Below the pieces are notes generated by a model. That model was given only the letters and a program-made list of their open reading frames with translations. It was not told where the DNA came from and did not search any database. Positions 1 through 59,573 of a DNA stretch of 59,573 nucleotides are shown piece after piece. How positions within the stretch are numbered: the first letter of the stretch is position 1; every line of letters starts with the position of its first letter. The stretch covers positions 1 through 59,573 of IMG/VR virus record IMGVR_UViG_3300030090_001446, one strand, 5' to 3'. The DNA comes from a virus. A program made the position numbers and the translations under genes.

Positions 1-666
1 TTAGCCTTAAAGCCACCTGGGAGATTCGCAAATTGACCTGCGTCTATCAATGCTCGCATTGCAGCAGTAGCACTCATAGTCAGATTACCAAGGAAATGCA
101 TCAGTCCTAAACCATAGAACCCAAATCCTGGAACAAAACGATAGTGTACAAAGTGTACTTTCTTTTGTTTTGTAGGATCATCCTTGGCATAATTACGTCG
201 AATACTAAGAACTTGTTTAGATTGTTCTTCTATTGTAACAATATACGGAAGAGACTCACCATCTTCTGATTGAGGATCATCTATATCAAGATAACAATGT
301 TGTTCTAGAAGAACATATTGAGGATCAGAATCACCAGAAGGAGACAATCCTATAATTGTATCCATCTTTTCTGAGAAAGATGTTGGGTTAATCATACCTG
401 CTTCAGGTAAATCAACATCTGAATACATCTCTGCTTTTATTTCTCGATAAAGATCAACAGGACTTTTATATATCACATGAGTATAACGGTCTGCATTCCT
501 TAGATTAGATGCATTATAGGAAACATAAAACTGATCAATAGGAATGAACTCAGATACAGGACGTTTAAAAGAAGCATCATAATATATTTTCTTAAACGAA
601 GAACCTATTAAGGGTAGATGAAAAAGCATTCTTTCAAATTCATCAAAGTATTCTGGCATTTGTTCT
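1..666. repeat. Left copy of the diverged terminal overlap
   Basis: Bases 1..666 align gap-free with 58908..59573. By eye there are about 50 mismatches (roughly 92% identity), most at third codon positions of the portal gene. The 666-nt length is a multiple of three. This implies a genome unit of 58,907 bp. The simplest reading is an assembled circular or terminally redundant genome whose ends came from two strain variants. A true in-frame tandem duplication inside portal is less likely. Confidence 0.9.
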
Positions 667-1196
667 GTAAGCTGATAGTTCATAAAGTTCTGAACTCTCA
701 TGGCTTGGTTTTCTTTTTCCAGAGTATGCTTACCTAGTATCTGTGCCTTGACAGGACCATTAGGAGGAAACAATTCCTGTGATGCTTTTGATTGAAACTT
801 AACTGCTGATTCAATTAAGAGAGGATGTACTGCTGTACAGGCACCTTCAAAAGGTTCAGATGCTTCTTCAATTTTTAATCCCAGTAAATCAAATCCTCTT
901 TCAAACATAGACTCCCATTCATGACGGGAAGACTTATCAGATTCATAATTATCATAAAGAGTTCGCCCTATATCTTGAAGTGAATCTTCTTCTAGATCGT
1001 CTCTTAAATTACGATACCATTCCCCTACAGATTCTTCTGCTCCCATCTCAATAGTATTTTCTTCCATAAAATCTACAAGAACTCCACCATCATCATCAAG
1101 TTCAAAGGTGGCTTTAGATTCATCTACATTGGGCATAGGAACAACATTATCCTGCATCGGATTTATTTGTTCAAAGGGATTTTGTTCAACTGCCAT
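1..1196 (-). CDS. Portal protein, N-terminal part (cut by window edge)
   Basis: This is the first ~398 codons of the portal gene, starting at the ATG on the complement of 1194-1196 and running off the left edge. The protein forms the dodecameric ring through which DNA is packaged. It continues at the other end of the window (57569..59573). Joining the two across the 666-nt overlap gives a protein of about 844 residues, long for a portal but in the range of podovirus-type portals. Identification rests on size, on position directly downstream of terL and upstream of scaffold and capsid genes, and on the acidic, Gln-rich N terminus. A weak AAGGAT Shine-Dalgarno lies about 11 nt upstream. The promoter at 1549-1577 could feed it. 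Confidence 0.75.
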   Translation of the reverse strand, partial: MAVEQNPFEQINPMQDNVVPMPNVDESKATFELDDDGGVLVDFMEENTIEMGAEESVGEWYRNLRDDLEEDSLQDIGRTLYDNYESDKSSRHEWESMFERGFDLLGLKIEEASEPFEGACTAVHPLLIESAVKFQSKASQELFPPNGPVKAQILGKHTLEKENQAMRVQNFMNYQLTEQMPEYFDEFERMLFHLPLIGSSFKKIYYDASFKRPVSEFIPIDQFYVSYNASNLRNADRYTHVIYKSPVDLYREIKAEMYSDVDLPEAGMINPTSFSEKMDTIIGLSPSGDSDPQYVLLEQHCYLDIDDPQSEDGESLPYIVTIEEQSKQVLSIRRNYAKDDPTKQKKVHFVHYRFVPGFGFYGLGLMHFLGNLTMSATAAMRALIDAGQFANLPGGFKA

Positions 1197-1197
1197 T

Positions 1198-1374
1198 TTA
1201 ATAGGTATCCTTAAATTTTAAATCTATATGGTTTAATAGGTCTTTTTGATATCTACGCCATTTACCTTTACACATTTCTGAAACTGTGCAGCTACATTTT
1301 TTTGTTGTACATCGATAATCTTGGTACTCAGGACGTACTAGATTATGATTAACATTATCAGCAAAGGTCCACAT
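1198..1374 (-). CDS. Small Cys-containing protein between terL and portal
   Basis: This 58-residue ORF (an in-frame start at 1437 would give 79) ends just before the portal start. Its middle carries four cysteines in the pattern C-x5-C-x-C-x6-C, followed by a basic Lys/Arg/Trp stretch, which could bind a metal ion or nucleic acid. No Shine-Dalgarno is evident for either start. Its 5' end overlaps the Cys-rich ORF 1358..1462 in another frame. Function unknown. The position suggests co-expression with the packaging genes. It may be non-coding if the Cys-rich frame is the real one. Confidence 0.4.
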   Translation of the reverse strand: MWTFADNVNHNLVRPEYQDYRCTTKKCSCTVSEMCKGKWRRYQKDLLNHIDLKFKDTY

Positions 1375-1462
1375 TGTCAGACTTATCATTGCATTCACAT
1401 GAGTCACAATCGCATGAGTCACATTCACATGATTCACACTTATTTTTTTTACATTCAGTCAT
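1358..1462 (-). CDS. Cysteine-rich micro-protein (metallothionein-like), candidate
   Basis: A 34-residue ORF too short for most gene callers. Nine of its residues are cysteine, in repeated C-x2-C-x-C units separated by Glu, Asp and Ser, followed by a polar tail. Such density of CxC and CxxC pairs with acidic neighbours is typical of zinc or other metal chelators. The DNA is internally repetitive on a 15-18 bp scale, so the pattern may partly reflect repeat expansion. The Shine-Dalgarno is poor. It overlaps the reading frame of 1198..1374. Coding status is uncertain. Confidence 0.35.
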   Translation of the reverse strand: MTECKKNKCESCECDSCDCDSCECNDKSDNVDLC

Positions 1463-1487
1463 TTAACATATAAATCCCATTGTCATC

Positions 1488-1508
1488 TTATCTATATGAT
1501 ATAGATAA
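1488..1508. promoter_or_regulatory. Perfect palindrome, possible operator
   Basis: Two 10-bp arms, TTATCTATAT and its complement, flank a single G. It sits about 40 bp downstream of the -10 box of the 1549..1577 promoter and upstream of the small ORFs before portal. With a one-base spacer it is a poor RNA hairpin but a good dimeric-repressor site. No U-tract follows on either strand. Confidence 0.45.
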
Positions 1509-1548
1509 TAACTTTGCAGTAATGTGTTTAAAAATTCTACCATACTCT

Positions 1549-1577
1549 ATTATACCATTAAACTCTCCAATATGCAA
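1549..1577 (-). promoter_or_regulatory. Sigma70-type promoter reading toward portal
   Basis: On the minus strand the sequence reads TTGCAT, 17 bp, TATAAT (-35 at 1572-1577, -10 at 1549-1554). The -35 lies inside the 3' end of terL. The -10 is followed by AG as in the other two leftward promoters. It would transcribe the small Cys ORFs and portal. Confidence 0.65.
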
Positions 1578-3102
1578 CCCTCTTTTGAACTATTTCTTCT
1601 TCCCAGTCTGGATCGTCAGGATGTGTTACATGCCAGGATTCCTTGAGATAATGAATTGCCATTACCAAGGCATCTACCTGATCATCATGAGCAGCATGTG
1701 GAAATCTGGCAAGCTCTTCTATTAACTCATCTGCCCACTTTTTATTCTTGGGAATCCATACTCTCCCTGCTTCCATGATAGGAGAAGCTGCATATGCTCT
1801 GGCTACCTTGTCTCTGTCAGGTAAATAGTCCTTTACTGGTAAACCACTACGCCTCATATCCTGTATAAGAGATTGACCACTGGCTTTCTTTTCTATGATA
1901 CATACATCTGGTCTATGTTTATTGTATAGCATCTGTGCTGTTCTTCGCAGTTCAGGATATTCAAACCTTCCTCTGACATTTCCCAAAAGAATCAGGTTAG
2001 GAGCAAAGTCTTCTATTCCCATTTCGTTCTGTTCATACAGAGAAAATATACCCCATGTCTGGATAACACTAAAATCAGCAGTAGTTCTGGTAGAGAACGC
2101 AGTATCATATGTTTGTATTATAAAATCACACACAGGAGGCTCATCATATTCCCATTCCTGTATCCATTTCTTTTTTATAAGCCCACCTTCTTCTGGAGTA
2201 GGGTCTTGCATATACAAAGAGTTCCAGTAACGAGAACCATTTGATGCTTTGATCTCTGCTTCATCTATTGCCAAGACTTCATTCGGTTTCCATTCTGGAA
2301 AGTACGATCCTCCTACTGGAAGATCAAGAAGATCAGCAGCTTCCTCGTCCAACCATGCTGGTATCTTGACAACATCCCAAGGAAGAACATCGTATTCTGA
2401 CATTTCTTCCTGTTGTTTTAAGAGCCAGCCACATAAATCATCAAAATGATACCTTGTATTAATAATTAGGATAGCACCATTAGGCATAATACGTGTTCTA
2501 AGACCAGCAGGATACCATTCTTTAACATATCTCCTACCTGCTTCTGAATATGAATCTTCTTCTGACATAACATCATCAAGAATTGCTATGTGAGCGCCAC
2601 GACCTGCAATTTGTGAACGTACACCAGCAGCATAATAGGTTCCATTCTGGTTTGTTTTCCATTTTCCTGCTGCCCTAACGTCACTTCGTAAGGTAACACC
2701 TCTGAATATGTCCTGAAATTGCTCTGTGGTAACAATATCCCTGACTGAGCGTCCAAAATCACTGGCTAATTGATCTGAGTGAGAAACTGTCATTATCTCA
2801 TGTTCAGGATTCCTACCAATATACCAAGCAGGAAACAATTTAGAACATAAAACAGACTTAGAAGAACGAGGTGGTAAGAAAACCATTAGTCTTTTTATGT
2901 GACCATTCTCTAAATCATCTAATTTATTTGATATTACTTCTATATGTTTACCCATTCTCCAATCAGAAACAAGTGAAGGAGCCATTAATCTAACAAAAGT
3001 AAGAAAATCATCTTGTGCTTCTGTGTATGTTCTAACTTTTAACAGATTAGATAGGTTAATATAGTTATCTATAGTATTATCTGTAGTTGATTCTAGTTCC
3101 AT
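1558..3102 (-). CDS. terL: Terminase large subunit
   Basis: ATP-driven DNA packaging motor and headful/cos nuclease, 514 residues. The N-terminal ATPase has a Walker A-like LPPRSSKS at about 76-83 (Ser-rich variant with Arg, as in many phage TerLs) and a Walker B IAILDD at 172-177. The RNase H-like nuclease domain begins around YDTAFS (about 334), and a late acidic HDDQVDAL motif lies near 480. The start at 3102 follows a weak TAGGATA site. It is the first gene of the leftward block. A consensus promoter (3202..3230) and a terminator-like hairpin (3121..3161) precede it. The small subunit is not adjacent but lies 26 kb away on the opposite strand (29366..29773). Confidence 0.95.
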   Translation of the reverse strand: MELESTTDNTIDNYINLSNLLKVRTYTEAQDDFLTFVRLMAPSLVSDWRMGKHIEVISNKLDDLENGHIKRLMVFLPPRSSKSVLCSKLFPAWYIGRNPEHEIMTVSHSDQLASDFGRSVRDIVTTEQFQDIFRGVTLRSDVRAAGKWKTNQNGTYYAAGVRSQIAGRGAHIAILDDVMSEEDSYSEAGRRYVKEWYPAGLRTRIMPNGAILIINTRYHFDDLCGWLLKQQEEMSEYDVLPWDVVKIPAWLDEEAADLLDLPVGGSYFPEWKPNEVLAIDEAEIKASNGSRYWNSLYMQDPTPEEGGLIKKKWIQEWEYDEPPVCDFIIQTYDTAFSTRTTADFSVIQTWGIFSLYEQNEMGIEDFAPNLILLGNVRGRFEYPELRRTAQMLYNKHRPDVCIIEKKASGQSLIQDMRRSGLPVKDYLPDRDKVARAYAASPIMEAGRVWIPKNKKWADELIEELARFPHAAHDDQVDALVMAIHYLKESWHVTHPDDPDWEEEIVQKRVAYWRV

Positions 3103-3120
3103 TGGTATCCTATAAGGTAA

Positions 3121-3161
3121 AAAGAAAAAAAATAAAAAGTACTATTAGTGTTAATAGTACT
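3121..3161 (-). terminator. Terminator-like hairpin in the terL leader (attenuator candidate)
   Basis: On the minus strand a perfect 10-bp stem (3152-3161 with 3138-3147, arms AGTACTATTA and complement) and a 4-nt loop are followed by a long T-rich run (complement of 3121-3137). This is the layout of an intrinsic terminator. It lies after the leftward promoter 3202..3230 and only ~19 nt before the terL start. Transcripts from that promoter must therefore cross it to reach the late genes. On the plus strand no U-tract follows, so it works one way only. Confidence 0.7.
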
Positions 3162-3201
3162 ATTAAGGAACATTTTAGATTATTATCTTTCTCTATATAC
3201 T

Positions 3202-3230
3202 ATTATACACGTTTTTGGTGCTGATGTCAA
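3202..3230 (-). promoter_or_regulatory. Consensus late promoter for the terL operon
   Basis: Minus strand TTGACA (3225-3230), 17 bp, TATAAT (3202-3207): a perfect sigma70 consensus with optimal spacing. The sequence after the -10 (AGTATATA) is identical to that after the scaffold-gene promoter at 56719. The start site would be near 3195, giving a ~75-nt transcript up to the hairpin at 3121..3161. Confidence 0.85.
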
Positions 3231-3551
3231 CCCCTGTATTTTTGATATTTTTATTCTAGTGCATAATATATATATGCGAGAGCAAGCGCGAGATTTTTGG
3301 GGCCACCCTCTAATTAATAATGACTCTTATAATCATTCTAAAATAACAGATACCTTACCGAATTCACCAGGATTTACTTGTCAAGCTTTAATTCTCAAGT
3401 ATTCGTGGTGATTGCTCAAGTATTCGCTAAGTAAATCATCGTTTGTCTTTACTTATCTTTACTTTCTCTTTGTTTCCTGCCGTTTTTCTTATTATTTCCA
3501 GGCTCAAATGATGATTTTTTTCTATAATGATATCAATAAGTTACACCCTAC

Positions 3552-3570
3552 TTTTAGAACCATTCTAAAA
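3552..3570. repeat. Palindromic operator-like repeat, copy 1
   Basis: Arms TTTTAGAA and TTCTAAAA around CCA. A second copy with the same core and 6-bp arms lies at 3672-3687, and a half-site ATTCTAAAA lies at 3335-3343. The repeated core with a fixed 3-bp centre suggests one DNA-binding protein recognising several sites. Confidence 0.55.
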
Positions 3571-3671
3571 TACTGCATAAGCTATTGTTTTCGTTATACT
3601 TTTTATTTTTTAAATGAGCTACAGCAATCGTCATTTATGTTAAAATAGCCCAAAATTCACCTGGTCTCCAG

Positions 3672-3687
3672 TTTAGAACCATTCTAA
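3672..3687. repeat. Palindromic operator-like repeat, copy 2
   Basis: TTTAGAACCATTCTAA, sharing its core with the site at 3552-3570. It lies about 120 bp away, just before the second AATGATATCAAT segment. Confidence 0.5.
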
Positions 3688-3792
3688 TAATCCCTACATT
3701 ATCCAATGATATCAATGACTTAACCCTGCGTCATTGTGTCGCACTTGGCTTCTCTCTTTATATATGCTTTAAGCCGCCTCCAATACGTTTTT

Positions 3793-3811
3793 TGACATTG
3801 TGAATATTCCA
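3793..3811 (+). repeat. 19-bp inverted repeat, left arm
   Basis: TGACATTGTGAATATTCCA, repeated exactly in reverse complement at 4574-4592. The two arms flank the gene 3922..4518, and each lies upstream of a TTTTCC...GGAAAA hairpin. It could be a shared regulator site with a GAATATTC core, or the ends of an inserted or invertible segment. Confidence 0.7.
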
Positions 3812-3868
3812 CTACCGCATGGCCTCGGGGGCCAAGCGCCACCTCCCTATGGCCTACTCACTTCGGAC

Positions 3869-3887
3869 TTTTCCGCAGTGAGGAAAA
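3869..3887 (+). promoter_or_regulatory. Leader hairpin, copy A
   Basis: TTTTCC-GCAGTGA-GGAAAA: a 6-bp stem with a 7-nt loop, 34 nt upstream of the 3922 start codon. Near-identical hairpins occur at 4599, 5682 and 6022, and a variant at 6661. This copy and the 4599 copy lack the flanking outer stem found in the other three. Confidence 0.6.
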
Positions 3888-3921
3888 CTTCGGCGCAATT
3901 CAAAATCAGGAAACACTAACA

Positions 3922-4518
3922 ATGACTATCGAAAATAAAATCTACACTCTCTCTCAATCGTGCGAAGTAATTTCAGGAATGGAAGCACAAGCGACCAAAG
4001 CGATTGAGAACACGGCGCTAAGCGCAATTGCTTTGATAGCGTCGAACACTTTGTGCGAATTGGCGGATGCTAAGTCGCGCAAAGTAGCACAAGCCGATTT
4101 CTTCAAGTCGTTCTATAAAAACAATAGTACGGTTGCTAAGGCGCAAGCTAAAGCTCTAGAAACGGCTAAGGTGTCCAAGTCTACACGGGAACGTGTCAGG
4201 AAAGTTATGAAAGCCAAAAAGTTCTGGGCTTTCGTGAATGGGCATTTCGACAACAATCCAAAGCAACAGCGTACCGCGTCAAACCTGATTGAGGCTTTCA
4301 AAGCAAACGGCCTGACAAGCACTAAACTTTTGGCGTTAGCGCCGCAGATTAAAGGTGATCCGTTATACGTTAAAGTTGATAAATTAACTGAGACGATTAC
4401 TAAAACGGAAAGCGCCAGTGATAAAATGGTTGCTGCTTTGATGAAAGCCCATATCGCACAAGGCAAAGCAATCGCCGCACTTGCCAAACGATCAGAGCCA
4501 GTAAAACAAGCGGCATAA
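3922..4518 (+). CDS. Unknown early protein, Ala/Lys-rich helical
   Basis: First rightward gene; a 198-residue, strongly helical, Ala-, Lys- and Thr-rich protein with no recognised domain. There are no membrane segments and only two cysteines. Its codon use is clearly GC-richer (about half G+C in places) than the replication and virion genes, as in the next three genes. It is flanked by a 19-bp inverted repeat and followed by an intrinsic terminator, so it forms a single-gene unit. CAGGAAACACTAACA precedes the ATG, giving a modest AGGAAA ribosome site. Its position as the first early gene suggests host take-over or anti-defence, but that is inference. Confidence 0.7.
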   Translation: MTIENKIYTLSQSCEVISGMEAQATKAIENTALSAIALIASNTLCELADAKSRKVAQADFFKSFYKNNSTVAKAQAKALETAKVSKSTRERVRKVMKAKKFWAFVNGHFDNNPKQQRTASNLIEAFKANGLTSTKLLALAPQIKGDPLYVKVDKLTETITKTESASDKMVAALMKAHIAQGKAIAALAKRSEPVKQAA

Positions 4519-4523
4519 CCAAC

Positions 4524-4560
4524 AAGCCCCTAGCATTCGCAAGAGTGCTGGGGGCTTTTG
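4524..4560 (+). terminator. Intrinsic terminator after the first early gene
   Basis: AAGCCCCTAGCA (4524-4535) pairs with TGCTGGGGGCTT (4546-4557), a 12-bp stem with one mismatch or wobble, and TTTT follows. It lies six bases after the stop codon of 3922..4518. Confidence 0.85.
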
Positions 4561-4573
4561 CTGTTTGCGGTAA

Positions 4574-4592
4574 TGGAATATTCACAATGTCA
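4574..4592 (-). repeat. 19-bp inverted repeat, right arm
   Basis: TGGAATATTCACAATGTCA, the exact reverse complement of 3793-3811. It sits 6 bp before the hairpin at 4599 and 36 bp before the start of the next gene. Confidence 0.7.
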
Positions 4593-4598
4593 CGATAG

Positions 4599-4617
4599 TT
4601 TTCCGCAATGAGGAAAA
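4599..4617 (+). promoter_or_regulatory. Leader hairpin, copy B
   Basis: TTTTCCGCAATGAGGAAAA: 6-bp stem, 7-nt loop, 11 nt before the start codon at 4629. The loop contains an ATG that opens an in-frame upstream start; a good AGGAGG just before 4629 argues against using it. Confidence 0.6.
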
Positions 4618-4628
4618 GTAGGAGGCAT

Positions 4629-5045
4629 ATGACATATTATCACAAGGTATCGTATGACCTAAACAAGTCGCACAGGTCTATCGTTGCCGATCGGAAGCGC
4701 GAGCCAATCACAGTTTGCGCTTCACTTAATGATGAGAAGGAAGAGGCAATCGCTATTCTTTCAGGCAATCCAGTCATGGAAAGCAAGCGCCTGGAATTAA
4801 GCAATGGCGCGTCTGATATTGATGACATAGGCGAGCTATATGCAGGAACAGCGGCAATGAAGAACCCGCGCCCATGTACGGGCAAATCGAGGGGCATTGC
4901 CAACAATAGAAAGGTAGCAAGCACGCCTCGTCGCGTGGTCATGGCTAAAGAAATGACCGCTGATAAATGGAATAAGATGACAGACAAGCAGAAAGCTAGG
5001 TTCTGTCGAAAGACAGTCAGTAACATTAGAAGGAAGAAGAAATGA
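4629..5045 (+). CDS. Unknown basic early protein
   Basis: 138 residues if started at 4629, where AGGAGG lies 3 nt upstream; an in-frame ATG at 4608 lies in the leader hairpin and is disfavoured. The protein is basic, especially at the C terminus (RRKKK end), which suggests nucleic-acid binding. No domain is recognised. Codon use is GC-richer than most of the genome. It overlaps the next gene by 4 nt, so the two are probably translated together. Confidence 0.7.
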   Translation: MTYYHKVSYDLNKSHRSIVADRKREPITVCASLNDEKEEAIAILSGNPVMESKRLELSNGASDIDDIGELYAGTAAMKNPRPCTGKSRGIANNRKVASTPRRVVMAKEMTADKWNKMTDKQKARFCRKTVSNIRRKKK

Positions 5046-5227
5046 GTTTCACCATTGAAGAAAATCCTTTTAATAATGGCAAAGAAAAAGGAGGCTACAT
5101 CATTGTAGAAAGACATCCAGGCAGCACTTTATGTCGTTTTCATGGGCCTGGGCCTGGAAAATTTTTTACAGGTAAAGGATTCGCCTCAATGAAAGAGGCA
5201 AAAGAAGTTTTGGAAAAACTGGTTTAA
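5042..5227 (+). CDS. Unknown small protein
   Basis: 61 residues, Gly- and Lys-rich with a central HGPGPGKFFTGKGF stretch and a helical C-terminal end. Its start overlaps the preceding stop by 4 nt (ATGA type). No domain is recognised. It sits between a basic unknown protein and the Csx16-like gene in the same short operon. Confidence 0.65.
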   Translation: MSFTIEENPFNNGKEKGGYIIVERHPGSTLCRFHGPGPGKFFTGKGFASMKEAKEVLEKLV

Positions 5228-5254
5228 CATACTTCAAAAGAAAGGAAGAAAGAA

Positions 5255-5662
5255 ATGAAAACAATTATAGTGACGCGCCACAAGGCGCTAGTGTCTCTCC
5301 TCATTGAGGAGGGAATAGCATCAACAGAAACGCCTGTGTTGTCCCACGTTAAGGAGGAGGATGTGAGGGATAAGCACGTAATAGGCGTGCTTCCCATGCA
5401 TCTGGCATCCGCCGCCGCTACCGTGACCGAAATTCCGCTAAATATTCCAGCGGAATTACGAGGAAAAGAGCTGAACCTTGAGCAGGTCCGACAATTCGCG
5501 GCGGAGCCTGTTACTTACTCCGTCCGAAAGGCGGAGGATGTGAAGCAGTTTGCCTACAAGGTGGGCAATACTGTTGCACAAGGAAGCGAGATTTTTCTCG
5601 CCAATGGAACGGAGGATGATATCCTCTGTTTCAACGGTCTTCCCGCACGTTGCGGGACGTAA
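5255..5662 (+). CDS. Csx16-like protein (putative ring nuclease, candidate type III anti-CRISPR)
   Basis: 135 residues. The first ~90 match, from memory, the CRISPR-associated Csx16 (VVA1548) family. The N-terminal IVTRH is followed by a short helix, a VLSHV strand, an IGVLPMHLA segment (residues ~43-51), IPLNIPAELRGKEL (~60-73) and a helix ending in a strand near 90. Csx16 proteins accompany type III CRISPR systems and have been linked to degradation of cyclic oligoadenylate signals. A phage copy, early expressed and without any CRISPR array or cas gene nearby, would most simply blunt that alarm. The C-terminal ~45 residues are an extension I do not recognise. A GGAAGAAAGAA site precedes the ATG. 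A 7-bp-stem hairpin (5641-5657) lies in the end of the gene. Confidence 0.7.
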   Translation: MKTIIVTRHKALVSLLIEEGIASTETPVLSHVKEEDVRDKHVIGVLPMHLASAAATVTEIPLNIPAELRGKELNLEQVRQFAAEPVTYSVRKAEDVKQFAYKVGNTVAQGSEIFLANGTEDDILCFNGLPARCGT

Positions 5663-5666
5663 GCCC

Positions 5667-5741
5667 AAAGAGAGGATGGAGTTTTTCGCAATGAGAAAAA
5701 CTTGTTCTCTCTTTTCATGTGCAACCAGAGAGAGAAAGACA
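5667..5741 (+). promoter_or_regulatory. Structured leader element, copy C
   Basis: An outer stem AAAGAGAGGA (5667-5676) with TTCTCTCTTT (5705-5714) encloses the hairpin TTTTTCGCAATGAGAAAAA (5682-5700). Downstream, GAGAGAGAA just before the start codon can pair instead with the TCTCTCT strand of the outer stem. The two pairings exclude each other, and one covers the only purine-rich ribosome-site candidate. Closely similar elements precede 6084 and 6721. Confidence 0.6.
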
Positions 5742-6002
5742 ATGGAAATAGATAACGTCGATCTGTGTTATAAAAACTTCACAATAAGAATAACACAACG
5801 CACAGTAACAGAAAGAGGAAAGGGCTGGTGTGGTCCTCTTGTATCGCAGGAGGTATCTATCTTAAAAGGAGAGCGTATTATTGAGGCTTGGGATGTTAGT
5901 AACGCTCGCAATTTCCAGACTGATTCTCTAATTGATATTATCAAAAAAGCAAAACAGTATATAGATGGCATTTATGCTTGGAGAAGAGAGGATAAGGTTT
6001 AA
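5742..6002 (+). CDS. Unknown small protein, paralogue 1
   Basis: 86 residues starting at the ATG after leader copy C; the longer in-frame ORF upstream reads through the leader and the Csx16-like gene and is rejected. It resembles the next protein (6084..6368): both have an early LxYKxxxIxITQ stretch, a central SIL strand and an acidic-to-helical end of the form D-x-I-x-x-x-A-K/x-A-x-x-x-I-D. The pair looks like a tandem duplication that included the leader. Function unknown. Confidence 0.65.
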   Translation: MEIDNVDLCYKNFTIRITQRTVTERGKGWCGPLVSQEVSILKGERIIEAWDVSNARNFQTDSLIDIIKKAKQYIDGIYAWRREDKV

Positions 6003-6083
6003 CATAAAAAGAGAGGATGGGTTTTCCGCAATGAGGAAAACTTGTCCTCTTTTTTCATGTGCAACCAGAGAGAGAGAAAGACA
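6003..6083 (+). promoter_or_regulatory. Structured leader element, copy D
   Basis: Outer stem 6007-6017 with 6045-6055 (11 bp, one G-U) around the hairpin TTTTCCGCAATGAGGAAAA (6022-6040), then GAGAGAGAGAAA before the ATG. Relative to copies C and E, a G-U pair is replaced by G-C and a G-C by G-U, so pairing is kept while sequence changes. Confidence 0.6.
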
Positions 6084-6368
6084 ATGGAAAAGGAATATAG
6101 TATGAATAGGGTATGCCTGAAATATAAAGGGTATATTATTGAAATTACCCAACACAAAAGGGACGATTGTATATACGAAGAAAAAATCTCTATTCTGGGA
6201 ACTCGACAGCACAGTGTAATAGGTGACGACCTTTGTCACATTGTTGCTTATCCTAGAACTCAATACCCTGATGATTACATTGAGGGTATAAACCGAGCAA
6301 AGGCAGACATTGATCACCACATTGCAAACAAAGTCAAACGATGGAAAGAAAGGAACTGGACATTATGA
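6084..6368 (+). CDS. Unknown small protein, paralogue 2
   Basis: 94 residues, start after leader copy D. It is similar to 5742..6002 in length, in the LKYKGYIIEITQ segment and in the final helix ending AKADID. It has three cysteines, and no domain is recognised. It overlaps the next gene by 4 nt. Confidence 0.65.
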   Translation: MEKEYSMNRVCLKYKGYIIEITQHKRDDCIYEEKISILGTRQHSVIGDDLCHIVAYPRTQYPDDYIEGINRAKADIDHHIANKVKRWKERNWTL

Positions 6369-6628
6369 AAAGCATCAAACAAATAAGGGAAGAAATATTA
6401 GCGAGCGGCGACCCTTTCCTTTTGAACATGGCGGAGTTAGACGACAGGCAACTACTACTTCTGACCGTGCTTGTAAATAAGAAGCGTCAGATTGAACTAC
6501 TGGAAGAAAAGGAGAGGCTTGTGAAGCGTCAGATTGAACTACTGGAAGAAAAGGAGAGGCTTGTAAATAAGAAGCGTCAGCTCGATAAATTTGTTGAGGA
6601 CATTGAACTACTGGAAGAAGGAGATTGA
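6365..6628 (+). CDS. Unknown coiled-coil protein with internal repeat
   Basis: 87 residues from the ATG at 6365 (AAGGA about 11 nt upstream). From residue ~35 it is a charged heptad-like coiled coil carrying two exact 14-residue units, KRQIELLEEKERLV, encoded by a 42-bp tandem DNA repeat. No other domain is recognised. It is probably a homo- or hetero-oligomer. Confidence 0.6.
   Translation: MKSIKQIREEILASGDPFLLNMAELDDRQLLLLTVLVNKKRQIELLEEKERLVKRQIELLEEKERLVNKKRQLDKFVEDIELLEEGD
6481..6564 (+). repeat. 42-bp tandem repeat inside a coding region
   Basis: Two head-to-tail, nearly identical 42-bp copies beginning GAAGCGTCAG, encoding 14 residues each in 6365..6628. The start of a third, diverged unit follows at about 6570. 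Near-identity suggests recent slippage or unequal recombination. Confidence 0.75.
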
Positions 6629-6639
6629 TAATCTGGTTT

Positions 6640-6720
6640 AACATAAAAAGAGAGGATGACTTTTTCTCATTGGGAAAAACTTGTTCTCTCTTTTCATGTG
6701 CAACCAGAGAGAGAACTATA
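6640..6720 (+). promoter_or_regulatory. Structured leader element, copy E
   Basis: Outer stem 6646-6656 with 6684-6694 (11 bp, one G-U). The inner hairpin (TTTTTC ... GAAAAA, 6661-6679) keeps its pairing although the loop differs from the other copies. GAGAGAGAA before the ATG at 6721 can pair with the TCTCTCT strand. Confidence 0.6.
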
Positions 6721-7107
6721 ATGTCAGAAGAAAAAGCTAAAGAACGCAAGCGTTTGTACGATCACCATTGGAAACATGCCAAGCGTTGGCAATACCAGCC
6801 AATGTCCTGGCACAGGTGGAAGTTTTATTTCTGGCCTAAAGTAGAAGGCTGGGATGAGAAAGATATTGTTTTTGCTGCCGCAAAGCAACAAAATGCCACC
6901 AAAATATTTGGGACGCAAAAACTTATTGACCCTCCTGAAGGGTGGAAATATGGCTTTCCCAAAAAGTTACCGTTAGGTTTTAATGTAGATGATGCAGATA
7001 GTCTGAAAGAATGGTTAGTTGATAACGGCTATCCTGCTCACCTCATAAGTGACAAAATTAGATGTCGAGTATGGGAAGAAGTACAATCTAAAGGAGAAGA
7101 AGAATGA
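6721..7107 (+). CDS. Unknown early protein, Trp/Lys-rich
   Basis: 128 residues starting at the ATG after leader copy E. It is rich in Trp, Lys and His in the first 50 residues and acidic at the end. No domain is recognised. It overlaps the next ORF by 4 nt (ATGA), starting a run of translationally coupled tiny genes up to 8505. Confidence 0.65.
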   Translation: MSEEKAKERKRLYDHHWKHAKRWQYQPMSWHRWKFYFWPKVEGWDEKDIVFAAAKQQNATKIFGTQKLIDPPEGWKYGFPKKLPLGFNVDDADSLKEWLVDNGYPAHLISDKIRCRVWEEVQSKGEEE

Positions 7108-7280
7108 CTGAATTTGAGCAAATGACTGACTTTGAGATTGCCATTGATGATGATATTGCAAAATGGTATCATAACAATCAACACGAGGGAGACTATTTTA
7201 ATACTCGTAAGTGGCGTGACCTGTTCGATGAGCAGAAACAGGTAGCTGCTCAATTATTCTGGAAGGAGATGCTATCATGA
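7104..7280 (+). CDS. Unknown small acidic protein
   Basis: 58 residues, acidic N-terminal half and aromatic C-terminal helix. It is coupled by 4-nt overlaps to both neighbours and preceded by AAGGAGAAGAAG, a strong ribosome site. No domain recognised. Confidence 0.6.
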   Translation: MTEFEQMTDFEIAIDDDIAKWYHNNQHEGDYFNTRKWRDLFDEQKQVAAQLFWKEMLS

Positions 7281-7399
7281 GTCCAGATTGGAGAACATTG
7301 AATTGGTTAGAAACAAGAATGAACGAACTTATTCAAGAAGGAGTACCTGAAGACAAGGCCGAAGAACAGGCATATGAAGAGCTTGAACCATGGGGTTAG
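7277..7399 (+). CDS. Unknown 40-residue protein
   Basis: 40 residues, acidic and helical, preceded by AAGGAGATGC and overlapping the previous stop by 4 nt. It ends within the start of 7390..7479. No homology recognised. Confidence 0.5.
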   Translation: MSPDWRTLNWLETRMNELIQEGVPEDKAEEQAYEELEPWG

Positions 7400-7479
7400 T
7401 AGAAACTATACTAATCCTATACATACTATTAGCACTTATGCTATTAGTAACAGTTAAACACATACAAAGGAGTAAGTAA
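7390..7479 (+). CDS. Single-span membrane micro-protein, candidate
   Basis: 29 residues: one continuous hydrophobic helix (about residues 4-22) followed by a basic tail. It overlaps the previous gene by 10 nt and has no clear ribosome site, so coupling would be needed. It could be a membrane-acting peptide; function unknown. Confidence 0.35.
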   Translation: MGLVETILILYILLALMLLVTVKHIQRSK

Positions 7480-7480
7480 G

Positions 7481-7687
7481 ATGCAGAAGTATGACATTTC
7501 TAAAAGGTCGGATGGAAAATATGCTGTATGGCAAAACGTAAACACCTTTAATCACCAAACTAAGATGAAGAAAGGTAAAGAAGTTAAGATTATAACACAT
7601 TGGAAAGTTTTTAAATGGTATCTTATCAATGTGTTTGGTACTCGAATGCAAGCAATAAACTTTATTAAGGAACAAACAAATGGCTGA
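7481..7687 (+). CDS. Unknown basic small protein
   Basis: 68 residues, Lys-rich with aromatic residues, preceded by AAAGGAGTAAGTAAG. No domain recognised. It overlaps the next gene by 8 nt. Confidence 0.55.
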   Translation: MQKYDISKRSDGKYAVWQNVNTFNHQTKMKKGKEVKIITHWKVFKWYLINVFGTRMQAINFIKEQTNG

Positions 7688-7850
7688 AATTAAACGAAGC
7701 CCTAGTGAAAACCATTTCCTCTATGTAGGTGATGTACACATGAAGGGTAAATGGATACCCATTCACACTAAGAAGGATTTTCTAACAATTATTAAACTTG
7801 CAAGTGAATCGCTCTTGATGCTAGAGAAAGAGGAAAGACATGACTTGTAG
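7680..7850 (+). CDS. Unknown small protein
   Basis: 56 residues with a short beta-rich N-terminal half and a helical C-terminal half. It overlaps both neighbours by 8-11 nt. AAGGAACAAACAA upstream is a usable ribosome site. No domain recognised. Confidence 0.5.
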   Translation: MAEIKRSPSENHFLYVGDVHMKGKWIPIHTKKDFLTIIKLASESLLMLEKEERHDL

Positions 7851-8016
7851 GATGAGTAGGAATATGCCTTCTGACTACATGAAATGGAGGGATCATTACC
7901 AATTAAAACATGATGTAGTGTCACCACTCTTTTGGATAAACCCTCTTAAACTGTATGAGGATGACTATGAATGGCACAACTTTATCAAGGAGAAAACTGA
8001 TGAAACTGATGACTAA
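7840..8016 (+). CDS. Unknown small protein
   Basis: 58 residues, Trp- and Tyr-rich, acidic C-terminal end. GAGGAAAGAC precedes the start. It overlaps the previous stop by 11 nt and the DUF2958-like gene by 17 nt. No domain recognised. Confidence 0.5.
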   Translation: MTCRMSRNMPSDYMKWRDHYQLKHDVVSPLFWINPLKLYEDDYEWHNFIKEKTDETDD

Positions 8017-8299
8017 AGAAATCCAGAAAAAGTTACCTGCCCTTGGTTCAACTGATGGTCTACCACCAGACCGAATAGAAATTGTAGCTAAGTATTTTAC
8101 ACCTGATGCTAATTTTACTTGGTACGTTACAGAAGGAGAGAAAGATCGAGATGACTACCGATTGTTTGGATGGGTCGAAGGACCGTATCCAGAACTAGGT
8201 TACTTTATGCTTTCAGACTTAGAGGGTATTAGAGGACCGTTAGGTTTAAAAGTAGAACGTGATTTGTATTTCACGGCAACACTAAATGAGGTACGATAA
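8000..8299 (+). CDS. DUF2958-like protein
   Basis: 99 residues from the ATG at 8000, with AAGGAG 8 nt upstream. The sequence follows the DUF2958 pattern: an N-terminal KLMTKEIQKKLPAL segment, then VAKYFTPDANFTWY, FGWVEGPYPELGYF and LEGIRGPLGLKVERDLYF. This family is common on plasmids, integrative elements and phages and has no established activity. It overlaps the next start by one base. Confidence 0.75.
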   Translation: MKLMTKEIQKKLPALGSTDGLPPDRIEIVAKYFTPDANFTWYVTEGEKDRDDYRLFGWVEGPYPELGYFMLSDLEGIRGPLGLKVERDLYFTATLNEVR

Positions 8300-8505
8300 T
8301 GAAAATCACAATGACATCAATTCTGTCAGGTAAAACTACAACTAGAGATATAGATGTAGAGCCTGAACAGATACTGGCGTGGCAGAATGGTATGCTTATT
8401 CAAGATGCTATGCCTGAAGTATCTCCTTCGGATAGAGATTTTATCCGAGTAGGTTTAACGGAGGAAGAAACAGAGGCACTTTATCCCAATGCTAAAAACT
8501 CTTGA
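8299..8505 (+). CDS. Unknown small acidic protein
   Basis: 68 residues, acidic, no cysteine. Its start shares a base with the stop of the DUF2958-like gene and its end overlaps the methyltransferase start by 17 nt. The IDVEPEQILAWQNGMLIQDAMPEVSPSDRDFIRVGLT part resembles a small alpha/beta domain seen in other phage proteins, but I cannot name it. Confidence 0.6.
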   Translation: MKITMTSILSGKTTTRDIDVEPEQILAWQNGMLIQDAMPEVSPSDRDFIRVGLTEEETEALYPNAKNS

Positions 8506-9307
8506 ACTATTTGCAGGGATTGGAGGCTTCAGTGTGGGACTTGAACGCACTGGAGCCTTCAAGACTATTGGGTTCTGTGAGATAGACGAGCAATGTCATA
8601 AAGTTCTACGCAAGAACTGGCCTGATGTACCTATCTATACAGATGTAACAAAATTATCAGTGAAAAATTTACCTGAGATTCCTGATGTAATTACAGGTGG
8701 TTTTCCTTGTCAGGATATATCTATAGCAGGTAAAGGAGAAGGATTAGATGGTAAAAGATCAGGACTCTGGTGGGAGTTTCACAGACTTATTCGGGAATGT
8801 AATCCCAGATGGGTCATCATCGAAAACGTCGCCATGCTTCGACGTAGAGGATTGGGACAAGTGTTACGATCCCTCGCAGAGATCGGGTATGATGCAGAAT
8901 GGCATTGTATATCCGCTGGAGCCGTTGGTGCGCCTCACCAGAGGGATCGCCTCTGGATACTGGCCTACCCCAACAGTCAACGGCAACTACAATCGGAAAG
9001 GAGCAAGCAAGACATCAGGCGATGGGTTAGCAACAGCAGTATGGAACTGGCCGACTCCTCTGAGCAGGGACTACAAAGACACGGCCAAAAACTGGGAAGA
9101 CCTAGCCAAATATGCACACAAGAAACGCTTGCCCTGTTCCGTAGCAGCAGCGGAAAAGCGCAATGGGAAACTGAACCCCAGGTGGGTAGATTGGTTGATG
9201 GGATACCCCGTAGACCACACAGATTGCGACAGCTAGGTAATGCTGTCGTACCACAAATCCCTGAGTATCTAGGACAATGTATCAGGGATCAACAGAAAGG
9301 AAACTAA
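8489..9307 (+). CDS. dcm: DNA (cytosine-5) methyltransferase
   Basis: 272 residues. Transfers a methyl group from SAM to C5 of cytosine in a specific DNA site, probably protecting phage DNA from restriction or marking it. Motifs are in family order: I FAGIGGFSVG (residues ~8-17), IV GGFPCQDIS with the catalytic Cys (~70-78), VI ENV (~112), VIII QRDRLW (~151) and X GNAVVPQI near the C terminus. The variable target-recognition part is short. No partner endonuclease is evident, so it is an orphan. A second ORF (8748..9236) lies wholly inside it in the +1 frame. Confidence 0.93.
   Translation: MLKTLELFAGIGGFSVGLERTGAFKTIGFCEIDEQCHKVLRKNWPDVPIYTDVTKLSVKNLPEIPDVITGGFPCQDISIAGKGEGLDGKRSGLWWEFHRLIRECNPRWVIIENVAMLRRRGLGQVLRSLAEIGYDAEWHCISAGAVGAPHQRDRLWILAYPNSQRQLQSERSKQDIRRWVSNSSMELADSSEQGLQRHGQKLGRPSQICTQETLALFRSSSGKAQWETEPQVGRLVDGIPRRPHRLRQLGNAVVPQIPEYLGQCIRDQQKGN
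8748..9236 (+). CDS. ORF embedded in dcm in another frame, methyltransferase-associated type
   Basis: 162 codons wholly inside dcm. Its ATG has its own strong site, AAAGGAGAAGG about 7 nt upstream. The product contains segments I recall from phage proteins annotated as methyltransferase C-terminal or associated parts: a Ser-rich start, RSGMMQNGIVYPLEPLVRLT, SGYWPTPTVNGN, WPTPLSRDYKDT and GKLNPRWVDWLMGYP. The dcm frame over the same DNA is also recognisable (EPQVGRLVDGIP, GNAVVP). Two conserved-looking frames suggest genuine dual coding. Alternatively, other methyltransferases may have swapped frames here by frameshift. Function unknown. Confidence 0.5.
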   Translation: MVKDQDSGGSFTDLFGNVIPDGSSSKTSPCFDVEDWDKCYDPSQRSGMMQNGIVYPLEPLVRLTRGIASGYWPTPTVNGNYNRKGASKTSGDGLATAVWNWPTPLSRDYKDTAKNWEDLAKYAHKKRLPCSVAAAEKRNGKLNPRWVDWLMGYPVDHTDCDS

Positions 9308-9308
9308 C

Positions 9309-9506
9309 ATGTCAGCAGAAAGTAAAGTACTACGTGCATTGCGTAAGCGTAATCGAGTTACTCGCAAAACTGCAATTGAAAATGGATGGGCGGAAAACTT
9401 GACTGCTACCATCTCTCGATTGCGTAAGATGGGACATGAAATTGTACCTGTCATGGCACGTACACCAGAAGGAGAAACGTACACACGCTATCGCCTAATG
9501 GCTTAA
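9309..9506 (+). CDS. Small winged-helix/HTH protein
   Basis: 65 residues, nearly all one helix-turn-helix domain: VLRALRKRNRVTRKTAIENG, then a recognition helix TATISRLRKMGHEI and a beta-wing ending TRYRL. This matches the small phage HTH_39-type proteins. Basic and DNA-binding by inference. AGAAAGGAAAC precedes the ATG. The operator-like repeats just downstream (9541-9709) are a possible target. Confidence 0.7.
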   Translation: MSAESKVLRALRKRNRVTRKTAIENGWAENLTATISRLRKMGHEIVPVMARTPEGETYTRYRLMA

Positions 9507-9540
9507 CCTATAGACCTGGACATGTCTTTAAACTGTCCAT

Positions 9541-9709
9541 TTGTCACGGTTACAGATACGAAATTGACTCATTTATCGTATCTGTGAGAGTGCCAAAATG
9601 CTCGTAAGTAATTGAAATAATTGGACGAATAAAACCGTGACATTTCTTTGCACTATATAGAGATTAGTGTGCAATTTGTCACGGTTTTAGATACGAAACT
9701 TAATCTTTT
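9541..9709. promoter_or_regulatory. Operator-like repeat array before 9721
   Basis: Three copies of GTCACGGTT(T/A) occur: forward near 9543, inverted near 9632, forward near 9679. The two forward copies are each followed by AGATACGAAA. In addition, ACAGATACGA (9552-9561) and TCGTATCTGT (9576-9585) form a perfect 10-bp inverted repeat. The spacing and mixed orientation suggest binding sites for one of the adjacent HTH proteins. No clear consensus promoter was found inside. Confidence 0.55.
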
Positions 9710-9720
9710 GGAGAAGAACC

Positions 9721-10227
9721 ATGTTTAACTTTATGAAACTATGGAAGACTGAAGAAGAAAATAATGCGCTTGAAGTTACTCCTACTGTTACTTTAACTAG
9801 TACAGAAATTAGTAAGAAATATAATATAAATACAGGGGTTGTTACAAAAGCAAGGCAATCTCAGCGACTAAAACCTGTTGGTACTTTTCCTCATCCGATT
9901 CAAAGAAATGTCACTGCATATCTTTATGATCCTAAAGATGTGGAGAATTGGAGAGCATCTGTTAAATCTCAGAAAAAGAAAAAGAATAAAGTTAATAACT
10001 CTTTATATCCAGTAGGATCAGGATACAATACTTATCGAACAGAAGAAATTAATCAACTGATTGGCAAGCACATTCGTTTTGGTCGTTGGTCTTACTTTGA
10101 GGATTGTATTAAGATACATGCTGCTAGACAAATAGAAAATAATGAGATAAGCTGTACTTTAAGAAGCGCAATGAGAACTAACGCACTTTATTGTTTACGT
10201 GTTATTGATGCAGAAAATAAGGAGTAA
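9721..10227 (+). CDS. Putative HTH DNA-binding regulator
   Basis: 168 residues. Residues ~27-80 read like an excisionase/MerR-type helix-turn-helix: LTSTEISKKYNINTGVVTKA, then a wing ending in YLYDPKDVENW. A Lys-rich linker and an unassigned C-terminal domain follow. GGAGAAGAACC precedes the start. The repeat array immediately upstream suggests it may regulate itself. A role in the early-to-middle switch is inference. Confidence 0.6.
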   Translation: MFNFMKLWKTEEENNALEVTPTVTLTSTEISKKYNINTGVVTKARQSQRLKPVGTFPHPIQRNVTAYLYDPKDVENWRASVKSQKKKKNKVNNSLYPVGSGYNTYRTEEINQLIGKHIRFGRWSYFEDCIKIHAARQIENNEISCTLRSAMRTNALYCLRVIDAENKE

Positions 10228-10232
10228 AGAAA

Positions 10233-10493
10233 ATGAATATCATACATGTCAATGACAAGCCCTGGAATTATACAGTAATTCCTCAAGCAGTAAGTCAGAA
10301 TGATGATCTTATTCATAACTTACGAACTATTCATCTGTTAGATGGGACAGTACATATACAAGAAGTTCGTTTACCTAATCAGATATTTCTTAGAGGAGGT
10401 ATCTGTCATCAGTATGGAGTAAAGTATCAAGTTAAAGTTGATGAAATCAAATGTCCTACTTGTGGAACATTGCCTAAAAATATACGGAGATAG
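10233..10493 (+). CDS. Unknown protein with C-terminal zinc ribbon
   Basis: 86 residues, beta-rich, with C..H in GGICHQYG and CPTCG near the end, a likely zinc-binding pair. AAGGAGTAAAGAA precedes the start. Function unknown. Confidence 0.6.
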   Translation: MNIIHVNDKPWNYTVIPQAVSQNDDLIHNLRTIHLLDGTVHIQEVRLPNQIFLRGGICHQYGVKYQVKVDEIKCPTCGTLPKNIRR

Positions 10494-10511
10494 TTACTGG
10501 AGTAAAGAAAG

Positions 10512-10760
10512 ATGAAGAAAATAATCCATGTTAATCAACATGTGATAAAAGCTAATCGTAAGAATGACACAAGAAAACCACCACTAACCTGTAAGACCAG
10601 CAAAGATAATATCTATGCTAAAGATATTATTATTGATGGACCCTGCCGAATACGATATAGTCCAGATAAACCGCTATCCTGTGGCGCTCATGTTTGGATT
10701 GAAACAGATAGTGAGATTGTAGTTGTTGGTAAAGCATACCAATGGAAGGAACTAGTTTAA
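10512..10760 (+). CDS. Unknown small basic protein
   Basis: 82 residues, basic N-terminal half and a beta-rich C-terminal half with three cysteines. GGAGTAAAGAAAG precedes the start. Its stop overlaps the next start by one base. Not recognised. Confidence 0.55.
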   Translation: MKKIIHVNQHVIKANRKNDTRKPPLTCKTSKDNIYAKDIIIDGPCRIRYSPDKPLSCGAHVWIETDSEIVVVGKAYQWKELV

Positions 10761-10978
10761 TGAAAAAGTATCAAGTGACAGTGTATCGTACTGTTCAACA
10801 GAGTGCGACTGTCATGATTGAAAGTGACAGAGAACTAAACGCTTCTGAAATAGAATACATTCGTACAAAGGCAGAAGATGAAGCAGGTGAACTGTCTGAT
10901 TACGATTGGAAGTATGAAGAAGTAGATGACAAAGTAGATGTAACAATCTATGATGGTAATGAATACTATCTTACGTAA
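10760..10978 (+). CDS. Unknown small acidic protein
   Basis: 72 residues from the ATG at 10760 (GGAAGGA about 10 nt upstream), preferred over an in-frame ATG at 10742 inside the previous gene. Beta-alpha-beta pattern: YQVTVYRTVQQSATVMI strand pair, a helix rich in Glu, then an acidic strand. Not recognised. Confidence 0.55.
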   Translation: MKKYQVTVYRTVQQSATVMIESDRELNASEIEYIRTKAEDEAGELSDYDWKYEEVDDKVDVTIYDGNEYYLT

Positions 10979-10990
10979 AGGATACATGAG

Positions 10991-11680
10991 ATGACTACAA
11001 CTACAGAACTAAACGATCTAATTCGCTGGCGTGAAGACATAGGACAGTTCGCTATTGACCGTCCTATTAATGACACTAAGAACCATCAAGGATCATGTAT
11101 ACACAAGACAGAGTTTTGTAATATAACTTGTTACAACAATAAGTTATACAAACTCTATCCCAAGATGCATGATCGAGATGATAGAGTAGAAAGTATCTGG
11201 CAGAATCTTGATCCTCTTTCCATTAAACCTTTCCTTCAGCGTAAGCGTAAGCAAACCAAACGGGTGCGCTTCATGACTAGAGGCGAGGCGTTTGCCACAT
11301 GGTCTGATGTACTCAAGGTCAAAGCTATCCTGGAAGATAACCCAGATACTCAATGGTGGATACCTACTAGAGCATGGCGTGAGCCTATCTTAAAGAAATT
11401 AATTGAAGAAATGATAGTGCCATTAAAGAATGCAGCAGTTAATGCTAGTGTTGATCCATCTAATACTAAAGATGATTGGCAAATGTTACGATCAGATAAA
11501 TGGAACGTGATGTTCTATGGAGATGAAGACTTGACTATCGTTCCAGACTCTGATATAAAAATGTTCTTGTGTCCCAAGACACATAAGAAACTGAAAGGAC
11601 ATTGCGATGTTTGTAAAGCTGGATGCTTTAGTCCATCAACTTTACAACGTCAACAATTCGTACATCTCTCACAACATTAG
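10991..11680 (+). CDS. GP88-like phage protein, tentative
   Basis: 229 residues. The N-terminal third has a cysteine cluster (SCIHKTEFCNITCYNNKLY) reminiscent of the phage gene-product-88 family, in which a C-x(n)-C-x3-CY cluster precedes an alpha/beta core. RVRFMTRGEAF and WWIPTRAWR follow in the core. The C-terminal end has a second cysteine set (C-P-K-T-H, C-D-V-C, C). A metal or iron-sulphur cofactor is plausible. Activity unknown. Confidence 0.5.
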   Translation: MTTTTELNDLIRWREDIGQFAIDRPINDTKNHQGSCIHKTEFCNITCYNNKLYKLYPKMHDRDDRVESIWQNLDPLSIKPFLQRKRKQTKRVRFMTRGEAFATWSDVLKVKAILEDNPDTQWWIPTRAWREPILKKLIEEMIVPLKNAAVNASVDPSNTKDDWQMLRSDKWNVMFYGDEDLTIVPDSDIKMFLCPKTHKKLKGHCDVCKAGCFSPSTLQRQQFVHLSQH

Positions 11681-11689
11681 GAGTATGTA

Positions 11690-11938
11690 ATGAAAGATGA
11701 AGCAATAAAACATGGGCATGTAAGTGTGCCTGTACTCAAGGCAATAAAACATAATTGCATTGAGTGTAGTGGTGGGAGCTTTGTAGAGGTAAAACTATGT
11801 ACAGTTTACTCCTGCCACTTGTGGCCTTTTAGACTGGGTAAAAATCCTTGGCGTAAAGGAATGAGCCAGGAAGAAAAAGATAAGCGTAGTAAACGATTAA
11901 AAGAGGTAAGGAAATCATGGAGTACAGAACAGGATTAA
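11690..11938 (+). CDS. Small Cys-rich phage protein
   Basis: 82 residues with CIECSGG, then KLCTVYSCHLWPFRLGKNP and a basic C-terminal helix. The C-x2-C...C-x4-C plus PFR-GKNP pattern recurs in small phage proteins and is probably a zinc knuckle binding nucleic acid. AGGAGTATGTA precedes the start. It overlaps the next gene. Confidence 0.6.
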   Translation: MKDEAIKHGHVSVPVLKAIKHNCIECSGGSFVEVKLCTVYSCHLWPFRLGKNPWRKGMSQEEKDKRSKRLKEVRKSWSTEQD

Positions 11939-12075
11939 TATCAGAATTGTTTGGTGATATCAATGACTTAATAGATCAAGTCAACAATTTAAAAGCTACT
12001 GATTCTACTTTTCATATTGCTAAATCGTTAGGCGAATTGAAGATTAAAATCAGAGAAGAATTTATTGGATCATAG
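11917..12075 (+). CDS. Unknown 52-residue helical protein
   Basis: 52 residues, amphipathic and acidic/basic mixed. GAGGTAAGGAAATC precedes the start, and it overlaps the preceding gene by 22 nt. The next gene's promoter begins just after its stop. Confidence 0.5.
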   Translation: MEYRTGLISELFGDINDLIDQVNNLKATDSTFHIAKSLGELKIKIREEFIGS

Positions 12076-12076
12076 A

Positions 12077-12105
12077 TTGCATATCATATTATTATGTGGT
12101 ATAAT
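12077..12105 (+). promoter_or_regulatory. Sigma70-type promoter
   Basis: TTGCAT (12077-12082), 17 bp, TATAAT (12100-12105). The -35 sequence matches the leftward promoter at 1549..1577. It would start transcription about 15 nt before the ribosome site of 12128..12346. Confidence 0.65.
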
Positions 12106-12127
12106 ATACAGATTAGAGGAGAGTGTA

Positions 12128-12346
12128 ATGACTAAACGATTTAAGTTTCATGACCATGTTCAAATAGGATTGTCTGTTGATACAGTATGTGGCGAATCAT
12201 TAGATACTATTATTTTAAGGCATAGTGATGCAACTTCTATCACTGATGTATCAGTTAGGAATTGTAATAAAATATTAAACAGAGAACTAGAGGAATGGGA
12301 ACATGAGTACAATCAATACCTCGATTCCATTAAAGTATATAACTGA
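12128..12346 (+). CDS. Unknown small protein
   Basis: 72 residues from the ATG at 12128 (AGAGGAGAGTGT upstream); the longer in-frame ORF would begin before the promoter's start site. Acidic C-terminal helix. Not recognised. Confidence 0.55.
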   Translation: MTKRFKFHDHVQIGLSVDTVCGESLDTIILRHSDATSITDVSVRNCNKILNRELEEWEHEYNQYLDSIKVYN

Positions 12347-12497
12347 TGGGAAACGTAGGGTAGAACGTGTACACAAAGCTGGTATGCGTGATCCTTATTG
12401 GAAAGAAAGAAGGCAGCATCAAATTGTGCCTGATAAAAAGAAACAGGACAGTAAAAGAAAGTGTAGATATAATGTTTATTATAGTACAGATTCATAA
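12303..12497 (+). CDS. Unknown small very basic protein
   Basis: 64 residues, rich in Lys and Arg from residue 17 onward, overlapping the end of the previous gene by 44 nt and the next by 26. AGAGGAATGGGAAC precedes the ATG. Possibly nucleic-acid binding. The long overlaps lower confidence. Confidence 0.45.
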   Translation: MSTINTSIPLKYITDGKRRVERVHKAGMRDPYWKERRQHQIVPDKKKQDSKRKCRYNVYYSTDS

Positions 12498-12669
12498 TGG
12501 TGCTAAACCTTCTTGTCTAGAAAATTTACATCCATTACCTAATGCTTATGGGAATGCTGTAGAAACATTTAAAACAAAAGAGGAAGCACATAAATTATTA
12601 GAACTGCTATGGGATATTGATGTAGAAGAACAGCAAGAAAATAATATTCATGTGTGGAGGATGCACTAA
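12472..12669 (+). CDS. Unknown small protein
   Basis: 65 residues from the ATG at 12472. A hydrophobic first strand FIIVQIH, a helix KTKEEAHKLLELLW and an acidic end ending in HVWRMH. Not recognised. Shares a base with the next start. Confidence 0.5.
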   Translation: MFIIVQIHNGAKPSCLENLHPLPNAYGNAVETFKTKEEAHKLLELLWDIDVEEQQENNIHVWRMH

Positions 12670-12758
12670 TGAATGCTCTTATAGAATATTATTACTTTAA
12701 TAATTTAGCTGACATATTGATATATCTTATTGAAAAGATTGTTAAATCTTTAATATAG
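12669..12758 (+). CDS. Micro-protein, hydrophobic
   Basis: 29 residues, Tyr/Ile/Leu-rich amphipathic helix. Coupled by overlap to the previous stop. GTGGAGGATGC upstream is a fair ribosome site. May be a membrane-active peptide; weak evidence. Confidence 0.35.
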   Translation: MNALIEYYYFNNLADILIYLIEKIVKSLI

Positions 12759-12767
12759 GAGATAGCT

Positions 12768-12974
12768 ATGAACTTAACTAATGTCATTCATTTGTTACAA
12801 GAAACACAAACTAAGATTAAAATTGTTTATGGTAACACTAAGAGTACACAAAATACAGCTTACATAAAAGCATTACAAACAGAAAGTATTAAAACTTTAG
12901 ACAAACTAATAGAAGATTTAACGGCAATACAAAAAGAAAGAGTAGGATTGGAGATCGGAGCATGGCGTTCTTAA
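12768..12974 (+). CDS. Unknown small helical protein
   Basis: 68 residues, helical and Thr/Lys-rich, with AGGAGATAGCT upstream. Ends 13 nt inside the next gene. Not recognised. Confidence 0.55.
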   Translation: MNLTNVIHLLQETQTKIKIVYGNTKSTQNTAYIKALQTESIKTLDKLIEDLTAIQKERVGLEIGAWRS

Positions 12975-13435
12975 AGTATATAGTACTAACAATACTTATT
13001 CTATTTTCTTCTACAGTTTATGCTGAAGAAAAGGATGAACTTAAATGTTTAGTTGAAGCTGTTTACCATGAAGCTAGATCAGAATCTTTTGTAGGACAAT
13101 TGGCAGTTGCAAATGTTATAATTGAGAGAACAACTTTACAACAGTATCCAGATACTATTTGTGGAGTTGTTCATGCAGGACACAGATGGAAAGGTAACAT
13201 AATTAAAAACAGATGTGCTTTTAGTTACTTCTGTGATGGTAAAAAAGAATGGGAAACTATTGATAAGAAAGCTTTAGATGAAGCATACACAGTATCTCAT
13301 CTTGCTTTAGAAGGTGTTGCAGTAATGTCTACACTAGGAGCAACCCACTATCATGCCAGCTATGTCTTTCCTGATTGGTCTGTAAATATGCTTAGACTAG
13401 AACAAATAGGAACACATATTTTCTATCTTGACTAG
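12962..13435 (+). CDS. Secreted cell-wall hydrolase (SleB/Hydrolase_2 type)
   Basis: 157 residues with a clear Sec signal peptide (basic start, hydrophobic core residues 5-18, cleavage after VYA near 21). The mature part follows the cell-wall hydrolase family: VEAVYHEARSESFVGQLAVANVIIERT with the catalytic Glu of HEAR, then a cysteine-flanked CAFSYFCDG. These enzymes cleave peptidoglycan (lytic-transglycosylase-like). It lies in the early/middle rightward block, far from the holin, so it may act in lysis after Sec export or in wall remodelling. A second lytic enzyme is at 31203..31583. GATCGGAGC upstream gives a usable ribosome site. Confidence 0.85.
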   Translation: MAFLKYIVLTILILFSSTVYAEEKDELKCLVEAVYHEARSESFVGQLAVANVIIERTTLQQYPDTICGVVHAGHRWKGNIIKNRCAFSYFCDGKKEWETIDKKALDEAYTVSHLALEGVAVMSTLGATHYHASYVFPDWSVNMLRLEQIGTHIFYLD

Positions 13436-13470
13436 AGCTTTAAAATATGATATTATTCGTTTTGAAACGA
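13428..13470 (+). promoter_or_regulatory. Middle promoter with start-site palindrome
   Basis: TTGACT (13428-13433), 17 bp, TATTAT (13451-13456), followed at once by TCGTTTTGAAACGA (13457-13470), a palindrome with 6-bp arms overlapping the expected start site. The same TCGTTTTGAAAC follows the -10 of the SSB promoter at 18112. It would drive the 13478 replication block. Confidence 0.65.
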
Positions 13471-13477
13471 GGTAATC

Positions 13478-13717
13478 ATGGGAAGAGTTAAAGATTTATT
13501 ATTTACTGGAGCATATGATATGGGACAAACAGAAGATTTACTAAGAGAAAATATGATATTACAAAAAAATGTTAAGGATTTACAAGGACAACTTAATCAA
13601 GCACACCAAAGAATAAAACATTTAACAAGTAATGAATGGTCAAATCAAACACCTGATCAATCTTCCTTACAGGAAGTTGTTGATCCTAAACAAATGGATT
13701 TAAAATTAAATGAATGA
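13478..13717 (+). CDS. Unknown coiled-coil protein
   Basis: 79 residues. Residues ~18-48 form a heptad-like coiled coil (LLRENMILQKNVKDLQGQLN), with a polar tail. First gene after the 13428 promoter. Overlaps the next start by 8 nt. Function unknown; perhaps a replication accessory by position. Confidence 0.55.
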   Translation: MGRVKDLLFTGAYDMGQTEDLLRENMILQKNVKDLQGQLNQAHQRIKHLTSNEWSNQTPDQSSLQEVVDPKQMDLKLNE

Positions 13718-13952
13718 AGAAAAGGAACCCTGTCAAGTATTTGATTTTGTTTCTATTAAACAATCAATAGATGAAAAGAAAAATAATCATACTATTGAAA
13801 TATCTGAGGAAGAATGGGAAGATTGTGTACATGTTTTATTTTTGTTTATGGCAGAGAATGGCTATGATCCAAATAAACAAGAAGATATTATAGAGTTTGT
13901 TAAAGATTATTTTCCTGACTTACCAACTAATGACAATGATAACGAGGAATAA
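13710..13952 (+). CDS. Unknown acidic protein
   Basis: 80 residues, strongly acidic at both ends (ends DLPTNDNDNEE). A helix-rich centre with VLFLFMAENGYDPNKQEDIIEFVKDYF. Not recognised. Confidence 0.5.
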   Translation: MNEEKEPCQVFDFVSIKQSIDEKKNNHTIEISEEEWEDCVHVLFLFMAENGYDPNKQEDIIEFVKDYFPDLPTNDNDNEE

Positions 13953-13955
13953 AAG

Positions 13956-14144
13956 ATGACTAAGAATTTATGGGAGAAAGAAGAACGTCAAGTATTTCGA
14001 TCTCTTACAAGACAGTATAAGCAAGAAGGTTATGATGTTAAAGAAGCTAAGAAGTTAGCTAGAGAAGAAACAAATGAAATCATGAGTGATAAGATTGAGT
14101 TTGCTGAAACCTTATATGAACAGGCACTTGAAGATTTTGATTGA
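13956..14144 (+). CDS. Unknown helical protein
   Basis: 62 residues, highly charged helices. AACGAGGAATAAAAG upstream contains GAGG. Not recognised. Confidence 0.5.
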   Translation: MTKNLWEKEERQVFRSLTRQYKQEGYDVKEAKKLAREETNEIMSDKIEFAETLYEQALEDFD

Positions 14145-14346
14145 TGAACTAATAGATAAAATTATTTTACTTCGTTCTTTGAAGTACGATATTTCTTTTA
14201 AATATAATAAAAAGAAAGGAGGAATGCTTTGTGTTTATGACTCTGGTAAAGTGGTTTGGATATACCCTTACATATCTACGCCTACAAAGTCTTACGCTAG
14301 AAAAATACTTACTAATTATTTTGGTAACTCTATTATTAGGAATTAA
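14116..14346 (+). CDS. Unknown small basic protein
   Basis: About 76 residues if begun at 14116; the start is uncertain, since neither 14086 nor 14116 has a good ribosome site and a TTG near 14137 is possible. Basic with beta-strand character in the second half. Directly precedes the primase-helicase. Confidence 0.45.
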   Translation: MNRHLKILIDELIDKIILLRSLKYDISFKYNKKKGGMLCVYDSGKVVWIYPYISTPTKSYARKILTNYFGNSIIRN

Positions 14347-14348
14347 TT

Positions 14349-15983
14349 ATGTCTGGTAAATGGCTAGAACGAGGAGAGTGTCCTGAATGTGGATCGAGTG
14401 ATGCTAATGTAAGTCACTCTGATGGTTATTCACATTGTTTTTCTTGCAATACACACTTTAATGAAAAGGATGAACAAGTGGTAGTTCCTATGCAAAATAA
14501 GAGAGATGGTTTTTCTGTAGGAGAATTAAAAGGAATTGATGACAGAAAGATTAGTGCAACTACATGTAAAAAATATAATACATTTGTTAAAACATCAGGA
14601 GCAACTGTTACGCATCATATCTATCAGTATTATAATGATAAAGGAGAATTTACTGGTAATAAAGTTAAGCAAGTTGAAGGTAAAAAGTTTTGGTCTGAAG
14701 GTGACATTCAAAGTGCAGGATTGTTTGGACAAAATATATTTACACCTAGAGGAAAGTATGTAACTGTTTGTGAAGGTGAGTTAGATGCTATGTCCGCTTA
14801 TGAATTACTAGGTTCTAAGTGGCCTTCAGTATCTGTAAAGTCTGGAGCGCAAGCTGCTCTACGTGATTGTAAAAAAGCTTTTGAATATCTTAATAGTTTT
14901 GATAATGTAGTTCTATGTTTTGATTCTGATAAACCTGGACGCGAAGCAGCAGAGAAGGTAGCTCAATTGTTTGAGCCTAACAAATGTCGTATCATTCATC
15001 TTGAATATAAAGATGCTAATGAATATCTCAAGATGAATAAACGCAAGAAGTTTACAGAAGAATGGTGGAATGCTAAACCATTTACACCAGCAGGTATTAT
15101 TAATCTAGATTCTTTACAAGATTCTCTGTATGATGAAGCTCATTTTGAGACTTGTCTTTATCCTTGGTCAGGTCTTAATGAAAAGACTTACGGAATGCGG
15201 ACAGGAGAGTTAGTAACATTTACTAGCGGTGCTGGCATGGGTAAGTCTTCTATTATCAGAGAACTTATGTATCACTTGTTAAAGAATACAGAGGATAACA
15301 TTGGTGTACTGGCTATGGAAGAAAGCATTCGTACAACAGCTTTCAATATCATGTCAGTAGAAGCTAATGCTAGATTATACATTAAAGAAATACGAGATCA
15401 GTTTGATAAGAAAGACTTAGTTAAGTTTCAGAAAAATACTATTGGAACAGGAAGGTTCTTTGCTTTTGATCACTTTGGTTCGATAGGTAATGATGAAATC
15501 TTAAATCGTGTTAGGTTTATGGCAAAGGCATTAGAGTGTCGATGGATTGTGCTTGATCACTTGTCTATCCTGGTATCAGGTCAGGAAGAATTTGGTGATG
15601 AGCGTAAGTCTATTGATGTTCTCATGACTAAGCTTCGTAGTCTGGTAGAAGAAACAGGCTGTGGATTATTATTGGTATCCCATTTACGTAGACCATCAGG
15701 TGATGTTGGTCATGAGAATGGAAAAGAAATTACCTTGTCACACCTGAGAGGAAGTGCTAGTATTGCTCATCTAAGTGATAGTGTTATTGGTTTGGAAAGG
15801 AACCAGCAAGCAACAGATGAAGTTGAATCTAATACGACTGTTATTCGTATATTAAAGAACAGATATACAGGTGATACTGGTATTGCTAGTTATTTATTTT
15901 ACGACAGAGAAACAGGAAGGCTTAATCAGATCGATAATCCTTTTGATGCTGATACAGAAACAGATGAGGAGATTCCTTTTTAA
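14349..15983 (+). CDS. Primase-helicase (T7 gp4-like)
   Basis: 544 residues. Makes RNA primers and unwinds DNA 5'-3' at the fork as a ring. The N-terminal zinc ribbon has C11, C14, C30 and C33. The TOPRIM primase core has CEGELDAMS (~140) and the acidic DSDKPG (~194). The C-terminal RecA-like helicase has Walker A GAGMGKSS (~294-301), an acidic strand WIVLDHLS (~399-406) and the SHLRRP plus LRGSASIAH segments. Length is close to T7 gp4 (566). Its stop shares a base with the polymerase start, an immediate operon pair. No single-subunit RNA polymerase accompanies it, unlike T7. Confidence 0.95.
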   Translation: MSGKWLERGECPECGSSDANVSHSDGYSHCFSCNTHFNEKDEQVVVPMQNKRDGFSVGELKGIDDRKISATTCKKYNTFVKTSGATVTHHIYQYYNDKGEFTGNKVKQVEGKKFWSEGDIQSAGLFGQNIFTPRGKYVTVCEGELDAMSAYELLGSKWPSVSVKSGAQAALRDCKKAFEYLNSFDNVVLCFDSDKPGREAAEKVAQLFEPNKCRIIHLEYKDANEYLKMNKRKKFTEEWWNAKPFTPAGIINLDSLQDSLYDEAHFETCLYPWSGLNEKTYGMRTGELVTFTSGAGMGKSSIIRELMYHLLKNTEDNIGVLAMEESIRTTAFNIMSVEANARLYIKEIRDQFDKKDLVKFQKNTIGTGRFFAFDHFGSIGNDEILNRVRFMAKALECRWIVLDHLSILVSGQEEFGDERKSIDVLMTKLRSLVEETGCGLLLVSHLRRPSGDVGHENGKEITLSHLRGSASIAHLSDSVIGLERNQQATDEVESNTTVIRILKNRYTGDTGIASYLFYDRETGRLNQIDNPFDADTETDEEIPF

Positions 15984-17617
15984 TGTCTGATTGTATAGTA
16001 GATATCGAAACAGATGGATTAGATGCTACTAAGCTACACTGCATAGTAGCTAAAGATACAGAGACTAAAGAAGTCTTTACTTGGCAAGAAGAGGAGTGTA
16101 AAAAGTTTCCTCTTTGGGCTAAGAAATATAATAAACTTATCATGCATAATGGAATTAACTTTGATGGTTTCTGGTTAAACAAATTATTAAATATGAATAT
16201 ACAGCTTAATCAAATTGAAGATACTCTTATTATGTCACAACTGTATAATCCTATACGGCCTGAAGGACATTCATTAAAAGCATGGGGTGATAAACTACAA
16301 ATGCCTAAAGGTGATGTTGAAAGCTTTGAATATTATTCACCTGAAATGCTTGAGTATTGTAAACAAGATACTAATATTACTTATAAATTGTATGATGTAT
16401 TAAAAGAAGAAGGTAAAAGATTTTCTAATAAATCTAAACAACTAGAATATAAAGTACGTGCTATCATTGATCAGCAAGAACGTAACGGCTTTGCTTTTAA
16501 TATAAGAAAAGGTCAGACGCTTTTAGCTACACTTGAAGATGAAGCAAATGAATTAATTGATACTGCACAAGAAATGGTTCCACCTACTAAGGTAGAATTA
16601 AAAACAAAAACTAAATACATTCCTTTTAATATTGGTTCTCGCCAACAGATTGCTACTGTTCTACAAGATAGAGGATGGGAACCAGAACTATATACAGAGA
16701 AAGGAAACATAATAGTTAATGATGAAGTTTTATCTAAGATTGACATGGACGAGGCTAGAATGTTCAGTCGCTATCTTTTATTACAGAAGCGTATAGCCCA
16801 GATTCGATCTTGGATAGAGAAGTGTGGGGATGAAGGCAGAGTTCATGGAAAAGTAATGACACTCAAAACAATCACAGGGAGAATGGCACATAACAATCCT
16901 AATATGGCGCAAGTGCCAGCTTCGTACTCTCCCTATGGTACTGAGTGTCGTGAGCTTTGGACCGTTAGTAATCCCCACACTCATAAGTTAGTAGGCACAG
17001 ATGCTTCAGGTCTTGAACTACGTGTCTTAGCTTCTTATATGAAAGATCAAGCTTTCATTGATGAAGTTGTTAATGGTGATGTTCATACAGCAAACATGAA
17101 GATGGCTGGCTTAGAGGAAAGATCACAAGCCAAGACATTTATTTATGCTTTGATGTATGGTGCAGGTCCAGCAAAGATTGGGTCTGTTGTTGGCGGGTCT
17201 GCTAAAGAAGGACAAGAACTTACTGATCGTTTTCTAAAGAACATGCCTAAACTACGTAACCTTCGTAATCAAGTTACAGAAGCTGCTGAATCAGGTTTAA
17301 TTAAAGGACTTGATGGTAGACTATTACACATACGAAACTCATTCTCTGCTTTGAATACTCTTATTCAAGGTGCAGGTGCAGTAGTATGTAAACAATGGCT
17401 TGTACACATGATGGCTGAAGTGTATGCTTCAGGGCTTGATGTTAAATTAGTAGGGAGTATTCATGATGAATATCAGTTTGAAGTAGTTAATCAAGATGTT
17501 AAAAGATTTACAGAAATTACTAAATATGCAATGACTAAAACAGCAAAAACTTTAAACCTACATTGTCCTTTGGATAGTGAACATAAGGTAGGAACCACAT
17601 GGCTACAAACACACTAA
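15983..17617 (+). CDS. DNA polymerase A family (T7-like)
   Basis: 544 residues, replicative polymerase with proofreading. Exonuclease motifs: DIETDGLDA (D7, E9), HNGINFDGFW (~55-64) and YCKQDTN (~129). Polymerase motif A is TDASGLELR (~338-346), B is QAKTFIYALMYGAG (~382-395) and C is IHDEYQFEV (~493-501). The Tyr in KTFIY matches T7 Tyr526 (E. coli position 762), a substitution typical of T7-type lytic phage polymerases. There is no DnaJ-type or other insertion, and it is shorter than T7 (704), mainly before the palm. A thioredoxin-binding loop is not obvious. The next gene starts inside its 3' end. Confidence 0.95.
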   Translation: MSDCIVDIETDGLDATKLHCIVAKDTETKEVFTWQEEECKKFPLWAKKYNKLIMHNGINFDGFWLNKLLNMNIQLNQIEDTLIMSQLYNPIRPEGHSLKAWGDKLQMPKGDVESFEYYSPEMLEYCKQDTNITYKLYDVLKEEGKRFSNKSKQLEYKVRAIIDQQERNGFAFNIRKGQTLLATLEDEANELIDTAQEMVPPTKVELKTKTKYIPFNIGSRQQIATVLQDRGWEPELYTEKGNIIVNDEVLSKIDMDEARMFSRYLLLQKRIAQIRSWIEKCGDEGRVHGKVMTLKTITGRMAHNNPNMAQVPASYSPYGTECRELWTVSNPHTHKLVGTDASGLELRVLASYMKDQAFIDEVVNGDVHTANMKMAGLEERSQAKTFIYALMYGAGPAKIGSVVGGSAKEGQELTDRFLKNMPKLRNLRNQVTEAAESGLIKGLDGRLLHIRNSFSALNTLIQGAGAVVCKQWLVHMMAEVYASGLDVKLVGSIHDEYQFEVVNQDVKRFTEITKYAMTKTAKTLNLHCPLDSEHKVGTTWLQTH

Positions 17618-18108
17618 GAAAAAGCGAGAGTTTTAAAATAGGAGAAAAAGCCGAAAGTATTTTTGAAAAGGTAGCAAAGAAAAAACAGTTTAAAGTATAT
17701 AAAGCAAACAAACATCAAAATATAAACCAACATATTGATTTTTTTATTAGCTGTTATCATTTTAATTTTAGTGTAGATGTGAAAGCTAGAAAGAAAATTA
17801 GCAGAGGAGATTCAGAAGTTAATGATGCGTGGACTTGGATTGAGTTTAAAAATGTAAGAGGTAAACCTGGATGGTTATATGGTAAAGCAGATTACATAGC
17901 CTTTGAAAGAGAGTTTGATTTTTTATTAGTCAATAGGTACAAACTGATAGAGTTCTGTGAAGATAAGATTGACTTAGAAAATATTGTACCTTCTACTCAT
18001 CTAGCTGAGTATGCAGCGTATCAACGTAAAGGAAGAAAGGATTTAATTTCAAGAGTTTGTATGGATGATATAAATAAATTAGAAGGAAATATCATATTAG
18101 AAAAATAA
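17599..18108 (+). CDS. PD-(D/E)XK nuclease-like protein
   Basis: 169 residues. HIDFFISCYHFNFSVDVKAR carries the D-x(n)-D-V-K pattern of restriction-type nuclease folds, preceded by a helix with Glu (GEKAESIFEKVAKK). A C-terminal alpha/beta part follows. It may be a recombination endonuclease or junction resolvase in the replication block; this is inferred from motif and place. It overlaps polA by 19 nt. Confidence 0.6.
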   Translation: MATNTLRKSESFKIGEKAESIFEKVAKKKQFKVYKANKHQNINQHIDFFISCYHFNFSVDVKARKKISRGDSEVNDAWTWIEFKNVRGKPGWLYGKADYIAFEREFDFLLVNRYKLIEFCEDKIDLENIVPSTHLAEYAAYQRKGRKDLISRVCMDDINKLEGNIILEK

Positions 18109-18111
18109 CTG

Positions 18112-18169
18112 TTGACACCTAATACTATTTCATGTATAATTCGTTTTGAAACCATGCAGAGATATCTGC
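18112..18169 (+). promoter_or_regulatory. Consensus promoter and leader of the SSB gene
   Basis: TTGACA (18112-18117), 17 bp, TATAAT (18135-18140), followed by TCGTTTTGAAAC (18141-18152) as at the 13428 promoter. A small hairpin GCAGA-GATA-TCTGC lies at 18156-18169 in the leader, before AAGGAG. It is one of the strongest-looking promoters in the window. Confidence 0.8.
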
Positions 18170-18191
18170 TAACATATAAGGAGAAAATACT

Positions 18192-18671
18192 ATGGGTGTA
18201 ATTAATGGCACGGCTTATTGGGCTTCGATCACCACACCAAACACCACCTTTAATGAAGATGGTGAATGGAAGATTGATGTAGGTAATCTTTCGGAGTCCA
18301 CTATTGCAAACTTAGTTGCCGATGGTCTTGAGGATCGTATTAAAAACAAGGATGACGAGCGAGGTGACTTCATTACCTTGAAACGTCAGGTTAAAAATCG
18401 TCGTACAGGACAGGCTAATTCTGCTCCTGATGTATTGGATGCACAAAAGCGCCCAATACTTAATACCCTGGTAGGTAATGGGTCTGTTGTAAATGTTCTG
18501 TATCGTCCATATGATTGGACATATCAGAAGCGTAAGGGACGTTCTGCTTCCCTTGAGGCAGTTCAAGTTGTTGATCTTGTTCCTTATGGTGGTGCTGCAT
18601 CAGATGCGTTTGATGTAGTTGATGATGGCTTCTCCTCGATGGATGAGGAAATGATTCCTCTTTCATCCTAA
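18192..18671 (+). CDS. Single-stranded DNA-binding protein (DUF2815/gp2.5-like)
   Basis: 159 residues. It coats ssDNA at the fork. An OB-fold-like beta-rich body (GTAYWASITTPNTTF; VGNGSVVNVLYRPYDW; LEAVQVVDLVPY) is followed by a flexible acidic tail (FDVVDDGFSSMDEEMIPL) typical of phage SSBs that dock replication proteins. It has its own consensus promoter and intrinsic terminator, so it is a single-gene unit suited to high expression. AAGGAGAAAATACT precedes the ATG. Confidence 0.85.
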   Translation: MGVINGTAYWASITTPNTTFNEDGEWKIDVGNLSESTIANLVADGLEDRIKNKDDERGDFITLKRQVKNRRTGQANSAPDVLDAQKRPILNTLVGNGSVVNVLYRPYDWTYQKRKGRSASLEAVQVVDLVPYGGAASDAFDVVDDGFSSMDEEMIPLSS

Positions 18672-18678
18672 CTAGGGA

Positions 18679-18719
18679 AGGGGGAACTCTGGGTAACTAG
18701 GGTTCCCCCTATTTTTTTT
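18679..18719 (+). terminator. Intrinsic terminator after the SSB gene
   Basis: AGGGGGAAC (18679-18687) pairs with GTTCCCCCT (18702-18710), a perfect 9-bp GC-rich stem, then ATTTTTTTT. The T-tract touches the start codon of the next gene at 18720. Confidence 0.9.
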
Positions 18720-19589
18720 ATGAAATCAATAGACACATTAGTGAATGATATTTACTCTTTGTTTGAATCTTCTGTTCCTGATATGGAAGATAATGAAGTA
18801 GATATTATTATTGATAAGTTTGGAGATGCTTTAAAAGTTCATCTTAAAAAGTTTATCTATGAAGAAGAACGTAGGAGAGACTCTCTTAGACTATCTGCTA
18901 TAGGTAAACCTGAACGTCAACAATGGTATTCTGCTTCACCTCATTCTAATGTTAAGGAAACACTACAGCTTCAAGGAAAAGATAAGATTAAATTTTTATA
19001 TGGTTATATTTTAGAAGAGCTGCTACTTACTTTATCTTCCTTAGCAGGACATAAAGTTTCTGATGAGCAGAAGGAAGTTCAGATAGAAGGAATTAAAGGA
19101 CATCAGGATGCTATTATTGATGATGTTCTTGTTGATTGTAAATCAGCATCAGGTAAAGGATTTGATAAGTTTAAAAATAATTATGTATCTGTTGATGATC
19201 CTTTTGGTTATATCGCACAGATATCTTCTTATGCAGAAGCTAATGGTTTAGATCAAGCTGCTTTCTTGGCTATCAATAAACAAACAGGAGAGATATGTTT
19301 ATCTAAAGTTCACTCAATGGAAATGATTAATGCTAAAGAACGTGTTAAATATATTAAAGATGTGGTTAATCAATCTACTCCACCAGCTAAGTGCTATCCT
19401 GATGTTCCTGATGGTAAGTCTGGGAACCGCAAGCTGGATATTGGTTGCATATACTGTGATTATAAGCGTGATTGTTGGAAGGATGCTAATAATGGTCAAG
19501 GATTACGTGTGTTTGATTATGCAACAAACCCTCGCTATCTTACGCAAGTTTCTAAGATGCCTAACGTAGAAGAAATTCTGGATTGGTGA
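18720..19589 (+). CDS. PD-(D/E)XK exonuclease (RecB/Cas4-like)
   Basis: 289 residues. Motif II/III of the nuclease core: IKGHQDAIIDDVLVDCKSASGKGF (D, D-C-K at ~137-143), preceded by a conserved-looking LRLSAIGKPERQQWY. A C-terminal CIYCDYKRDCW cysteine set recalls the iron-sulphur-bound C terminus of Cas4/AddB-type nucleases. A role in host DNA breakdown or recombination (T7 gp6-like place) is likely. The ATG directly follows a terminator T-tract with no ribosome site, so initiation is unusual, or an internal start is used. Confidence 0.8.
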   Translation: MKSIDTLVNDIYSLFESSVPDMEDNEVDIIIDKFGDALKVHLKKFIYEEERRRDSLRLSAIGKPERQQWYSASPHSNVKETLQLQGKDKIKFLYGYILEELLLTLSSLAGHKVSDEQKEVQIEGIKGHQDAIIDDVLVDCKSASGKGFDKFKNNYVSVDDPFGYIAQISSYAEANGLDQAAFLAINKQTGEICLSKVHSMEMINAKERVKYIKDVVNQSTPPAKCYPDVPDGKSGNRKLDIGCIYCDYKRDCWKDANNGQGLRVFDYATNPRYLTQVSKMPNVEEILDW

Positions 19590-19987
19590 TGCATTGGAAA
19601 TTTGTAGGTAAACCTGACATTGAAAATAAGTTTGGATTTGTTTACATCATTACAAATAAAAAAACAGGCAAAGCTTATATAGGATGTAAACAATATTGGC
19701 ATTATAAGAAAGGAAAAAAAGACAAACAATCCAATTGGAAAGTTTATAAAGGTTCTTCTAAATCATTAACAGAAGATATAAAAAAATTAGGTAAAAGAAA
19801 TTTTAAATTTGAAATGCTGGCTGAGTATAAAAATAAAAGAAGCTTGAGATATTATGAATGTTATTATCAAATGAAATATAATGTATTAGCTTCTGTATTA
19901 GAAGGAACCGATGAGCCAGCATTTTATAACAATTATGTAGGAGGTAAATGGTATAGACCAGTAGAAAGTTATGAACCAGAATTATAG
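19589..19987 (+). CDS. GIY-YIG endonuclease-like protein
   Basis: 132 residues from the ATG at 19589, overlapping the previous stop (TGATG). FGFVYIITNKKTGKAYIG gives the GIY-YIG motif (here FVY...YIG), then WKVYKGSSKSL, NFKFEMLAEY and an E-C-Y-Y-Q helix holding the usual catalytic Glu. It could be a homing-type nuclease or a repair/junction nuclease, but it is not inside another gene. Confidence 0.75.
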   Translation: MHWKFVGKPDIENKFGFVYIITNKKTGKAYIGCKQYWHYKKGKKDKQSNWKVYKGSSKSLTEDIKKLGKRNFKFEMLAEYKNKRSLRYYECYYQMKYNVLASVLEGTDEPAFYNNYVGGKWYRPVESYEPEL

Positions 19988-20348
19988 AAACATTATTAAT
20001 AATTTAACATCTATAACTAATGAATCTATCTTCACTGATACTCAAAATAGTGAGTATCATTCTTTATTTATGGGTGTTATTCTTAGAGCTTTGTTGGATG
20101 TTACTAAACCAGTAACTCTGCATGAACATACTCATATTAAAATTGATAGAAATGCTGCGCGATCCTGGTTCTTTACTTGCTCTGGAGTAACATGTGAAAA
20201 CTTTGAATATATTTGTGATGTTGCTGGTATCAACCCAATAGCTATGAGAGCTATTGCTTATAAAATATTACAACGCGAGGATATTGATGACGTTAGAAAA
20301 CAACTCAACTCTTTTTTCAACCAGTCCTCCATCTACTATGAAGGATGA
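19971..20348 (+). CDS. Unknown phage protein
   Basis: 125 residues, helix-rich. AARSWFFTCSGVTCENFEYICDVAGINPIAMR matches a short segment common in small phage DNA-metabolism proteins, but I cannot name the family. Overlaps neighbours on both sides. Confidence 0.55.
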   Translation: MNQNYRNIINNLTSITNESIFTDTQNSEYHSLFMGVILRALLDVTKPVTLHEHTHIKIDRNAARSWFFTCSGVTCENFEYICDVAGINPIAMRAIAYKILQREDIDDVRKQLNSFFNQSSIYYEG

Positions 20349-20553
20349 TGTAGTTAATAGTCCAAAGCATTATCGAATGCAGGGTGTTGAAGCAATAGAT
20401 ATTATGGAAATGTCTATGACTGAGGAAGAATTTCAAGGATATCTAAAAGGTAATATACTAAAATATTTAATTCGATATAAACATAAAAGCAAACCGAAAG
20501 AAGATTTGCAAAAAGCACAATGGTACATTGAGAAACTTATTAATAAAATATAG
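20287..20553 (+). CDS. DUF3310 / SaV-like nucleotide kinase-type protein
   Basis: 88 residues from 20287 (GAGG upstream); 20338 (start MKDDVVNSPKHY) is the usual family start and is possible. Core pattern: DVVNSPKHYRMQGVEAID, then FQGYLKGNILKYLIRYKHK and DLQKAQWYIEKL, the DUF3310 signature. The family includes T7 gp1.7, a nucleotide kinase. It fits beside the reductase. Confidence 0.85.
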   Translation: MTLENNSTLFSTSPPSTMKDDVVNSPKHYRMQGVEAIDIMEMSMTEEEFQGYLKGNILKYLIRYKHKSKPKEDLQKAQWYIEKLINKI

Positions 20554-20566
20554 AGGAGAATACACT

Positions 20567-22489
20567 ATGGAGCAGATAACTTTACCTACAAATTACCAAT
20601 CGTTTATTCATATGTCACGCTATTCTAGATGGCTTGAAGATGAACAGCGTAGAGAAACCTGGGAAGAAACTATTGATAGGTATCTTTATTTTATGGTAGA
20701 ACATCTGCAAGAAAATTATTCCTATTCTCTTTTTGGTGTAGAGTTAGCTGATTTACGGAGAGGAATGTTAAACCTAGAAATACTTGGATCAATGAGAGCA
20801 TTAATGACTGCTGGTCCTGCATTAAAACGAGAGAACATTGCAGGATATAATTGTTCTTATCTTCCTATAGATTCTCCTCGATCTTTTGATGAATGTCTTT
20901 ATATTCTTATGAATGGTACAGGCGTAGGCTTCTCAGTTGAACGTCAGTACATTACTAAACTACCTACAATTCTTGATCAACCTTTTGAACAAACAGATGA
21001 TGTTGTTTCAGTGGCAGATTCTAAAGAAGGATGGGCTAGAGGATTACGCGATCTGATATCATTGTTGTATACAAATCGAATACCTAAGATTGATACTAGT
21101 AAAGTACGTCTTGCTGGAGAACGATTAAAAATATTTGGAGGTCGTGCTTCTGGTCCTAAACCTTTAGAAGAATTGTTTGATTTTACTATTCAAACTTTTA
21201 AGAAAGCTCAAGGGCGTAAGCTTACATCTATTGAATGTCATGATATCATGTGTAAGATTGGTCAGGTTGTTGTAGTAGGTGGAGTCAGAAGGTCTGCTTT
21301 GATATCTTTATCTAATCTAACAGATGAACGAATGCGTATGGCGAAGAGTGGCGAATGGTGGGTAGATAATCAACAACGTGCCTTGGCTAATAATTCTGTT
21401 TGTTATACAGAGAAGCCTGACATGGGTATCTTTATGAAAGAATGGTTATCTCTATATGAAAGTAAGAGTGGAGAGCGAGGTATTTTTAATCGAGTATCTG
21501 CTCAAGATAAAGCAGGGTCTAATGGTAGACGAGATGGCAGCGTTGATTTTGGAACTAATCCTTGTTGCGAAATCATTCTTAGACCGTATCAATTTTGTAA
21601 TCTGTCTGAAGTTATATGTAGAGCAGATGATACGATTGATACTTTAAAAAATAAAATTAAGTTAGCAACAATTCTTGGAACTTTTCAAGCTACTCTTACT
21701 AACTTTGGTTACATTCGTAAGCGTTGGAAAACTACTACAGAAGATGAACGTCTATTAGGTGTATCACTGACAGGTATCATGGACTGTCCCGCTGTTTACA
21801 ATGCAACACCAGAGGCACTACAACAGTTGAGAGATGTAGCTGTTAAGACTAACAAGAAACTGGCAGAGAAGATAGGTATTAAACAAAGTGCTGCTGTTAC
21901 TTGTGTTAAACCTTCTGGTACTGTGTCTCAGCTTGTTGATGCTGCTTCTGGTATACATGCTAGGCATAATCCATTCTTTATTAGAACGGTTAGAGGAGAT
22001 AATAAAGACCCATTGACAATGTTTATGAGAGACAAAGGCATTCCTTCTGAACCAGACTTTACAGCACCTGATAGTGTAACTGTCTTTTCTTTTCCAATGA
22101 AGAGTCCAACCAATGCAATATGTCGTAATGACATGTCAGCAATTGAACAGCTTGAATTATGGTTAAAGATTGCTGATAATTATTGTGAACATAAACCATC
22201 TGTTACGATATCAGTGAAAGAACATGAGTGGTTACAAGTAGGCTCTTGGTGTTGGGATCATTTTAATTCTCTGTCTGGAATATCATTCTTACCTTTTTCT
22301 GATCATTCTTATCAGCAAGCTCCCTACCAAGATATTGATGAACAAAACTATAAATTATTTTTAAAAGACATGCCACCTTCTATAGATTGGACTGAATTAC
22401 AGGAGTATGAAAAAGGAGATACTACTACTGGATCACAAGAACTTTCTTGTTCAGGTGGTATGTGTGAGGTAGTAGATATTGGAGGGTAA
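20567..22489 (+). CDS. nrdJ: Adenosylcobalamin-dependent ribonucleotide reductase (class II)
   Basis: 640 residues from 20567, with AGAGGAGAATACACT upstream. It reduces ribonucleoside triphosphates using a B12 cofactor as radical source. Family features: GYNCSYLPID (~82-91), GTGVGFSVE (~118-126), NNSVCYTE (~274-281), GTNPCCEI with the active-site Cys (~329-336), CVKPSGTVSQLVDAASGIHARH (loop/nucleotide site) and a C-terminal CSGGMC redox pair. The length suits the monomeric RTPR type. Use of class II means oxygen-independent function but reliance on host B12, which fits marine hosts. Partner of ThyX and the DUF3310 protein in dNTP supply. Confidence 0.93.
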   Translation: MEQITLPTNYQSFIHMSRYSRWLEDEQRRETWEETIDRYLYFMVEHLQENYSYSLFGVELADLRRGMLNLEILGSMRALMTAGPALKRENIAGYNCSYLPIDSPRSFDECLYILMNGTGVGFSVERQYITKLPTILDQPFEQTDDVVSVADSKEGWARGLRDLISLLYTNRIPKIDTSKVRLAGERLKIFGGRASGPKPLEELFDFTIQTFKKAQGRKLTSIECHDIMCKIGQVVVVGGVRRSALISLSNLTDERMRMAKSGEWWVDNQQRALANNSVCYTEKPDMGIFMKEWLSLYESKSGERGIFNRVSAQDKAGSNGRRDGSVDFGTNPCCEIILRPYQFCNLSEVICRADDTIDTLKNKIKLATILGTFQATLTNFGYIRKRWKTTTEDERLLGVSLTGIMDCPAVYNATPEALQQLRDVAVKTNKKLAEKIGIKQSAAVTCVKPSGTVSQLVDAASGIHARHNPFFIRTVRGDNKDPLTMFMRDKGIPSEPDFTAPDSVTVFSFPMKSPTNAICRNDMSAIEQLELWLKIADNYCEHKPSVTISVKEHEWLQVGSWCWDHFNSLSGISFLPFSDHSYQQAPYQDIDEQNYKLFLKDMPPSIDWTELQEYEKGDTTTGSQELSCSGGMCEVVDIGG

Positions 22490-22493
22490 AAGT

Positions 22494-22718
22494 ATGTATA
22501 TGATAGTTATTCTAATGTTTCTTTTGGACCCCACTGCGGACGATGCTTTGGAGGTAGAGTTTAAGGATGGCAAAGTTCTGGAGTTTAAAAAGATAGAGCA
22601 ATGTTATGAACACATATATAGTAATTTTGCAGAACTTAGAGCATTTGCTTATTCTCAGTTTGGTCCTGCAACCCCTATTAAAAGTATCAATTGTTTCAAA
22701 AAAAATGTCGGAGCATAA
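22494..22718 (+). CDS. Unknown small protein
   Basis: 74 residues from 22494, hydrophobic first 11 residues then an acidic domain with two cysteines. Could be exported or membrane-tethered. No domain recognised. Lies between nrdJ and thyX. Confidence 0.5.
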   Translation: MYMIVILMFLLDPTADDALEVEFKDGKVLEFKKIEQCYEHIYSNFAELRAFAYSQFGPATPIKSINCFKKNVGA

Positions 22719-22719
22719 G

Positions 22720-22899
22720 ATGTATTGGGTGTTGATTAATGATCTTAAAACATATCGAGAAGTTGTACCTAAAAAAGATGAACATATATTGGAAGCTATT
22801 GATTTATTGTTACGTTATTTACATGGTGATGTGGATGAACCTGTAGAAGAATTTCCTGATTCAGGTTTTACCGATGACTTTGGAGTTCATATGGAATAA
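22720..22899 (+). CDS. Unknown small acidic protein
   Basis: 59 residues from the ATG at 22720, with CGGAGCATAAG upstream. Acidic C-terminal half. The longer in-frame ORF upstream overlaps the previous gene without support. Confidence 0.5.
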   Translation: MYWVLINDLKTYREVVPKKDEHILEAIDLLLRYLHGDVDEPVEEFPDSGFTDDFGVHME

Positions 22900-22905
22900 T
22901 ATAAA

Positions 22906-23595
22906 ATGAAAGTAACTTTAATAGATCATATGGGTTCAGACCTGACAGTCGTGAATGCAGCCAGAGTTTCTTTTAATAAAGAATCTGATTGGGAAGATGG
23001 TCCAATAAAAAATTTATTGCCTAAAAAAGATCAACAACTTATATCTTATTTAGCAAAGCATAATCATTGGACTCCCTTTGCTCATTGCTTTGTTCAGTTT
23101 CGTATGGAAGCTCCTTTGTTTGTTGCCAGACAATTAGGTAAACATCAAATAGGTTTAGTATGGAATGAAGTTAGTCGTAGATATGTAGACTATGAACCAA
23201 AATTTTATTACCCTAATAACTGGAGAGAAAAACCTTACGATAAAAAACAAGGCAGTTCAAAAAATATTATTGATGATCAATTTCGTACTATCAGAGATAG
23301 TTATCAAGATGCTATACAACAATGTGAAAAAACATATCAACAACTTTTAAAAGAAAACATAGCGCCTGAGATGGCACGTATGGTTTTACCACAAAGTATG
23401 TATACTGAATGGTATTGGTCAGGAAGTATCGTAGCATTTGCTAGAGTTTGTACTTTAAGATTGAAAGAGGATGCACAAGAAGAAACAAATTTCATAGCTC
23501 AAGAGATTGATAAAAAATGTAGCAAATTATTTCCTGTTTCATGGAAATACTTGGTTCAGGTAAAAAAAATACCTCCTGAGAAGACCGCTGAGTAG
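22906..23595 (+). CDS. thyX: Flavin-dependent thymidylate synthase
   Basis: 229 residues. Makes dTMP from dUMP with FAD, NADPH and methylene-tetrahydrofolate. The ThyX signature region is RQLGKHQIGLVWNEVSRRY (75-93). The canonical RHR before x7-S is KHQ here, a variant seen in phage enzymes. PQSMYTEWYWSGS and the WTPFAH helix (55-60) also fit. It ends the nucleotide block, and no terminator was seen directly after it. Confidence 0.92.
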   Translation: MKVTLIDHMGSDLTVVNAARVSFNKESDWEDGPIKNLLPKKDQQLISYLAKHNHWTPFAHCFVQFRMEAPLFVARQLGKHQIGLVWNEVSRRYVDYEPKFYYPNNWREKPYDKKQGSSKNIIDDQFRTIRDSYQDAIQQCEKTYQQLLKENIAPEMARMVLPQSMYTEWYWSGSIVAFARVCTLRLKEDAQEETNFIAQEIDKKCSKLFPVSWKYLVQVKKIPPEKTAE

Positions 23596-23690
23596 GGTTA
23601 AAGACATGCTTGGCTACCTACCCACCAGAAATATACTAAAGCTTCTGAGCGAGCTTCCTAGATAGGATAGCGTTGATTTAAAGATTTTCA

Positions 23691-23719
23691 TTGACATTTG
23701 GTGTAGAATATGTTATAAT
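23691..23719 (+). promoter_or_regulatory. Consensus promoter for the HSP20 gene
   Basis: TTGACA (23691-23696), exactly 17 bp, TATAAT (23714-23719). The ~95 bp before it (23596-23690) hold no gene that I can see. Confidence 0.85.
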
Positions 23720-23727
23720 TCTTCTAA

Positions 23728-23776
23728 GGTAGAGAATGCAAAACTGGTTCTCTATCTTTCTTGCTAACGAAAGGAG
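23728..23776 (+). promoter_or_regulatory. Structured 5' leader of the HSP20 gene (thermometer candidate)
   Basis: Stem 1: GGTAGAGAA (23728-23736) with TTCTCTATC (23748-23756), 9 bp with one G-U. Stem 2: CTTTC (23756-23760) with GAAAG (23769-23773), enclosing a TTGCT and partly covering the AAGGAG ribosome site (23771-23776). Small heat-shock genes often use such weak stems as RNA thermometers (ROSE type). This is inferred from pairing alone. Confidence 0.4.
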
Positions 23777-23782
23777 AACATT

Positions 23783-24223
23783 ATGAATAAGATACTTCCA
23801 AATTATCCTTCCCATGTGTGGAATAGTTTTTTTGAACAGTCAATTGGTTTTGATAAGCTACTACGAAACATCGAACATAGTCATTCTGCTATTGTAAACA
23901 ATCACGGGTATCCTCCTTATAATATTATTAAGAATGGAGACGCATCTTATAAAATTTTATTGGCCTTGGCAGGGTTTAAAGCAGACGATATCCATGTTAG
24001 TTTAAGTGATAATATTCTAACCATTAAAGGTGCAGATGATTCTCAAGATGTAGAAAATTATATAGTAAAAGGAATTGCTTCCCGTAAATTTGAAAAAACA
24101 TTTTCTCTAAATGAATATGCTGTAGTTGAAAACGTCTCACTTAAAAATGGTATCTTAGATATTACAATTAATATTGTTTTACCTGAAGAAAAACAACCAC
24201 AGATATTTAAAGTAGAGGAATAA
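23783..24223 (+). CDS. Small heat-shock protein HSP20
   Basis: 146 residues. Holdase chaperone with the alpha-crystallin domain at about 45-135: YNIIKNGDASYKILLALAGFKADDIHVSLSDNILTIKG and FEKTFSLNEYAVVENVSLKNGILDITI. The short N-terminal region with WNSFFEQSIGFDKLL matches IbpA-type proteins (FDRLFN-like). No I-x-I tail is clear. It has its own promoter and structured leader. In other phages HSP20 homologues are expressed late and can be virion-linked. Confidence 0.9.
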   Translation: MNKILPNYPSHVWNSFFEQSIGFDKLLRNIEHSHSAIVNNHGYPPYNIIKNGDASYKILLALAGFKADDIHVSLSDNILTIKGADDSQDVENYIVKGIASRKFEKTFSLNEYAVVENVSLKNGILDITINIVLPEEKQPQIFKVEE

Positions 24224-24225
24224 TT

Positions 24226-25005
24226 ATGAATCAAACTTATAATATTTATATAGGATATGATCCAAAAGAAGAGGTTGCATATGAAATTCTTAAATGGAAT
24301 TTAAAAAGGATTGCAAAAAATCCACTGAATATATATCCACTTAAAAAAAATACACTAGAAAAAATAGGTTTATATAATCGAGAATATACAGAAGAGAATG
24401 GACAGAAGATTGATAAGATTGATGGTAAACCATTCTCCTCTGACTTTTCTTTTACACGGTTTTTAGTTCCTGCCTTGAGCATGTATCAAGGCTGGGCTTT
24501 ATATATGGACTGTGACATGTATCCAAGGAGTGATATCTGTGAATTGTTTGAAGAATACAACGATCCTTTTCATGCTGTTTATTGTGTTAAGCATGAGTAT
24601 ACGCCCAAAGATAATACAAAGATGGATAACCAAAAACAGGAACATTATTACCGAAAGAATTGGTCGAGTCTCATGCTGTTCAATTGCGAACACCCTCAAA
24701 ATCAAATGCTTACTCCGCATGTGGTAAACACACAGACAGGACAATACTTGCATAAGTTTGGATGGTTGCCTGATAAGCCAGCAGATATAGGTTCAATTCA
24801 TGAAGAATGGAACTGGCTTGATGGACATTCACCTGAAGAACTAGAACCTAAGAATGTTCACTTTACAACAGGTGGACCCTGGTTTTATAATTGGAAATGT
24901 AAAAGAGAAATGGATGGGAAGTATGCAGCAGAGTGGAACAATGATGCTAGTTATCTTCAAACAATAGGTGTACTCAAAAAAGATGTACATAAATATTTTT
25001 TATAA
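24226..25005 (+). CDS. Glycosyltransferase (GT8-like)
   Basis: 259 residues. N-terminal IYIGYDPKEEVAYEIL, then SDFSFTRFLVP and the DxD-type YMDCDMYPR (~92-100) that binds metal and sugar nucleotide, and a W-rich C-terminal acceptor part. Three bases separate it from HSP20, so it is probably co-transcribed. With the next two genes it forms a surface-sugar cassette. The acceptor is unknown (virion protein, DNA base or host envelope). Confidence 0.75.
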   Translation: MNQTYNIYIGYDPKEEVAYEILKWNLKRIAKNPLNIYPLKKNTLEKIGLYNREYTEENGQKIDKIDGKPFSSDFSFTRFLVPALSMYQGWALYMDCDMYPRSDICELFEEYNDPFHAVYCVKHEYTPKDNTKMDNQKQEHYYRKNWSSLMLFNCEHPQNQMLTPHVVNTQTGQYLHKFGWLPDKPADIGSIHEEWNWLDGHSPEELEPKNVHFTTGGPWFYNWKCKREMDGKYAAEWNNDASYLQTIGVLKKDVHKYFL

Positions 25006-25020
25006 GGAATAATAATACAC

Positions 25021-27459
25021 ATGACCAACCTTAATTTTGTAACTTCTTTTAATGAAAATTTATTTGTCGATACTTCATATAAATTTTTAGAATCAGTCTT
25101 AGATAAATGGGAACCTAAAATTAATCTTACATGTTATACACATGATCTTGATTTAAAAAATTATATAGTGCCTGATGTTAAACACATTGACTTTAAGTCT
25201 CTGCATGATGTGTCAGATTATGAAACATTTCATAAAACTTTTAGTAAACATAATGGTACTGAAGGAAAGACAGTAGATTATAATTGGAAGCTAGATGCAT
25301 TACGTTGGTCACATAAAGTATTTGCCCTAACGGAATCTGCATTTGATCTAATAGCTAAACATGATATGTTACCAGCAACAACAAGTCTTGGTTGGCTTAT
25401 CTGGATTGATGCAGATTCCTACACATTAAAACGTATGACAACTAAAGATGTATTAGCTCTTCTTCCAGAAGGTGCTGATATTGTTTGCCTTGAACGCTCT
25501 GATCAAGAGTATCATGAAGGAGCATTCATGGCTTTTAATCTTAATAGCAAAGCTACTCAAGATTTACTAGGTGATTTACGAGGAGCATATATTTCAGGTG
25601 AAGTATTTAATTATCGAGAGTGGCATGACTCTTTTATTTTTACTAGACTCCTTACAATTTATAAGGCACATGGTTTAAAGGTTCTTAATCTAGGAATGAA
25701 TGCTAATACAGAAAACTTTTCTGCCTTTGAACAATCTCCTTTATCTTCTATGTTTTTACATTTCCAAGGAGCAGATGCTTCTTCTCTAAAAAATATTAGA
25801 GATGAGAAAGGTGAACGATTTATTTCTTTATCAGATGATACTACACATGATATACTTCCTAGTCGGTATACACTTTTGTCTGATGTTATGAAACATTACA
25901 AGCCTGAAAAAACTATTTTAGAAACAGGAACCTGGAATGGTGGTCGCGCTATTCAAATGGCTATGACTATGTTTGAACATACAAATACCGTTCATTATAT
26001 TGGCTATGATTTATTTGAAGAAGCAACTCCAGAAACTGATGAAGAAGAATTTAATGTTAAAGCTCATAATAAAATGAGTGCAGTCGAAACAAGGTTTACT
26101 GATTTTGCTAACATTATGTTAAAACGTAAATCTAAATATTTTACTTTTGAATTATTTAAAGGTAATACACGTAATACATTAACTAAACAAGACGCTGACT
26201 TTGTATTACTCGGAGGAGGCAATAGTTTTGAAACTGTAAAGAATGAATATGAAAAATTAAAACACAATAAGGTTATTGTTTTTGATAATTATTATATGCA
26301 AGATAATACAGAACGAAATGTCATTGAAAAATATCAAGGTGTAAATAAAGTATATGAATCTATTCAAGAAACAAAAGTTAAAGAAGGTAAAGAAGATGAA
26401 GAAGGTTGGACTTCTTTTGATGATAAAGATACAGGAATAAGAAAACTTATTCTACCATCATCAGATGATGTAAGAGGTGGAGGCATTGCACATATATGCT
26501 TAATTCTAAATGATTCTGAATTACCAGAAGTACCTCGAAAGTTTAAACAAGTACCTATAATAGTTAATCCTAGAGATTGTGTATCAAAAGATTATATTAG
26601 AGACAATATTAAATCTAATCTTAAAATGATTGAGCATAATAGATTTATGCATCGTATCAGTCCACATAATAAAACAGCCTTGATTGTATCAGGTGGTCCT
26701 TATCTTGATATTAAAGAACTTAAAGATACCATTAAAGATAATCCAGGATGTAAAGTTGTATGCGTTAAACATAGTTATAACAAACTACTTGTTAATAATA
26801 TTAAACCTTGGGCTTGTGTTCTTCTTGATCCTCGTCCTATTACAGGTACAAGCACACATGGTATTGTACGCAAAGATTTGTTTAAGGAAGTTGATCCTGA
26901 TACAAAATTCTTTGTAGCTTCCATGACTGATCCTTCTGTTACAGAATATCTTATATCTAAAAATGCTGATATCTATGGATGGCACGCCTTTACTGAATCT
27001 CTTAGAGAAGAAGATGAACGAGGAGTTCAGATTGTCAATAATCAAGTACATTTGGTAGGTGAGTTAGGTATCCCTCAAGGTTCTACTTTGATTACAGGTG
27101 GTACATGTGCAGCCATGAGGTCTATTGGTATCATGAATACAATGGGCTTTAGAGAGATGCATCTATTTGGTTTCGATTGTTCTATGGAAGAACCTACAGA
27201 GGAACAAATGAAAGAAACTACAGGTGCTGAAGATGAAGAACCAAAACCAAAGTACATGAAAGTAACAGTTAATGATACAGATTTCTGGACTACTGGAGAA
27301 CTATTAGCTATGGCACAAGATTGTGAGCGTAGTTTCAGAGATGAAAACTCATCAATTAATTTTACTTTTCATGGTGAAGGAACAATGGTAGCAGAGTTAT
27401 GGAAAATTATAGAATCAGAACGTCCTCTGCCCACATTTGAGGAGGTGTTTGATGACTAA
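25021..27459 (+). CDS. Three-domain glycosyltransferase / methyltransferase-like / DUF115-like protein
   Basis: 812 residues in three parts by eye. About 1-265: glycosyltransferase-like, with WLIWIDADSYTLKR (~123) as the DxD site. About 280-470: Rossmann methyltransferase-like, with ILETGTWNGGRA (~299-310), though the later FVLLGGGNSFE lacks the usual acidic motif and catalysis is uncertain. About 550-760: DUF115-like, with ALIVSGGPYLDI and TGGTCAAMRSIGIMNTMGFREMHLFGFD; this fold occurs in Maf-type transferases for nonulosonic sugars. The fusion suggests one protein that builds or moves a complex sugar. Overlaps the next gene by 8 nt. Confidence 0.65.
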   Translation: MTNLNFVTSFNENLFVDTSYKFLESVLDKWEPKINLTCYTHDLDLKNYIVPDVKHIDFKSLHDVSDYETFHKTFSKHNGTEGKTVDYNWKLDALRWSHKVFALTESAFDLIAKHDMLPATTSLGWLIWIDADSYTLKRMTTKDVLALLPEGADIVCLERSDQEYHEGAFMAFNLNSKATQDLLGDLRGAYISGEVFNYREWHDSFIFTRLLTIYKAHGLKVLNLGMNANTENFSAFEQSPLSSMFLHFQGADASSLKNIRDEKGERFISLSDDTTHDILPSRYTLLSDVMKHYKPEKTILETGTWNGGRAIQMAMTMFEHTNTVHYIGYDLFEEATPETDEEEFNVKAHNKMSAVETRFTDFANIMLKRKSKYFTFELFKGNTRNTLTKQDADFVLLGGGNSFETVKNEYEKLKHNKVIVFDNYYMQDNTERNVIEKYQGVNKVYESIQETKVKEGKEDEEGWTSFDDKDTGIRKLILPSSDDVRGGGIAHICLILNDSELPEVPRKFKQVPIIVNPRDCVSKDYIRDNIKSNLKMIEHNRFMHRISPHNKTALIVSGGPYLDIKELKDTIKDNPGCKVVCVKHSYNKLLVNNIKPWACVLLDPRPITGTSTHGIVRKDLFKEVDPDTKFFVASMTDPSVTEYLISKNADIYGWHAFTESLREEDERGVQIVNNQVHLVGELGIPQGSTLITGGTCAAMRSIGIMNTMGFREMHLFGFDCSMEEPTEEQMKETTGAEDEEPKPKYMKVTVNDTDFWTTGELLAMAQDCERSFRDENSSINFTFHGEGTMVAELWKIIESERPLPTFEEVFDD

Positions 27460-28087
27460 CTTTTCTAGAAAAAACCCATCGTCTCGATATAATGAGCTTG
27501 TTGAAAAATACGAAAAGATTCATGCTAAAGGTAAAGGATATTTTAATGGGAAAAGTTTATTAAAATATATTTCAAATGTACACCAAAAAATTATTGTACA
27601 TGAGTGTAAATCTTTATTAGATTATGGTTCAGGAAAAGGATTACTATATACAGATGAATGTTCTTTAGTAGAACCATTACTTAATAACAAGACTAAAGGT
27701 ATTACTCGTCCTTTACAAGAGTTGTGGAACTTAAACTATCATCAATGTTATGATCCTGCATATCCAGAACATTCTAAAAAACCAGAAGGTAAGTTTGATG
27801 CAGTTATTTCTATTGATGTATTAGAACATATTAATGAAGATGATTTAGAATGGGTATTGAATGAGATTTTTTCTTATGCAAACAAGATGGTCTTTCTAAA
27901 TGTAGCTTGCTTTAAAGCTGCTAAACATTTTGAAGATGGAGAGAACGTACACATTAGTGTATTTAATCCTGAATGGTGGTTTATTCTTGTAGCAGATATA
28001 ATGAAAAATTATCCTGGAATTACGACATATTTATTATGTGAAAAAATAGGACACTTAACAGACTATATTATAAGAGGAGGAGAATAA
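27452..28087 (+). CDS. Class I SAM-dependent methyltransferase
   Basis: 211 residues from the ATG at 27452, with GAGGAGGTGTTTG upstream. SLLDYGSGKGLL (motif I) and FDAVISIDVLEHI (motif II-III) are typical of small-molecule or sugar methyltransferases. The coupling to the preceding transferase suggests that it methylates its product. Not a DNA methylase by motif (no NPPY/DPPY). Confidence 0.8.
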   Translation: MTNFSRKNPSSRYNELVEKYEKIHAKGKGYFNGKSLLKYISNVHQKIIVHECKSLLDYGSGKGLLYTDECSLVEPLLNNKTKGITRPLQELWNLNYHQCYDPAYPEHSKKPEGKFDAVISIDVLEHINEDDLEWVLNEIFSYANKMVFLNVACFKAAKHFEDGENVHISVFNPEWWFILVADIMKNYPGITTYLLCEKIGHLTDYIIRGGE

Positions 28088-28088
28088 C

Positions 28089-28493
28089 ATGCTAGGAATT
28101 GTAGACTCAGTAGTAGGAGTGGCAGGAAAAGTTCTCGATAAATTTGTTGAGGACAAAGACTTACGACTTAAACTAGATGCAGAACTTAGATCACAACTGA
28201 TTAATCTAGATGCTCTTCAAGCACAAACCAATCTAGAACAAGCCAAACATGATTCTATTTTCGTTGCTGGAGCTAGACCTGCAATCATGTGGATATGTGC
28301 CTTTGCCTTGGCATGGCAATACATTGTAGGACCAATGGCATCATGGGCTTTAACTATCTATGATCCTTTAATTCAACTCCCCACTCTTGGTACAGAAGAA
28401 CTTACGGGTCTTGTTATGGCTTTATTGGGATTGGGAGCAGCCCGTTCATACGAAAAATCTAAGGGCGTGGCTCGAAACAGTATGAGAAGGTAA
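28089..28493 (+). CDS. Holin (GTA-type, membrane)
   Basis: 134 residues. An amphipathic N-terminal half, then ARPAIMWICAFALAWQYIVG (TM ~62-80) and a second hydrophobic helix LTGLVMALLGLGAARSYEK (~102-120). This matches the three-TM holin family linked to gene-transfer-agent release. It forms the membrane lesion at lysis. AAGAGGAGGAGAATAAC upstream is a very strong ribosome site. A small lipoprotein and a membrane peptide follow at once. Confidence 0.8.
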   Translation: MLGIVDSVVGVAGKVLDKFVEDKDLRLKLDAELRSQLINLDALQAQTNLEQAKHDSIFVAGARPAIMWICAFALAWQYIVGPMASWALTIYDPLIQLPTLGTEELTGLVMALLGLGAARSYEKSKGVARNSMRR

Positions 28494-28630
28494 TGAAAAT
28501 ACTGGTATTGTGTGCAACTGTTTTATTCTTAAATGGTTGTGTACATTTAGCTTTATTTACTGTGATAAAAGAAACTGCCACAATAGGTTATTACAATGAA
28601 AGGTTAAAACAAATTGAAAATAAAAAATAA
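28493..28630 (+). CDS. Small lipoprotein (outer-spanin candidate)
   Basis: 45 residues with a lipobox signal (hydrophobic stretch to LNGC, Cys at 16) and a short polar tail. Its start overlaps the holin stop. Small lipoproteins beside holins are often outer-membrane spanins. The partner could be the TM/coiled-coil protein 31583..31927. Inference from size, lipobox and place. Confidence 0.6.
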   Translation: MKILVLCATVLFLNGCVHLALFTVIKETATIGYYNERLKQIENKK

Positions 28631-28766
28631 TTTACACAAGTTACGTAATTGGAAAGTAATTTCAATATTATCTTTTTACCTATTAGCTATAGGCGTAACA
28701 GGCTATTTAACATTTCTTGCATGGGCATGTTTAATAAATCAATTTTGTAATGGATGTTTTGAATAA
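28614..28766 (+). CDS. Single-span membrane protein, candidate (TTG start)
   Basis: 50 residues if begun at TTG 28614: a basic start, one TM of about 25 residues, and a short Cys-containing end. AAGG lies about 9 nt upstream. It overlaps the lipoprotein by 17 nt. Together with the holin it may form the lysis cluster. No homology recognised. Confidence 0.4.
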   Translation: MKIKNNLHKLRNWKVISILSFYLLAIGVTGYLTFLAWACLINQFCNGCFE

Positions 28767-28778
28767 AGGATATTTAAT

Positions 28779-29225
28779 ATGAAAGAAGGAAAAATATGGG
28801 GAACTACAGAAAATATCTGTGCAAATAGTTCTTTTGAATTTCACCGTATTGAATTTCAAAAAGATAGTGAATGCAGTAAACATAAACACCAGTATAAATG
28901 GAATGGTTTCTTTGTCGAAAGAGGAAAACTTTTAATTAGAGTATGGAAAAATTCTTATGATTTAGTTGACCAAACTATTTTAAAAGCAGGAGATTATACT
29001 AAAGTAAAACCTGGGGAATATCATCAATTTAAAGGAATAGAAGATGGTGTTGCTTTTGAATTATATTGGGCTGAATTTAATCATGATGACATAGAAAGGG
29101 AAAGTGTTGGAAAAGGACCAAGAGGGTACACTGAAGAAGATGACACCACTCCACACCAAGGATTGGTATATCAAGTGGGCAGCTTCTCTGATCCTATTAG
29201 TTGGAATGCTGCTGACAAGCAATAA
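28779..29225 (+). CDS. Cupin-fold protein
   Basis: 148 residues. SKHKHQYKWNGFFVERGKLLI and PGEYHQFKG give the two metal-binding cupin motifs (H-x-H...E and H). It is likely a metal-dependent sugar isomerase/epimerase-type or sensor protein. Proximity to the glycosyltransferase cassette favours a sugar role. AAAGGATATTTAAT precedes the start. Its last 86 nt overlap the next gene in another frame. Confidence 0.7.
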   Translation: MKEGKIWGTTENICANSSFEFHRIEFQKDSECSKHKHQYKWNGFFVERGKLLIRVWKNSYDLVDQTILKAGDYTKVKPGEYHQFKGIEDGVAFELYWAEFNHDDIERESVGKGPRGYTEEDDTTPHQGLVYQVGSFSDPISWNAADKQ

Positions 29226-29379
29226 TATTTTTCCTTATAATCTTTTTGTACATATTATAGGATTAACAGGATGGTTGATTGTAGCATTAATGTGGAATGA
29301 TCGAGCTTTGATTATTATTAATGCTGTATCAATTGCTATCTTAGCTAATGGATTGTTAAATTATTATGTCGTTAAATAG
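29140..29379 (+). CDS. Small membrane protein (DUF6552-like)
   Basis: 79 residues from 29140. WYIKWAASLILLVGMLLTS, HIIGLTGWLIVALMWNDRAL and a third hydrophobic helix follow a pattern I recall from marine alphaproteobacteria and their phages. Three TM segments. Function unknown. Overlaps the cupin gene by 86 nt and terS by 14 nt. Confidence 0.6.
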   Translation: MTPLHTKDWYIKWAASLILLVGMLLTSNNIFPYNLFVHIIGLTGWLIVALMWNDRALIIINAVSIAILANGLLNYYVVK

Positions 29380-29773
29380 TAAACAAGAAAAATTTGCACA
29401 AGCCTATGTACTGCATCGTAATGCAACAGAGGCTGCAAAGGCAGCAGGGTATTCTGAGAAGTCTGCTAATAATCAGGGGTATAGATTATTACAGATAGAT
29501 GAAGTCGTAACCAGAATTGAGGAACTGGAAAGCGAACTTGTTACTGATATTGATGTTGTTGATGAACTGGAATCTCAGTATACCTTTGCTGCTACTCATG
29601 GTCATACCAATAGTGCAATCAAAGCATTAGAACTTTTATCCAGAGTAAGAGGTGCGAAGTCAGATAGAACTACACACCTCTCTACTGAAACAATTGAGCA
29701 AGAAATTGTTAGCTATATGGAAGCTTTAGGTAAAGATAAAATAGATGATCTAATTAAAAAGTGTAAGTTTTAA
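29366..29773 (+). CDS. terS: Terminase small subunit
   Basis: 135 residues. Recognises the packaging site. LNSKQEKFAQAYVLHRNATEAAKAAGYSEKSANNQGYRLL is the Terminase_2 helix-turn-helix; an oligomerising helix and a tail follow. It is last in the rightward block, separated from terL by 26 kb and on the other strand. It converges on 29770..31203 with overlapping stop codons, so no terminator fits between. Confidence 0.9.
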   Translation: MSLNSKQEKFAQAYVLHRNATEAAKAAGYSEKSANNQGYRLLQIDEVVTRIEELESELVTDIDVVDELESQYTFAATHGHTNSAIKALELLSRVRGAKSDRTTHLSTETIEQEIVSYMEALGKDKIDDLIKKCKF

Positions 29774-31203
29774 TCAGGATCAATCCCATAACCACCTTCT
29801 GCTTCCGCAGTAAAGTCCGCAGTAAAGTCAGGATAAAAATCTCCAGGTTCATCAATATAAGAACCTCCTCCATGCCATGCGAATGTTCCTTTAGGTACGT
29901 CCTCATAAGATGCAAAACCTGTTTTAAAGTATGCGTCAACTTCTTCTTTTGACATATCAAAAAAATCTTTTGCTTGATCACCATAAAGGTGATCTGGTAG
30001 TGATGTACTATATGATTGTGGTACTGATTGTGGTACTATACTAGTGAGTCCTTGAGCATCCGCAAATCCTCCAGTATGCGTTAGTCCTCCATACATTACA
30101 TCTCCTCTATCCCTCACTAGATTGAAATCCTCTGGTTGGACAACACCAAACATATCTTCGTGAGTTGGTACAAAGGATTCGCTATATGGGTTGAAAGTTC
30201 CCTCTTCTTGTGCCGCAATAGCTTGTGCTAAGTCAGCTTCCCAACCAGAAGGAAGCTGCCCAAAACCTATATTTTCATCTATAACAGTATATGGATTTCC
30301 TGGTTCCGCATAAGCATCATAGAATACATCAGGGGTAATGCCTAATCCTAATCCAGACGTAGCTAATTCTATTGGACCTGCTAATCCAGGTAAATCTACA
30401 CCTTCTTGTAGAACACTTTCAGGTTCTGTTTTTGGTGGGTCCATAAGATCAGTAACAAAACTAATAAGACCAAGTATAGGCATGAAAGCAGGAAAAAATA
30501 AAGATGCTAGTAATCCTAGTCCAGCAAATGTCCAATCTTTTCCAGTAACTTTTTCTCCCATTGCAGCTTTTACTGCTGGTGTTACCAATGGGGCAACGTG
30601 TTGAGCAGCACCTTTACCTATAAGCTGGGGTAAAGACCCTCTAACCACAGCCGATGTCACACCAGACCCTGTGAGAAATGGACCCACTTTCCCTGTGTAA
30701 GGAGTTTCAAAAGTAAATCCTGATGACCAACTAGGCCAACTAGCATCCCATCGACCTTCTTGTTCACCCATAGCTGCTAGTGGAGAACTTTGTTGAGCAT
30801 ATAAATTTCCTTGTTGATCTGCTAATTCAGGATACATACCTGCTCCAAATGCTGCCTCACCTATCTCAGTTTGAGGAATCAATGATTCTATATCATGTTC
30901 CTCAATAGCTACCTCTGGTATTGACATTGATATAGGTTCTGCATATCCACTCTCAACAACCATTGGATTAGAGACAACATCTGCTTCTCCTAGTTCTTGA
31001 GAAATAATTTGACCATTAGTCTGTCTTCCTATTATAGGTATAATTCCACCTCCCATAACACCACGGGGAAGCTGTATACGTCTAGGCATACGCCTTTGTC
31101 TAGGCTGCATAGCATACATAGCTCTGCGCTGCCTTCTATTAGGTTGTCTCTCTGTAGGTATAAACCCAGCTAATCCACTTTGATCTATAGGAAGTGCGTA
31201 CAT
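29770..31203 (-). CDS. Virion-associated protein, Gly-rich (last late gene)
   Basis: 477 residues, last gene of the leftward block. A basic N terminus (RRQRRAM, RQRRMPRR), then GGGIIPIIGRQTNGQIIS, similar to GLVPLVRRQTNDQVIS in 35785..37956, so the two share a motif. A hydrophobic central part (~220-255) could be membrane-active. Likely an internal or ejected particle protein by place and motif. Not identified further. Confidence 0.6.
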   Translation of the reverse strand: MYALPIDQSGLAGFIPTERQPNRRQRRAMYAMQPRQRRMPRRIQLPRGVMGGGIIPIIGRQTNGQIISQELGEADVVSNPMVVESGYAEPISMSIPEVAIEEHDIESLIPQTEIGEAAFGAGMYPELADQQGNLYAQQSSPLAAMGEQEGRWDASWPSWSSGFTFETPYTGKVGPFLTGSGVTSAVVRGSLPQLIGKGAAQHVAPLVTPAVKAAMGEKVTGKDWTFAGLGLLASLFFPAFMPILGLISFVTDLMDPPKTEPESVLQEGVDLPGLAGPIELATSGLGLGITPDVFYDAYAEPGNPYTVIDENIGFGQLPSGWEADLAQAIAAQEEGTFNPYSESFVPTHEDMFGVVQPEDFNLVRDRGDVMYGGLTHTGGFADAQGLTSIVPQSVPQSYSTSLPDHLYGDQAKDFFDMSKEEVDAYFKTGFASYEDVPKGTFAWHGGGSYIDEPGDFYPDFTADFTAEAEGGYGIDPD

Positions 31204-31583
31204 TATTTATAACTCCATATCCAAGGTCTTGGGTGTGTATCATTAGACATATCGTCTAAATGTATAAACCTACGGTCATGTGCGCCTCTTTGAGCAACAC
31301 CTATACCTGTCATCCCATGTTTAATACCTAATTTTATAAGATCATATGCTACTTCACCAATAGCTGCTATATCTACAGCCCTACCAAATATATGAGGTGA
31401 ATCTTTAACACCTCCTATGGCACTGTTATGTGCAGGATGTCGATAAGCTGAATTAATAATCATTGGCCTGTCTAATTCTGTTCTAATATTAATTAGTTTT
31501 TCCATAAATGAATCATTCATATGGCATTCATCAGTGCCTTTGCATTTCATTTCATCTACAGAAAAATATGGATTGTCAATCAT
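31203..31583 (-). CDS. Peptidase M15 endolysin (D,D- or L,D-carboxypeptidase type)
   Basis: 126 residues. SAYRHPAHNSAIGGVKDSPHIFGRAVDI holds the zinc ligands (H...D of SPHIFGRAVD), and RFIHLDD supplies the last His, as in the M15_3 family. It cuts peptide cross-links of peptidoglycan. There is no signal peptide, so it would need the holin. Start and stop abut its neighbours (31203, 31583). Confidence 0.9.
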   Translation of the reverse strand: MIDNPYFSVDEMKCKGTDECHMNDSFMEKLINIRTELDRPMIINSAYRHPAHNSAIGGVKDSPHIFGRAVDIAAIGEVAYDLIKLGIKHGMTGIGVAQRGAHDRRFIHLDDMSNDTHPRPWIWSYK

Positions 31584-31927
31584 TATTTGTCCTCTACTGG
31601 TGGGTGTTTTCCATTATGCATGTGATAAATTTTACTATTAAAATCTTCAAGCTGTTCTATTTTAGTATGCATTCTTTCTAAAGAACGATGTAGTTTTTCT
31701 CTATTATCAGGTGATAAGATTGTAGATAAAACCCCAATCTTATTTTCAGTTACTTGTGTACTAATATTATTCTTTTCTAATGAATCAAATAATTCATTAA
31801 TATTTTTTTGTATATTCTTTACATCGTCTTCTAATTCTATACATTTTTGACGAGTAACAATAAAGCTTGTCAGTACACTAATAAGCATCCCACCTAATGT
31901 TATTAAAAGTCTTGCGTCCAGTTCCAT
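31583..31927 (-). CDS. TM plus coiled-coil protein (inner-spanin candidate)
   Basis: 114 residues: an N-terminal TM (about 7-24), then a long coiled coil with few breaks and a His/Pro-rich tail. This topology fits inner spanins or small phage membrane adaptors. It is directly next to the endolysin. The small lipoprotein at 28493 may pair with it, although it is on the other strand. Confidence 0.55.
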   Translation of the reverse strand: MELDARLLITLGGMLISVLTSFIVTRQKCIELEDDVKNIQKNINELFDSLEKNNISTQVTENKIGVLSTILSPDNREKLHRSLERMHTKIEQLEDFNSKIYHMHNGKHPPVEDK

Positions 31928-34900
31928 TATTTTTCTTCTTGTTCTTCTATATTACGGGATAAAGAACGACCACCAAAATCGCTTTCAACTTTACGTAAAA
32001 TCTTACGTACCTCAACAAGATCAATTCGATCTTTACGCTCTCTATTTTTATTAGCTTCTCGTATTGTAGAAGTTAAATTTTTACTCAACGATAATCTTGG
32101 AGTATTAAATTGATTTCTTAATATATAGCTCATGTCGTGTTTACTTAGCTGCCCTCTAGCAACTTTATCCATAGCTAAATCTCTTAACTCACGTTGAGAC
32201 ATAAATCCTTTAAAAGAAGTATGAAGTGTAAATATTTGTTGAGCCGCTCCAAATTTTTCTTCAATAGCTTCACGATACATTTTTTCTATAGATTTTAAAT
32301 TAGGTTTTTGAGCAGAAGCGCTAAAGATAGAATTAATTTCTGTCACAACATCGTCATAATCATTTTCAGAATTTCTAGCTAAAGTTCTTGTTGCATAAGT
32401 AATTTGTTTTCTAGGATCAAATTCTCTTTCTTTAATTCCCCAAGAAAACGGATTTATTTGCGCCATAATTTCCCAAGCAGAAACATTTTCTCCTTTTCCC
32501 GCAGCTAAATCAGCACCAGGAACTCCTAGTCTACGTAAATCTTCTCTTAATGTAGTATCTTTAAGACGTAGTTGTTTTTCTCCTGGAAGTGTTCTTTTTA
32601 AAACTCTATCTAATGTTGATAAATATTCATTTGAATCAGCAAAGCCAGACTCAAAAGCTAACTCTCTAATAGGTTTTACAAATCCAGGCTCCACTGTTTT
32701 ATAATAAGCACCTAAAGCGGCCATTGCTTTTTGAGAATTATCAGCATCAGCATAATCATATAAATCTTTTGCTCCTTGTACAGCTAAAGATGTTCCAAAA
32801 AAAGGTTCTAATTGTCTTGAAGCAATACCTGTTATTGTATCAAATAAAGACTCATCTATGTTTCTTCCTTCTCCCATATCTAAAATAAAGGGCATAATAA
32901 AATCTAATGTATATTGATCAGGGTTTGAATAACTATGATTCTGATAATAAATTTTACCTTTATTATCTTTTCTAATTGTTATAGCACCGTTTCTTTCCCA
33001 CTCAGCTAAAGTATTTCTAACTGTTGGCATATATTTTTGTGTATCATTATATAAATTATAAAAGTAAGCACCAGTATAAGCTGAACCTGCAACAACTGCT
33101 TGAGAAGCTAATCGGTTTAATCCTGCATTAACTAATGATTTATTTCCTGTAGCAATTCCTTCTTGTATTTCTTGTCCTGATATTTTAAATAAATTATATT
33201 TATTACGTAAGTTCTCAGCAGGAAAAGCAGCAAAGTTTCCTAAAACAGGAAGACCTCTCATTTTTTCAACAAGAGCAGGTATTCTTGAATAAACAGGAAC
33301 AAGTTGCATAGCTTTCGCAACAGCTTGCTCATCCAATAATTCTTTATCAAATTTAGCTAACGCATTTTGTTCACCTGGAATTATTTTACCACCTAAAAAA
33401 GCATTACTAAACTCTTTTCTTTTTTGTTGTTTTATTTCATCAGAAAAATTATCCCATATTTTAGTTGCCCGTTTTCTTTCCCGAAAAAAAGTTGCCATTT
33501 TAGCAAAATCATCTGTAAACATATACATGTTTTCCAGACCTTTAATTGTTTTATCTATACCAGGAATTTTTTCAACAACATTTTGTCCGCCTGTTCCTAC
33601 AGCAAGAGCAAATTCTTCAGCAATATTGCCACGACCTTTATCTAATTCAGCAAGTCTAGTAAATATTTGATTTAATTCTACTTGACTTCCTTTTAAACCC
33701 ATACGAGCCATCATGTCCCACATCTCTTGTCTAGCTTCAGGATTTTTTATATTTTTTCCATAAAACTCAACAACATCTTTTAGTCCTCCATAGTTACCGC
33801 TACCAATAACATATGAAGCAGCACCTGTGGCGTTACGAATATGAGCATAAGGGTTATAAATAGTTTTAGCTTTTTTTAATCGACCTTGTGCTGCCGATAA
33901 AACATTACCTACGCTTTGTACAAATCCAGACCCAATTCCTTCGTATTTATCAAAAAGTCTAGAATCAAAACCTTCTACTAAATTTTTAATTATAGTTGCT
34001 TGATTTTTATCAATATAAATCTCATTAATATCTTTAGTTAAAATGTTTTTAGTCAATGCAAATGGAGATAAAGCATCAGATACTTTACCCTTTGGATCAA
34101 ATCCTGATACTAATTTAACCATATTTTTAGGTGGTGGTCCATCTGCGTCTGTAATTTTTTTAGCAACTCCTCTAGCTAATAAACTTTCAGCTAATGAAGA
34201 AGCAAGTCTCATTTGAGTAGAAGAGTCTACAATACCTTTAGCAGTTTCTAAAGCTCGAATAGCAGGTTGATTGTTCTTTCCCCAAATAGCCTGTACTGCT
34301 TTAGGTATTTCTTTTCTTTTATCTAAGGGACCAAGCTTTTTTTTCCTGTTCAATACAGAGTTGTATTGTTTTCTAGCAAATTCTTCTACATATTTATCAA
34401 TATCAATTTCAGGTTTTAATTCATCATCTCTTATTAAATTAGCTTTTGTTGCCCATTTTTTATCTTTAGTTGCAGCATCAGCTAATAGTTCTTCTTGTAA
34501 TTCTTGTAGTAAATCAGGCTTGTCTTCAATAAATTTATTAAATGGTTCTTTTCTTGAAGATATATATCTATCATAAATATCTCTAGCATATGGCTTATCA
34601 GGATTATATTTATATTGCCCTTTAATTTTTGCACTAATAAATTTTCCAGCACCAGCAATATCTTGAAGCTGCCCTACAGTTTCTTGCCATTCTTTAATTG
34701 TATTTTGCAACTCAACACTTCTATTTCCTATTGTAGTTAAAGCCTGTCTATTACCTTCCATTGCTTTATTTATTAAAGCTACATCTCCCTCTTGTTGAAA
34801 ATTAGCTTTAATTTCTTTGTCCATTTTAATAGAAATTTTTTCAGCAACTTCTTCTAAAGGCTTTGTTTCTCCAGTTATACGTTCAAAAACTCTAGTACTT

Positions 34901-35772
34901 AGTTCATCACGTTGAGCAGAAGGTATAATATTATTAATTAATGTATTAGTAATCTGTGGAATTTGGCTTATCTTGTCAACAGCTTGTTCTCCTAACCTAG
35001 TTTTACTAAGTTGAGTACCTACACTTTCAGCAACTTCTGAAGATACCTGTTTAATTATTTCAGAACCTAATGCATTTTTTACTGCTTTATATCCTTGACT
35101 AGCAGTAGCCCCTATAATAGGAGCAGCTACGGTTCCCACAACTCCATGTAAAGCTATATCTCCATAGTCTTTTTCTGTTCTTTTGCCAGTAGCTATTTCT
35201 ACATCTTGATTTAAATTTTCACGATAAGCTTCTCCTGCACCTGCTGTTGATCCTTCTACAGCTAAAACTTTTCCTGTTTGTGCTAACCGTTGTCTACCCT
35301 CTTTTGATATTAAAGATTTTATTTTAGCTTCTAATCCTTTTTTAAATCCTAACTTAACTCCCTCTTTGGTAGCTAATCCAGCAGCACCTGCTCCTCCAAA
35401 AGTAAAGAAGGAGGCTAAACCTGAAAGAATATTAAAAGGATCAGTAATACCAGCATATATGTAATCACCAACAGCTTCCCATTCAGATGCAGCACCTTCT
35501 CCAAAATTAGGCATAGCGTCTACTTTATCAACAGCATGTTGATATAAAGTTAATAAATCAGGAGAAAAGTCATTTAGAATTGTACGTGATTGATTAACTG
35601 TAGCACCTAAATTAGCATTAAACCATCGACGTTTAGTTAAAAACGTGTCTACAATTTCTTTAGGATTAGTTGGAGAAGGATTTTCTCCTAATGCTCTTAA
35701 ACTATGATAAGCAGAGGATATAAAATCAGAATCTTTTTGCAATCCTTCATATGTAATATTTTTTTGAGCCAT
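31927..35772 (-). CDS. Large internal virion protein
   Basis: 1281 residues, the largest gene. Helix-rich, with a hydrophobic Gly/Ala segment (about 104-135), coiled-coil stretches and no recognised enzyme motif. Its length and place after the tail genes match ejected core proteins of T7-like phages (gp15/gp16). No lytic-transglycosylase Glu motif was seen. Identified by place and size only. Confidence 0.6.
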   Translation of the reverse strand: MAQKNITYEGLQKDSDFISSAYHSLRALGENPSPTNPKEIVDTFLTKRRWFNANLGATVNQSRTILNDFSPDLLTLYQHAVDKVDAMPNFGEGAASEWEAVGDYIYAGITDPFNILSGLASFFTFGGAGAAGLATKEGVKLGFKKGLEAKIKSLISKEGRQRLAQTGKVLAVEGSTAGAGEAYRENLNQDVEIATGKRTEKDYGDIALHGVVGTVAAPIIGATASQGYKAVKNALGSEIIKQVSSEVAESVGTQLSKTRLGEQAVDKISQIPQITNTLINNIIPSAQRDELSTRVFERITGETKPLEEVAEKISIKMDKEIKANFQQEGDVALINKAMEGNRQALTTIGNRSVELQNTIKEWQETVGQLQDIAGAGKFISAKIKGQYKYNPDKPYARDIYDRYISSRKEPFNKFIEDKPDLLQELQEELLADAATKDKKWATKANLIRDDELKPEIDIDKYVEEFARKQYNSVLNRKKKLGPLDKRKEIPKAVQAIWGKNNQPAIRALETAKGIVDSSTQMRLASSLAESLLARGVAKKITDADGPPPKNMVKLVSGFDPKGKVSDALSPFALTKNILTKDINEIYIDKNQATIIKNLVEGFDSRLFDKYEGIGSGFVQSVGNVLSAAQGRLKKAKTIYNPYAHIRNATGAASYVIGSGNYGGLKDVVEFYGKNIKNPEARQEMWDMMARMGLKGSQVELNQIFTRLAELDKGRGNIAEEFALAVGTGGQNVVEKIPGIDKTIKGLENMYMFTDDFAKMATFFRERKRATKIWDNFSDEIKQQKRKEFSNAFLGGKIIPGEQNALAKFDKELLDEQAVAKAMQLVPVYSRIPALVEKMRGLPVLGNFAAFPAENLRNKYNLFKISGQEIQEGIATGNKSLVNAGLNRLASQAVVAGSAYTGAYFYNLYNDTQKYMPTVRNTLAEWERNGAITIRKDNKGKIYYQNHSYSNPDQYTLDFIMPFILDMGEGRNIDESLFDTITGIASRQLEPFFGTSLAVQGAKDLYDYADADNSQKAMAALGAYYKTVEPGFVKPIRELAFESGFADSNEYLSTLDRVLKRTLPGEKQLRLKDTTLREDLRRLGVPGADLAAGKGENVSAWEIMAQINPFSWGIKEREFDPRKQITYATRTLARNSENDYDDVVTEINSIFSASAQKPNLKSIEKMYREAIEEKFGAAQQIFTLHTSFKGFMSQRELRDLAMDKVARGQLSKHDMSYILRNQFNTPRLSLSKNLTSTIREANKNRERKDRIDLVEVRKILRKVESDFGGRSLSRNIEEQEEK

Positions 35773-35784
35773 ATATTTTACCTA

Positions 35785-37956
35785 CTACTTTTGGTTTTTT
35801 AATTTTGCTGCTTGTTCTTTTATTGAAGTAATACCTTGTTTTAAAGGAACAGGAGCTACTGGCAACTCTTTCTTAGTCTCTTCTTGTTGTCCACCCTTTC
35901 CTACATCTTGGTTTAGCATATTTCTTAAATAGTTTATAGTACTTATATCTATACCTGCTCGTCGCGCTGCCTCTTCAGCTAACCTAAACTCACCACTAGC
36001 CAGTAACGCTTTAAACTCGAAATCACTTAAAAGTTCAGCCTGTGTTTTACCTATCTTCGCTTCTAGATCGGCAATTTCTACATCTAACCTAATAAGTTTT
36101 AAATTAAAATCTCTATTATCTTTTCTATTTTTTCTAGCTCTGTCAAGCCTTGCTATTGTTAATTTATTAAATTCTGCATCATTAAGTATTGATAACTCTT
36201 GCTCTTTTAATTCTGCATTAGTTTTTTGAGTTAATTTTGCTAAATCAAGTTTCTCATCCTCTCTTTCTCCTGTACGCTCTGCCTGAGAAAACGTTTGTTC
36301 TTGTTTTAAAAGGTCTATAGCTTCGTCTGCTTCAGATAATTGTCTTTCAATTGATTCTTTATCTCTTCCAATACCTCTTTTAAAACTTTCAATAGCTGCC
36401 GCATCTCTTTTTTGATCAAGTGCTAACTGACGAGTTTTTAAATCTTTTTCTGATTGCACTAAACTTTCTGCCGTGCGTTTTAGATTTGCACCAAAAGGAG
36501 CAAATTCCCAACCTTCTTTAGGTGTTTGATTCATATTCATCATAGCTATCCACAATCTACTCATTGGAGTAACTTGATCAATATCTGCTTGTTCTCTATC
36601 AAACATAGCACTTTGTTTTTTACCAAGCTGTGCATATTTATCTTCTAATAATTTTCTTTGAATAGCAGCTTCTTTTCTAGCCTCTTCTTTAGCACCTATG
36701 GCTCGTCGAAACCTAGCTTGAGGACTTTCATCAGGGTTTAAAACTCTTTGTAAATGTTGTATATTTAGACTAGGCAAAACATCATGGTGCTTATGAAATT
36801 CTTCTGTGCTTATTACTTGGTCATTTGTTTGTCTTCGTACTAAAGGAACAAGTCCACCATCACGACGAGAAACAAGACCACCTCTTTTTCGTACAGCAGG
36901 TCTTGCTGCTGCTGCTCTCTGACCACCTAACTGACCAAATAAACTACCCACACCTGCTCCTATTGATCCTACAGTAGAAGCTAAATTAGCAAATGGTGAA
37001 GGACCGAATTGAGTAGGTGATTGCCTAACTTCTTGTCTCATAGCAGGGAAACCATATGCTGCTGCTTGCATACGATCAAGAACACTTTCAGGAAAAGCCT
37101 GTTCTTCAAGAAATTCTTTATATGCTTCATCAAGAGCAGTTTGTGTTTGCTGTTGTTGCAATGCTCCTACTCGTTCTATACCTGATAATTCTTTAGCTCG
37201 TTGTCCAAATTCACCAGTAGCTAATCCTGTAAGTCCTTGAGCAGTGGCAGCTTCTCTACCCTTCTGCATTTCAAAAGCTTTTAATCCTCGATCATATGCA
37301 GCCTGTGATCCTTTACGTTGTATGTCACTTAGAAGCTGTCCTTGTCCTCGTAAAGCTTCTGCTTCTAATAAAGCGCCCCTGCTACCCCCAAACGATCCTG
37401 ATTGAATAGCAGCAGCTTGTACTTTAGGTAAAACTTCTTGTTCAAACTTTTGTTGCGCTTCTCTTTTTTCAATATCAACAACAGCTTGTTGAAAAGGAGA
37501 CATAAATTTTTCTGCAACATCTCCTGTAAATTCTTCTGGTTGTCCGCGAATTAAAGCTTCAGCTTCAGCAAAACGATCTGCTGTAATACCTGGACCTGTT
37601 TGAGTTACAGCACGTTCACCTGTAGTAGGATCAATAGATATATCAAATCCTGCAAGACCCGCTAATCCTCTCTGAGCTTCTAACTGTTCAGGAGTAAATT
37701 CAGCAATTGTCGGTCCTGTAAAAGCTTTATAACCACCTGGATCAATAGGTTCACCTGTTACAGGATCAAGAACAAGTTCTCCAGTTTCTTCATCACGAAA
37801 ACCCTCAGTCCGAAGCGTAGCCAGTGCAGCTTCTCGCTCCAGATAGTCTTTCATGAACGGACCAATTTCCTCCGCTAGACGTTCTGTAGCAATCGTTACA
37901 CCACCTGGACGAGCCTGTGGTTGAAAAAATCCTGTTCCTAAAGTTGATGATGCCAT
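35785..37956 (-). CDS. Virion/internal protein, coiled coil
   Basis: 723 residues. The N-terminal half is Gln/Ala-rich and helical. A Gly-rich basic linker (KRGGLVSRRDGGLVPLVRRQ, ~300-330) leads to a long coiled-coil C-terminal half. The RQTN motif is shared with 29770..31203. Probably part of the ejected or internal complex. Not identified by family. Confidence 0.6.
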   Translation of the reverse strand: MASSTLGTGFFQPQARPGGVTIATERLAEEIGPFMKDYLEREAALATLRTEGFRDEETGELVLDPVTGEPIDPGGYKAFTGPTIAEFTPEQLEAQRGLAGLAGFDISIDPTTGERAVTQTGPGITADRFAEAEALIRGQPEEFTGDVAEKFMSPFQQAVVDIEKREAQQKFEQEVLPKVQAAAIQSGSFGGSRGALLEAEALRGQGQLLSDIQRKGSQAAYDRGLKAFEMQKGREAATAQGLTGLATGEFGQRAKELSGIERVGALQQQQTQTALDEAYKEFLEEQAFPESVLDRMQAAAYGFPAMRQEVRQSPTQFGPSPFANLASTVGSIGAGVGSLFGQLGGQRAAAARPAVRKRGGLVSRRDGGLVPLVRRQTNDQVISTEEFHKHHDVLPSLNIQHLQRVLNPDESPQARFRRAIGAKEEARKEAAIQRKLLEDKYAQLGKKQSAMFDREQADIDQVTPMSRLWIAMMNMNQTPKEGWEFAPFGANLKRTAESLVQSEKDLKTRQLALDQKRDAAAIESFKRGIGRDKESIERQLSEADEAIDLLKQEQTFSQAERTGEREDEKLDLAKLTQKTNAELKEQELSILNDAEFNKLTIARLDRARKNRKDNRDFNLKLIRLDVEIADLEAKIGKTQAELLSDFEFKALLASGEFRLAEEAARRAGIDISTINYLRNMLNQDVGKGGQQEETKKELPVAPVPLKQGITSIKEQAAKLKNQK

Positions 37957-37968
37957 CGTATATATCCT

Positions 37969-40365
37969 TTATGCTAATCCACTTAAACTTATTTTTAATT
38001 CTTCAGAACCATTAATTTCATTAGGTTGATCATCTGTTCCATAAGCTGCTGCTCTAATATCTTTTACAACTTGATCTAAAATTTTACCACCTTCTTTAGC
38101 ACTACCATTTCCTAAAGCAGCTACAGTATAAGCATCAAATACATATTCATCAGGACTTACTGCTAATGTAGCTATTTGTTGTCCATCTGATACAATAGGC
38201 ATTTGAACATTATCTTCCATTCCATGTCCTTCTCCACCAATCAAACCTGAAAAATGTTTTTTCATAATGGTTTCTTGTTTTGGAGAACCTCCTCTTTTTA
38301 AATTAACAGAACCACCAGTAGCTGCTGGTGTTAATTTAAGATCAGTAAATAATGGTTCAAGCAAATCAGATTTTAGCTCTTCATTTTCTTCTAATAATTC
38401 GTCAATATCTTCTTCAGTATCAGCACCAAGAAGTTTTAAAACAAAATTTCTATTAGCTGCACTAGGACCAAATTTAGATAATACTGTAGCTAATCCTGAA
38501 GAATCTCCAGATAAACTCCTGAATGCTTGTGATACAGGAATGCTACTACCAAATCCTATTCTAATATCAGAGGATGAAGAAAGTAATGGAGCAATTTTTT
38601 CTAATGCTGAAGGCATTGGTCCTAAATCGTTACCAAACGGATCGCGACCTCTATTCATTGCTCTCCATTCATTCTTCCAGTTATGACCAAATGGATTAAG
38701 AAAAGCTCCTGCACGCGCTGCATATGCGCCTGAAGTTTTATCATCTAAATATTGTTCAACATCAAAAGTATTTTCGTCAGAATATTCATCTTCATGGCGT
38801 GATTTTGTTAAAATACCTTTTCTAACCGCTCTTGGGTCTAAATTTTGTGCGCCTCCTATGCTATCTAGCCATTTCATATATTCTTTAAATACACGCGGAC
38901 TAGATCGAACTCCACCAATAGCAGGAGTCAGATATGCATCACCTTCTGTTGCAGATTGCGTAGGTCCAACAGCAGCAGTTGGGAACAGTTTATGAAATTG
39001 AGCATTTTGATAAGCAAAAGTTGGATCACCTAACGATCCTTTTTCAGCAGGAGTTAAACCTATTTTATCATATTGAGGATGTTGAGATATATGTACAGGA
39101 CCACTTCTAGCTAGAGAGACTAATCCTCCTGATTGAGTAGCACGTACTGGTTTTTCGCGAGTTCGGTATACTACACTACCTACTAAATCTTGTTTCGTTA
39201 TTCTTATTTTCTTTCCAGACTTATCAGTAACTGTAATAAAACCTTTTGTTCTTAAGTCTTTTTGTTGCTTCTCTGTTAATGGAGGACCAGTATATTTTGG
39301 ACTTCGGGATACACCTCTTTGACCACCAACTTCATCAGGTAATTTTGCAATATTTTTACTTTTAGGTATTTTTTGTGGTGCTGTATCTGGTTGTTCAGGC
39401 TGAGAGTGTTTCTCCATAGTTGTTAATAAAGGTACTACACCTGTACCTAGTTTTCCTTTCAATTCATCTCTTATTTCTTTTTTCGATCCTCCTGAAACTG
39501 TTTTACCCAAACCTGCTCTTCCTGCTACTTGTTGGTAAAAAGGCTTTGCTCTTTCTTCTTTCTGCCTATCTCTCATTTTTCTAAGTATTTCTCTTTCTTC
39601 AGGGTCTTCCTCATCTAACCACAATGCTCCTGCAATAGGCTCATCAGGATGTCTACGCCGATGTTCTTCTCCATATCTAAGACCTTCCAAACCTGCATAT
39701 AACCAATGATCTGGGTGTTGAGAACCCCCTAAAACAGTAGTACCAAATAGTTCTTCCTCTAAAATAGGTAAACCACCTTGTAAACCTGTTCGTATAAGCC
39801 CTTGTCCTATCGCACTATTAGCTATATCACTTAATCCTTCTAGACCAGTTGCATCTACAAGAGAACCAATCGCTGCTGCTCCAAAATCATAACCTATATT
39901 TTTAATAGTCCCTACAGCGGCATCTTTTGCAAAATCTAAAAATCCACCCCAAGATTTATTTATAACAGGTACTTGTTGATTTCTAGTAACTCTATTATGC
40001 GCTTGTTTTGCCATTGCAAGTTGTTGTAAACCAGTTTTAAGCATATCATTCTGTATAGCTACTTCATTTTTTATAGCCTCCTCAAATATATTAGGCTTTG
40101 TTGCAAGTGCTGCTTTTAGAAATTCCTCTTTAAGATGCTCTGGATTCTTTCTTGCAGGTACACCTGGAGGACGCTGTGGTACACCTGAAGGACGCTGTGG
40201 CGGCATTGGTCTACTAGAAGGAGTACGTGGTACTACTCTTTGTCTAGTAGGTCGAGCAGTCATTTCTTGAACCATTCGTTTAGAAGCATCAGGACGTTGA
40301 AGCATATCTCTTACATCCATAAAGCCTTCAAAGTTTCTATCTGTTGGTCGCATAGCTATCTCCAA
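37969..40365 (-). CDS. Virion/internal protein
   Basis: 798 residues. Pro/Arg-rich N terminus, a central QSGGLVSLARSG linker, and a C-terminal domain with MKKHFSGLIGGEGHGMEDNV and AVSPDEYVFDAYTVAALGNG that I recall from other marine podoviruses without a known role. It starts inside the 3' end of 40337..40534. Confidence 0.6.
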   Translation of the reverse strand: MEIAMRPTDRNFEGFMDVRDMLQRPDASKRMVQEMTARPTRQRVVPRTPSSRPMPPQRPSGVPQRPPGVPARKNPEHLKEEFLKAALATKPNIFEEAIKNEVAIQNDMLKTGLQQLAMAKQAHNRVTRNQQVPVINKSWGGFLDFAKDAAVGTIKNIGYDFGAAAIGSLVDATGLEGLSDIANSAIGQGLIRTGLQGGLPILEEELFGTTVLGGSQHPDHWLYAGLEGLRYGEEHRRRHPDEPIAGALWLDEEDPEEREILRKMRDRQKEERAKPFYQQVAGRAGLGKTVSGGSKKEIRDELKGKLGTGVVPLLTTMEKHSQPEQPDTAPQKIPKSKNIAKLPDEVGGQRGVSRSPKYTGPPLTEKQQKDLRTKGFITVTDKSGKKIRITKQDLVGSVVYRTREKPVRATQSGGLVSLARSGPVHISQHPQYDKIGLTPAEKGSLGDPTFAYQNAQFHKLFPTAAVGPTQSATEGDAYLTPAIGGVRSSPRVFKEYMKWLDSIGGAQNLDPRAVRKGILTKSRHEDEYSDENTFDVEQYLDDKTSGAYAARAGAFLNPFGHNWKNEWRAMNRGRDPFGNDLGPMPSALEKIAPLLSSSSDIRIGFGSSIPVSQAFRSLSGDSSGLATVLSKFGPSAANRNFVLKLLGADTEEDIDELLEENEELKSDLLEPLFTDLKLTPAATGGSVNLKRGGSPKQETIMKKHFSGLIGGEGHGMEDNVQMPIVSDGQQIATLAVSPDEYVFDAYTVAALGNGSAKEGGKILDQVVKDIRAAAYGTDDQPNEINGSEELKISLSGLA

Positions 40366-40534
40366 AAGAAGTATAATTAGATTGTGGATTATTATTTATA
40401 CTAGATACATTTTGAATTGGATGAAACTTTTGTTGAATATTATATAATTCAGGTAACATAATTTGTCCTTGATTAAGATTACTAATCAAGGTGCTGTTAT
40501 TAACAAATTTAAAATATTCTTCATTAGTCATCAA
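40337..40534 (-). CDS. Unknown small late protein
   Basis: 65 residues, Asn/Gln-rich. Overlaps both neighbours by 4-29 nt. Not recognised. Confidence 0.5.
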   Translation of the reverse strand: MMTNEEYFKFVNNSTLISNLNQGQIMLPELYNIQQKFHPIQNVSSINNNPQSNYTSFGDSYATNR

Positions 40535-40812
40535 TTAAAATCTTTCCATGTTGTAGATGCAGCAGTACTTACATAACCCTTAAATTTACCACTGCTTGCA
40601 GAGTATGCAATATCTCCCCCTTTAGGACGCCCAATATTAGTTACTGTAACAACTGTATAAATATTTGTAGTAGGTGCTGCTTCTATTTCTTGATCTCGTA
40701 AATCAAGCTGATTAATTAAAGCTGCTCCCCATTTTTCTAAAGTTTGATAAACTTTTCTAGTTTCTTCTTGTGTAATATTTATAAGAAAAGGAAGATCAGG
40801 ATAACGAGCCAT
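40531..40812 (-). CDS. Unknown small late protein
   Basis: 93 residues; N-terminal helix, then a beta-rich C terminus ending with GKFKGYVSTAASTTWKDFN, a pattern seen in small phage structural proteins. Start and stop coupled to its neighbours. Confidence 0.55.
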   Translation of the reverse strand: MARYPDLPFLINITQEETRKVYQTLEKWGAALINQLDLRDQEIEAAPTTNIYTVVTVTNIGRPKGGDIAYSASSGKFKGYVSTAASTTWKDFN

Positions 40813-42653
40813 TACCTTCCTCCATCAGGTTGAAAGGCTACACGAACTGCACCCCATCTCCATTTAGCTTCAGTTGAATTAGTAGAAACTTTAATACTGG
40901 CTTGCCTTCCTCTTACTCTAAAATCTATTTTCTGTGTAGACTTAGTAATTGTAAATGGTCCTTTTGTAACTGATGCCGTACTTTCAGGATAATCTTTAGT
41001 AGTAATAGAAAATTTAATATTACCATCTGTTAAATCAAAATCAGGAATCATTTTATTTAAAAACATTAATTGATTACCATCATCAATATCAAAAGTAGCA
41101 GATTCAATAAATGAAGTTAATGCACTTCCTGATCCTGTTTGTAAATTAATTCCAACAGGTTCATTATCATAAAGGTTATTTCCACCTACAGATGCTCCTG
41201 TTGTAATTGTATTACCAAATACATATTGATCTGCAAAGGTTGTAAATAACGTAGTTCCTATAGTCCAATAATTTCCTTCTGGTGAAAAAATAACATACTT
41301 ATCACAATCACTATTAGTAGTATTATTAGAAGGATATAACCAGATGATTTCATTAAATTCTGAATTTATTCCTGCATAAACTTTATCAACTTGACTTAAA
41401 TTTAATTCATCAAATACATGCTTTCTAACGGTACAAGGAAGAACTCTAACTTGTCCATCATTGGTATAAAAATTATCATGCCCCATCCAAATAGATGCTC
41501 CTTTATAATCTACAGCAGCATGAGGAGCAAGTAATCCACAGTTTGATCCTAACTGTTGGAATTTAAATACAAAAGGAGGACCAACAAAAGACATATTCCA
41601 TAATGCATTATCAGTCCAAATATTAACTCCATTACGAGAACGTACTCCTCCAACAATTCTTGTACCGTCTGTTAAAAGATTATCTCCAGAATTAGAACTA
41701 ACTGAAGGAGTCCAATTATCTTTTCTATTTGTATCAGACCAACGAACTAATAGTGGATTATAATTTCCTGATAAATCATTTGTGCCTAAAGCAATAATAT
41801 GTCTATCATTAGGTGATACTAAAACTGAATCTACCCGTGCAGGAGAGTTAGTTACTGTAGTTAAACGTACAGGAGAAGTTGATACATCAGTATCATAAAA
41901 GAATATAGGACCATTCCTTCTATTAGCTACAACATCTTCTCCATAATTATCTAAACTCCATTGCGTAATCTGTCTAACTAATCCTGATGCTGATGCTGAT
42001 GTAGGCTCATTCCAAGCTCTTGTTTGAGATGCACATACTGTTGCTTGGAATTTAGCTGCTCCATATCCAAGACCAGGACTAGCTACTTCATTTCCTGTTG
42101 TAATTAAATAATTAAGTGTAGCATTTCCTGCTTGTGTGCTAGTAGCATCTGCTGCATCAGTAACACTAATAACATATACATTAGCATCTACAACTGAAGC
42201 AATTTCATACGTATTATTAGATAAATTAATATTACCACCTAGATTAGTACTTGCTGATGTAAAGTTTACAAAGTCACCTGCTTTTGTATTACTTCCGTTA
42301 TCTGAAACACAAACTCTAGTTGTTCCTGCTGAAGTACCAAAACAATTTGCTAATGTTACTGTAGATGCTAATGGTGTTACATCAAATAAAGTATCACCAT
42401 GAAACTCAAATAATTTTTTATCAGTTCCAAACATAGCTCGTTTGGTTTGATCATTATCTACCCAAGTCAATAAATCTCTAGCAATACCATCATAAGTATC
42501 ATCTATCTTAGTTTTATATCCTCTAAGACATTCAGGTTTTCCATCCCGAAAACGAACCCTATCTGCATTAAACCATTTTCCACTTTCAGCATATTTAGTA
42601 GATTCCTTAAATATACCTGGAGGAAAATCAAGTTTAACTAATTTAGTTGTCAT
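40812..42653 (-). CDS. Tail/stabilisation protein, beta-propeller-like
   Basis: 613 residues, beta-rich, with repeated W-containing blocks and the opening KLDFPPGIFKESTKYAESGKWFNADRVRFRDGKPE, a start I associate with podovirus tail stabilisation or gp10-like proteins that cap the portal-adaptor tube. KPECLRGYK and VLVSPNDRHIIALG support a propeller fold. Likely a tail hub part. Confidence 0.65.
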   Translation of the reverse strand: MTTKLVKLDFPPGIFKESTKYAESGKWFNADRVRFRDGKPECLRGYKTKIDDTYDGIARDLLTWVDNDQTKRAMFGTDKKLFEFHGDTLFDVTPLASTVTLANCFGTSAGTTRVCVSDNGSNTKAGDFVNFTSASTNLGGNINLSNNTYEIASVVDANVYVISVTDAADATSTQAGNATLNYLITTGNEVASPGLGYGAAKFQATVCASQTRAWNEPTSASASGLVRQITQWSLDNYGEDVVANRRNGPIFFYDTDVSTSPVRLTTVTNSPARVDSVLVSPNDRHIIALGTNDLSGNYNPLLVRWSDTNRKDNWTPSVSSNSGDNLLTDGTRIVGGVRSRNGVNIWTDNALWNMSFVGPPFVFKFQQLGSNCGLLAPHAAVDYKGASIWMGHDNFYTNDGQVRVLPCTVRKHVFDELNLSQVDKVYAGINSEFNEIIWLYPSNNTTNSDCDKYVIFSPEGNYWTIGTTLFTTFADQYVFGNTITTGASVGGNNLYDNEPVGINLQTGSGSALTSFIESATFDIDDGNQLMFLNKMIPDFDLTDGNIKFSITTKDYPESTASVTKGPFTITKSTQKIDFRVRGRQASIKVSTNSTEAKWRWGAVRVAFQPDGGR

Positions 42654-42656
42654 TTG

Positions 42657-43580
42657 CTATCTCTTAAAGTCATGTAACATTACAGCATCAATAGTAGTGG
42701 CACTTCTAGCACTATATACAAGCATATCAACTGCATTAGTTGTAGTTGTTAAAACAGGAGCAGAACCACTTACAAATTTAAATACAGTATTATAACCAAG
42801 AGTTCTATTACCAGTACCATCTTGAATAACATAAATAAGACCTGTTTGTCCTGCTGTTGCATTAGATGGTGCAGCTAAAGTTCTATTACCTCCAAGTGTA
42901 ACTAAAAAATTATTACCTACTAAAAAATCAACAGCAATAGATGCAGCGTCTGTTAATGTAGTTATAGGATTAACAGCCCTAGCAGATGTATCAATAACAA
43001 ACTGACCATCTCGTATAGTCTTTGTACCTAAAAGTGTTGTATTAACAGTTACAGATGTTCTTAAATATCGTAAATCAGCTAAAGATGTATCAGGTACATT
43101 AGTAGCACATACACCTATATCCGCACTAGCTGCTGTTCCTAAATTAAACGACTTAGTATTAACAGGTTTAACTGAAGTAGCATCACAATAAATCCATCCT
43201 ATACCACTAAAAGGAACATCATATCCATCACCAGCAGCAGTTTTAATTTTAATAATATCACTAGCAGTAGTATTAGCAGATACTGCATTATTAATTAAAT
43301 AATGTTTAGTATTACCAGGAATAACAAGTGAGATAGTATTATGCGCTCCTCCGACAGTTCCTTTAATATGTAAAATAGCAGATCGAGATTGATCATCTGA
43401 ACCATTATTTGAGGTTAAAGTAACAGAAGTAGTTGATCCTACACTGATAGTAGCTATACCTGCAATAGCTTCATCAGTTAAACTAATAACACCATCGTTT
43501 AATATTTGCCCCCAACTATTAGGATTTTCTCCATCTCCTTGTTTAGTAAGGCGTATATTAGTTGTAAATGTACTTGCCAT
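42657..43580 (-). CDS. Tail fibre/appendage protein
   Basis: 307 residues, Thr/Ser/Ala-rich beta protein. Begins MASTFTTNIRLTKQGDGENPNSWG, a common marine phage fibre start. Its C-terminal ~90 residues resemble the C terminus of the 714-residue fibre 47001..49145 (TLAxPxNATxGQTGxI...YNT...KF), so the two fibres share an end domain. Confidence 0.65.
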   Translation of the reverse strand: MASTFTTNIRLTKQGDGENPNSWGQILNDGVISLTDEAIAGIATISVGSTTSVTLTSNNGSDDQSRSAILHIKGTVGGAHNTISLVIPGNTKHYLINNAVSANTTASDIIKIKTAAGDGYDVPFSGIGWIYCDATSVKPVNTKSFNLGTAASADIGVCATNVPDTSLADLRYLRTSVTVNTTLLGTKTIRDGQFVIDTSARAVNPITTLTDAASIAVDFLVGNNFLVTLGGNRTLAAPSNATAGQTGLIYVIQDGTGNRTLGYNTVFKFVSGSAPVLTTTTNAVDMLVYSARSATTIDAVMLHDFKR

Positions 43581-43591
43581 TCTTAAATTCC

Positions 43592-43972
43592 TTATAAAGA
43601 GTTCTGTTTTGGTGTAGCAGGGATTCCCTTAACAATAATGTATCCTACAAGCATATCATTAATAGAAGATTTTACTTTTAAAACAGTATTTGTTATTTTT
43701 CTATGATCCTTATAACTACTAATAATTTCTGATACTTTAAATTTCATAGGAGGAAAAATTTTTATACAATCTTGATTAATTTTTTTCTCTACAATTTTAC
43801 CAGCAAAAGATTCTTGACTTTTAGAATCTGCCAAAACCAAATCCATTATATCTTTTTCTTGTTTACAAACAAAGAATGCTGCTACTTCATCTCCTATAGA
43901 CCATGTTTCTTCAGCATTTGCATAAATAGGTAATAAAATAAAACTTATTAAAAAAAATACTTTATATAACAT
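43592..43972 (-). CDS. Putative secreted protein
   Basis: 126 residues with a signal peptide (hydrophobic 5-15, cleavage near ANA-EE). The mature part is beta/alpha with one Cys pair. Function unknown. It lies between fibre genes, which is unusual for an exported protein. Confidence 0.6.
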   Translation of the reverse strand: MLYKVFFLISFILLPIYANAEETWSIGDEVAAFFVCKQEKDIMDLVLADSKSQESFAGKIVEKKINQDCIKIFPPMKFKVSEIISSYKDHRKITNTVLKVKSSINDMLVGYIIVKGIPATPKQNSL

Positions 43973-44511
43973 TATTCAAGTTCTCTTGGATTACGAGGCC
44001 AATCATTAAATTCTGCTATTTTTCCGTCTTCTGTAGAAATTGTCATAGCTTCCAAACCAGCAACGTCTCCTTTACTATCTATAGCAGTTTCTAAAGCTTT
44101 AGCTTTGACTCTAAGATCATCTCTCCATTTAGCAAAGTCTGATGGTTGGGCAGTACCATTATCTTGCTCCCTAATTATAATCCAGTCAGTTTGTTCTAAA
44201 TAATTTTTAAGAACATTATTAACATGAATTTTCATTGTATTTTTAATATCAGAAATATTTCTAGCAATTTTTGTTCTTGTAATAACAACTTTATTTTCTT
44301 GAATATCAGGAGTAGATTCAACAGTATAATAAAACATATTATCAATTAAAGAACCTGAATATTCATAAGGTAAAATTCCTATTTCTTTACGTTGATTATC
44401 TGACCAAGCCGAACTAAAAATTGCTTTAGAATATTGAACATCATTTATTACAATTGATTTTGGATGTTTAATAGTCTGTACAATTTTATTATCTATAATT
44501 CTTGCCCACAT
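43972..44511 (-). CDS. Fibre-associated/assembly protein, tentative
   Basis: 179 residues. The C-terminal half, LEQTDWIIIREQDNGTAQPSDFAKWRDDLR, resembles fibre chaperone or fibre-tip proteins (TDW...R-E-T-G-x-P-x-D-x-x-W-R). Next to the fibre gene 44521..46998. Confidence 0.55.
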   Translation of the reverse strand: MWARIIDNKIVQTIKHPKSIVINDVQYSKAIFSSAWSDNQRKEIGILPYEYSGSLIDNMFYYTVESTPDIQENKVVITRTKIARNISDIKNTMKIHVNNVLKNYLEQTDWIIIREQDNGTAQPSDFAKWRDDLRVKAKALETAIDSKGDVAGLEAMTISTEDGKIAEFNDWPRNPRELE

Positions 44512-44520
44512 ACTTTACTC

Positions 44521-46998
44521 CTATCTACCGTAAATTGGTGGTAGTGTTCCATTCCCACCTATATCTGCCATAGCTAAATAAATCACAGTACTTTGATTAT
44601 TACCACTAGAATTTAATCTAGGTTTAAAACCATCTGCCAAATAATCTACATCAAAACTACCACTGCCACCCATTGTTCCATTACTATCAACTAGCATCCA
44701 ATTAACAAAAGGATTTCCACTATTAGTTGAATTAGTATTATTATCTAGTATTGGCCACTGAGCAGTGGAGTCTATATTTTTCCATATAATGGTAGCAGGA
44801 GTAAATCCTAATGCAACATAAGGACCATTAGCATTAGAATTACCTTCATAAACTCCTACTTTACATACACCTGCTATAGAAGCAAAGCAGTATGCAATCA
44901 TATTATCACCAGATTTATTTGTAGCATTATTTGATCCTACACTTAATACTGAAGTATTAGGAGCAGTTGAGTTAAACATAGTAGAACCACTAGAGTTTGA
45001 TTCAGCAACATCATCTATTAGTAAAAAATGATCATCACTAGATAAATGATTACAGTACACAACCCAATTATCTGTAGTACTACGATTTTTATAAAAAACA
45101 AGTTCAGGTGCAACTGATAAACCATGACCTACCGTAGCATTTGAGCCGCTACCTTCCCAAGAAACTATACTAAAGTTACCTGCCGCAGATACACTTACAG
45201 TTGAAGCAATCCTAGAACCAGAGGCTCCAATAGATGTTGTACCATTTTGTCCTAACCATTGATAAGCAGCAAAAGTAGCAGTGTTTGTATTTATTTCGGA
45301 TAATGCTCCTACGCTAAAACCATCTGATCCAAAAGCTGTTAGACCAGTGCTTTCTGTTTGTTCATCAGCGTCACCTGTATTTGCAGGTAAGTTAAAACTT
45401 AATTGTTTTGTTGTTCCTCTAATGGCATCATAAACTCCCCAATCATCAGGAGAAGCAGAAGTCTTACTTTTAATTGCTACTAAATCAGGTTGAAATCCTG
45501 TTCCTGTGATATTGTTAGTACTTCCATTACCAGTATATCCAACAACATTAAAAAAATCTATTCCTTGGTTAGCAGGAGTACCTAATTTTGAAGAACTAAG
45601 AGTTTTATTTCCTGTTCCAATTGTATTTGGAAATTTACCTTCTTCAAAATGCATAGTAATATTATAATTACTTTCTCTAGCTATAAAAGCATAATATGTT
45701 AAATTTGCTACAGTTGAAACTGCACTGCCTTGAGCTACATTATCTTTTAAAAATGTAATTTCATTATCATCTGCATTATATCTAACTGTTACTACAGAAT
45801 TAGTTGTAAGAGCATCTCCTTGTGAACTTGTAGTTGCTCCGCTAGAAAGAACTACTACTTTATTTCCATCTTCTTTATAACCATAAGCTGCATTATAAGG
45901 AGAAGATGACCCATTAATAACATTATTTGATGCACTACTTGCAGAAGCTATTAAATTATCATAACAACAAATTCCTACTACTCCATCCCCATTATTAAAT
46001 GTAGCTTGAAATTCTGTTGTGCCTGTAGTTGCTAAAGGTAATGTTGAAAAAATTCCCCCGTCATCTCCACCACTGCCTGTAACTGTTAAATTACCATTAC
46101 TAAAAGCAATTGTTGAACTATCTCCACCTGATTGTTTAAGAACATCCATAATAGCATAAACTTTACTAGGTGTATTTGTTGATTGATTTCCTGCTGCCAT
46201 ATTTTCAGGAGTAAGATCATTATCATTATCACTAATATCTAAACCTAAATTTGCTGCATTTGTTCCAGTGCTATCTGTAAAATCTAAACAAAATGAATTA
46301 CCTCCAGCAGAAGTAGCTAAAGTACCTATATCTGCATCAGCTTTAGGAACAAACTGAGAACCATTAGTTCCAAAAGTAAAAGCATCCACAAAATCTGTAA
46401 TAGCTACATCACTATCTTGAATAGATTGACCATCTAACATGACGGGTTGGGCTATATATCCAGGGAAAGAATTTCCTCCAGCATTGCCGCCAACTTCTTG
46501 TACAGTTGTATTAGTAAAACTTGATCCAAAAGATGATCTTTCATCTCTGATATTTTCTGTTATTTCAATTCCATTGACAAAAAGTTTTCCTTTAGCTGAA
46601 CTGCTTTGTCCTAAATCATAACTGGCCAGAATATGATACCAACCTACATCTCTAAAAGCCATCTTTGGAATAAAAGATTTGCCATTACAATACATATACA
46701 AATCCATTTCAATTTCATTATTTTGATAACTAAAAAATAAACCAGTTTGATTATTCCCACTTGAAGAAGATGATTCTCCTAAATATAATAAACCTTGATT
46801 TGATGAAAGAGGTATCTTACATAGTTGAAACCAACATGCCATTATACATTTTGTTGAACTATGTGAACTAGTATTTCTTTCCATCAATTCATTACTTCCG
46901 TCGAAATGCACAGAATTAGGTACTAATGAATCATTAAAACCACTACCAGCAGAAGCTGCTGCTGCCGCACCAAAAAGCAAACTATTAGAAAATACCAT
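44521..46998 (-). CDS. Large tail fibre / adhesin (LamG- and SPRY-like)
   Basis: 825 residues. About 25-230: LamG-type concanavalin fold (SVHFDGSNELMERNT, GWYHILASYDLG, KLFVNGIEI). About 290-450: SPRY-like part (VGICCYDN, YGYKEDGNKVVV, NEITFLKDN). Then repeated fibre modules (GFQPDLVAIK, ATFAAYQWLGQ, WEGSGSNATVGHGLSVAPELVFYK). A sugar-binding receptor-recognition role is likely. Ser/Gly/Asn-rich. Confidence 0.75.
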   Translation of the reverse strand: MVFSNSLLFGAAAAASAGSGFNDSLVPNSVHFDGSNELMERNTSSHSSTKCIMACWFQLCKIPLSSNQGLLYLGESSSSSGNNQTGLFFSYQNNEIEMDLYMYCNGKSFIPKMAFRDVGWYHILASYDLGQSSSAKGKLFVNGIEITENIRDERSSFGSSFTNTTVQEVGGNAGGNSFPGYIAQPVMLDGQSIQDSDVAITDFVDAFTFGTNGSQFVPKADADIGTLATSAGGNSFCLDFTDSTGTNAANLGLDISDNDNDLTPENMAAGNQSTNTPSKVYAIMDVLKQSGGDSSTIAFSNGNLTVTGSGGDDGGIFSTLPLATTGTTEFQATFNNGDGVVGICCYDNLIASASSASNNVINGSSSPYNAAYGYKEDGNKVVVLSSGATTSSQGDALTTNSVVTVRYNADDNEITFLKDNVAQGSAVSTVANLTYYAFIARESNYNITMHFEEGKFPNTIGTGNKTLSSSKLGTPANQGIDFFNVVGYTGNGSTNNITGTGFQPDLVAIKSKTSASPDDWGVYDAIRGTTKQLSFNLPANTGDADEQTESTGLTAFGSDGFSVGALSEINTNTATFAAYQWLGQNGTTSIGASGSRIASTVSVSAAGNFSIVSWEGSGSNATVGHGLSVAPELVFYKNRSTTDNWVVYCNHLSSDDHFLLIDDVAESNSSGSTMFNSTAPNTSVLSVGSNNATNKSGDNMIAYCFASIAGVCKVGVYEGNSNANGPYVALGFTPATIIWKNIDSTAQWPILDNNTNSTNSGNPFVNWMLVDSNGTMGGSGSFDVDYLADGFKPRLNSSGNNQSTVIYLAMADIGGNGTLPPIYGR

Positions 46999-47000
46999 AT

Positions 47001-49145
47001 TTAACTTCTTCCGTATTCATTGGTTAAAATTGCATGTATGTTTTCACCAGTATTATCACTAGAAACTGATACAACTATATAATCTAATCTTGCTACTGCT
47101 CCATTACTAGTAGCTACAGTAGGTACACTAGCTCCAATAAATTTCCAACAGGTATTATAAGCAACAGTGCCACTACCACCTGATTGTATAATAAAGATAC
47201 TTCCTGTCTGTCCTTTAGTAGCATTTGTTGGTCTGGCTAATGTATGTGCTGCTGTTACAGTTGTAAGAAAATTCTGAGCATTAGAAAAGTTTAAAGACAC
47301 AGAAGTAATCCCATTAATAGCTGTTGCTGATATAGCTGCTGCTCCTGACTTAGCTAAAAATAATTGACCACCAAGACTTACATTACCTGTAATTTGCGCT
47401 GCTCCTGCAACAGTAGCGGTTCCTCCTACATGTAAATTACCTGATACAGAAGCATCATCATCAAATGTTGCAGCACCCGTAGCTAAGAATGTACCTCCTA
47501 TAGAAGTATTACCTGCTACATCTAATGTTCCTCCTACAGTTGTATTTCCACTTACACGTACAGTTCCCAAGAATCCTGCTGCACCACTAACAGTAGCAGT
47601 ACTTAGAAGATTAACAGCACCTCCTATAGAAACCGCACCTCCTATTGAAGCTGCACCAACTACTGTTGCTGTTCCACCAATAACAATATTACCTGATACA
47701 GATACATCGTCATCAAAGGTAGCAGCACCTGTAGACATAAAGGTTCCACCTATTGAGGTATTACCTGCAACATCTAATGTACCACCAACTGTAGTATTAC
47801 CACTTACTCTAACTGTTCCTAAAAACCCTGCTGCACCACTTACAGTCGCTGTACTTAATAAGTTTACTGCACCACCTATTGATACTGCACCACCTATAGA
47901 AGCTGCTCCTGCTATGGTTGTAGTGCCTCCTATATTTACATTACCAGAAACTGATACATCATCGTCAAAGGTAGCTGCTCCCGTAGACATAAATGTACCA
48001 CCTACAGAAGTATTTCCAGCTACATCTAATGTTCCTCCAACTGTAGTATTTCCGCTAACTCTGACTGTCCCTAGAAAACCTGTTGCACCTGATACTGTAG
48101 CTGTTCCTCCGACAAATAAATTACCACCTACTGTAGCATTATTAACAGAAATATTTCCTGTAATGTCAGCAGTTATACCTGTTAAATTAGAACCATCTCC
48201 AAAGAAAGCACTAGCACAGACTTTAGCATTAGCTGCTTGTACATTTGCTCCTGCTATTGTAACAGTACCACCTATATTAAGATTACCACTTACGGATACA
48301 TCGTCTTTAAAATGCCCTGCTCCCGCTACAGTAACTGTTGATCCAAGAACAGTAGCTCCTTCTAATGAAGTAGCACCGCTAACTCTGACAGACCCTAAAA
48401 ATCCTGCTGCACCACTAACAGTTGCTGTGCTTAATAAATTAACTGCTCCACCTATTGATACAGCCCCTCCAATAGACGCTGCTCCTGCAACAGTTGCTGT
48501 GCCACCAATATTAACATTTCCTGATACAGAAACATCATCATCAAAAGTTGCTGCCCCTGTTGTAATAAGTGTACCACCAACTGATGTATTTCCTGCTACA
48601 TCTAAAGTGCCGCCAATACTTGTATTTCCACTAACTCTTGCTGTACCTAGAAAACCTGCTGCCCCACTTACAGTGGCAGTACTTGACATTTTAACAGCAC
48701 CTTCAAGTGAAGTAGCTCCACTTACTCTAACAGTCCCAAGAAATCCTGAATTACCTGAGACTGTTGCAGTACTTAAAAAATTAACTGCTCCACCTACTGA
48801 AAGAGTTCCTCCTATCGTTGCATTATTAGCAACAATCAGAGAACTAACAGATGTATCTCCACTAGCTACAATACTAGTTAAATGTCTACCACTTCCAAAA
48901 TAAGAACTAGCACATACATCTCCATCAACACGTAAAGTTCCAGCTATAGAAACACTAGAAGATACAGCAAAAGAACCTTTTACTCTAACCGCATCTGTTG
49001 CTACTTGCAATGCAGTATTAGTTCCATCTCCTCCTTCAACTTGGGTTAAACCTGAAGAGACTACACCATTACCACTTACAGCAAGTTTTAGTAATCCTTT
49101 GTAAGTATCTGCTATTCTTTTGCCTGTTAAATCAAAATCACTCAT
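47001..49145 (-). CDS. Repetitive tail fibre (beta-solenoid type)
   Basis: 714 residues, made largely of Gly-rich beta units such as VGGTLDVAGNTSIGGTF and GGAVSIGGAVNLLSTATVSG. Longer blocks of 84 residues (252 bp) recur, several in tandem. The C-terminal ~90 residues form a distinct domain shared with 42657..43580. Probably trimeric and host-binding. An antisense ORF across this repeat is a composition shadow. Confidence 0.75.
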   Translation of the reverse strand: MSDFDLTGKRIADTYKGLLKLAVSGNGVVSSGLTQVEGGDGTNTALQVATDAVRVKGSFAVSSSVSIAGTLRVDGDVCASSYFGSGRHLTSIVASGDTSVSSLIVANNATIGGTLSVGGAVNFLSTATVSGNSGFLGTVRVSGATSLEGAVKMSSTATVSGAAGFLGTARVSGNTSIGGTLDVAGNTSVGGTLITTGAATFDDDVSVSGNVNIGGTATVAGAASIGGAVSIGGAVNLLSTATVSGAAGFLGSVRVSGATSLEGATVLGSTVTVAGAGHFKDDVSVSGNLNIGGTVTIAGANVQAANAKVCASAFFGDGSNLTGITADITGNISVNNATVGGNLFVGGTATVSGATGFLGTVRVSGNTTVGGTLDVAGNTSVGGTFMSTGAATFDDDVSVSGNVNIGGTTTIAGAASIGGAVSIGGAVNLLSTATVSGAAGFLGTVRVSGNTTVGGTLDVAGNTSIGGTFMSTGAATFDDDVSVSGNIVIGGTATVVGAASIGGAVSIGGAVNLLSTATVSGAAGFLGTVRVSGNTTVGGTLDVAGNTSIGGTFLATGAATFDDDASVSGNLHVGGTATVAGAAQITGNVSLGGQLFLAKSGAAAISATAINGITSVSLNFSNAQNFLTTVTAAHTLARPTNATKGQTGSIFIIQSGGSGTVAYNTCWKFIGASVPTVATSNGAVARLDYIVVSVSSDNTGENIHAILTNEYGRS
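47521..48276 (-). repeat. 252-bp tandem coding repeats in the fibre gene
   Basis: Equivalent points fall at 47521, 47773 and 48025, 252 bp apart, and a fourth related block lies near 48601. Units encode 84 residues. Copies differ mostly at synonymous positions, so the protein repeat is kept while the DNA has drifted, which limits slippage. Confidence 0.75.
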
Positions 49146-49444
49146 GCGCTATTCCAAACTGGTGAAATTACTTGATCACTCATATTATTAGGAGTACCCT
49201 CCCAAAGTAAGTTAGCTGTATTCCACACTAGGTTACGACCTCCTGAATCAGGTCTAGGATTATCTATTTTAGTATCATCCCTGACATTAGGAACTTTATT
49301 TTGAGGATGATTTTTTAAATCAAAAGCACCGTCATAATCTTCTGGACAAACTAATAAACCAAAACTATTTAGCTTCATTAATCTATGTGGATATCTAAAA
49401 TTACAAATATCACAGACTGCTAAAGCTTTACGATCTGTTGCCAT
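49142..49444 (-). CDS. Small zinc-ribbon late protein
   Basis: 100 residues: CDICNFRYPHRLMKLNSFGLLVCPED gives a C-x2-C ... C zinc-binding start. The C-terminal part is Pro/Asn-rich and ends NNMSDQVISPVWNSA. Common next to adaptor genes in marine podoviruses. Overlaps both neighbours. Confidence 0.6.
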   Translation of the reverse strand: MATDRKALAVCDICNFRYPHRLMKLNSFGLLVCPEDYDGAFDLKNHPQNKVPNVRDDTKIDNPRPDSGGRNLVWNTANLLWEGTPNNMSDQVISPVWNSA

Positions 49445-50118
49445 TAAACTGTCCTAATTTTAGGTTTAAAGAAAATACTTGCTCGTTCTTTATCTTCTTC
49501 CATTGCTCGTTGAAGAAGTTCTTCATAATTTCCTTTTAACATTGCAATTTTATCATTAGGTACATTAGGTCTTTTCATTGCCATATAATAAGACAAACCA
49601 CAAGTAAGCGGAGGTAAAAATCTTTTAGGCATATCAGCGTTCTGTCCTGCTGATTTATTTACATCTTCTAATTGACTAATACGTTCTATCTTTAATATAT
49701 CTGTACTATTATCAGGTAAAGGCCAAATACTTAAAGTAGGATTATCTCTGTCTCGTTTAATTGTATATTGAGTTGCTCTGCCTGTTTGTTTTTTATTTGG
49801 AATAATTAAATATTCTTCAAAAGAAATACGAGTTAATTGGATATCAGTATCATCTCGATTAACTACAACTTCTAAAGCATCTACTGTAGAACTACTCAAA
49901 GAATAAGATGTAACACTAGCAGCAACTGTAACTGCTGTTACTTCTGTTGACCATAAAAGAACACCTCTATTCTGCCAATCCGTTAGCATTAGATTAATAG
50001 AACGTCGGGCAGAAGCAGGTTCATGACCAAGAGTATTTTCTCCTCCGATCATTTCACTTGCTTCTTGTATAACCTCGTCTATGTCAAGGTTAAAATTAAA
50101 TGTACCGCTAGTTGCCAT
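49444..50118 (-). CDS. Head-tail adaptor / tail tube A-like protein
   Basis: 224 residues. ARRSINLMLTDWQNRGVLLWSTE and an IWPLPDNS...ERI block, then a C-terminal helical part, match adaptor proteins (T7 gp11-like) that sit below the portal. A second adaptor-like gene lies at 52647. Confidence 0.7.
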   Translation of the reverse strand: MATSGTFNFNLDIDEVIQEASEMIGGENTLGHEPASARRSINLMLTDWQNRGVLLWSTEVTAVTVAASVTSYSLSSSTVDALEVVVNRDDTDIQLTRISFEEYLIIPNKKQTGRATQYTIKRDRDNPTLSIWPLPDNSTDILKIERISQLEDVNKSAGQNADMPKRFLPPLTCGLSYYMAMKRPNVPNDKIAMLKGNYEELLQRAMEEDKERASIFFKPKIRTV

Positions 50119-50136
50119 TTTAATTCCTATTAAAAA

Positions 50137-50682
50137 TTATATTTGTCCACCCTTTTTATAACCATACATTACACCTTGATTAACAAGTTCTTTAGGAATT
50201 TTCATTTCAATATTAAAATCGCCGCCACCACGCTTAGAAACTTTTTTTAGCTTTGGACCAGGATTTCTAGTATATTCAGTGGACATATATTGCTCACCTT
50301 CTGTCAACTTCTTTTTCTTTTTCTTTGCACCTATATCTAATTCTTTACCACCTTGTACTCTTTTTTTAGATAGTTTTAATCCCATAATGTTTCTCCTCGC
50401 TTGATTTGATGTTATTGGTTTCATATCTTTATGTAATTTAATATCATAGGCGCGTAACTTTTCATGAGTTTTGCGTGTTGGCCAATTTATACCGCTATCA
50501 ATAGCGCGTTTTATAGCATCTTTTTCATTTAAAATTTTTCCATTCCAAACGCTTGGTATAAGCGTTGGTACACCATTGATATCTACTTGTCGCGTGTAAA
50601 CAGTGGAAAGACTGCCGTCTTTATTTTTTACAGCTTTTCCTTCCGAAATATTTTTAAAATGATGTTGTAAAATAGGGTCCAT
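50137..50682 (-). CDS. Virion protein with lysozyme-associated-type N-terminal domain, basic tail
   Basis: 181 residues. The N-terminal DGSLSTVYTRQVDINGVPTLIPSVWNGK and DAIKRAIDSGINWP follow a domain found in phage structural proteins. The C-terminal half is Lys-rich and ends YKKGGQI, like the neighbouring GG-tailed proteins. Confidence 0.6.
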   Translation of the reverse strand: MDPILQHHFKNISEGKAVKNKDGSLSTVYTRQVDINGVPTLIPSVWNGKILNEKDAIKRAIDSGINWPTRKTHEKLRAYDIKLHKDMKPITSNQARRNIMGLKLSKKRVQGGKELDIGAKKKKKKLTEGEQYMSTEYTRNPGPKLKKVSKRGGGDFNIEMKIPKELVNQGVMYGYKKGGQI

Positions 50683-50690
50683 TATTTTTT

Positions 50691-50906
50691 CTAATCATAA
50701 AACGATGCAACGTATAAAGTTCCACCTTTGTATTTATTTATTATCTTGCCGCCTTTATTTGCTTTTATAGAACCAAGAAGAAAAGACTTAGGACGTTTTC
50801 TTTTGTGTGTTTTAGGTTTATTAAATCCTAGTTTTCTTATAGGTCTTTCTTTTGCTAAAGTGGGAATAGGTCGAGTTATTTTTTTGTCTTTAGAATAAGC
50901 AACCAT
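50691..50906 (-). CDS. Small very basic virion protein
   Basis: 71 residues, Lys/Arg/Pro-rich, ending KGGTLYVASFYD, a variant of the GG...YD tail of the next two genes. Probably DNA-binding or capsid-interior. Confidence 0.55.
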   Translation of the reverse strand: MVAYSKDKKITRPIPTLAKERPIRKLGFNKPKTHKRKRPKSFLLGSIKANKGGKIINKYKGGTLYVASFYD

Positions 50907-50916
50907 TTATTAATTC

Positions 50917-51309
50917 CTAATCATATAAAGATGAAACAAGATCGTTACCTGACATAACTTGTCCACCTTTTTTACGGTTTACAACTTTTCTATCACCTTT
51001 ACGTTTAACAACTTTACCACTAGTACTTTTTTTCTTTTTTTGTCCTGTTGTTAGCCAAGGGTCTTCAGGAATATTTTGTAATTCTCTTATCTCAGCATCT
51101 GTCCAATTTTTATTGGATTTCATGCTTCGATAGATATTATGTATTGTAACGGGATTTAGTTGATTACCGTACTTTTTTAGACCAACTATACGGTCAAACC
51201 TTTTTAATTCTTCTTTACTTACTTCAGGACTCTCGTGCGTTAGATACTTATCTTTACGCTTTACAACTTTTTTACCATTTTGACGTATAGCTGTTGCTGG
51301 TACTGGCAT
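50917..51309 (-). CDS. Basic virion protein with GGQVMSGND tail
   Basis: 130 residues. A central helix-rich part (NPVTIHNIYRSMKSNKNWTDAEIREL), then a Lys/Arg linker and the C-terminal tag KKGGQVMSGNDLVSSLYD, nearly identical to that of 51321..52280. No enzyme motif. Confidence 0.6.
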   Translation of the reverse strand: MPVPATAIRQNGKKVVKRKDKYLTHESPEVSKEELKRFDRIVGLKKYGNQLNPVTIHNIYRSMKSNKNWTDAEIRELQNIPEDPWLTTGQKKKKSTSGKVVKRKGDRKVVNRKKGGQVMSGNDLVSSLYD

Positions 51310-51320
51310 TGTAATTCTCC

Positions 51321-52280
51321 TTAATCATATAAAGATGAAACAAAATCGTTACCTGACATAACTTGTCCACCACCCATACGTTTAACAACTTTACCACCCT
51401 GATTATATTTTTTAATAGGACCACCCTTTTTCAAAGCTGCTCCTGTGTAACTAGGATCAATTTCTTTTCGTAGAACTTGTTTAGCTGCGTCGAATGTACG
51501 AGCAGCGCTACTTTGTCCTGGAGTTAGTGGTTTTTGTGGTTTTGAAATATACGGCTCAACACGTTCTTTTGATAAAGGTTTACGTCCGCTTTGTGTTCTC
51601 GCTCCTGCTTTCAAAAGTGCATCAGTATTTTTCTGTGCTTGTGTTTTTGTAGGAGCTTCCTTAGCTTCTTGTGCAATTTTCTTTTGTTGTCTTGATGTTA
51701 AATTTTTAATTTTATTGCCTAATGACTTAGCAAAAGCAGGGCCATGTTTAGTTGCAGTCTGTATTAAAAAAGGTATAGCAACAGGAGCAATAAGAGCAGC
51801 AGCAGCAGTACTAATACCTATCTGACCTGTAAGTTTTTGCTCTGGCGTCATAGAGGTATCTGCTTTTGTTTTAGCTTCTTGTCTAGCTCTACGTGCTGCT
51901 CGACTTTTTTCCCTTGTTCCTAAAATATCTTCAGGCTTTTTACGTTTAGATTTAGTAATTTCAGGCGCACTAAGATCAGCACCTGGAGATTCTTTTACAG
52001 GAGCGGGTATTTTACGTTTAGATTTAGATTTAGGTTTAGATGAATCTAATTTATTTTGACCCATAGTACGTCTCACCTCTGCTGCTATTTCTTTTACAGA
52101 AGATTTTTTTTCTTTCTTTTGTTGATTTAAATATTTTCTTAAAGACTGTGCGCCAAAACTTTTAAATCCTGCTTTTTTCATATCTTCTTTAGTTACAGCA
52201 GCTTTTCGTTTTCCATCTTTTCCTATAAAATAGCTTTTGCCTTGTTTACGAGCTTCAGCTATACTTTTTGGTTCAGCCAT
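51321..52280 (-). CDS. Basic virion protein with GGQVMSGND tail and hydrophobic segment
   Basis: 319 residues. Lys/Arg/Ser-rich, one hydrophobic segment (about 154-172), repeated KSKRK blocks, and the C-terminal tag GGGQVMSGNDFVSSLYD shared with its neighbour. Probably a particle-interior protein. Not identified by family. Confidence 0.55.
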   Translation of the reverse strand: MAEPKSIAEARKQGKSYFIGKDGKRKAAVTKEDMKKAGFKSFGAQSLRKYLNQQKKEKKSSVKEIAAEVRRTMGQNKLDSSKPKSKSKRKIPAPVKESPGADLSAPEITKSKRKKPEDILGTREKSRAARRARQEAKTKADTSMTPEQKLTGQIGISTAAAALIAPVAIPFLIQTATKHGPAFAKSLGNKIKNLTSRQQKKIAQEAKEAPTKTQAQKNTDALLKAGARTQSGRKPLSKERVEPYISKPQKPLTPGQSSAARTFDAAKQVLRKEIDPSYTGAALKKGGPIKKYNQGGKVVKRMGGGQVMSGNDFVSSLYD

Positions 52281-52282
52281 GA

Positions 52283-52447
52283 CTAGTCCTCCTCTTTCAT
52301 AAGGTCTTTATCAGAAGAGGCTACTACACTTGGTCCTTTTCTGGCTGCACCAAATCCTTGTCCTGTAGGACGCCCTACAATCTCATTCAAATCTGGATCA
52401 AGATTGGGAAGCTTTCGTGCTGCTGCACCTGCTACAAAATCTTTCAT
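52283..52447 (-). CDS. Small late protein
   Basis: 54 residues with GGAGAAAGTC before the ATG and a 4-nt overlap with the gene upstream. MKDFVAGAAARKLPNLDPDLNEIVGRPTGQGFGAARKGPS, then an acidic tail. Fits the run of small virion genes. Not recognised. Confidence 0.55.
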   Translation of the reverse strand: MKDFVAGAAARKLPNLDPDLNEIVGRPTGQGFGAARKGPSVVASSDKDLMKEED

Positions 52448-52647
52448 GACTTTCTCCTTTTACCTTTAGATGCTAACTTTTGAAATTTTTTCTTCCCATA
52501 TTTTTTTCGTCCTATATAGGCTGCAAGAGCTTTGGGATTTTTAGCTCCCTTCTTTTTTAATTTCTTAGTCAAACTTTTAAATCTTTTACCTGAACCTAGT
52601 TTAGGTTTAGAAACTTGTTTTGAAACTTTACTTCTACCAATAGCCAT
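52444..52647 (-). CDS. Small highly basic virion protein
   Basis: 67 residues, about 40% Lys/Arg. The NPKALAAYIGRKKYGKKKFQKLASKGK segment is common in marine phage head-tail regions. Likely binds DNA. Coupled to both neighbours. Confidence 0.65.
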   Translation of the reverse strand: MAIGRSKVSKQVSKPKLGSGKRFKSLTKKLKKKGAKNPKALAAYIGRKKYGKKKFQKLASKGKRRKS

Positions 52648-53327
52648 TAAGTTGAACCCATAATAACAGTATCAGGACCACCAGCAGGACTTGCTGCTTG
52701 TGCCATATCATCTTGTCGGGTACGACGAGCTTGGTTTCTAAGTTGGTTAATTGCATTTTGATATTGACCTTCCCATATTTGAAGATCATTCCAACTTTTC
52801 ATATACATAGTAGCTTCAATCATACAACCATAGAATAAAGCATTATAACAAAACTCGCTAAAATAATTAGAAGTTGTTACGCTAGTTCCAGTTGCAGAAG
52901 CTAAACCTAAAGGTCTACGAACATATTGTACTTCTATATCAACTGCTGATGCAGGAGTAGGTACAATATAAATCTCTGTGTTTGTTTTACGTGAGTAATA
53001 TCTAGGATCACCTACAGATGCACTTGCATGTGGCCAATAATCTATTGCATACTCATAAGTTCTCGGTAATAAATTAGTTCTATTGGATGAAGCACTGGAT
53101 ATTACATTGACATTCCTGACAATCTTTGCATCAACAGGAAGAGATACAATAGGATTTCCTATTGAACAAGATACAGTAGCAAAAAAATCTAGACCAAAAT
53201 CGTCTAGATCATTTGTAAGTCTGTTCTCTACTTTCTCTATAAAAAAAGGAATTTGATCTGAAAACTCTGTTGAATCGTTTTCAGTTGTATTAATCAAATC
53301 ATTTTTTAAAAATGAAAAGTTAGGCAT
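52647..53327 (-). CDS. Adaptor / head-tail connector protein
   Basis: 226 residues. An N-terminal helical part (EFSDQIPFFIEKVENRLTNDLD), a beta core with ARG-turns, VQYVRRPLGLA and FCYNALFYGCMIEATMYMK, then a C-terminal helix. Matches phage adaptor/tubular protein A-type sequences. Confidence 0.7.
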   Translation of the reverse strand: MPNFSFLKNDLINTTENDSTEFSDQIPFFIEKVENRLTNDLDDFGLDFFATVSCSIGNPIVSLPVDAKIVRNVNVISSASSNRTNLLPRTYEYAIDYWPHASASVGDPRYYSRKTNTEIYIVPTPASAVDIEVQYVRRPLGLASATGTSVTTSNYFSEFCYNALFYGCMIEATMYMKSWNDLQIWEGQYQNAINQLRNQARRTRQDDMAQAASPAGGPDTVIMGST

Positions 53328-53331
53328 TTGA

Positions 53332-53598
53332 TTAGCCTACTATCAATGTCAAAGCAGCACCATCAGCAGGAACAGAAACACTTACACTTCCCACCATTGG
53401 AACTCCCATATCTCCAATATAAATATCTGCACTTTCATTTGCTGCTACAAAAAACTTGAGAACTCCTGATGTTGCTCCCTTGATATCAAAGGAACCTGCA
53501 ACAGTACTATGAGCATGGACCGCAATAATACGAGTTTTCGCTGCTGTGGAAATAACTCCAGCACCTGCCTGAAAAAGTGAATTGTAATTATTTGCCAT
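53332..53598 (-). CDS. Small beta-rich head or decoration protein
   Basis: 88 residues, beta-sandwich-like, Ala/Gly/Val-rich (RIIAVHAHSTVAGSFDIKG, VSVPADGAALTLIVG). Lies just after the capsid gene and a terminator-like hairpin. Possible decoration or minor head protein. Confidence 0.55.
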   Translation of the reverse strand: MANNYNSLFQAGAGVISTAAKTRIIAVHAHSTVAGSFDIKGATSGVLKFFVAANESADIYIGDMGVPMVGSVSVSVPADGAALTLIVG

Positions 53599-53614
53599 AT
53601 TTATCTCCTAAAGT

Positions 53615-53648
53615 AAAGTCAGGGAGAAAATTAATTCCCCCTGACTTT
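53615..53648 (-). terminator. Terminator-like hairpin after the major capsid gene
   Basis: On the minus strand AAAGTCAGGGGGA pairs with TCTCCCTGACTTT, 13 bp with one G-U, loop of 8 nt, then ACTTTAGG. The U-run is short, so it may terminate only partly or stabilise capsid mRNA. Confidence 0.65.
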
Positions 53649-53653
53649 TAGCA

Positions 53654-54574
53654 TTACGATCCTTGCGAACCGAACCATCCACGCCAATCAGACACACCAA
53701 ACGCATAACGCTCGCGTGCCTTAAAGCGAAGATTACCTGTGTCAAAATCAGGTTCCATCTTCGTTTGAAGAGGAGTCCTAACAAACATCTTGGTGCCATT
53801 CGGAACATCCGTTTTAATGAACCAAGAAGTCGTATCGGTAAACCGACGATTGACATAAAAACCATCAGGCAACATACCCATATGGCGCGTTGCATTGATA
53901 GCATTGGTATTTGGATTCGCAGCAGCAGCACTAACTTGCGTAGTACCTGGGCTACTGAGAACTCGATCCGCAATCGCCCATGAATCTACAGGGATATGAA
54001 GTGAAACAGAACTGGCACCAATCAAGATACCACGATCATCTTCAATCTTCTGCACATTCGTTAAGGCAGTTTCCAGAGTAGACTCTGAAAGATCAGAAGC
54101 AGCAATTAGATTGGACTGATTACCTGCACTGATCGTTGGATGAGTCGAAGCAAAGAATGCTACACCATCGCCAATGGTATCAGAGAAACCATTATTGAAT
54201 AGATTAGCAGCTTTAACCTGCTTCGTATTTGCCATTGCCCTAGCAAGACCCTTGGCACGTAGCTTTGCAAACGTGTCGTACAGGTTATCTTCCATAGCCT
54301 CTTCCGTAACTGCAAAGGCAAGGGCGACGGTTTCCATCGTATAACGGGCAGTATAACTTTCCTGCGCGTCATCATAAGCAACGGAAGCACCTTCACCCTT
54401 GGTTGGGGCAGTTCCGAAACCCGTAAATAGAACTTCTTCCTCAAATGCCCGATCAGAGTTTTCCATATCATAAAGAGCTTCATGCTCATTATTAACATCG
54501 CCATACTCAAGACCGAAAACAGCATTAAGACCAGGAAGGAGTTCTTTAGCAATACTTGAACGATTAATAGCCAT
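53654..54574 (-). CDS. Major capsid protein
   Basis: 306 residues, one of the best translated-looking genes (GC-richer codons). Contains FGTAPTKGEGASVAYDD, YTARYTMETVALAFAVTEEAMEDNLYD and GFYVNRRFTDTTSW, consistent with Mu gpT-like/HK97-fold major head proteins. It follows scaffold and decoration-type genes and precedes the adaptor genes, as expected for a head module. AAGGAAGGTGTATC precedes the ATG. Confidence 0.85.
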   Translation of the reverse strand: MAINRSSIAKELLPGLNAVFGLEYGDVNNEHEALYDMENSDRAFEEEVLFTGFGTAPTKGEGASVAYDDAQESYTARYTMETVALAFAVTEEAMEDNLYDTFAKLRAKGLARAMANTKQVKAANLFNNGFSDTIGDGVAFFASTHPTISAGNQSNLIAASDLSESTLETALTNVQKIEDDRGILIGASSVSLHIPVDSWAIADRVLSSPGTTQVSAAAANPNTNAINATRHMGMLPDGFYVNRRFTDTTSWFIKTDVPNGTKMFVRTPLQTKMEPDFDTGNLRFKARERYAFGVSDWRGWFGSQGS

Positions 54575-54589
54575 GATACACCTTCCTTA

Positions 54590-55192
54590 TTAAGCTGTCG
54601 ATGCGGTAGCAGTAACGTACCGATCTCTGTGAGTGTTAAGCCAAACTTCCACAATTGGGAAAGCATCGCTATCCTTCTCATCAGGAAGTTCTGCACGCTT
54701 GACAACTCGCGCAGCTAATTCAGTTTCTGCGCCAGTAGCAGCCAAGAGATAATAACTGGACTGACCAGTTGTCGTATCTCCCGAACTTGCCGTCGAGCTA
54801 ACAGTAACATTGTAATTTTTAGTTACATTAAGTTCTCCAACAGAAAGCGAGAGAGAAGCTTGAATGTAATAAATCTGATCAGGATCAGTGATAACATGGA
54901 ATTTCAAATCCGTTACGCACGTTCCTCCTGTCCAATGCCGACGAAACTTCTGTTCGCCATCTTCTACATACTGACAACCAGCAAACACACCAGATGGTTT
55001 GAGAGTGGCTGCAATAAAGGGTTGAATTGTAGCAAGGTTGGCTCCTGGCATAACAACCAGATCACCAGTGAAAAGATTATTGCTACAAAGACCACCAGAA
55101 GTAATCGGCAGTACGTCTACACCTTCAGAGTTATAGTTACTACCTTTTTTTCGGACAGGAATGAACCCACGAAATGCTTTAGTTGTACTCAT
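54590..55192 (-). CDS. Head auxiliary/decoration-type protein
   Basis: 200 residues, beta-rich, Thr/Ser-rich. TGDLVVMPGANLATIQPFIAATLKPSGVFAGCQYVE and FKFHVITDPDQIYYIQA fit small head decoration or capsid-stabilising proteins. Adjacent to the major capsid gene. Confidence 0.6.
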   Translation of the reverse strand: MSTTKAFRGFIPVRKKGSNYNSEGVDVLPITSGGLCSNNLFTGDLVVMPGANLATIQPFIAATLKPSGVFAGCQYVEDGEQKFRRHWTGGTCVTDLKFHVITDPDQIYYIQASLSLSVGELNVTKNYNVTVSSTASSGDTTTGQSSYYLLAATGAETELAARVVKRAELPDEKDSDAFPIVEVWLNTHRDRYVTATASTA

Positions 55193-55220
55193 TTCTAGTT
55201 CCTCCTAGTTGTAGAGAGGA

Positions 55221-55718
55221 TTAATCCTGAAAATTAGGGGTACGTCCTCTCATAGTGGTTGATTTACTACTATTAGAAACAGGCATATTACGAAGACGAG
55301 CATCTGAATTATTATAAAGCTGTGCGTTTACAGCATCCATCATATCGTTTGCTTTCTTCTGGTAAAATGCTTGTCGTGCTTCTACTTGGTTAGTAGGCTT
55401 TTTAGCCAAGGCTACATCTCCACGACAGACTGTACCCAAGTATCTGCCTTCATCCCTCACGTAGGATGTCGATGCCATTTCAGGAACTTCTCCAGGTTCA
55501 ACAAAAGTCCATCCTTCTTGCTCTCGCTTTCCAACATTCATAATGTCTTCCTGCCCTCGCAAAGAAATCCTGATCCATCGAAGGGATAATCCTTCGTTTT
55601 GAAATCTTTGTTGTACCGCATCTGGTATTGACAAAGCATCAGGTTCTTCAAAAACAAACTCTTCTTTTCTGGTATTAGTTTCTCTTAGAGTATCAGTACG
55701 TGATTGTTCGCGTGTCAT
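55221..55718 (-). CDS. Unknown head-module protein
   Basis: 165 residues. NEGLSLRWIRISLRGQEDIMNVGKREQEGWTFVEPGEVPEM resembles proteins found before capsid genes in many podoviruses. The C-terminal half is helical. GGAGGACATGA upstream. Function not assigned. Confidence 0.6.
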   Translation of the reverse strand: MTREQSRTDTLRETNTRKEEFVFEEPDALSIPDAVQQRFQNEGLSLRWIRISLRGQEDIMNVGKREQEGWTFVEPGEVPEMASTSYVRDEGRYLGTVCRGDVALAKKPTNQVEARQAFYQKKANDMMDAVNAQLYNNSDARLRNMPVSNSSKSTTMRGRTPNFQD

Positions 55719-55733
55719 TTCATGTCCTCCGCA

Positions 55734-56672
55734 CTAAGTAATTTGTGTATATTCGCCGTCTGCTTCAGCAACTTTTAGCTTCTGAGCGGCATAAGTTTCA
55801 AGAGGTATATTCCATTTATTAGCAAGTTTGACATCCTCTGGAGTCAACTTTACTTTTCCTTTCGAGGAATTGGGAGCAGAGCGCGAACTGCTTCCCACCA
55901 CTTGAGCAGGAGTTGACGTATCTTCCTGCACACGGTTTTGATTTTGTTCCACACCCACTTGATTGGCGTTAAACTTATGTGGAAAAGCTTCTGCAAGCCG
56001 CCGATCAATCTCTTGATAAAATCCTTCATCATTAGTATCATATCCTTCTGCTTTAAGTTCTTGATCTATTGTTAAAGCTGAAACAGTTAAAATTTTATCT
56101 TTGCCAAACCAGTTATTATTTGCTGCCCATTCTTCCGCTCTGGGATCAGGTTGCGCCCTAACGGGAGCCTGTTGTACTGGTTGTTGAACTTGTTGAGTTT
56201 GTTCAGCAACTTCTTCCATTTGTGCTTTAGTAATATTTAAATGTTTTAAATCTACTTGAGCTTCGTTAAGCATTTCTTGTGCTTGTAGAAGCTTTTCTTT
56301 TTCACCACCTTCAAATGCTTCCATATAAGCATTACGGGCTAAAGAAACTTTGTCGTTTAATTGTTTTTCGGAAGCATCTAAATTAAGTTTACTTACCTCA
56401 TTAAAAGATTCTTGACGGTGTTGTAAATTTTGTGCTAGTGCTTCGTTTTGAGCAAGTAACTGTGAAATCTGTTCATCACGTTCTTTACGTTGACGAACTA
56501 ATTGCCTAATTCTTTTTTCTGCTCCTTTAGTTTTAATACCATCTAATTCTTCAGGTCGTTCTTCTTTTTCTGGAGAAGCGGCTTCTTGAGGAGTTTCTTC
56601 CTCTATTTCATAAGTTACTTCTTCATTTTCAGGGACATCTACTTTTTCCCAGGTTTCATTATCATTATTCAT
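55734..56672 (-). CDS. Scaffolding protein
   Basis: 312 residues. Very acidic N terminus, long coiled coil (GAEKRIRQLVRQRKERDEQISQLL; ARNAYMEAFEGGEKEKLLQ), Gln/Pro linker, short C-terminal helix. Typical scaffold layout: directs shell assembly then leaves. It has its own promoter (56719..56747). Confidence 0.75.
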   Translation of the reverse strand: MNNDNETWEKVDVPENEEVTYEIEEETPQEAASPEKEERPEELDGIKTKGAEKRIRQLVRQRKERDEQISQLLAQNEALAQNLQHRQESFNEVSKLNLDASEKQLNDKVSLARNAYMEAFEGGEKEKLLQAQEMLNEAQVDLKHLNITKAQMEEVAEQTQQVQQPVQQAPVRAQPDPRAEEWAANNNWFGKDKILTVSALTIDQELKAEGYDTNDEGFYQEIDRRLAEAFPHKFNANQVGVEQNQNRVQEDTSTPAQVVGSSSRSAPNSSKGKVKLTPEDVKLANKWNIPLETYAAQKLKVAEADGEYTQIT

Positions 56673-56684
56673 ATTTTACTCCGT

Positions 56685-56709
56685 TGTTTACGAAACAAAC
56701 GTGTTTACG
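56685..56709. repeat. TGTTTACG direct repeat downstream of the scaffold promoter
   Basis: TGTTTACG at 56685-56692 and 56702-56709, 17 bp apart (plus-strand reading), covering the expected start-site and leader region of the 56719 promoter. Two same-strand sites, about 1.6 helical turns apart, suggest a regulator site. Confidence 0.4.
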
Positions 56710-56718
56710 TTATATACT

Positions 56719-56747
56719 ATTATACCACATTTTTTAGTAAATTTCAA
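56719..56747 (-). promoter_or_regulatory. Late promoter for the scaffold/capsid genes
   Basis: Minus strand TTGAAA (56742-56747), 17 bp, TATAAT (56719-56724), followed by AGTATATA as at the terL promoter. The -35 lies at the 3' edge of the GroES-like gene. Confidence 0.7.
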
Positions 56748-56748
56748 G

Positions 56749-57177
56749 TCACATTGAAAAACTAGTTAAATTAAATGTAGGATCGAGATATGCAGGATTC
56801 TCTACCTTCATCATGACTTGATCATCAAACATTAAAATTAGTCTGACACTTTTATAAAATAACTTTGTACCTGTGTGTTTACCATAACAGATATAATCAC
56901 CTTCTTCACACCAAGGACCAAATGGAAATTTATCTTGATCTTTATATGCCATATCTCCTAGAGCTAGTACACGCCCGACTGTGGTTAGATATGCCATATC
57001 ATCCTTTGTAGAATCTGGTAAAATAATACCTCCTTTGGTTTTTGTTTTAATTGATACAGGTCTTACAAGAACATGAAATCCTGGAAGTTCTGGTAGTATA
57101 TCTGGATCAGGATGTTCATCTTCATCAGTAGTCCAAAGATTATTTTTTACTGCATTTCCTAAATTAGTCTGTTGCAT
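56749..57177 (-). CDS. GroES-like co-chaperonin
   Basis: 142 residues. FHVLVRPVSIKTKTKGGIILPDST (~34-57) carries the GroES N-terminal strand and mobile-loop start, and VGRVLALG, CEEGDYICYGKHTGTKL and MMKVEN complete the family pattern. It would cap the host GroEL to help fold the capsid, like T4 gp31. It sits in the late operon between portal and scaffold. Confidence 0.9.
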   Translation of the reverse strand: MQQTNLGNAVKNNLWTTDEDEHPDPDILPELPGFHVLVRPVSIKTKTKGGIILPDSTKDDMAYLTTVGRVLALGDMAYKDQDKFPFGPWCEEGDYICYGKHTGTKLFYKSVRLILMFDDQVMMKVENPAYLDPTFNLTSFSM

Positions 57178-57178
57178 C

Positions 57179-57370
57179 TCACTCCTCTTCTATATAAAGT
57201 TGTTTCTGTACAATATCTCTCAGGTTTTGTCTTGCCCATTCAACTCCTGCTATATAACCTACTACTTGTTTATAAGAAGCATAATCAGTAGGATTTCCTT
57301 GAGCTAGACTAATCTTTTGATTTTCTATTTCTTCTTGATATACTTGAGCTATTGTTTCAAATATATCCAT
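57179..57370 (-). CDS. Unknown small late protein
   Basis: 63 residues, helical, acidic end. Coupled by overlap (57370) and followed closely by the GroES-like gene. Not recognised. Confidence 0.5.
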   Translation of the reverse strand: MDIFETIAQVYQEEIENQKISLAQGNPTDYASYKQVVGYIAGVEWARQNLRDIVQKQLYIEEE

Positions 57371-57576
57371 TAAACATATTTAATTTTACTTGGTTTTGGC
57401 ATTTCCCAATATTTTGAATCAAAATTATTTAGTTTAAAACGCATAGCACGTTTTCCAACTACATTATCTTTTTCAAAATCACCATAGGATTTATTTCGAT
57501 CTACAACATGAGTGGGCTTCCCATTGGTAATTCCTTTTGTATCATTGGGATAATGTATCTTTCCATAATTAGGCAT
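57370..57576 (-). CDS. Unknown small late protein
   Basis: 68 residues, basic and aromatic. Overlaps the portal stop by 8 nt. Not recognised. Confidence 0.5.
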   Translation of the reverse strand: MPNYGKIHYPNDTKGITNGKPTHVVDRNKSYGDFEKDNVVGKRAMRFKLNNFDSKYWEMPKPSKIKYV

Positions 57577-59573
57577 TAGGTATCTCCTTTAATAAGTTTA
57601 AAATCATTTCCACTGCTTTCATCTCAGTTTTACTTTTTGTATTAGCTTGATCTTTGATTAAATCTGTCATGGTTTTTTGTTCTTGTCCTGTTAATTTCAT
57701 CTGCTCAGTTAAAAGTTTTATTAACAGTTCCATACCTTTAATAGATTCTTTGCTTTCTCTATCAGATTCAGATTTCTCGTCTTTCATTGCCAGAGTAATA
57801 CCAGACTTGGTAGCTTCCATAATCTGTTTACTTTCTTCAAGGTCTAGTTTCTTATTTTCTAAAGCAGCTTCTGTTGTATTAACAGCTATATCCATTTGTA
57901 TTTTTTGTTTCTCAAGTTCTACTTTAGCCTGTTCTAGAGCAACCATTTGTTGTTCAGGCGATTGTACCATACCCATTGCTTGATTTGCATTCTGAACTTG
58001 TTTAGCTGCTTCCATCAAAGCTAGTTCAATAACTTGTGGCTTTTGTGCAGACTCTGGAGCAACAGTACCTAGTTCTTGTTGAGCAAGACCATTAACCTGT
58101 TCTTGATATTTCATTACAGAATGTTCTTGAATATTTGCTTGTAGAACAGGCTGCACTCTTTGCATAATTGGATTAGCTCCATTCATAGGGTCTTGAAGAT
58201 AAGCCATCTTTACTTGAATATGAGCATCATGATTTTGTCCTGGGAAGGCTGCAATCGGAATACCTTTAACTGCTGCCATAATATCAGATACAGGATCAAG
58301 AGCTTGTGGTTCTGGTTTAGGTGGAAGTATCTCATCTAGATTAGGCATATTGGCTGCACTAAGAATAGTTCTGTTTAAAGCCTCTGTATTAAACATTCCT
58401 GGAGGAGACTGTTGTGCCATTTGTAATGCCATATTAGCCAGCATCATACGATGAGCATTAGAAGGAATATTAGGATCGCTTACAGGAATAACATCAATCT
58501 TTCCATCAAAATCAGATTGAAAAATACTACGATTTGCCAGAGGAACCTCATAAGGATATTCTTGCGGAAGATAATCATGATCAATACTTGCCAAGATTTT
58601 AAATTCATCTCGCTGAGATTTATGAAGTCGTTTATGAATAGCTGTAAAGAACTTACTGGATGCTTCTAGTAATGCCATTGTAGTTCCCACAGGTCCATAG
58701 GAGGCAGCATCTGAAACAATTTGTTCAGTGCTGTCTGCAAACTTCTGACCAGCAGCAGTTACAAACTGGAGCATTTGGTAGAGCGTCGAGGAAGGCTCTT
58801 TGTAAGGGAGAGATATAATCGCCTTATTCAAATCAATACCAGTTGCTTCAACCTCCTTGAACTCTCCTGGAGCTATAGGCTCGTTATTGCCTACCATACG
58901 CACACCTTTAGCCTTAAAGCCACCTGGGAGATTCGCAAATTGACCTGCGTCTATCAATGCTCGCATTGCAGCAGTCGCACTCATAGTCAGATTACCAAGG
59001 AAGTGCATGAGTCCTAAACCATAGAAACCAAATCCTGGAACAAAACGATAGTGTACAAAGTGTACTTTCTTTTGTTTTGTGGGATCATCCTTGGCATAAT
59101 TACGTCGAATACTAAGTACCTGTTTAGATTGTTCTTCTATTGTTACAATATATGGAAGAGATTCTCCATCTTCTGATTGAGGATCAGCTATATCTAGATA
59201 ACAATGCTGTTCTAATAAAACATATTGAGGATCAGAATCACTAGATGGAGACAGTCCTATAATCGTATCCATCTTTTCCGAGAAGGATGTAGGATTAACC
59301 ATACCTGCTTCAGGAAGATCAATGTCTGAATACATCTCTGCTTTTATTTCTCGATAAAGATCAACAGGACTTTTATAAATTACATGTGTATAACGATCAG
59401 CGTTCCTTAGATTAGATGCATTATAAGAAACATAAAACTGATCAATAGGAATAAATTCTGAGATAGGGCGTTTAAAAGAAGCATCATAATATATTTTCTT
59501 AAATGAGGAACCTATCAGAGGTAGATGAAAGAGCATCCTTTCAAATTCATCAAAGTATTCTGGCATCTGTTCT
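57569..59573 (-). CDS. Portal protein, C-terminal part (cut by window edge)
   Basis: Runs from the right edge to the stop at 57569; its true start is at 1196 via the circular overlap. Portal-type segments: VYKSPVDLYREIK, HFVHYRFVPGFGFYGLGLMHFLGN, AAMRALIDAGQFANLPGGFKAKGVR and AGEFKEVEATG. The last 120 residues are a long coiled coil rich in Glu, Lys and Gln. An ATG at 59566 is internal, not the true start. Joined length about 844 residues. Confidence 0.9.
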   Translation of the reverse strand, partial: EQMPEYFDEFERMLFHLPLIGSSFKKIYYDASFKRPISEFIPIDQFYVSYNASNLRNADRYTHVIYKSPVDLYREIKAEMYSDIDLPEAGMVNPTSFSEKMDTIIGLSPSSDSDPQYVLLEQHCYLDIADPQSEDGESLPYIVTIEEQSKQVLSIRRNYAKDDPTKQKKVHFVHYRFVPGFGFYGLGLMHFLGNLTMSATAAMRALIDAGQFANLPGGFKAKGVRMVGNNEPIAPGEFKEVEATGIDLNKAIISLPYKEPSSTLYQMLQFVTAAGQKFADSTEQIVSDAASYGPVGTTMALLEASSKFFTAIHKRLHKSQRDEFKILASIDHDYLPQEYPYEVPLANRSIFQSDFDGKIDVIPVSDPNIPSNAHRMMLANMALQMAQQSPPGMFNTEALNRTILSAANMPNLDEILPPKPEPQALDPVSDIMAAVKGIPIAAFPGQNHDAHIQVKMAYLQDPMNGANPIMQRVQPVLQANIQEHSVMKYQEQVNGLAQQELGTVAPESAQKPQVIELALMEAAKQVQNANQAMGMVQSPEQQMVALEQAKVELEKQKIQMDIAVNTTEAALENKKLDLEESKQIMEATKSGITLAMKDEKSESDRESKESIKGMELLIKLLTEQMKLTGQEQKTMTDLIKDQANTKSKTEMKAVEMILNLLKEIPNA
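58908..59573. repeat. Right copy of the diverged terminal overlap
   Basis: Aligns without gaps to 1..666, about 92% identical by eye. Differences are mostly synonymous in the portal frame. See left copy. Confidence 0.9.

Follow-up and report, generated by a model that had tools for sequence, protein, structure and literature searches.

Csx16 is an ancillary protein of type III CRISPR systems. The preliminary description of the locus treated here tied it in general terms to the removal of cyclic oligoadenylates, and this can now be put more sharply. Cellular Csx16 was described in 2025 as a ring nuclease that is specific for cA4 and active in EDTA, and it was modelled as a CARF-like dimer (PMC12409355). 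Csx16 in a phage is not new in kind because the same study had already reported two phage copies, in a survey of 28,114 phage genomes that contained AcrIII-1 in 36 cases (PMC12409355).

Here we describe a stand-alone phage-borne Csx16-like protein and the large, mostly viral branch of the family to which it belongs. The window, as we call the whole stretch of DNA that was analysed, is a virus record of 59.6 kb and a contig of a tailed phage. It encodes a terminase, a portal protein, a Toprim/DnaB primase-helicase, a family A polymerase, a thymidylate synthase and a ribonucleotide reductase, a gene set that bears out the placement of this csx16 copy in a phage. The best matches suggest a distant HMO-2011/HTVC-type phage, because the terminase is 40% identical to that of Pelagibacter phage HTVC027P and the ribonucleotide reductase, which is of the B12-dependent type, is 66% identical to the enzyme of Puniceispirillum phage HMO-2011. 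Searches of the window for a type III RAMP gene and for a CRISPR-like array found none, as would be expected of a viral copy and in agreement with the earlier statement that no type III cas gene or array lies nearby. An Rfam scan of the window returned zero RNA families.

Three other features of the window are recorded here in their own right. A C5-cytosine methylase gene (8489-9307) lies near csx16, as is also the case in L016, L089 and L120, the four being otherwise unrelated viral records; it is perhaps a second anti-defence gene. The protein encoded at 28779-29225 matches a PHROG family annotated as cysteine dioxygenase (E 1.1e-12) and is a possible auxiliary metabolic gene product. A perfect sigma-70 consensus promoter (TTGACA, 17 nt, TATAAT) is located on the minus strand at 3202-3230, upstream of the terminase gene.

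Table 1. Features of the csx16 locus in the window
Feature	Coordinates	Strand	Description
csx16-like gene	5255..5662	+	Intact ORF, 135 codons/135 aa; Csx16 core = residues 1-94 (5255-5536)
C-terminal tail of Csx16-like protein	5537..5659	+	~41-42 residues, no recognised domain
138-aa gene upstream of csx16, presumed same operon	4629..5045	+	No known family; conserved in relatives without csx16
61-aa gene upstream of csx16, presumed same operon	5042..5227	+	Overlaps the 4629..5045 gene by ATGA; no known family
Hairpin/terminator-like repeat copy closing the csx16 operon	5656..5735	+	Repeat family D1; fold z-score -3.65
Hairpin repeat TTTTCCGCAATGAGGAAAA just 5' of the operon	4599..4617	+	Repeat family, fold analysis
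Segment missing from close relative L174, holding csx16	5238..5666	+	Empty-site alignment

The product of the csx16-like gene (Table 1) was compared with existing models of the family. Its match to PF09652 (Csx16), the profile named in the preliminary description, is well above the Pfam cut-off of 25 bits (63.5 bits, E 2.1e-17) and runs over the whole domain (residues 5-90; profile positions 2-90 of 91). The PADLOC Csx16 model matches with E 1.3e-17. All of the residues that are invariant or near-invariant in the family are kept. In an alignment of 81 Csx16 sequences H9, G44, P47, G70 and E72 are identical in 81/81, R8, L46 and L73 in 79/81, and H31, L50 and R69 in 77/81. The sequence motifs by which the protein was first recognised are all present and fall on conserved Csx16 columns. 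The profile score and these residues establish the ORF as Csx16, and the observation of a phage-borne Csx16-like protein is confirmed. The protein scores 25.2 bits with NCBIfam TIGR02620 and its core alone 26.7, both below the equivalog cut-off of 46.35 bits; a CRISPR-linked Csx16 copy scores 124.5. None of the PHROG families matches it. DUF1874 is absent, as a Pfam scan of the protein to E 10 returned PF09652 and an insignificant Hen1_LCD match only.

A scan of IMG/VR with the single window protein gave no relatives, and these were then found by alignment-based searches. An alignment with plasmid homologues matched 14 IMG/VR contigs and 20 genome contigs, and refined alignments brought the viral Csx16 set to more than 50. 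A motif of the CRISPR-linked Csx16 branch matched zero viral loci. The tree of 81 core Csx16 sequences is split, with support of 100/100, into a mobile branch and CRISPR-linked Csx16. The mobile branch contains 52 viral members (window included), three plasmid copies (Deinococcus, Meiothermus and Paenibacillus) and four copies from MAG/genome contigs. On the other side of the split are 16 chromosomal copies, three plasmid copies, Methanobacterium virus Drs3 and two viral contigs; most deeper forks of the tree are not resolved, and the placement of the long rows (Drs3, L023 and the Paenibacillus copy) is unsure. By sequence, the nearest relatives of the window copy are viral and not from CRISPR loci.

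The two branches are homologous in a profile-profile comparison (99.5%, E 2e-23). The window protein shares about 31-36% identity with CRISPR-linked copies, and an insert of ~4 residues before a YxHL-like strand, present in the CRISPR-linked branch, is missing from the mobile branch in the alignment. Mobile-branch hits outnumber others 13 to 1 among viral contigs and are outnumbered 4 to 16 among genomes (Fisher p 6e-5) in searches that used one alignment and almost identical patterns for both collections; the absolute hit numbers are biased because the patterns were derived from the window and three plasmid sequences, but this bias by itself does not explain the contrast between viruses and genomes. 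In a cultured-phage collection of 50,697 records no mobile-branch csx16 was found. The only tblastn match there was Methanobacterium virus Drs3, in two records of one virus, and these may be the 'two genomes' of PMC12409355. Extra cellular copies were sought in Deinococcota, in the phylum of AUK090 and in Bacteroidota, with little added. The mobile branch is large, mostly viral, mostly unannotated and largely missed by surveys.

The depth of the split, the low TIGR02620 score of the window copy and the missing insert could also be read as signs of a change of ligand, for example to the CBASS signal cA3, which would make mobile-branch Csx16 an anti-CBASS or broad anti-signalling protein. There is a parallel in Crn4, an unrelated ring nuclease that has members in phages and accepts a broad range of ligands (PMC12830947). 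We consider such a change unlikely, as the assayed cellular Csx16 is cA4-specific (PMC12409355) and the same conserved residues are found in both branches. Viral Csx16 might alternatively be a sponge that binds and sequesters cA4 without cutting it, in the manner of the non-enzymatic cA4-sequestering members of Csx15, which belongs to the same broad fold group (PMC13148439). This is very unlikely, given that the assayed cellular Csx16 is a true enzyme (PMC12409355) and that the histidine H9, found in all sequences of the alignment, occupies the loop that follows strand 1, the site of the catalytic H13 in Csx15. By analogy with that residue, H9 is the putative catalytic residue of the window protein.

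Duplicated Csx16-domain proteins, in tandem or divergent, were observed in L004 (2992-3777), L027 (5992-6780), L024 (4985-5974), L093 (5520-6302) and L025 (481-1017). Their carriers are plasmids, one prophage-like contig and one viral contig. Some of the invariant residues are lost in the second copies, which may act as sponges or decoys.

The core of the window protein (residues 1-94) is modelled by AlphaFold2 with a mean pLDDT of 96.6, and in the tail pLDDT is below 50 from residue 99. Comparison of the model with solved ring nucleases, which had been put forward as a check, brought no corroboration: Foldseek searches with the full and core models against the PDB and viral models gave no match at E <= 0.001. 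AcrIII-2 (9r8s) appears in the lists at E 0.69 and above, which is insignificant and no evidence of kinship. Sequence matches in the PDB, mostly to DARPins, were rejected as chance matches to one common short stretch.

No Pfam family matched the last ~42 residues, and phmmer found no match between the tail and other frames in Csx16 loci. The preliminary description was right that the C-terminal ~45 residues are unrecognised. It also held that they make the protein a distinct version, and this part did not stand. The tail is not a diagnostic domain because Csx16 relatives either end near residue 95 or continue into tails that are unrelated and reach about 150 residues. As a defining domain it was rejected, being variable in length and unrelated even among close viral kin. 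The distinguishing mark of the window version, as read from the tree, is instead its membership of the virus-dominated Csx16 branch.

The genomic context of the two branches was compared. The RAMP search covered the viral records of 57 relatives, 55 of which belong to the mobile branch, and in these 55 there was no type III RAMP gene above cut-off (0/55). The sole sub-threshold hit belongs to record L010 and corresponds to Csf2 in a type IV cluster. RAMP genes are likewise absent from the mobile-branch cellular contigs (0/4). They do occur on other contigs in three of the genomes to which these contigs belong, and hosts of this kind thus contain possible targets. Of the 16 chromosomal copies in the other branch, at least 9 are 0.4-4.5 kb from RAMP genes, as checked frame by frame.

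Two viral contigs raise the question of whether viral Csx16 serves the phage or element itself, in regulating an element-borne CRISPR system or in inter-phage competition, rather than in disarming the host. L010 (IMG/VR contig 3300037424_001387) is a phage contig with a terminase; its mobile-branch csx16, which encodes a tail of 140 residues, and a type IV-B-like cluster (8059-11418; Csf1, Csf2, Csf3 and CysH-like) are 2.3 kb apart. L023 (record G014, 19127-19831) is likewise a viral contig that has a terminase; its record also holds a RAMP-family gene, and its Csx16 falls outside the mobile branch. L023 is possibly a virus, or a misclassified element, with part of a type III system. A role of this kind is highly improbable. 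No RAMP hit whatever was obtained in the window and in 54 of the 55 mobile-branch viral records, and we know of no type IV system that makes cyclic oligoadenylates, which also counts against it. An apparent CRISPR-like array in the L014 record was rejected as a low-complexity repeat.

A terminase was identified with two models in 31 of the 55 mobile-branch viral records, many of which are fragments. A recurrent adjacency of csx16 and terminase was rejected, as coordinates compared by hand gave no evident enrichment in records >20 kb. The only real gene family common to more than four of 53 mobile-branch viral neighbourhoods is csx16, and some of the smaller groups are antisense frames of csx16 itself. 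Among the genes of the window only csx16 and a few generic enzymes recur in other records. It is therefore the gene, not the phage, that connects the mobile-branch records. Across the five viral or mobile pairs for which dN/dS could be measured it is 0.06-0.18, and by this measure mobile-branch csx16 is under purifying selection.

Repeats of up to 80 nt around the hairpin TTTTCCGCAATGAGGAAAA are located between the left-hand genes of the window (3869-3890, 4599-4620, 5656-5735, 5996-6075 and 6635-6714). The hairpin has eight matches on both strands of the window, against 0.03 expected. Three of the repeat copies are within long terminator-like hairpins (fold z -3.6 to -8.4), which are followed by a common leader. 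Relatives that share some of these repeats hold different genes between them, which suggests that the left-hand repeat region is a gene-exchange locus.

Eighty relatives of the window terminase were fetched. The gene is absent from all seven of the relatives with terminases 95-99% identical that span its position (L165, L166, L167, L170, L172, L174 and L175). In L174 a homologue of the 61-aa gene (87% identical) abuts the hairpin repeat that is found 3' of csx16 in the window, and the missing segment listed in Table 1 is therefore a precise single-gene difference. The GC3 of csx16 is 0.551, the top value of the 54 window genes (mean 0.228, sd 0.106). The likeliest reading of these sequence patterns is that csx16 is a recently gained cargo gene in the variable left-hand region of the window phage. 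Judged from gene position only, it would be expressed early. The closest relatives, L165, L167 and L172 (flank DNA identity up to 97%), have a different left-hand island without the hairpin repeats (L165 871-1401; L167 653-1141; in L172 before the terminase), in which one protein of 155-177 residues and no known family replaces the genes of the window.

Odd GC content and absence from near relatives point to recent gain, and use is not thereby proven; the gene could be a mere passenger, a piece of some host CRISPR locus that was picked up recently and has no present function. That explanation is barely credible in view of more than 50 related viral copies with intact conserved residues, a dN/dS well below 1, an intact ORF, and closest relatives that are viral rather than from CRISPR loci.

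We therefore favour as likely the explanation that viral Csx16 cuts the cA4 made by host type III CRISPR systems and is carried as exchangeable phage cargo. For the window protein itself the best-supported reading is that it is probably an anti-type-III-CRISPR protein. It would be a small CARF-like ring nuclease, probably a homodimer, and the dimer would bind the cA4 that Cas10 of the type III system produces in the infected cell. Presumably through a cA4-specific activity, it would cut cA4 to linear products, and with cA4 removed the cA4-activated type III effectors would stay off. In the variable left-hand region of the phage, csx16 would be cargo that can be exchanged. The ligand specificity could differ from that of cellular Csx16 because of the modest identity, the TIGR02620 score below cut-off and the missing insert. 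That seven close relatives lack the gene also counts against this reading. Caution on the anti-CRISPR role is also warranted because that of AcrIII-1 at native expression is itself contested, in an exchange cited in PMC12751052.

The interest of these results lies less in the single gene of the window than in the large viral Csx16 branch reached through it. If its proteins act against cA4, a branch with more than 50 viral members would place Csx16 among the more frequent means by which viruses counter cA4 signalling. Its members are a set of proteins at hand for asking whether ring nucleases are tuned (ligand, rate, tails) differently by phages and by cells. The branch is also relevant to the current dispute about native viral ring nucleases as anti-CRISPRs, because the phage lineage of the window offers natural pairs with and without csx16. 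A bolder proposal, which we make tentatively and hold to be somewhat doubtful, is that the mobile branch is a further major kind of viral ring nuclease. On this view a widespread lineage of phage Csx16 would have a biochemistry of its own (an altered or broadened ligand range, or faster turnover), would be passed as single-gene anti-defence cargo between unrelated phages and would have gone unnoticed because its scores fall below the cut-offs of annotation models.

Among the known systems AcrIII-2/Crn5 (vSAVED) is also viral, was scavenged from a type III CRISPR component and degrades cA4 (PMC12751052), but it is a SAVED protein of 230 residues. AcrIII-1/Crn2 (DUF1874) is a viral cA4 ring nuclease, a proposed anti-CRISPR and a small CARF-like dimer, but it belongs to a sequence family other than Csx16. 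Its resemblance to Csx16 is in structure only (DALI Z 4.8 to 2J6B; PMC12409355), and Foldseek did not reproduce it here. Methanobacterium virus Drs3 likewise has a stand-alone Csx16 in a tailed virus; this copy is 30-35% identical to that of the window, and the tree puts it outside the mobile branch, on a long branch that is not securely placed. Cellular Csx16 (PF09652/TIGR02620) has the same domain over its whole length and the same invariant residues as the window protein, which differs from it in forming part of a separate branch (100/100), in standing alone in a phage, in its tail and in lacking the insert of ~4 residues.
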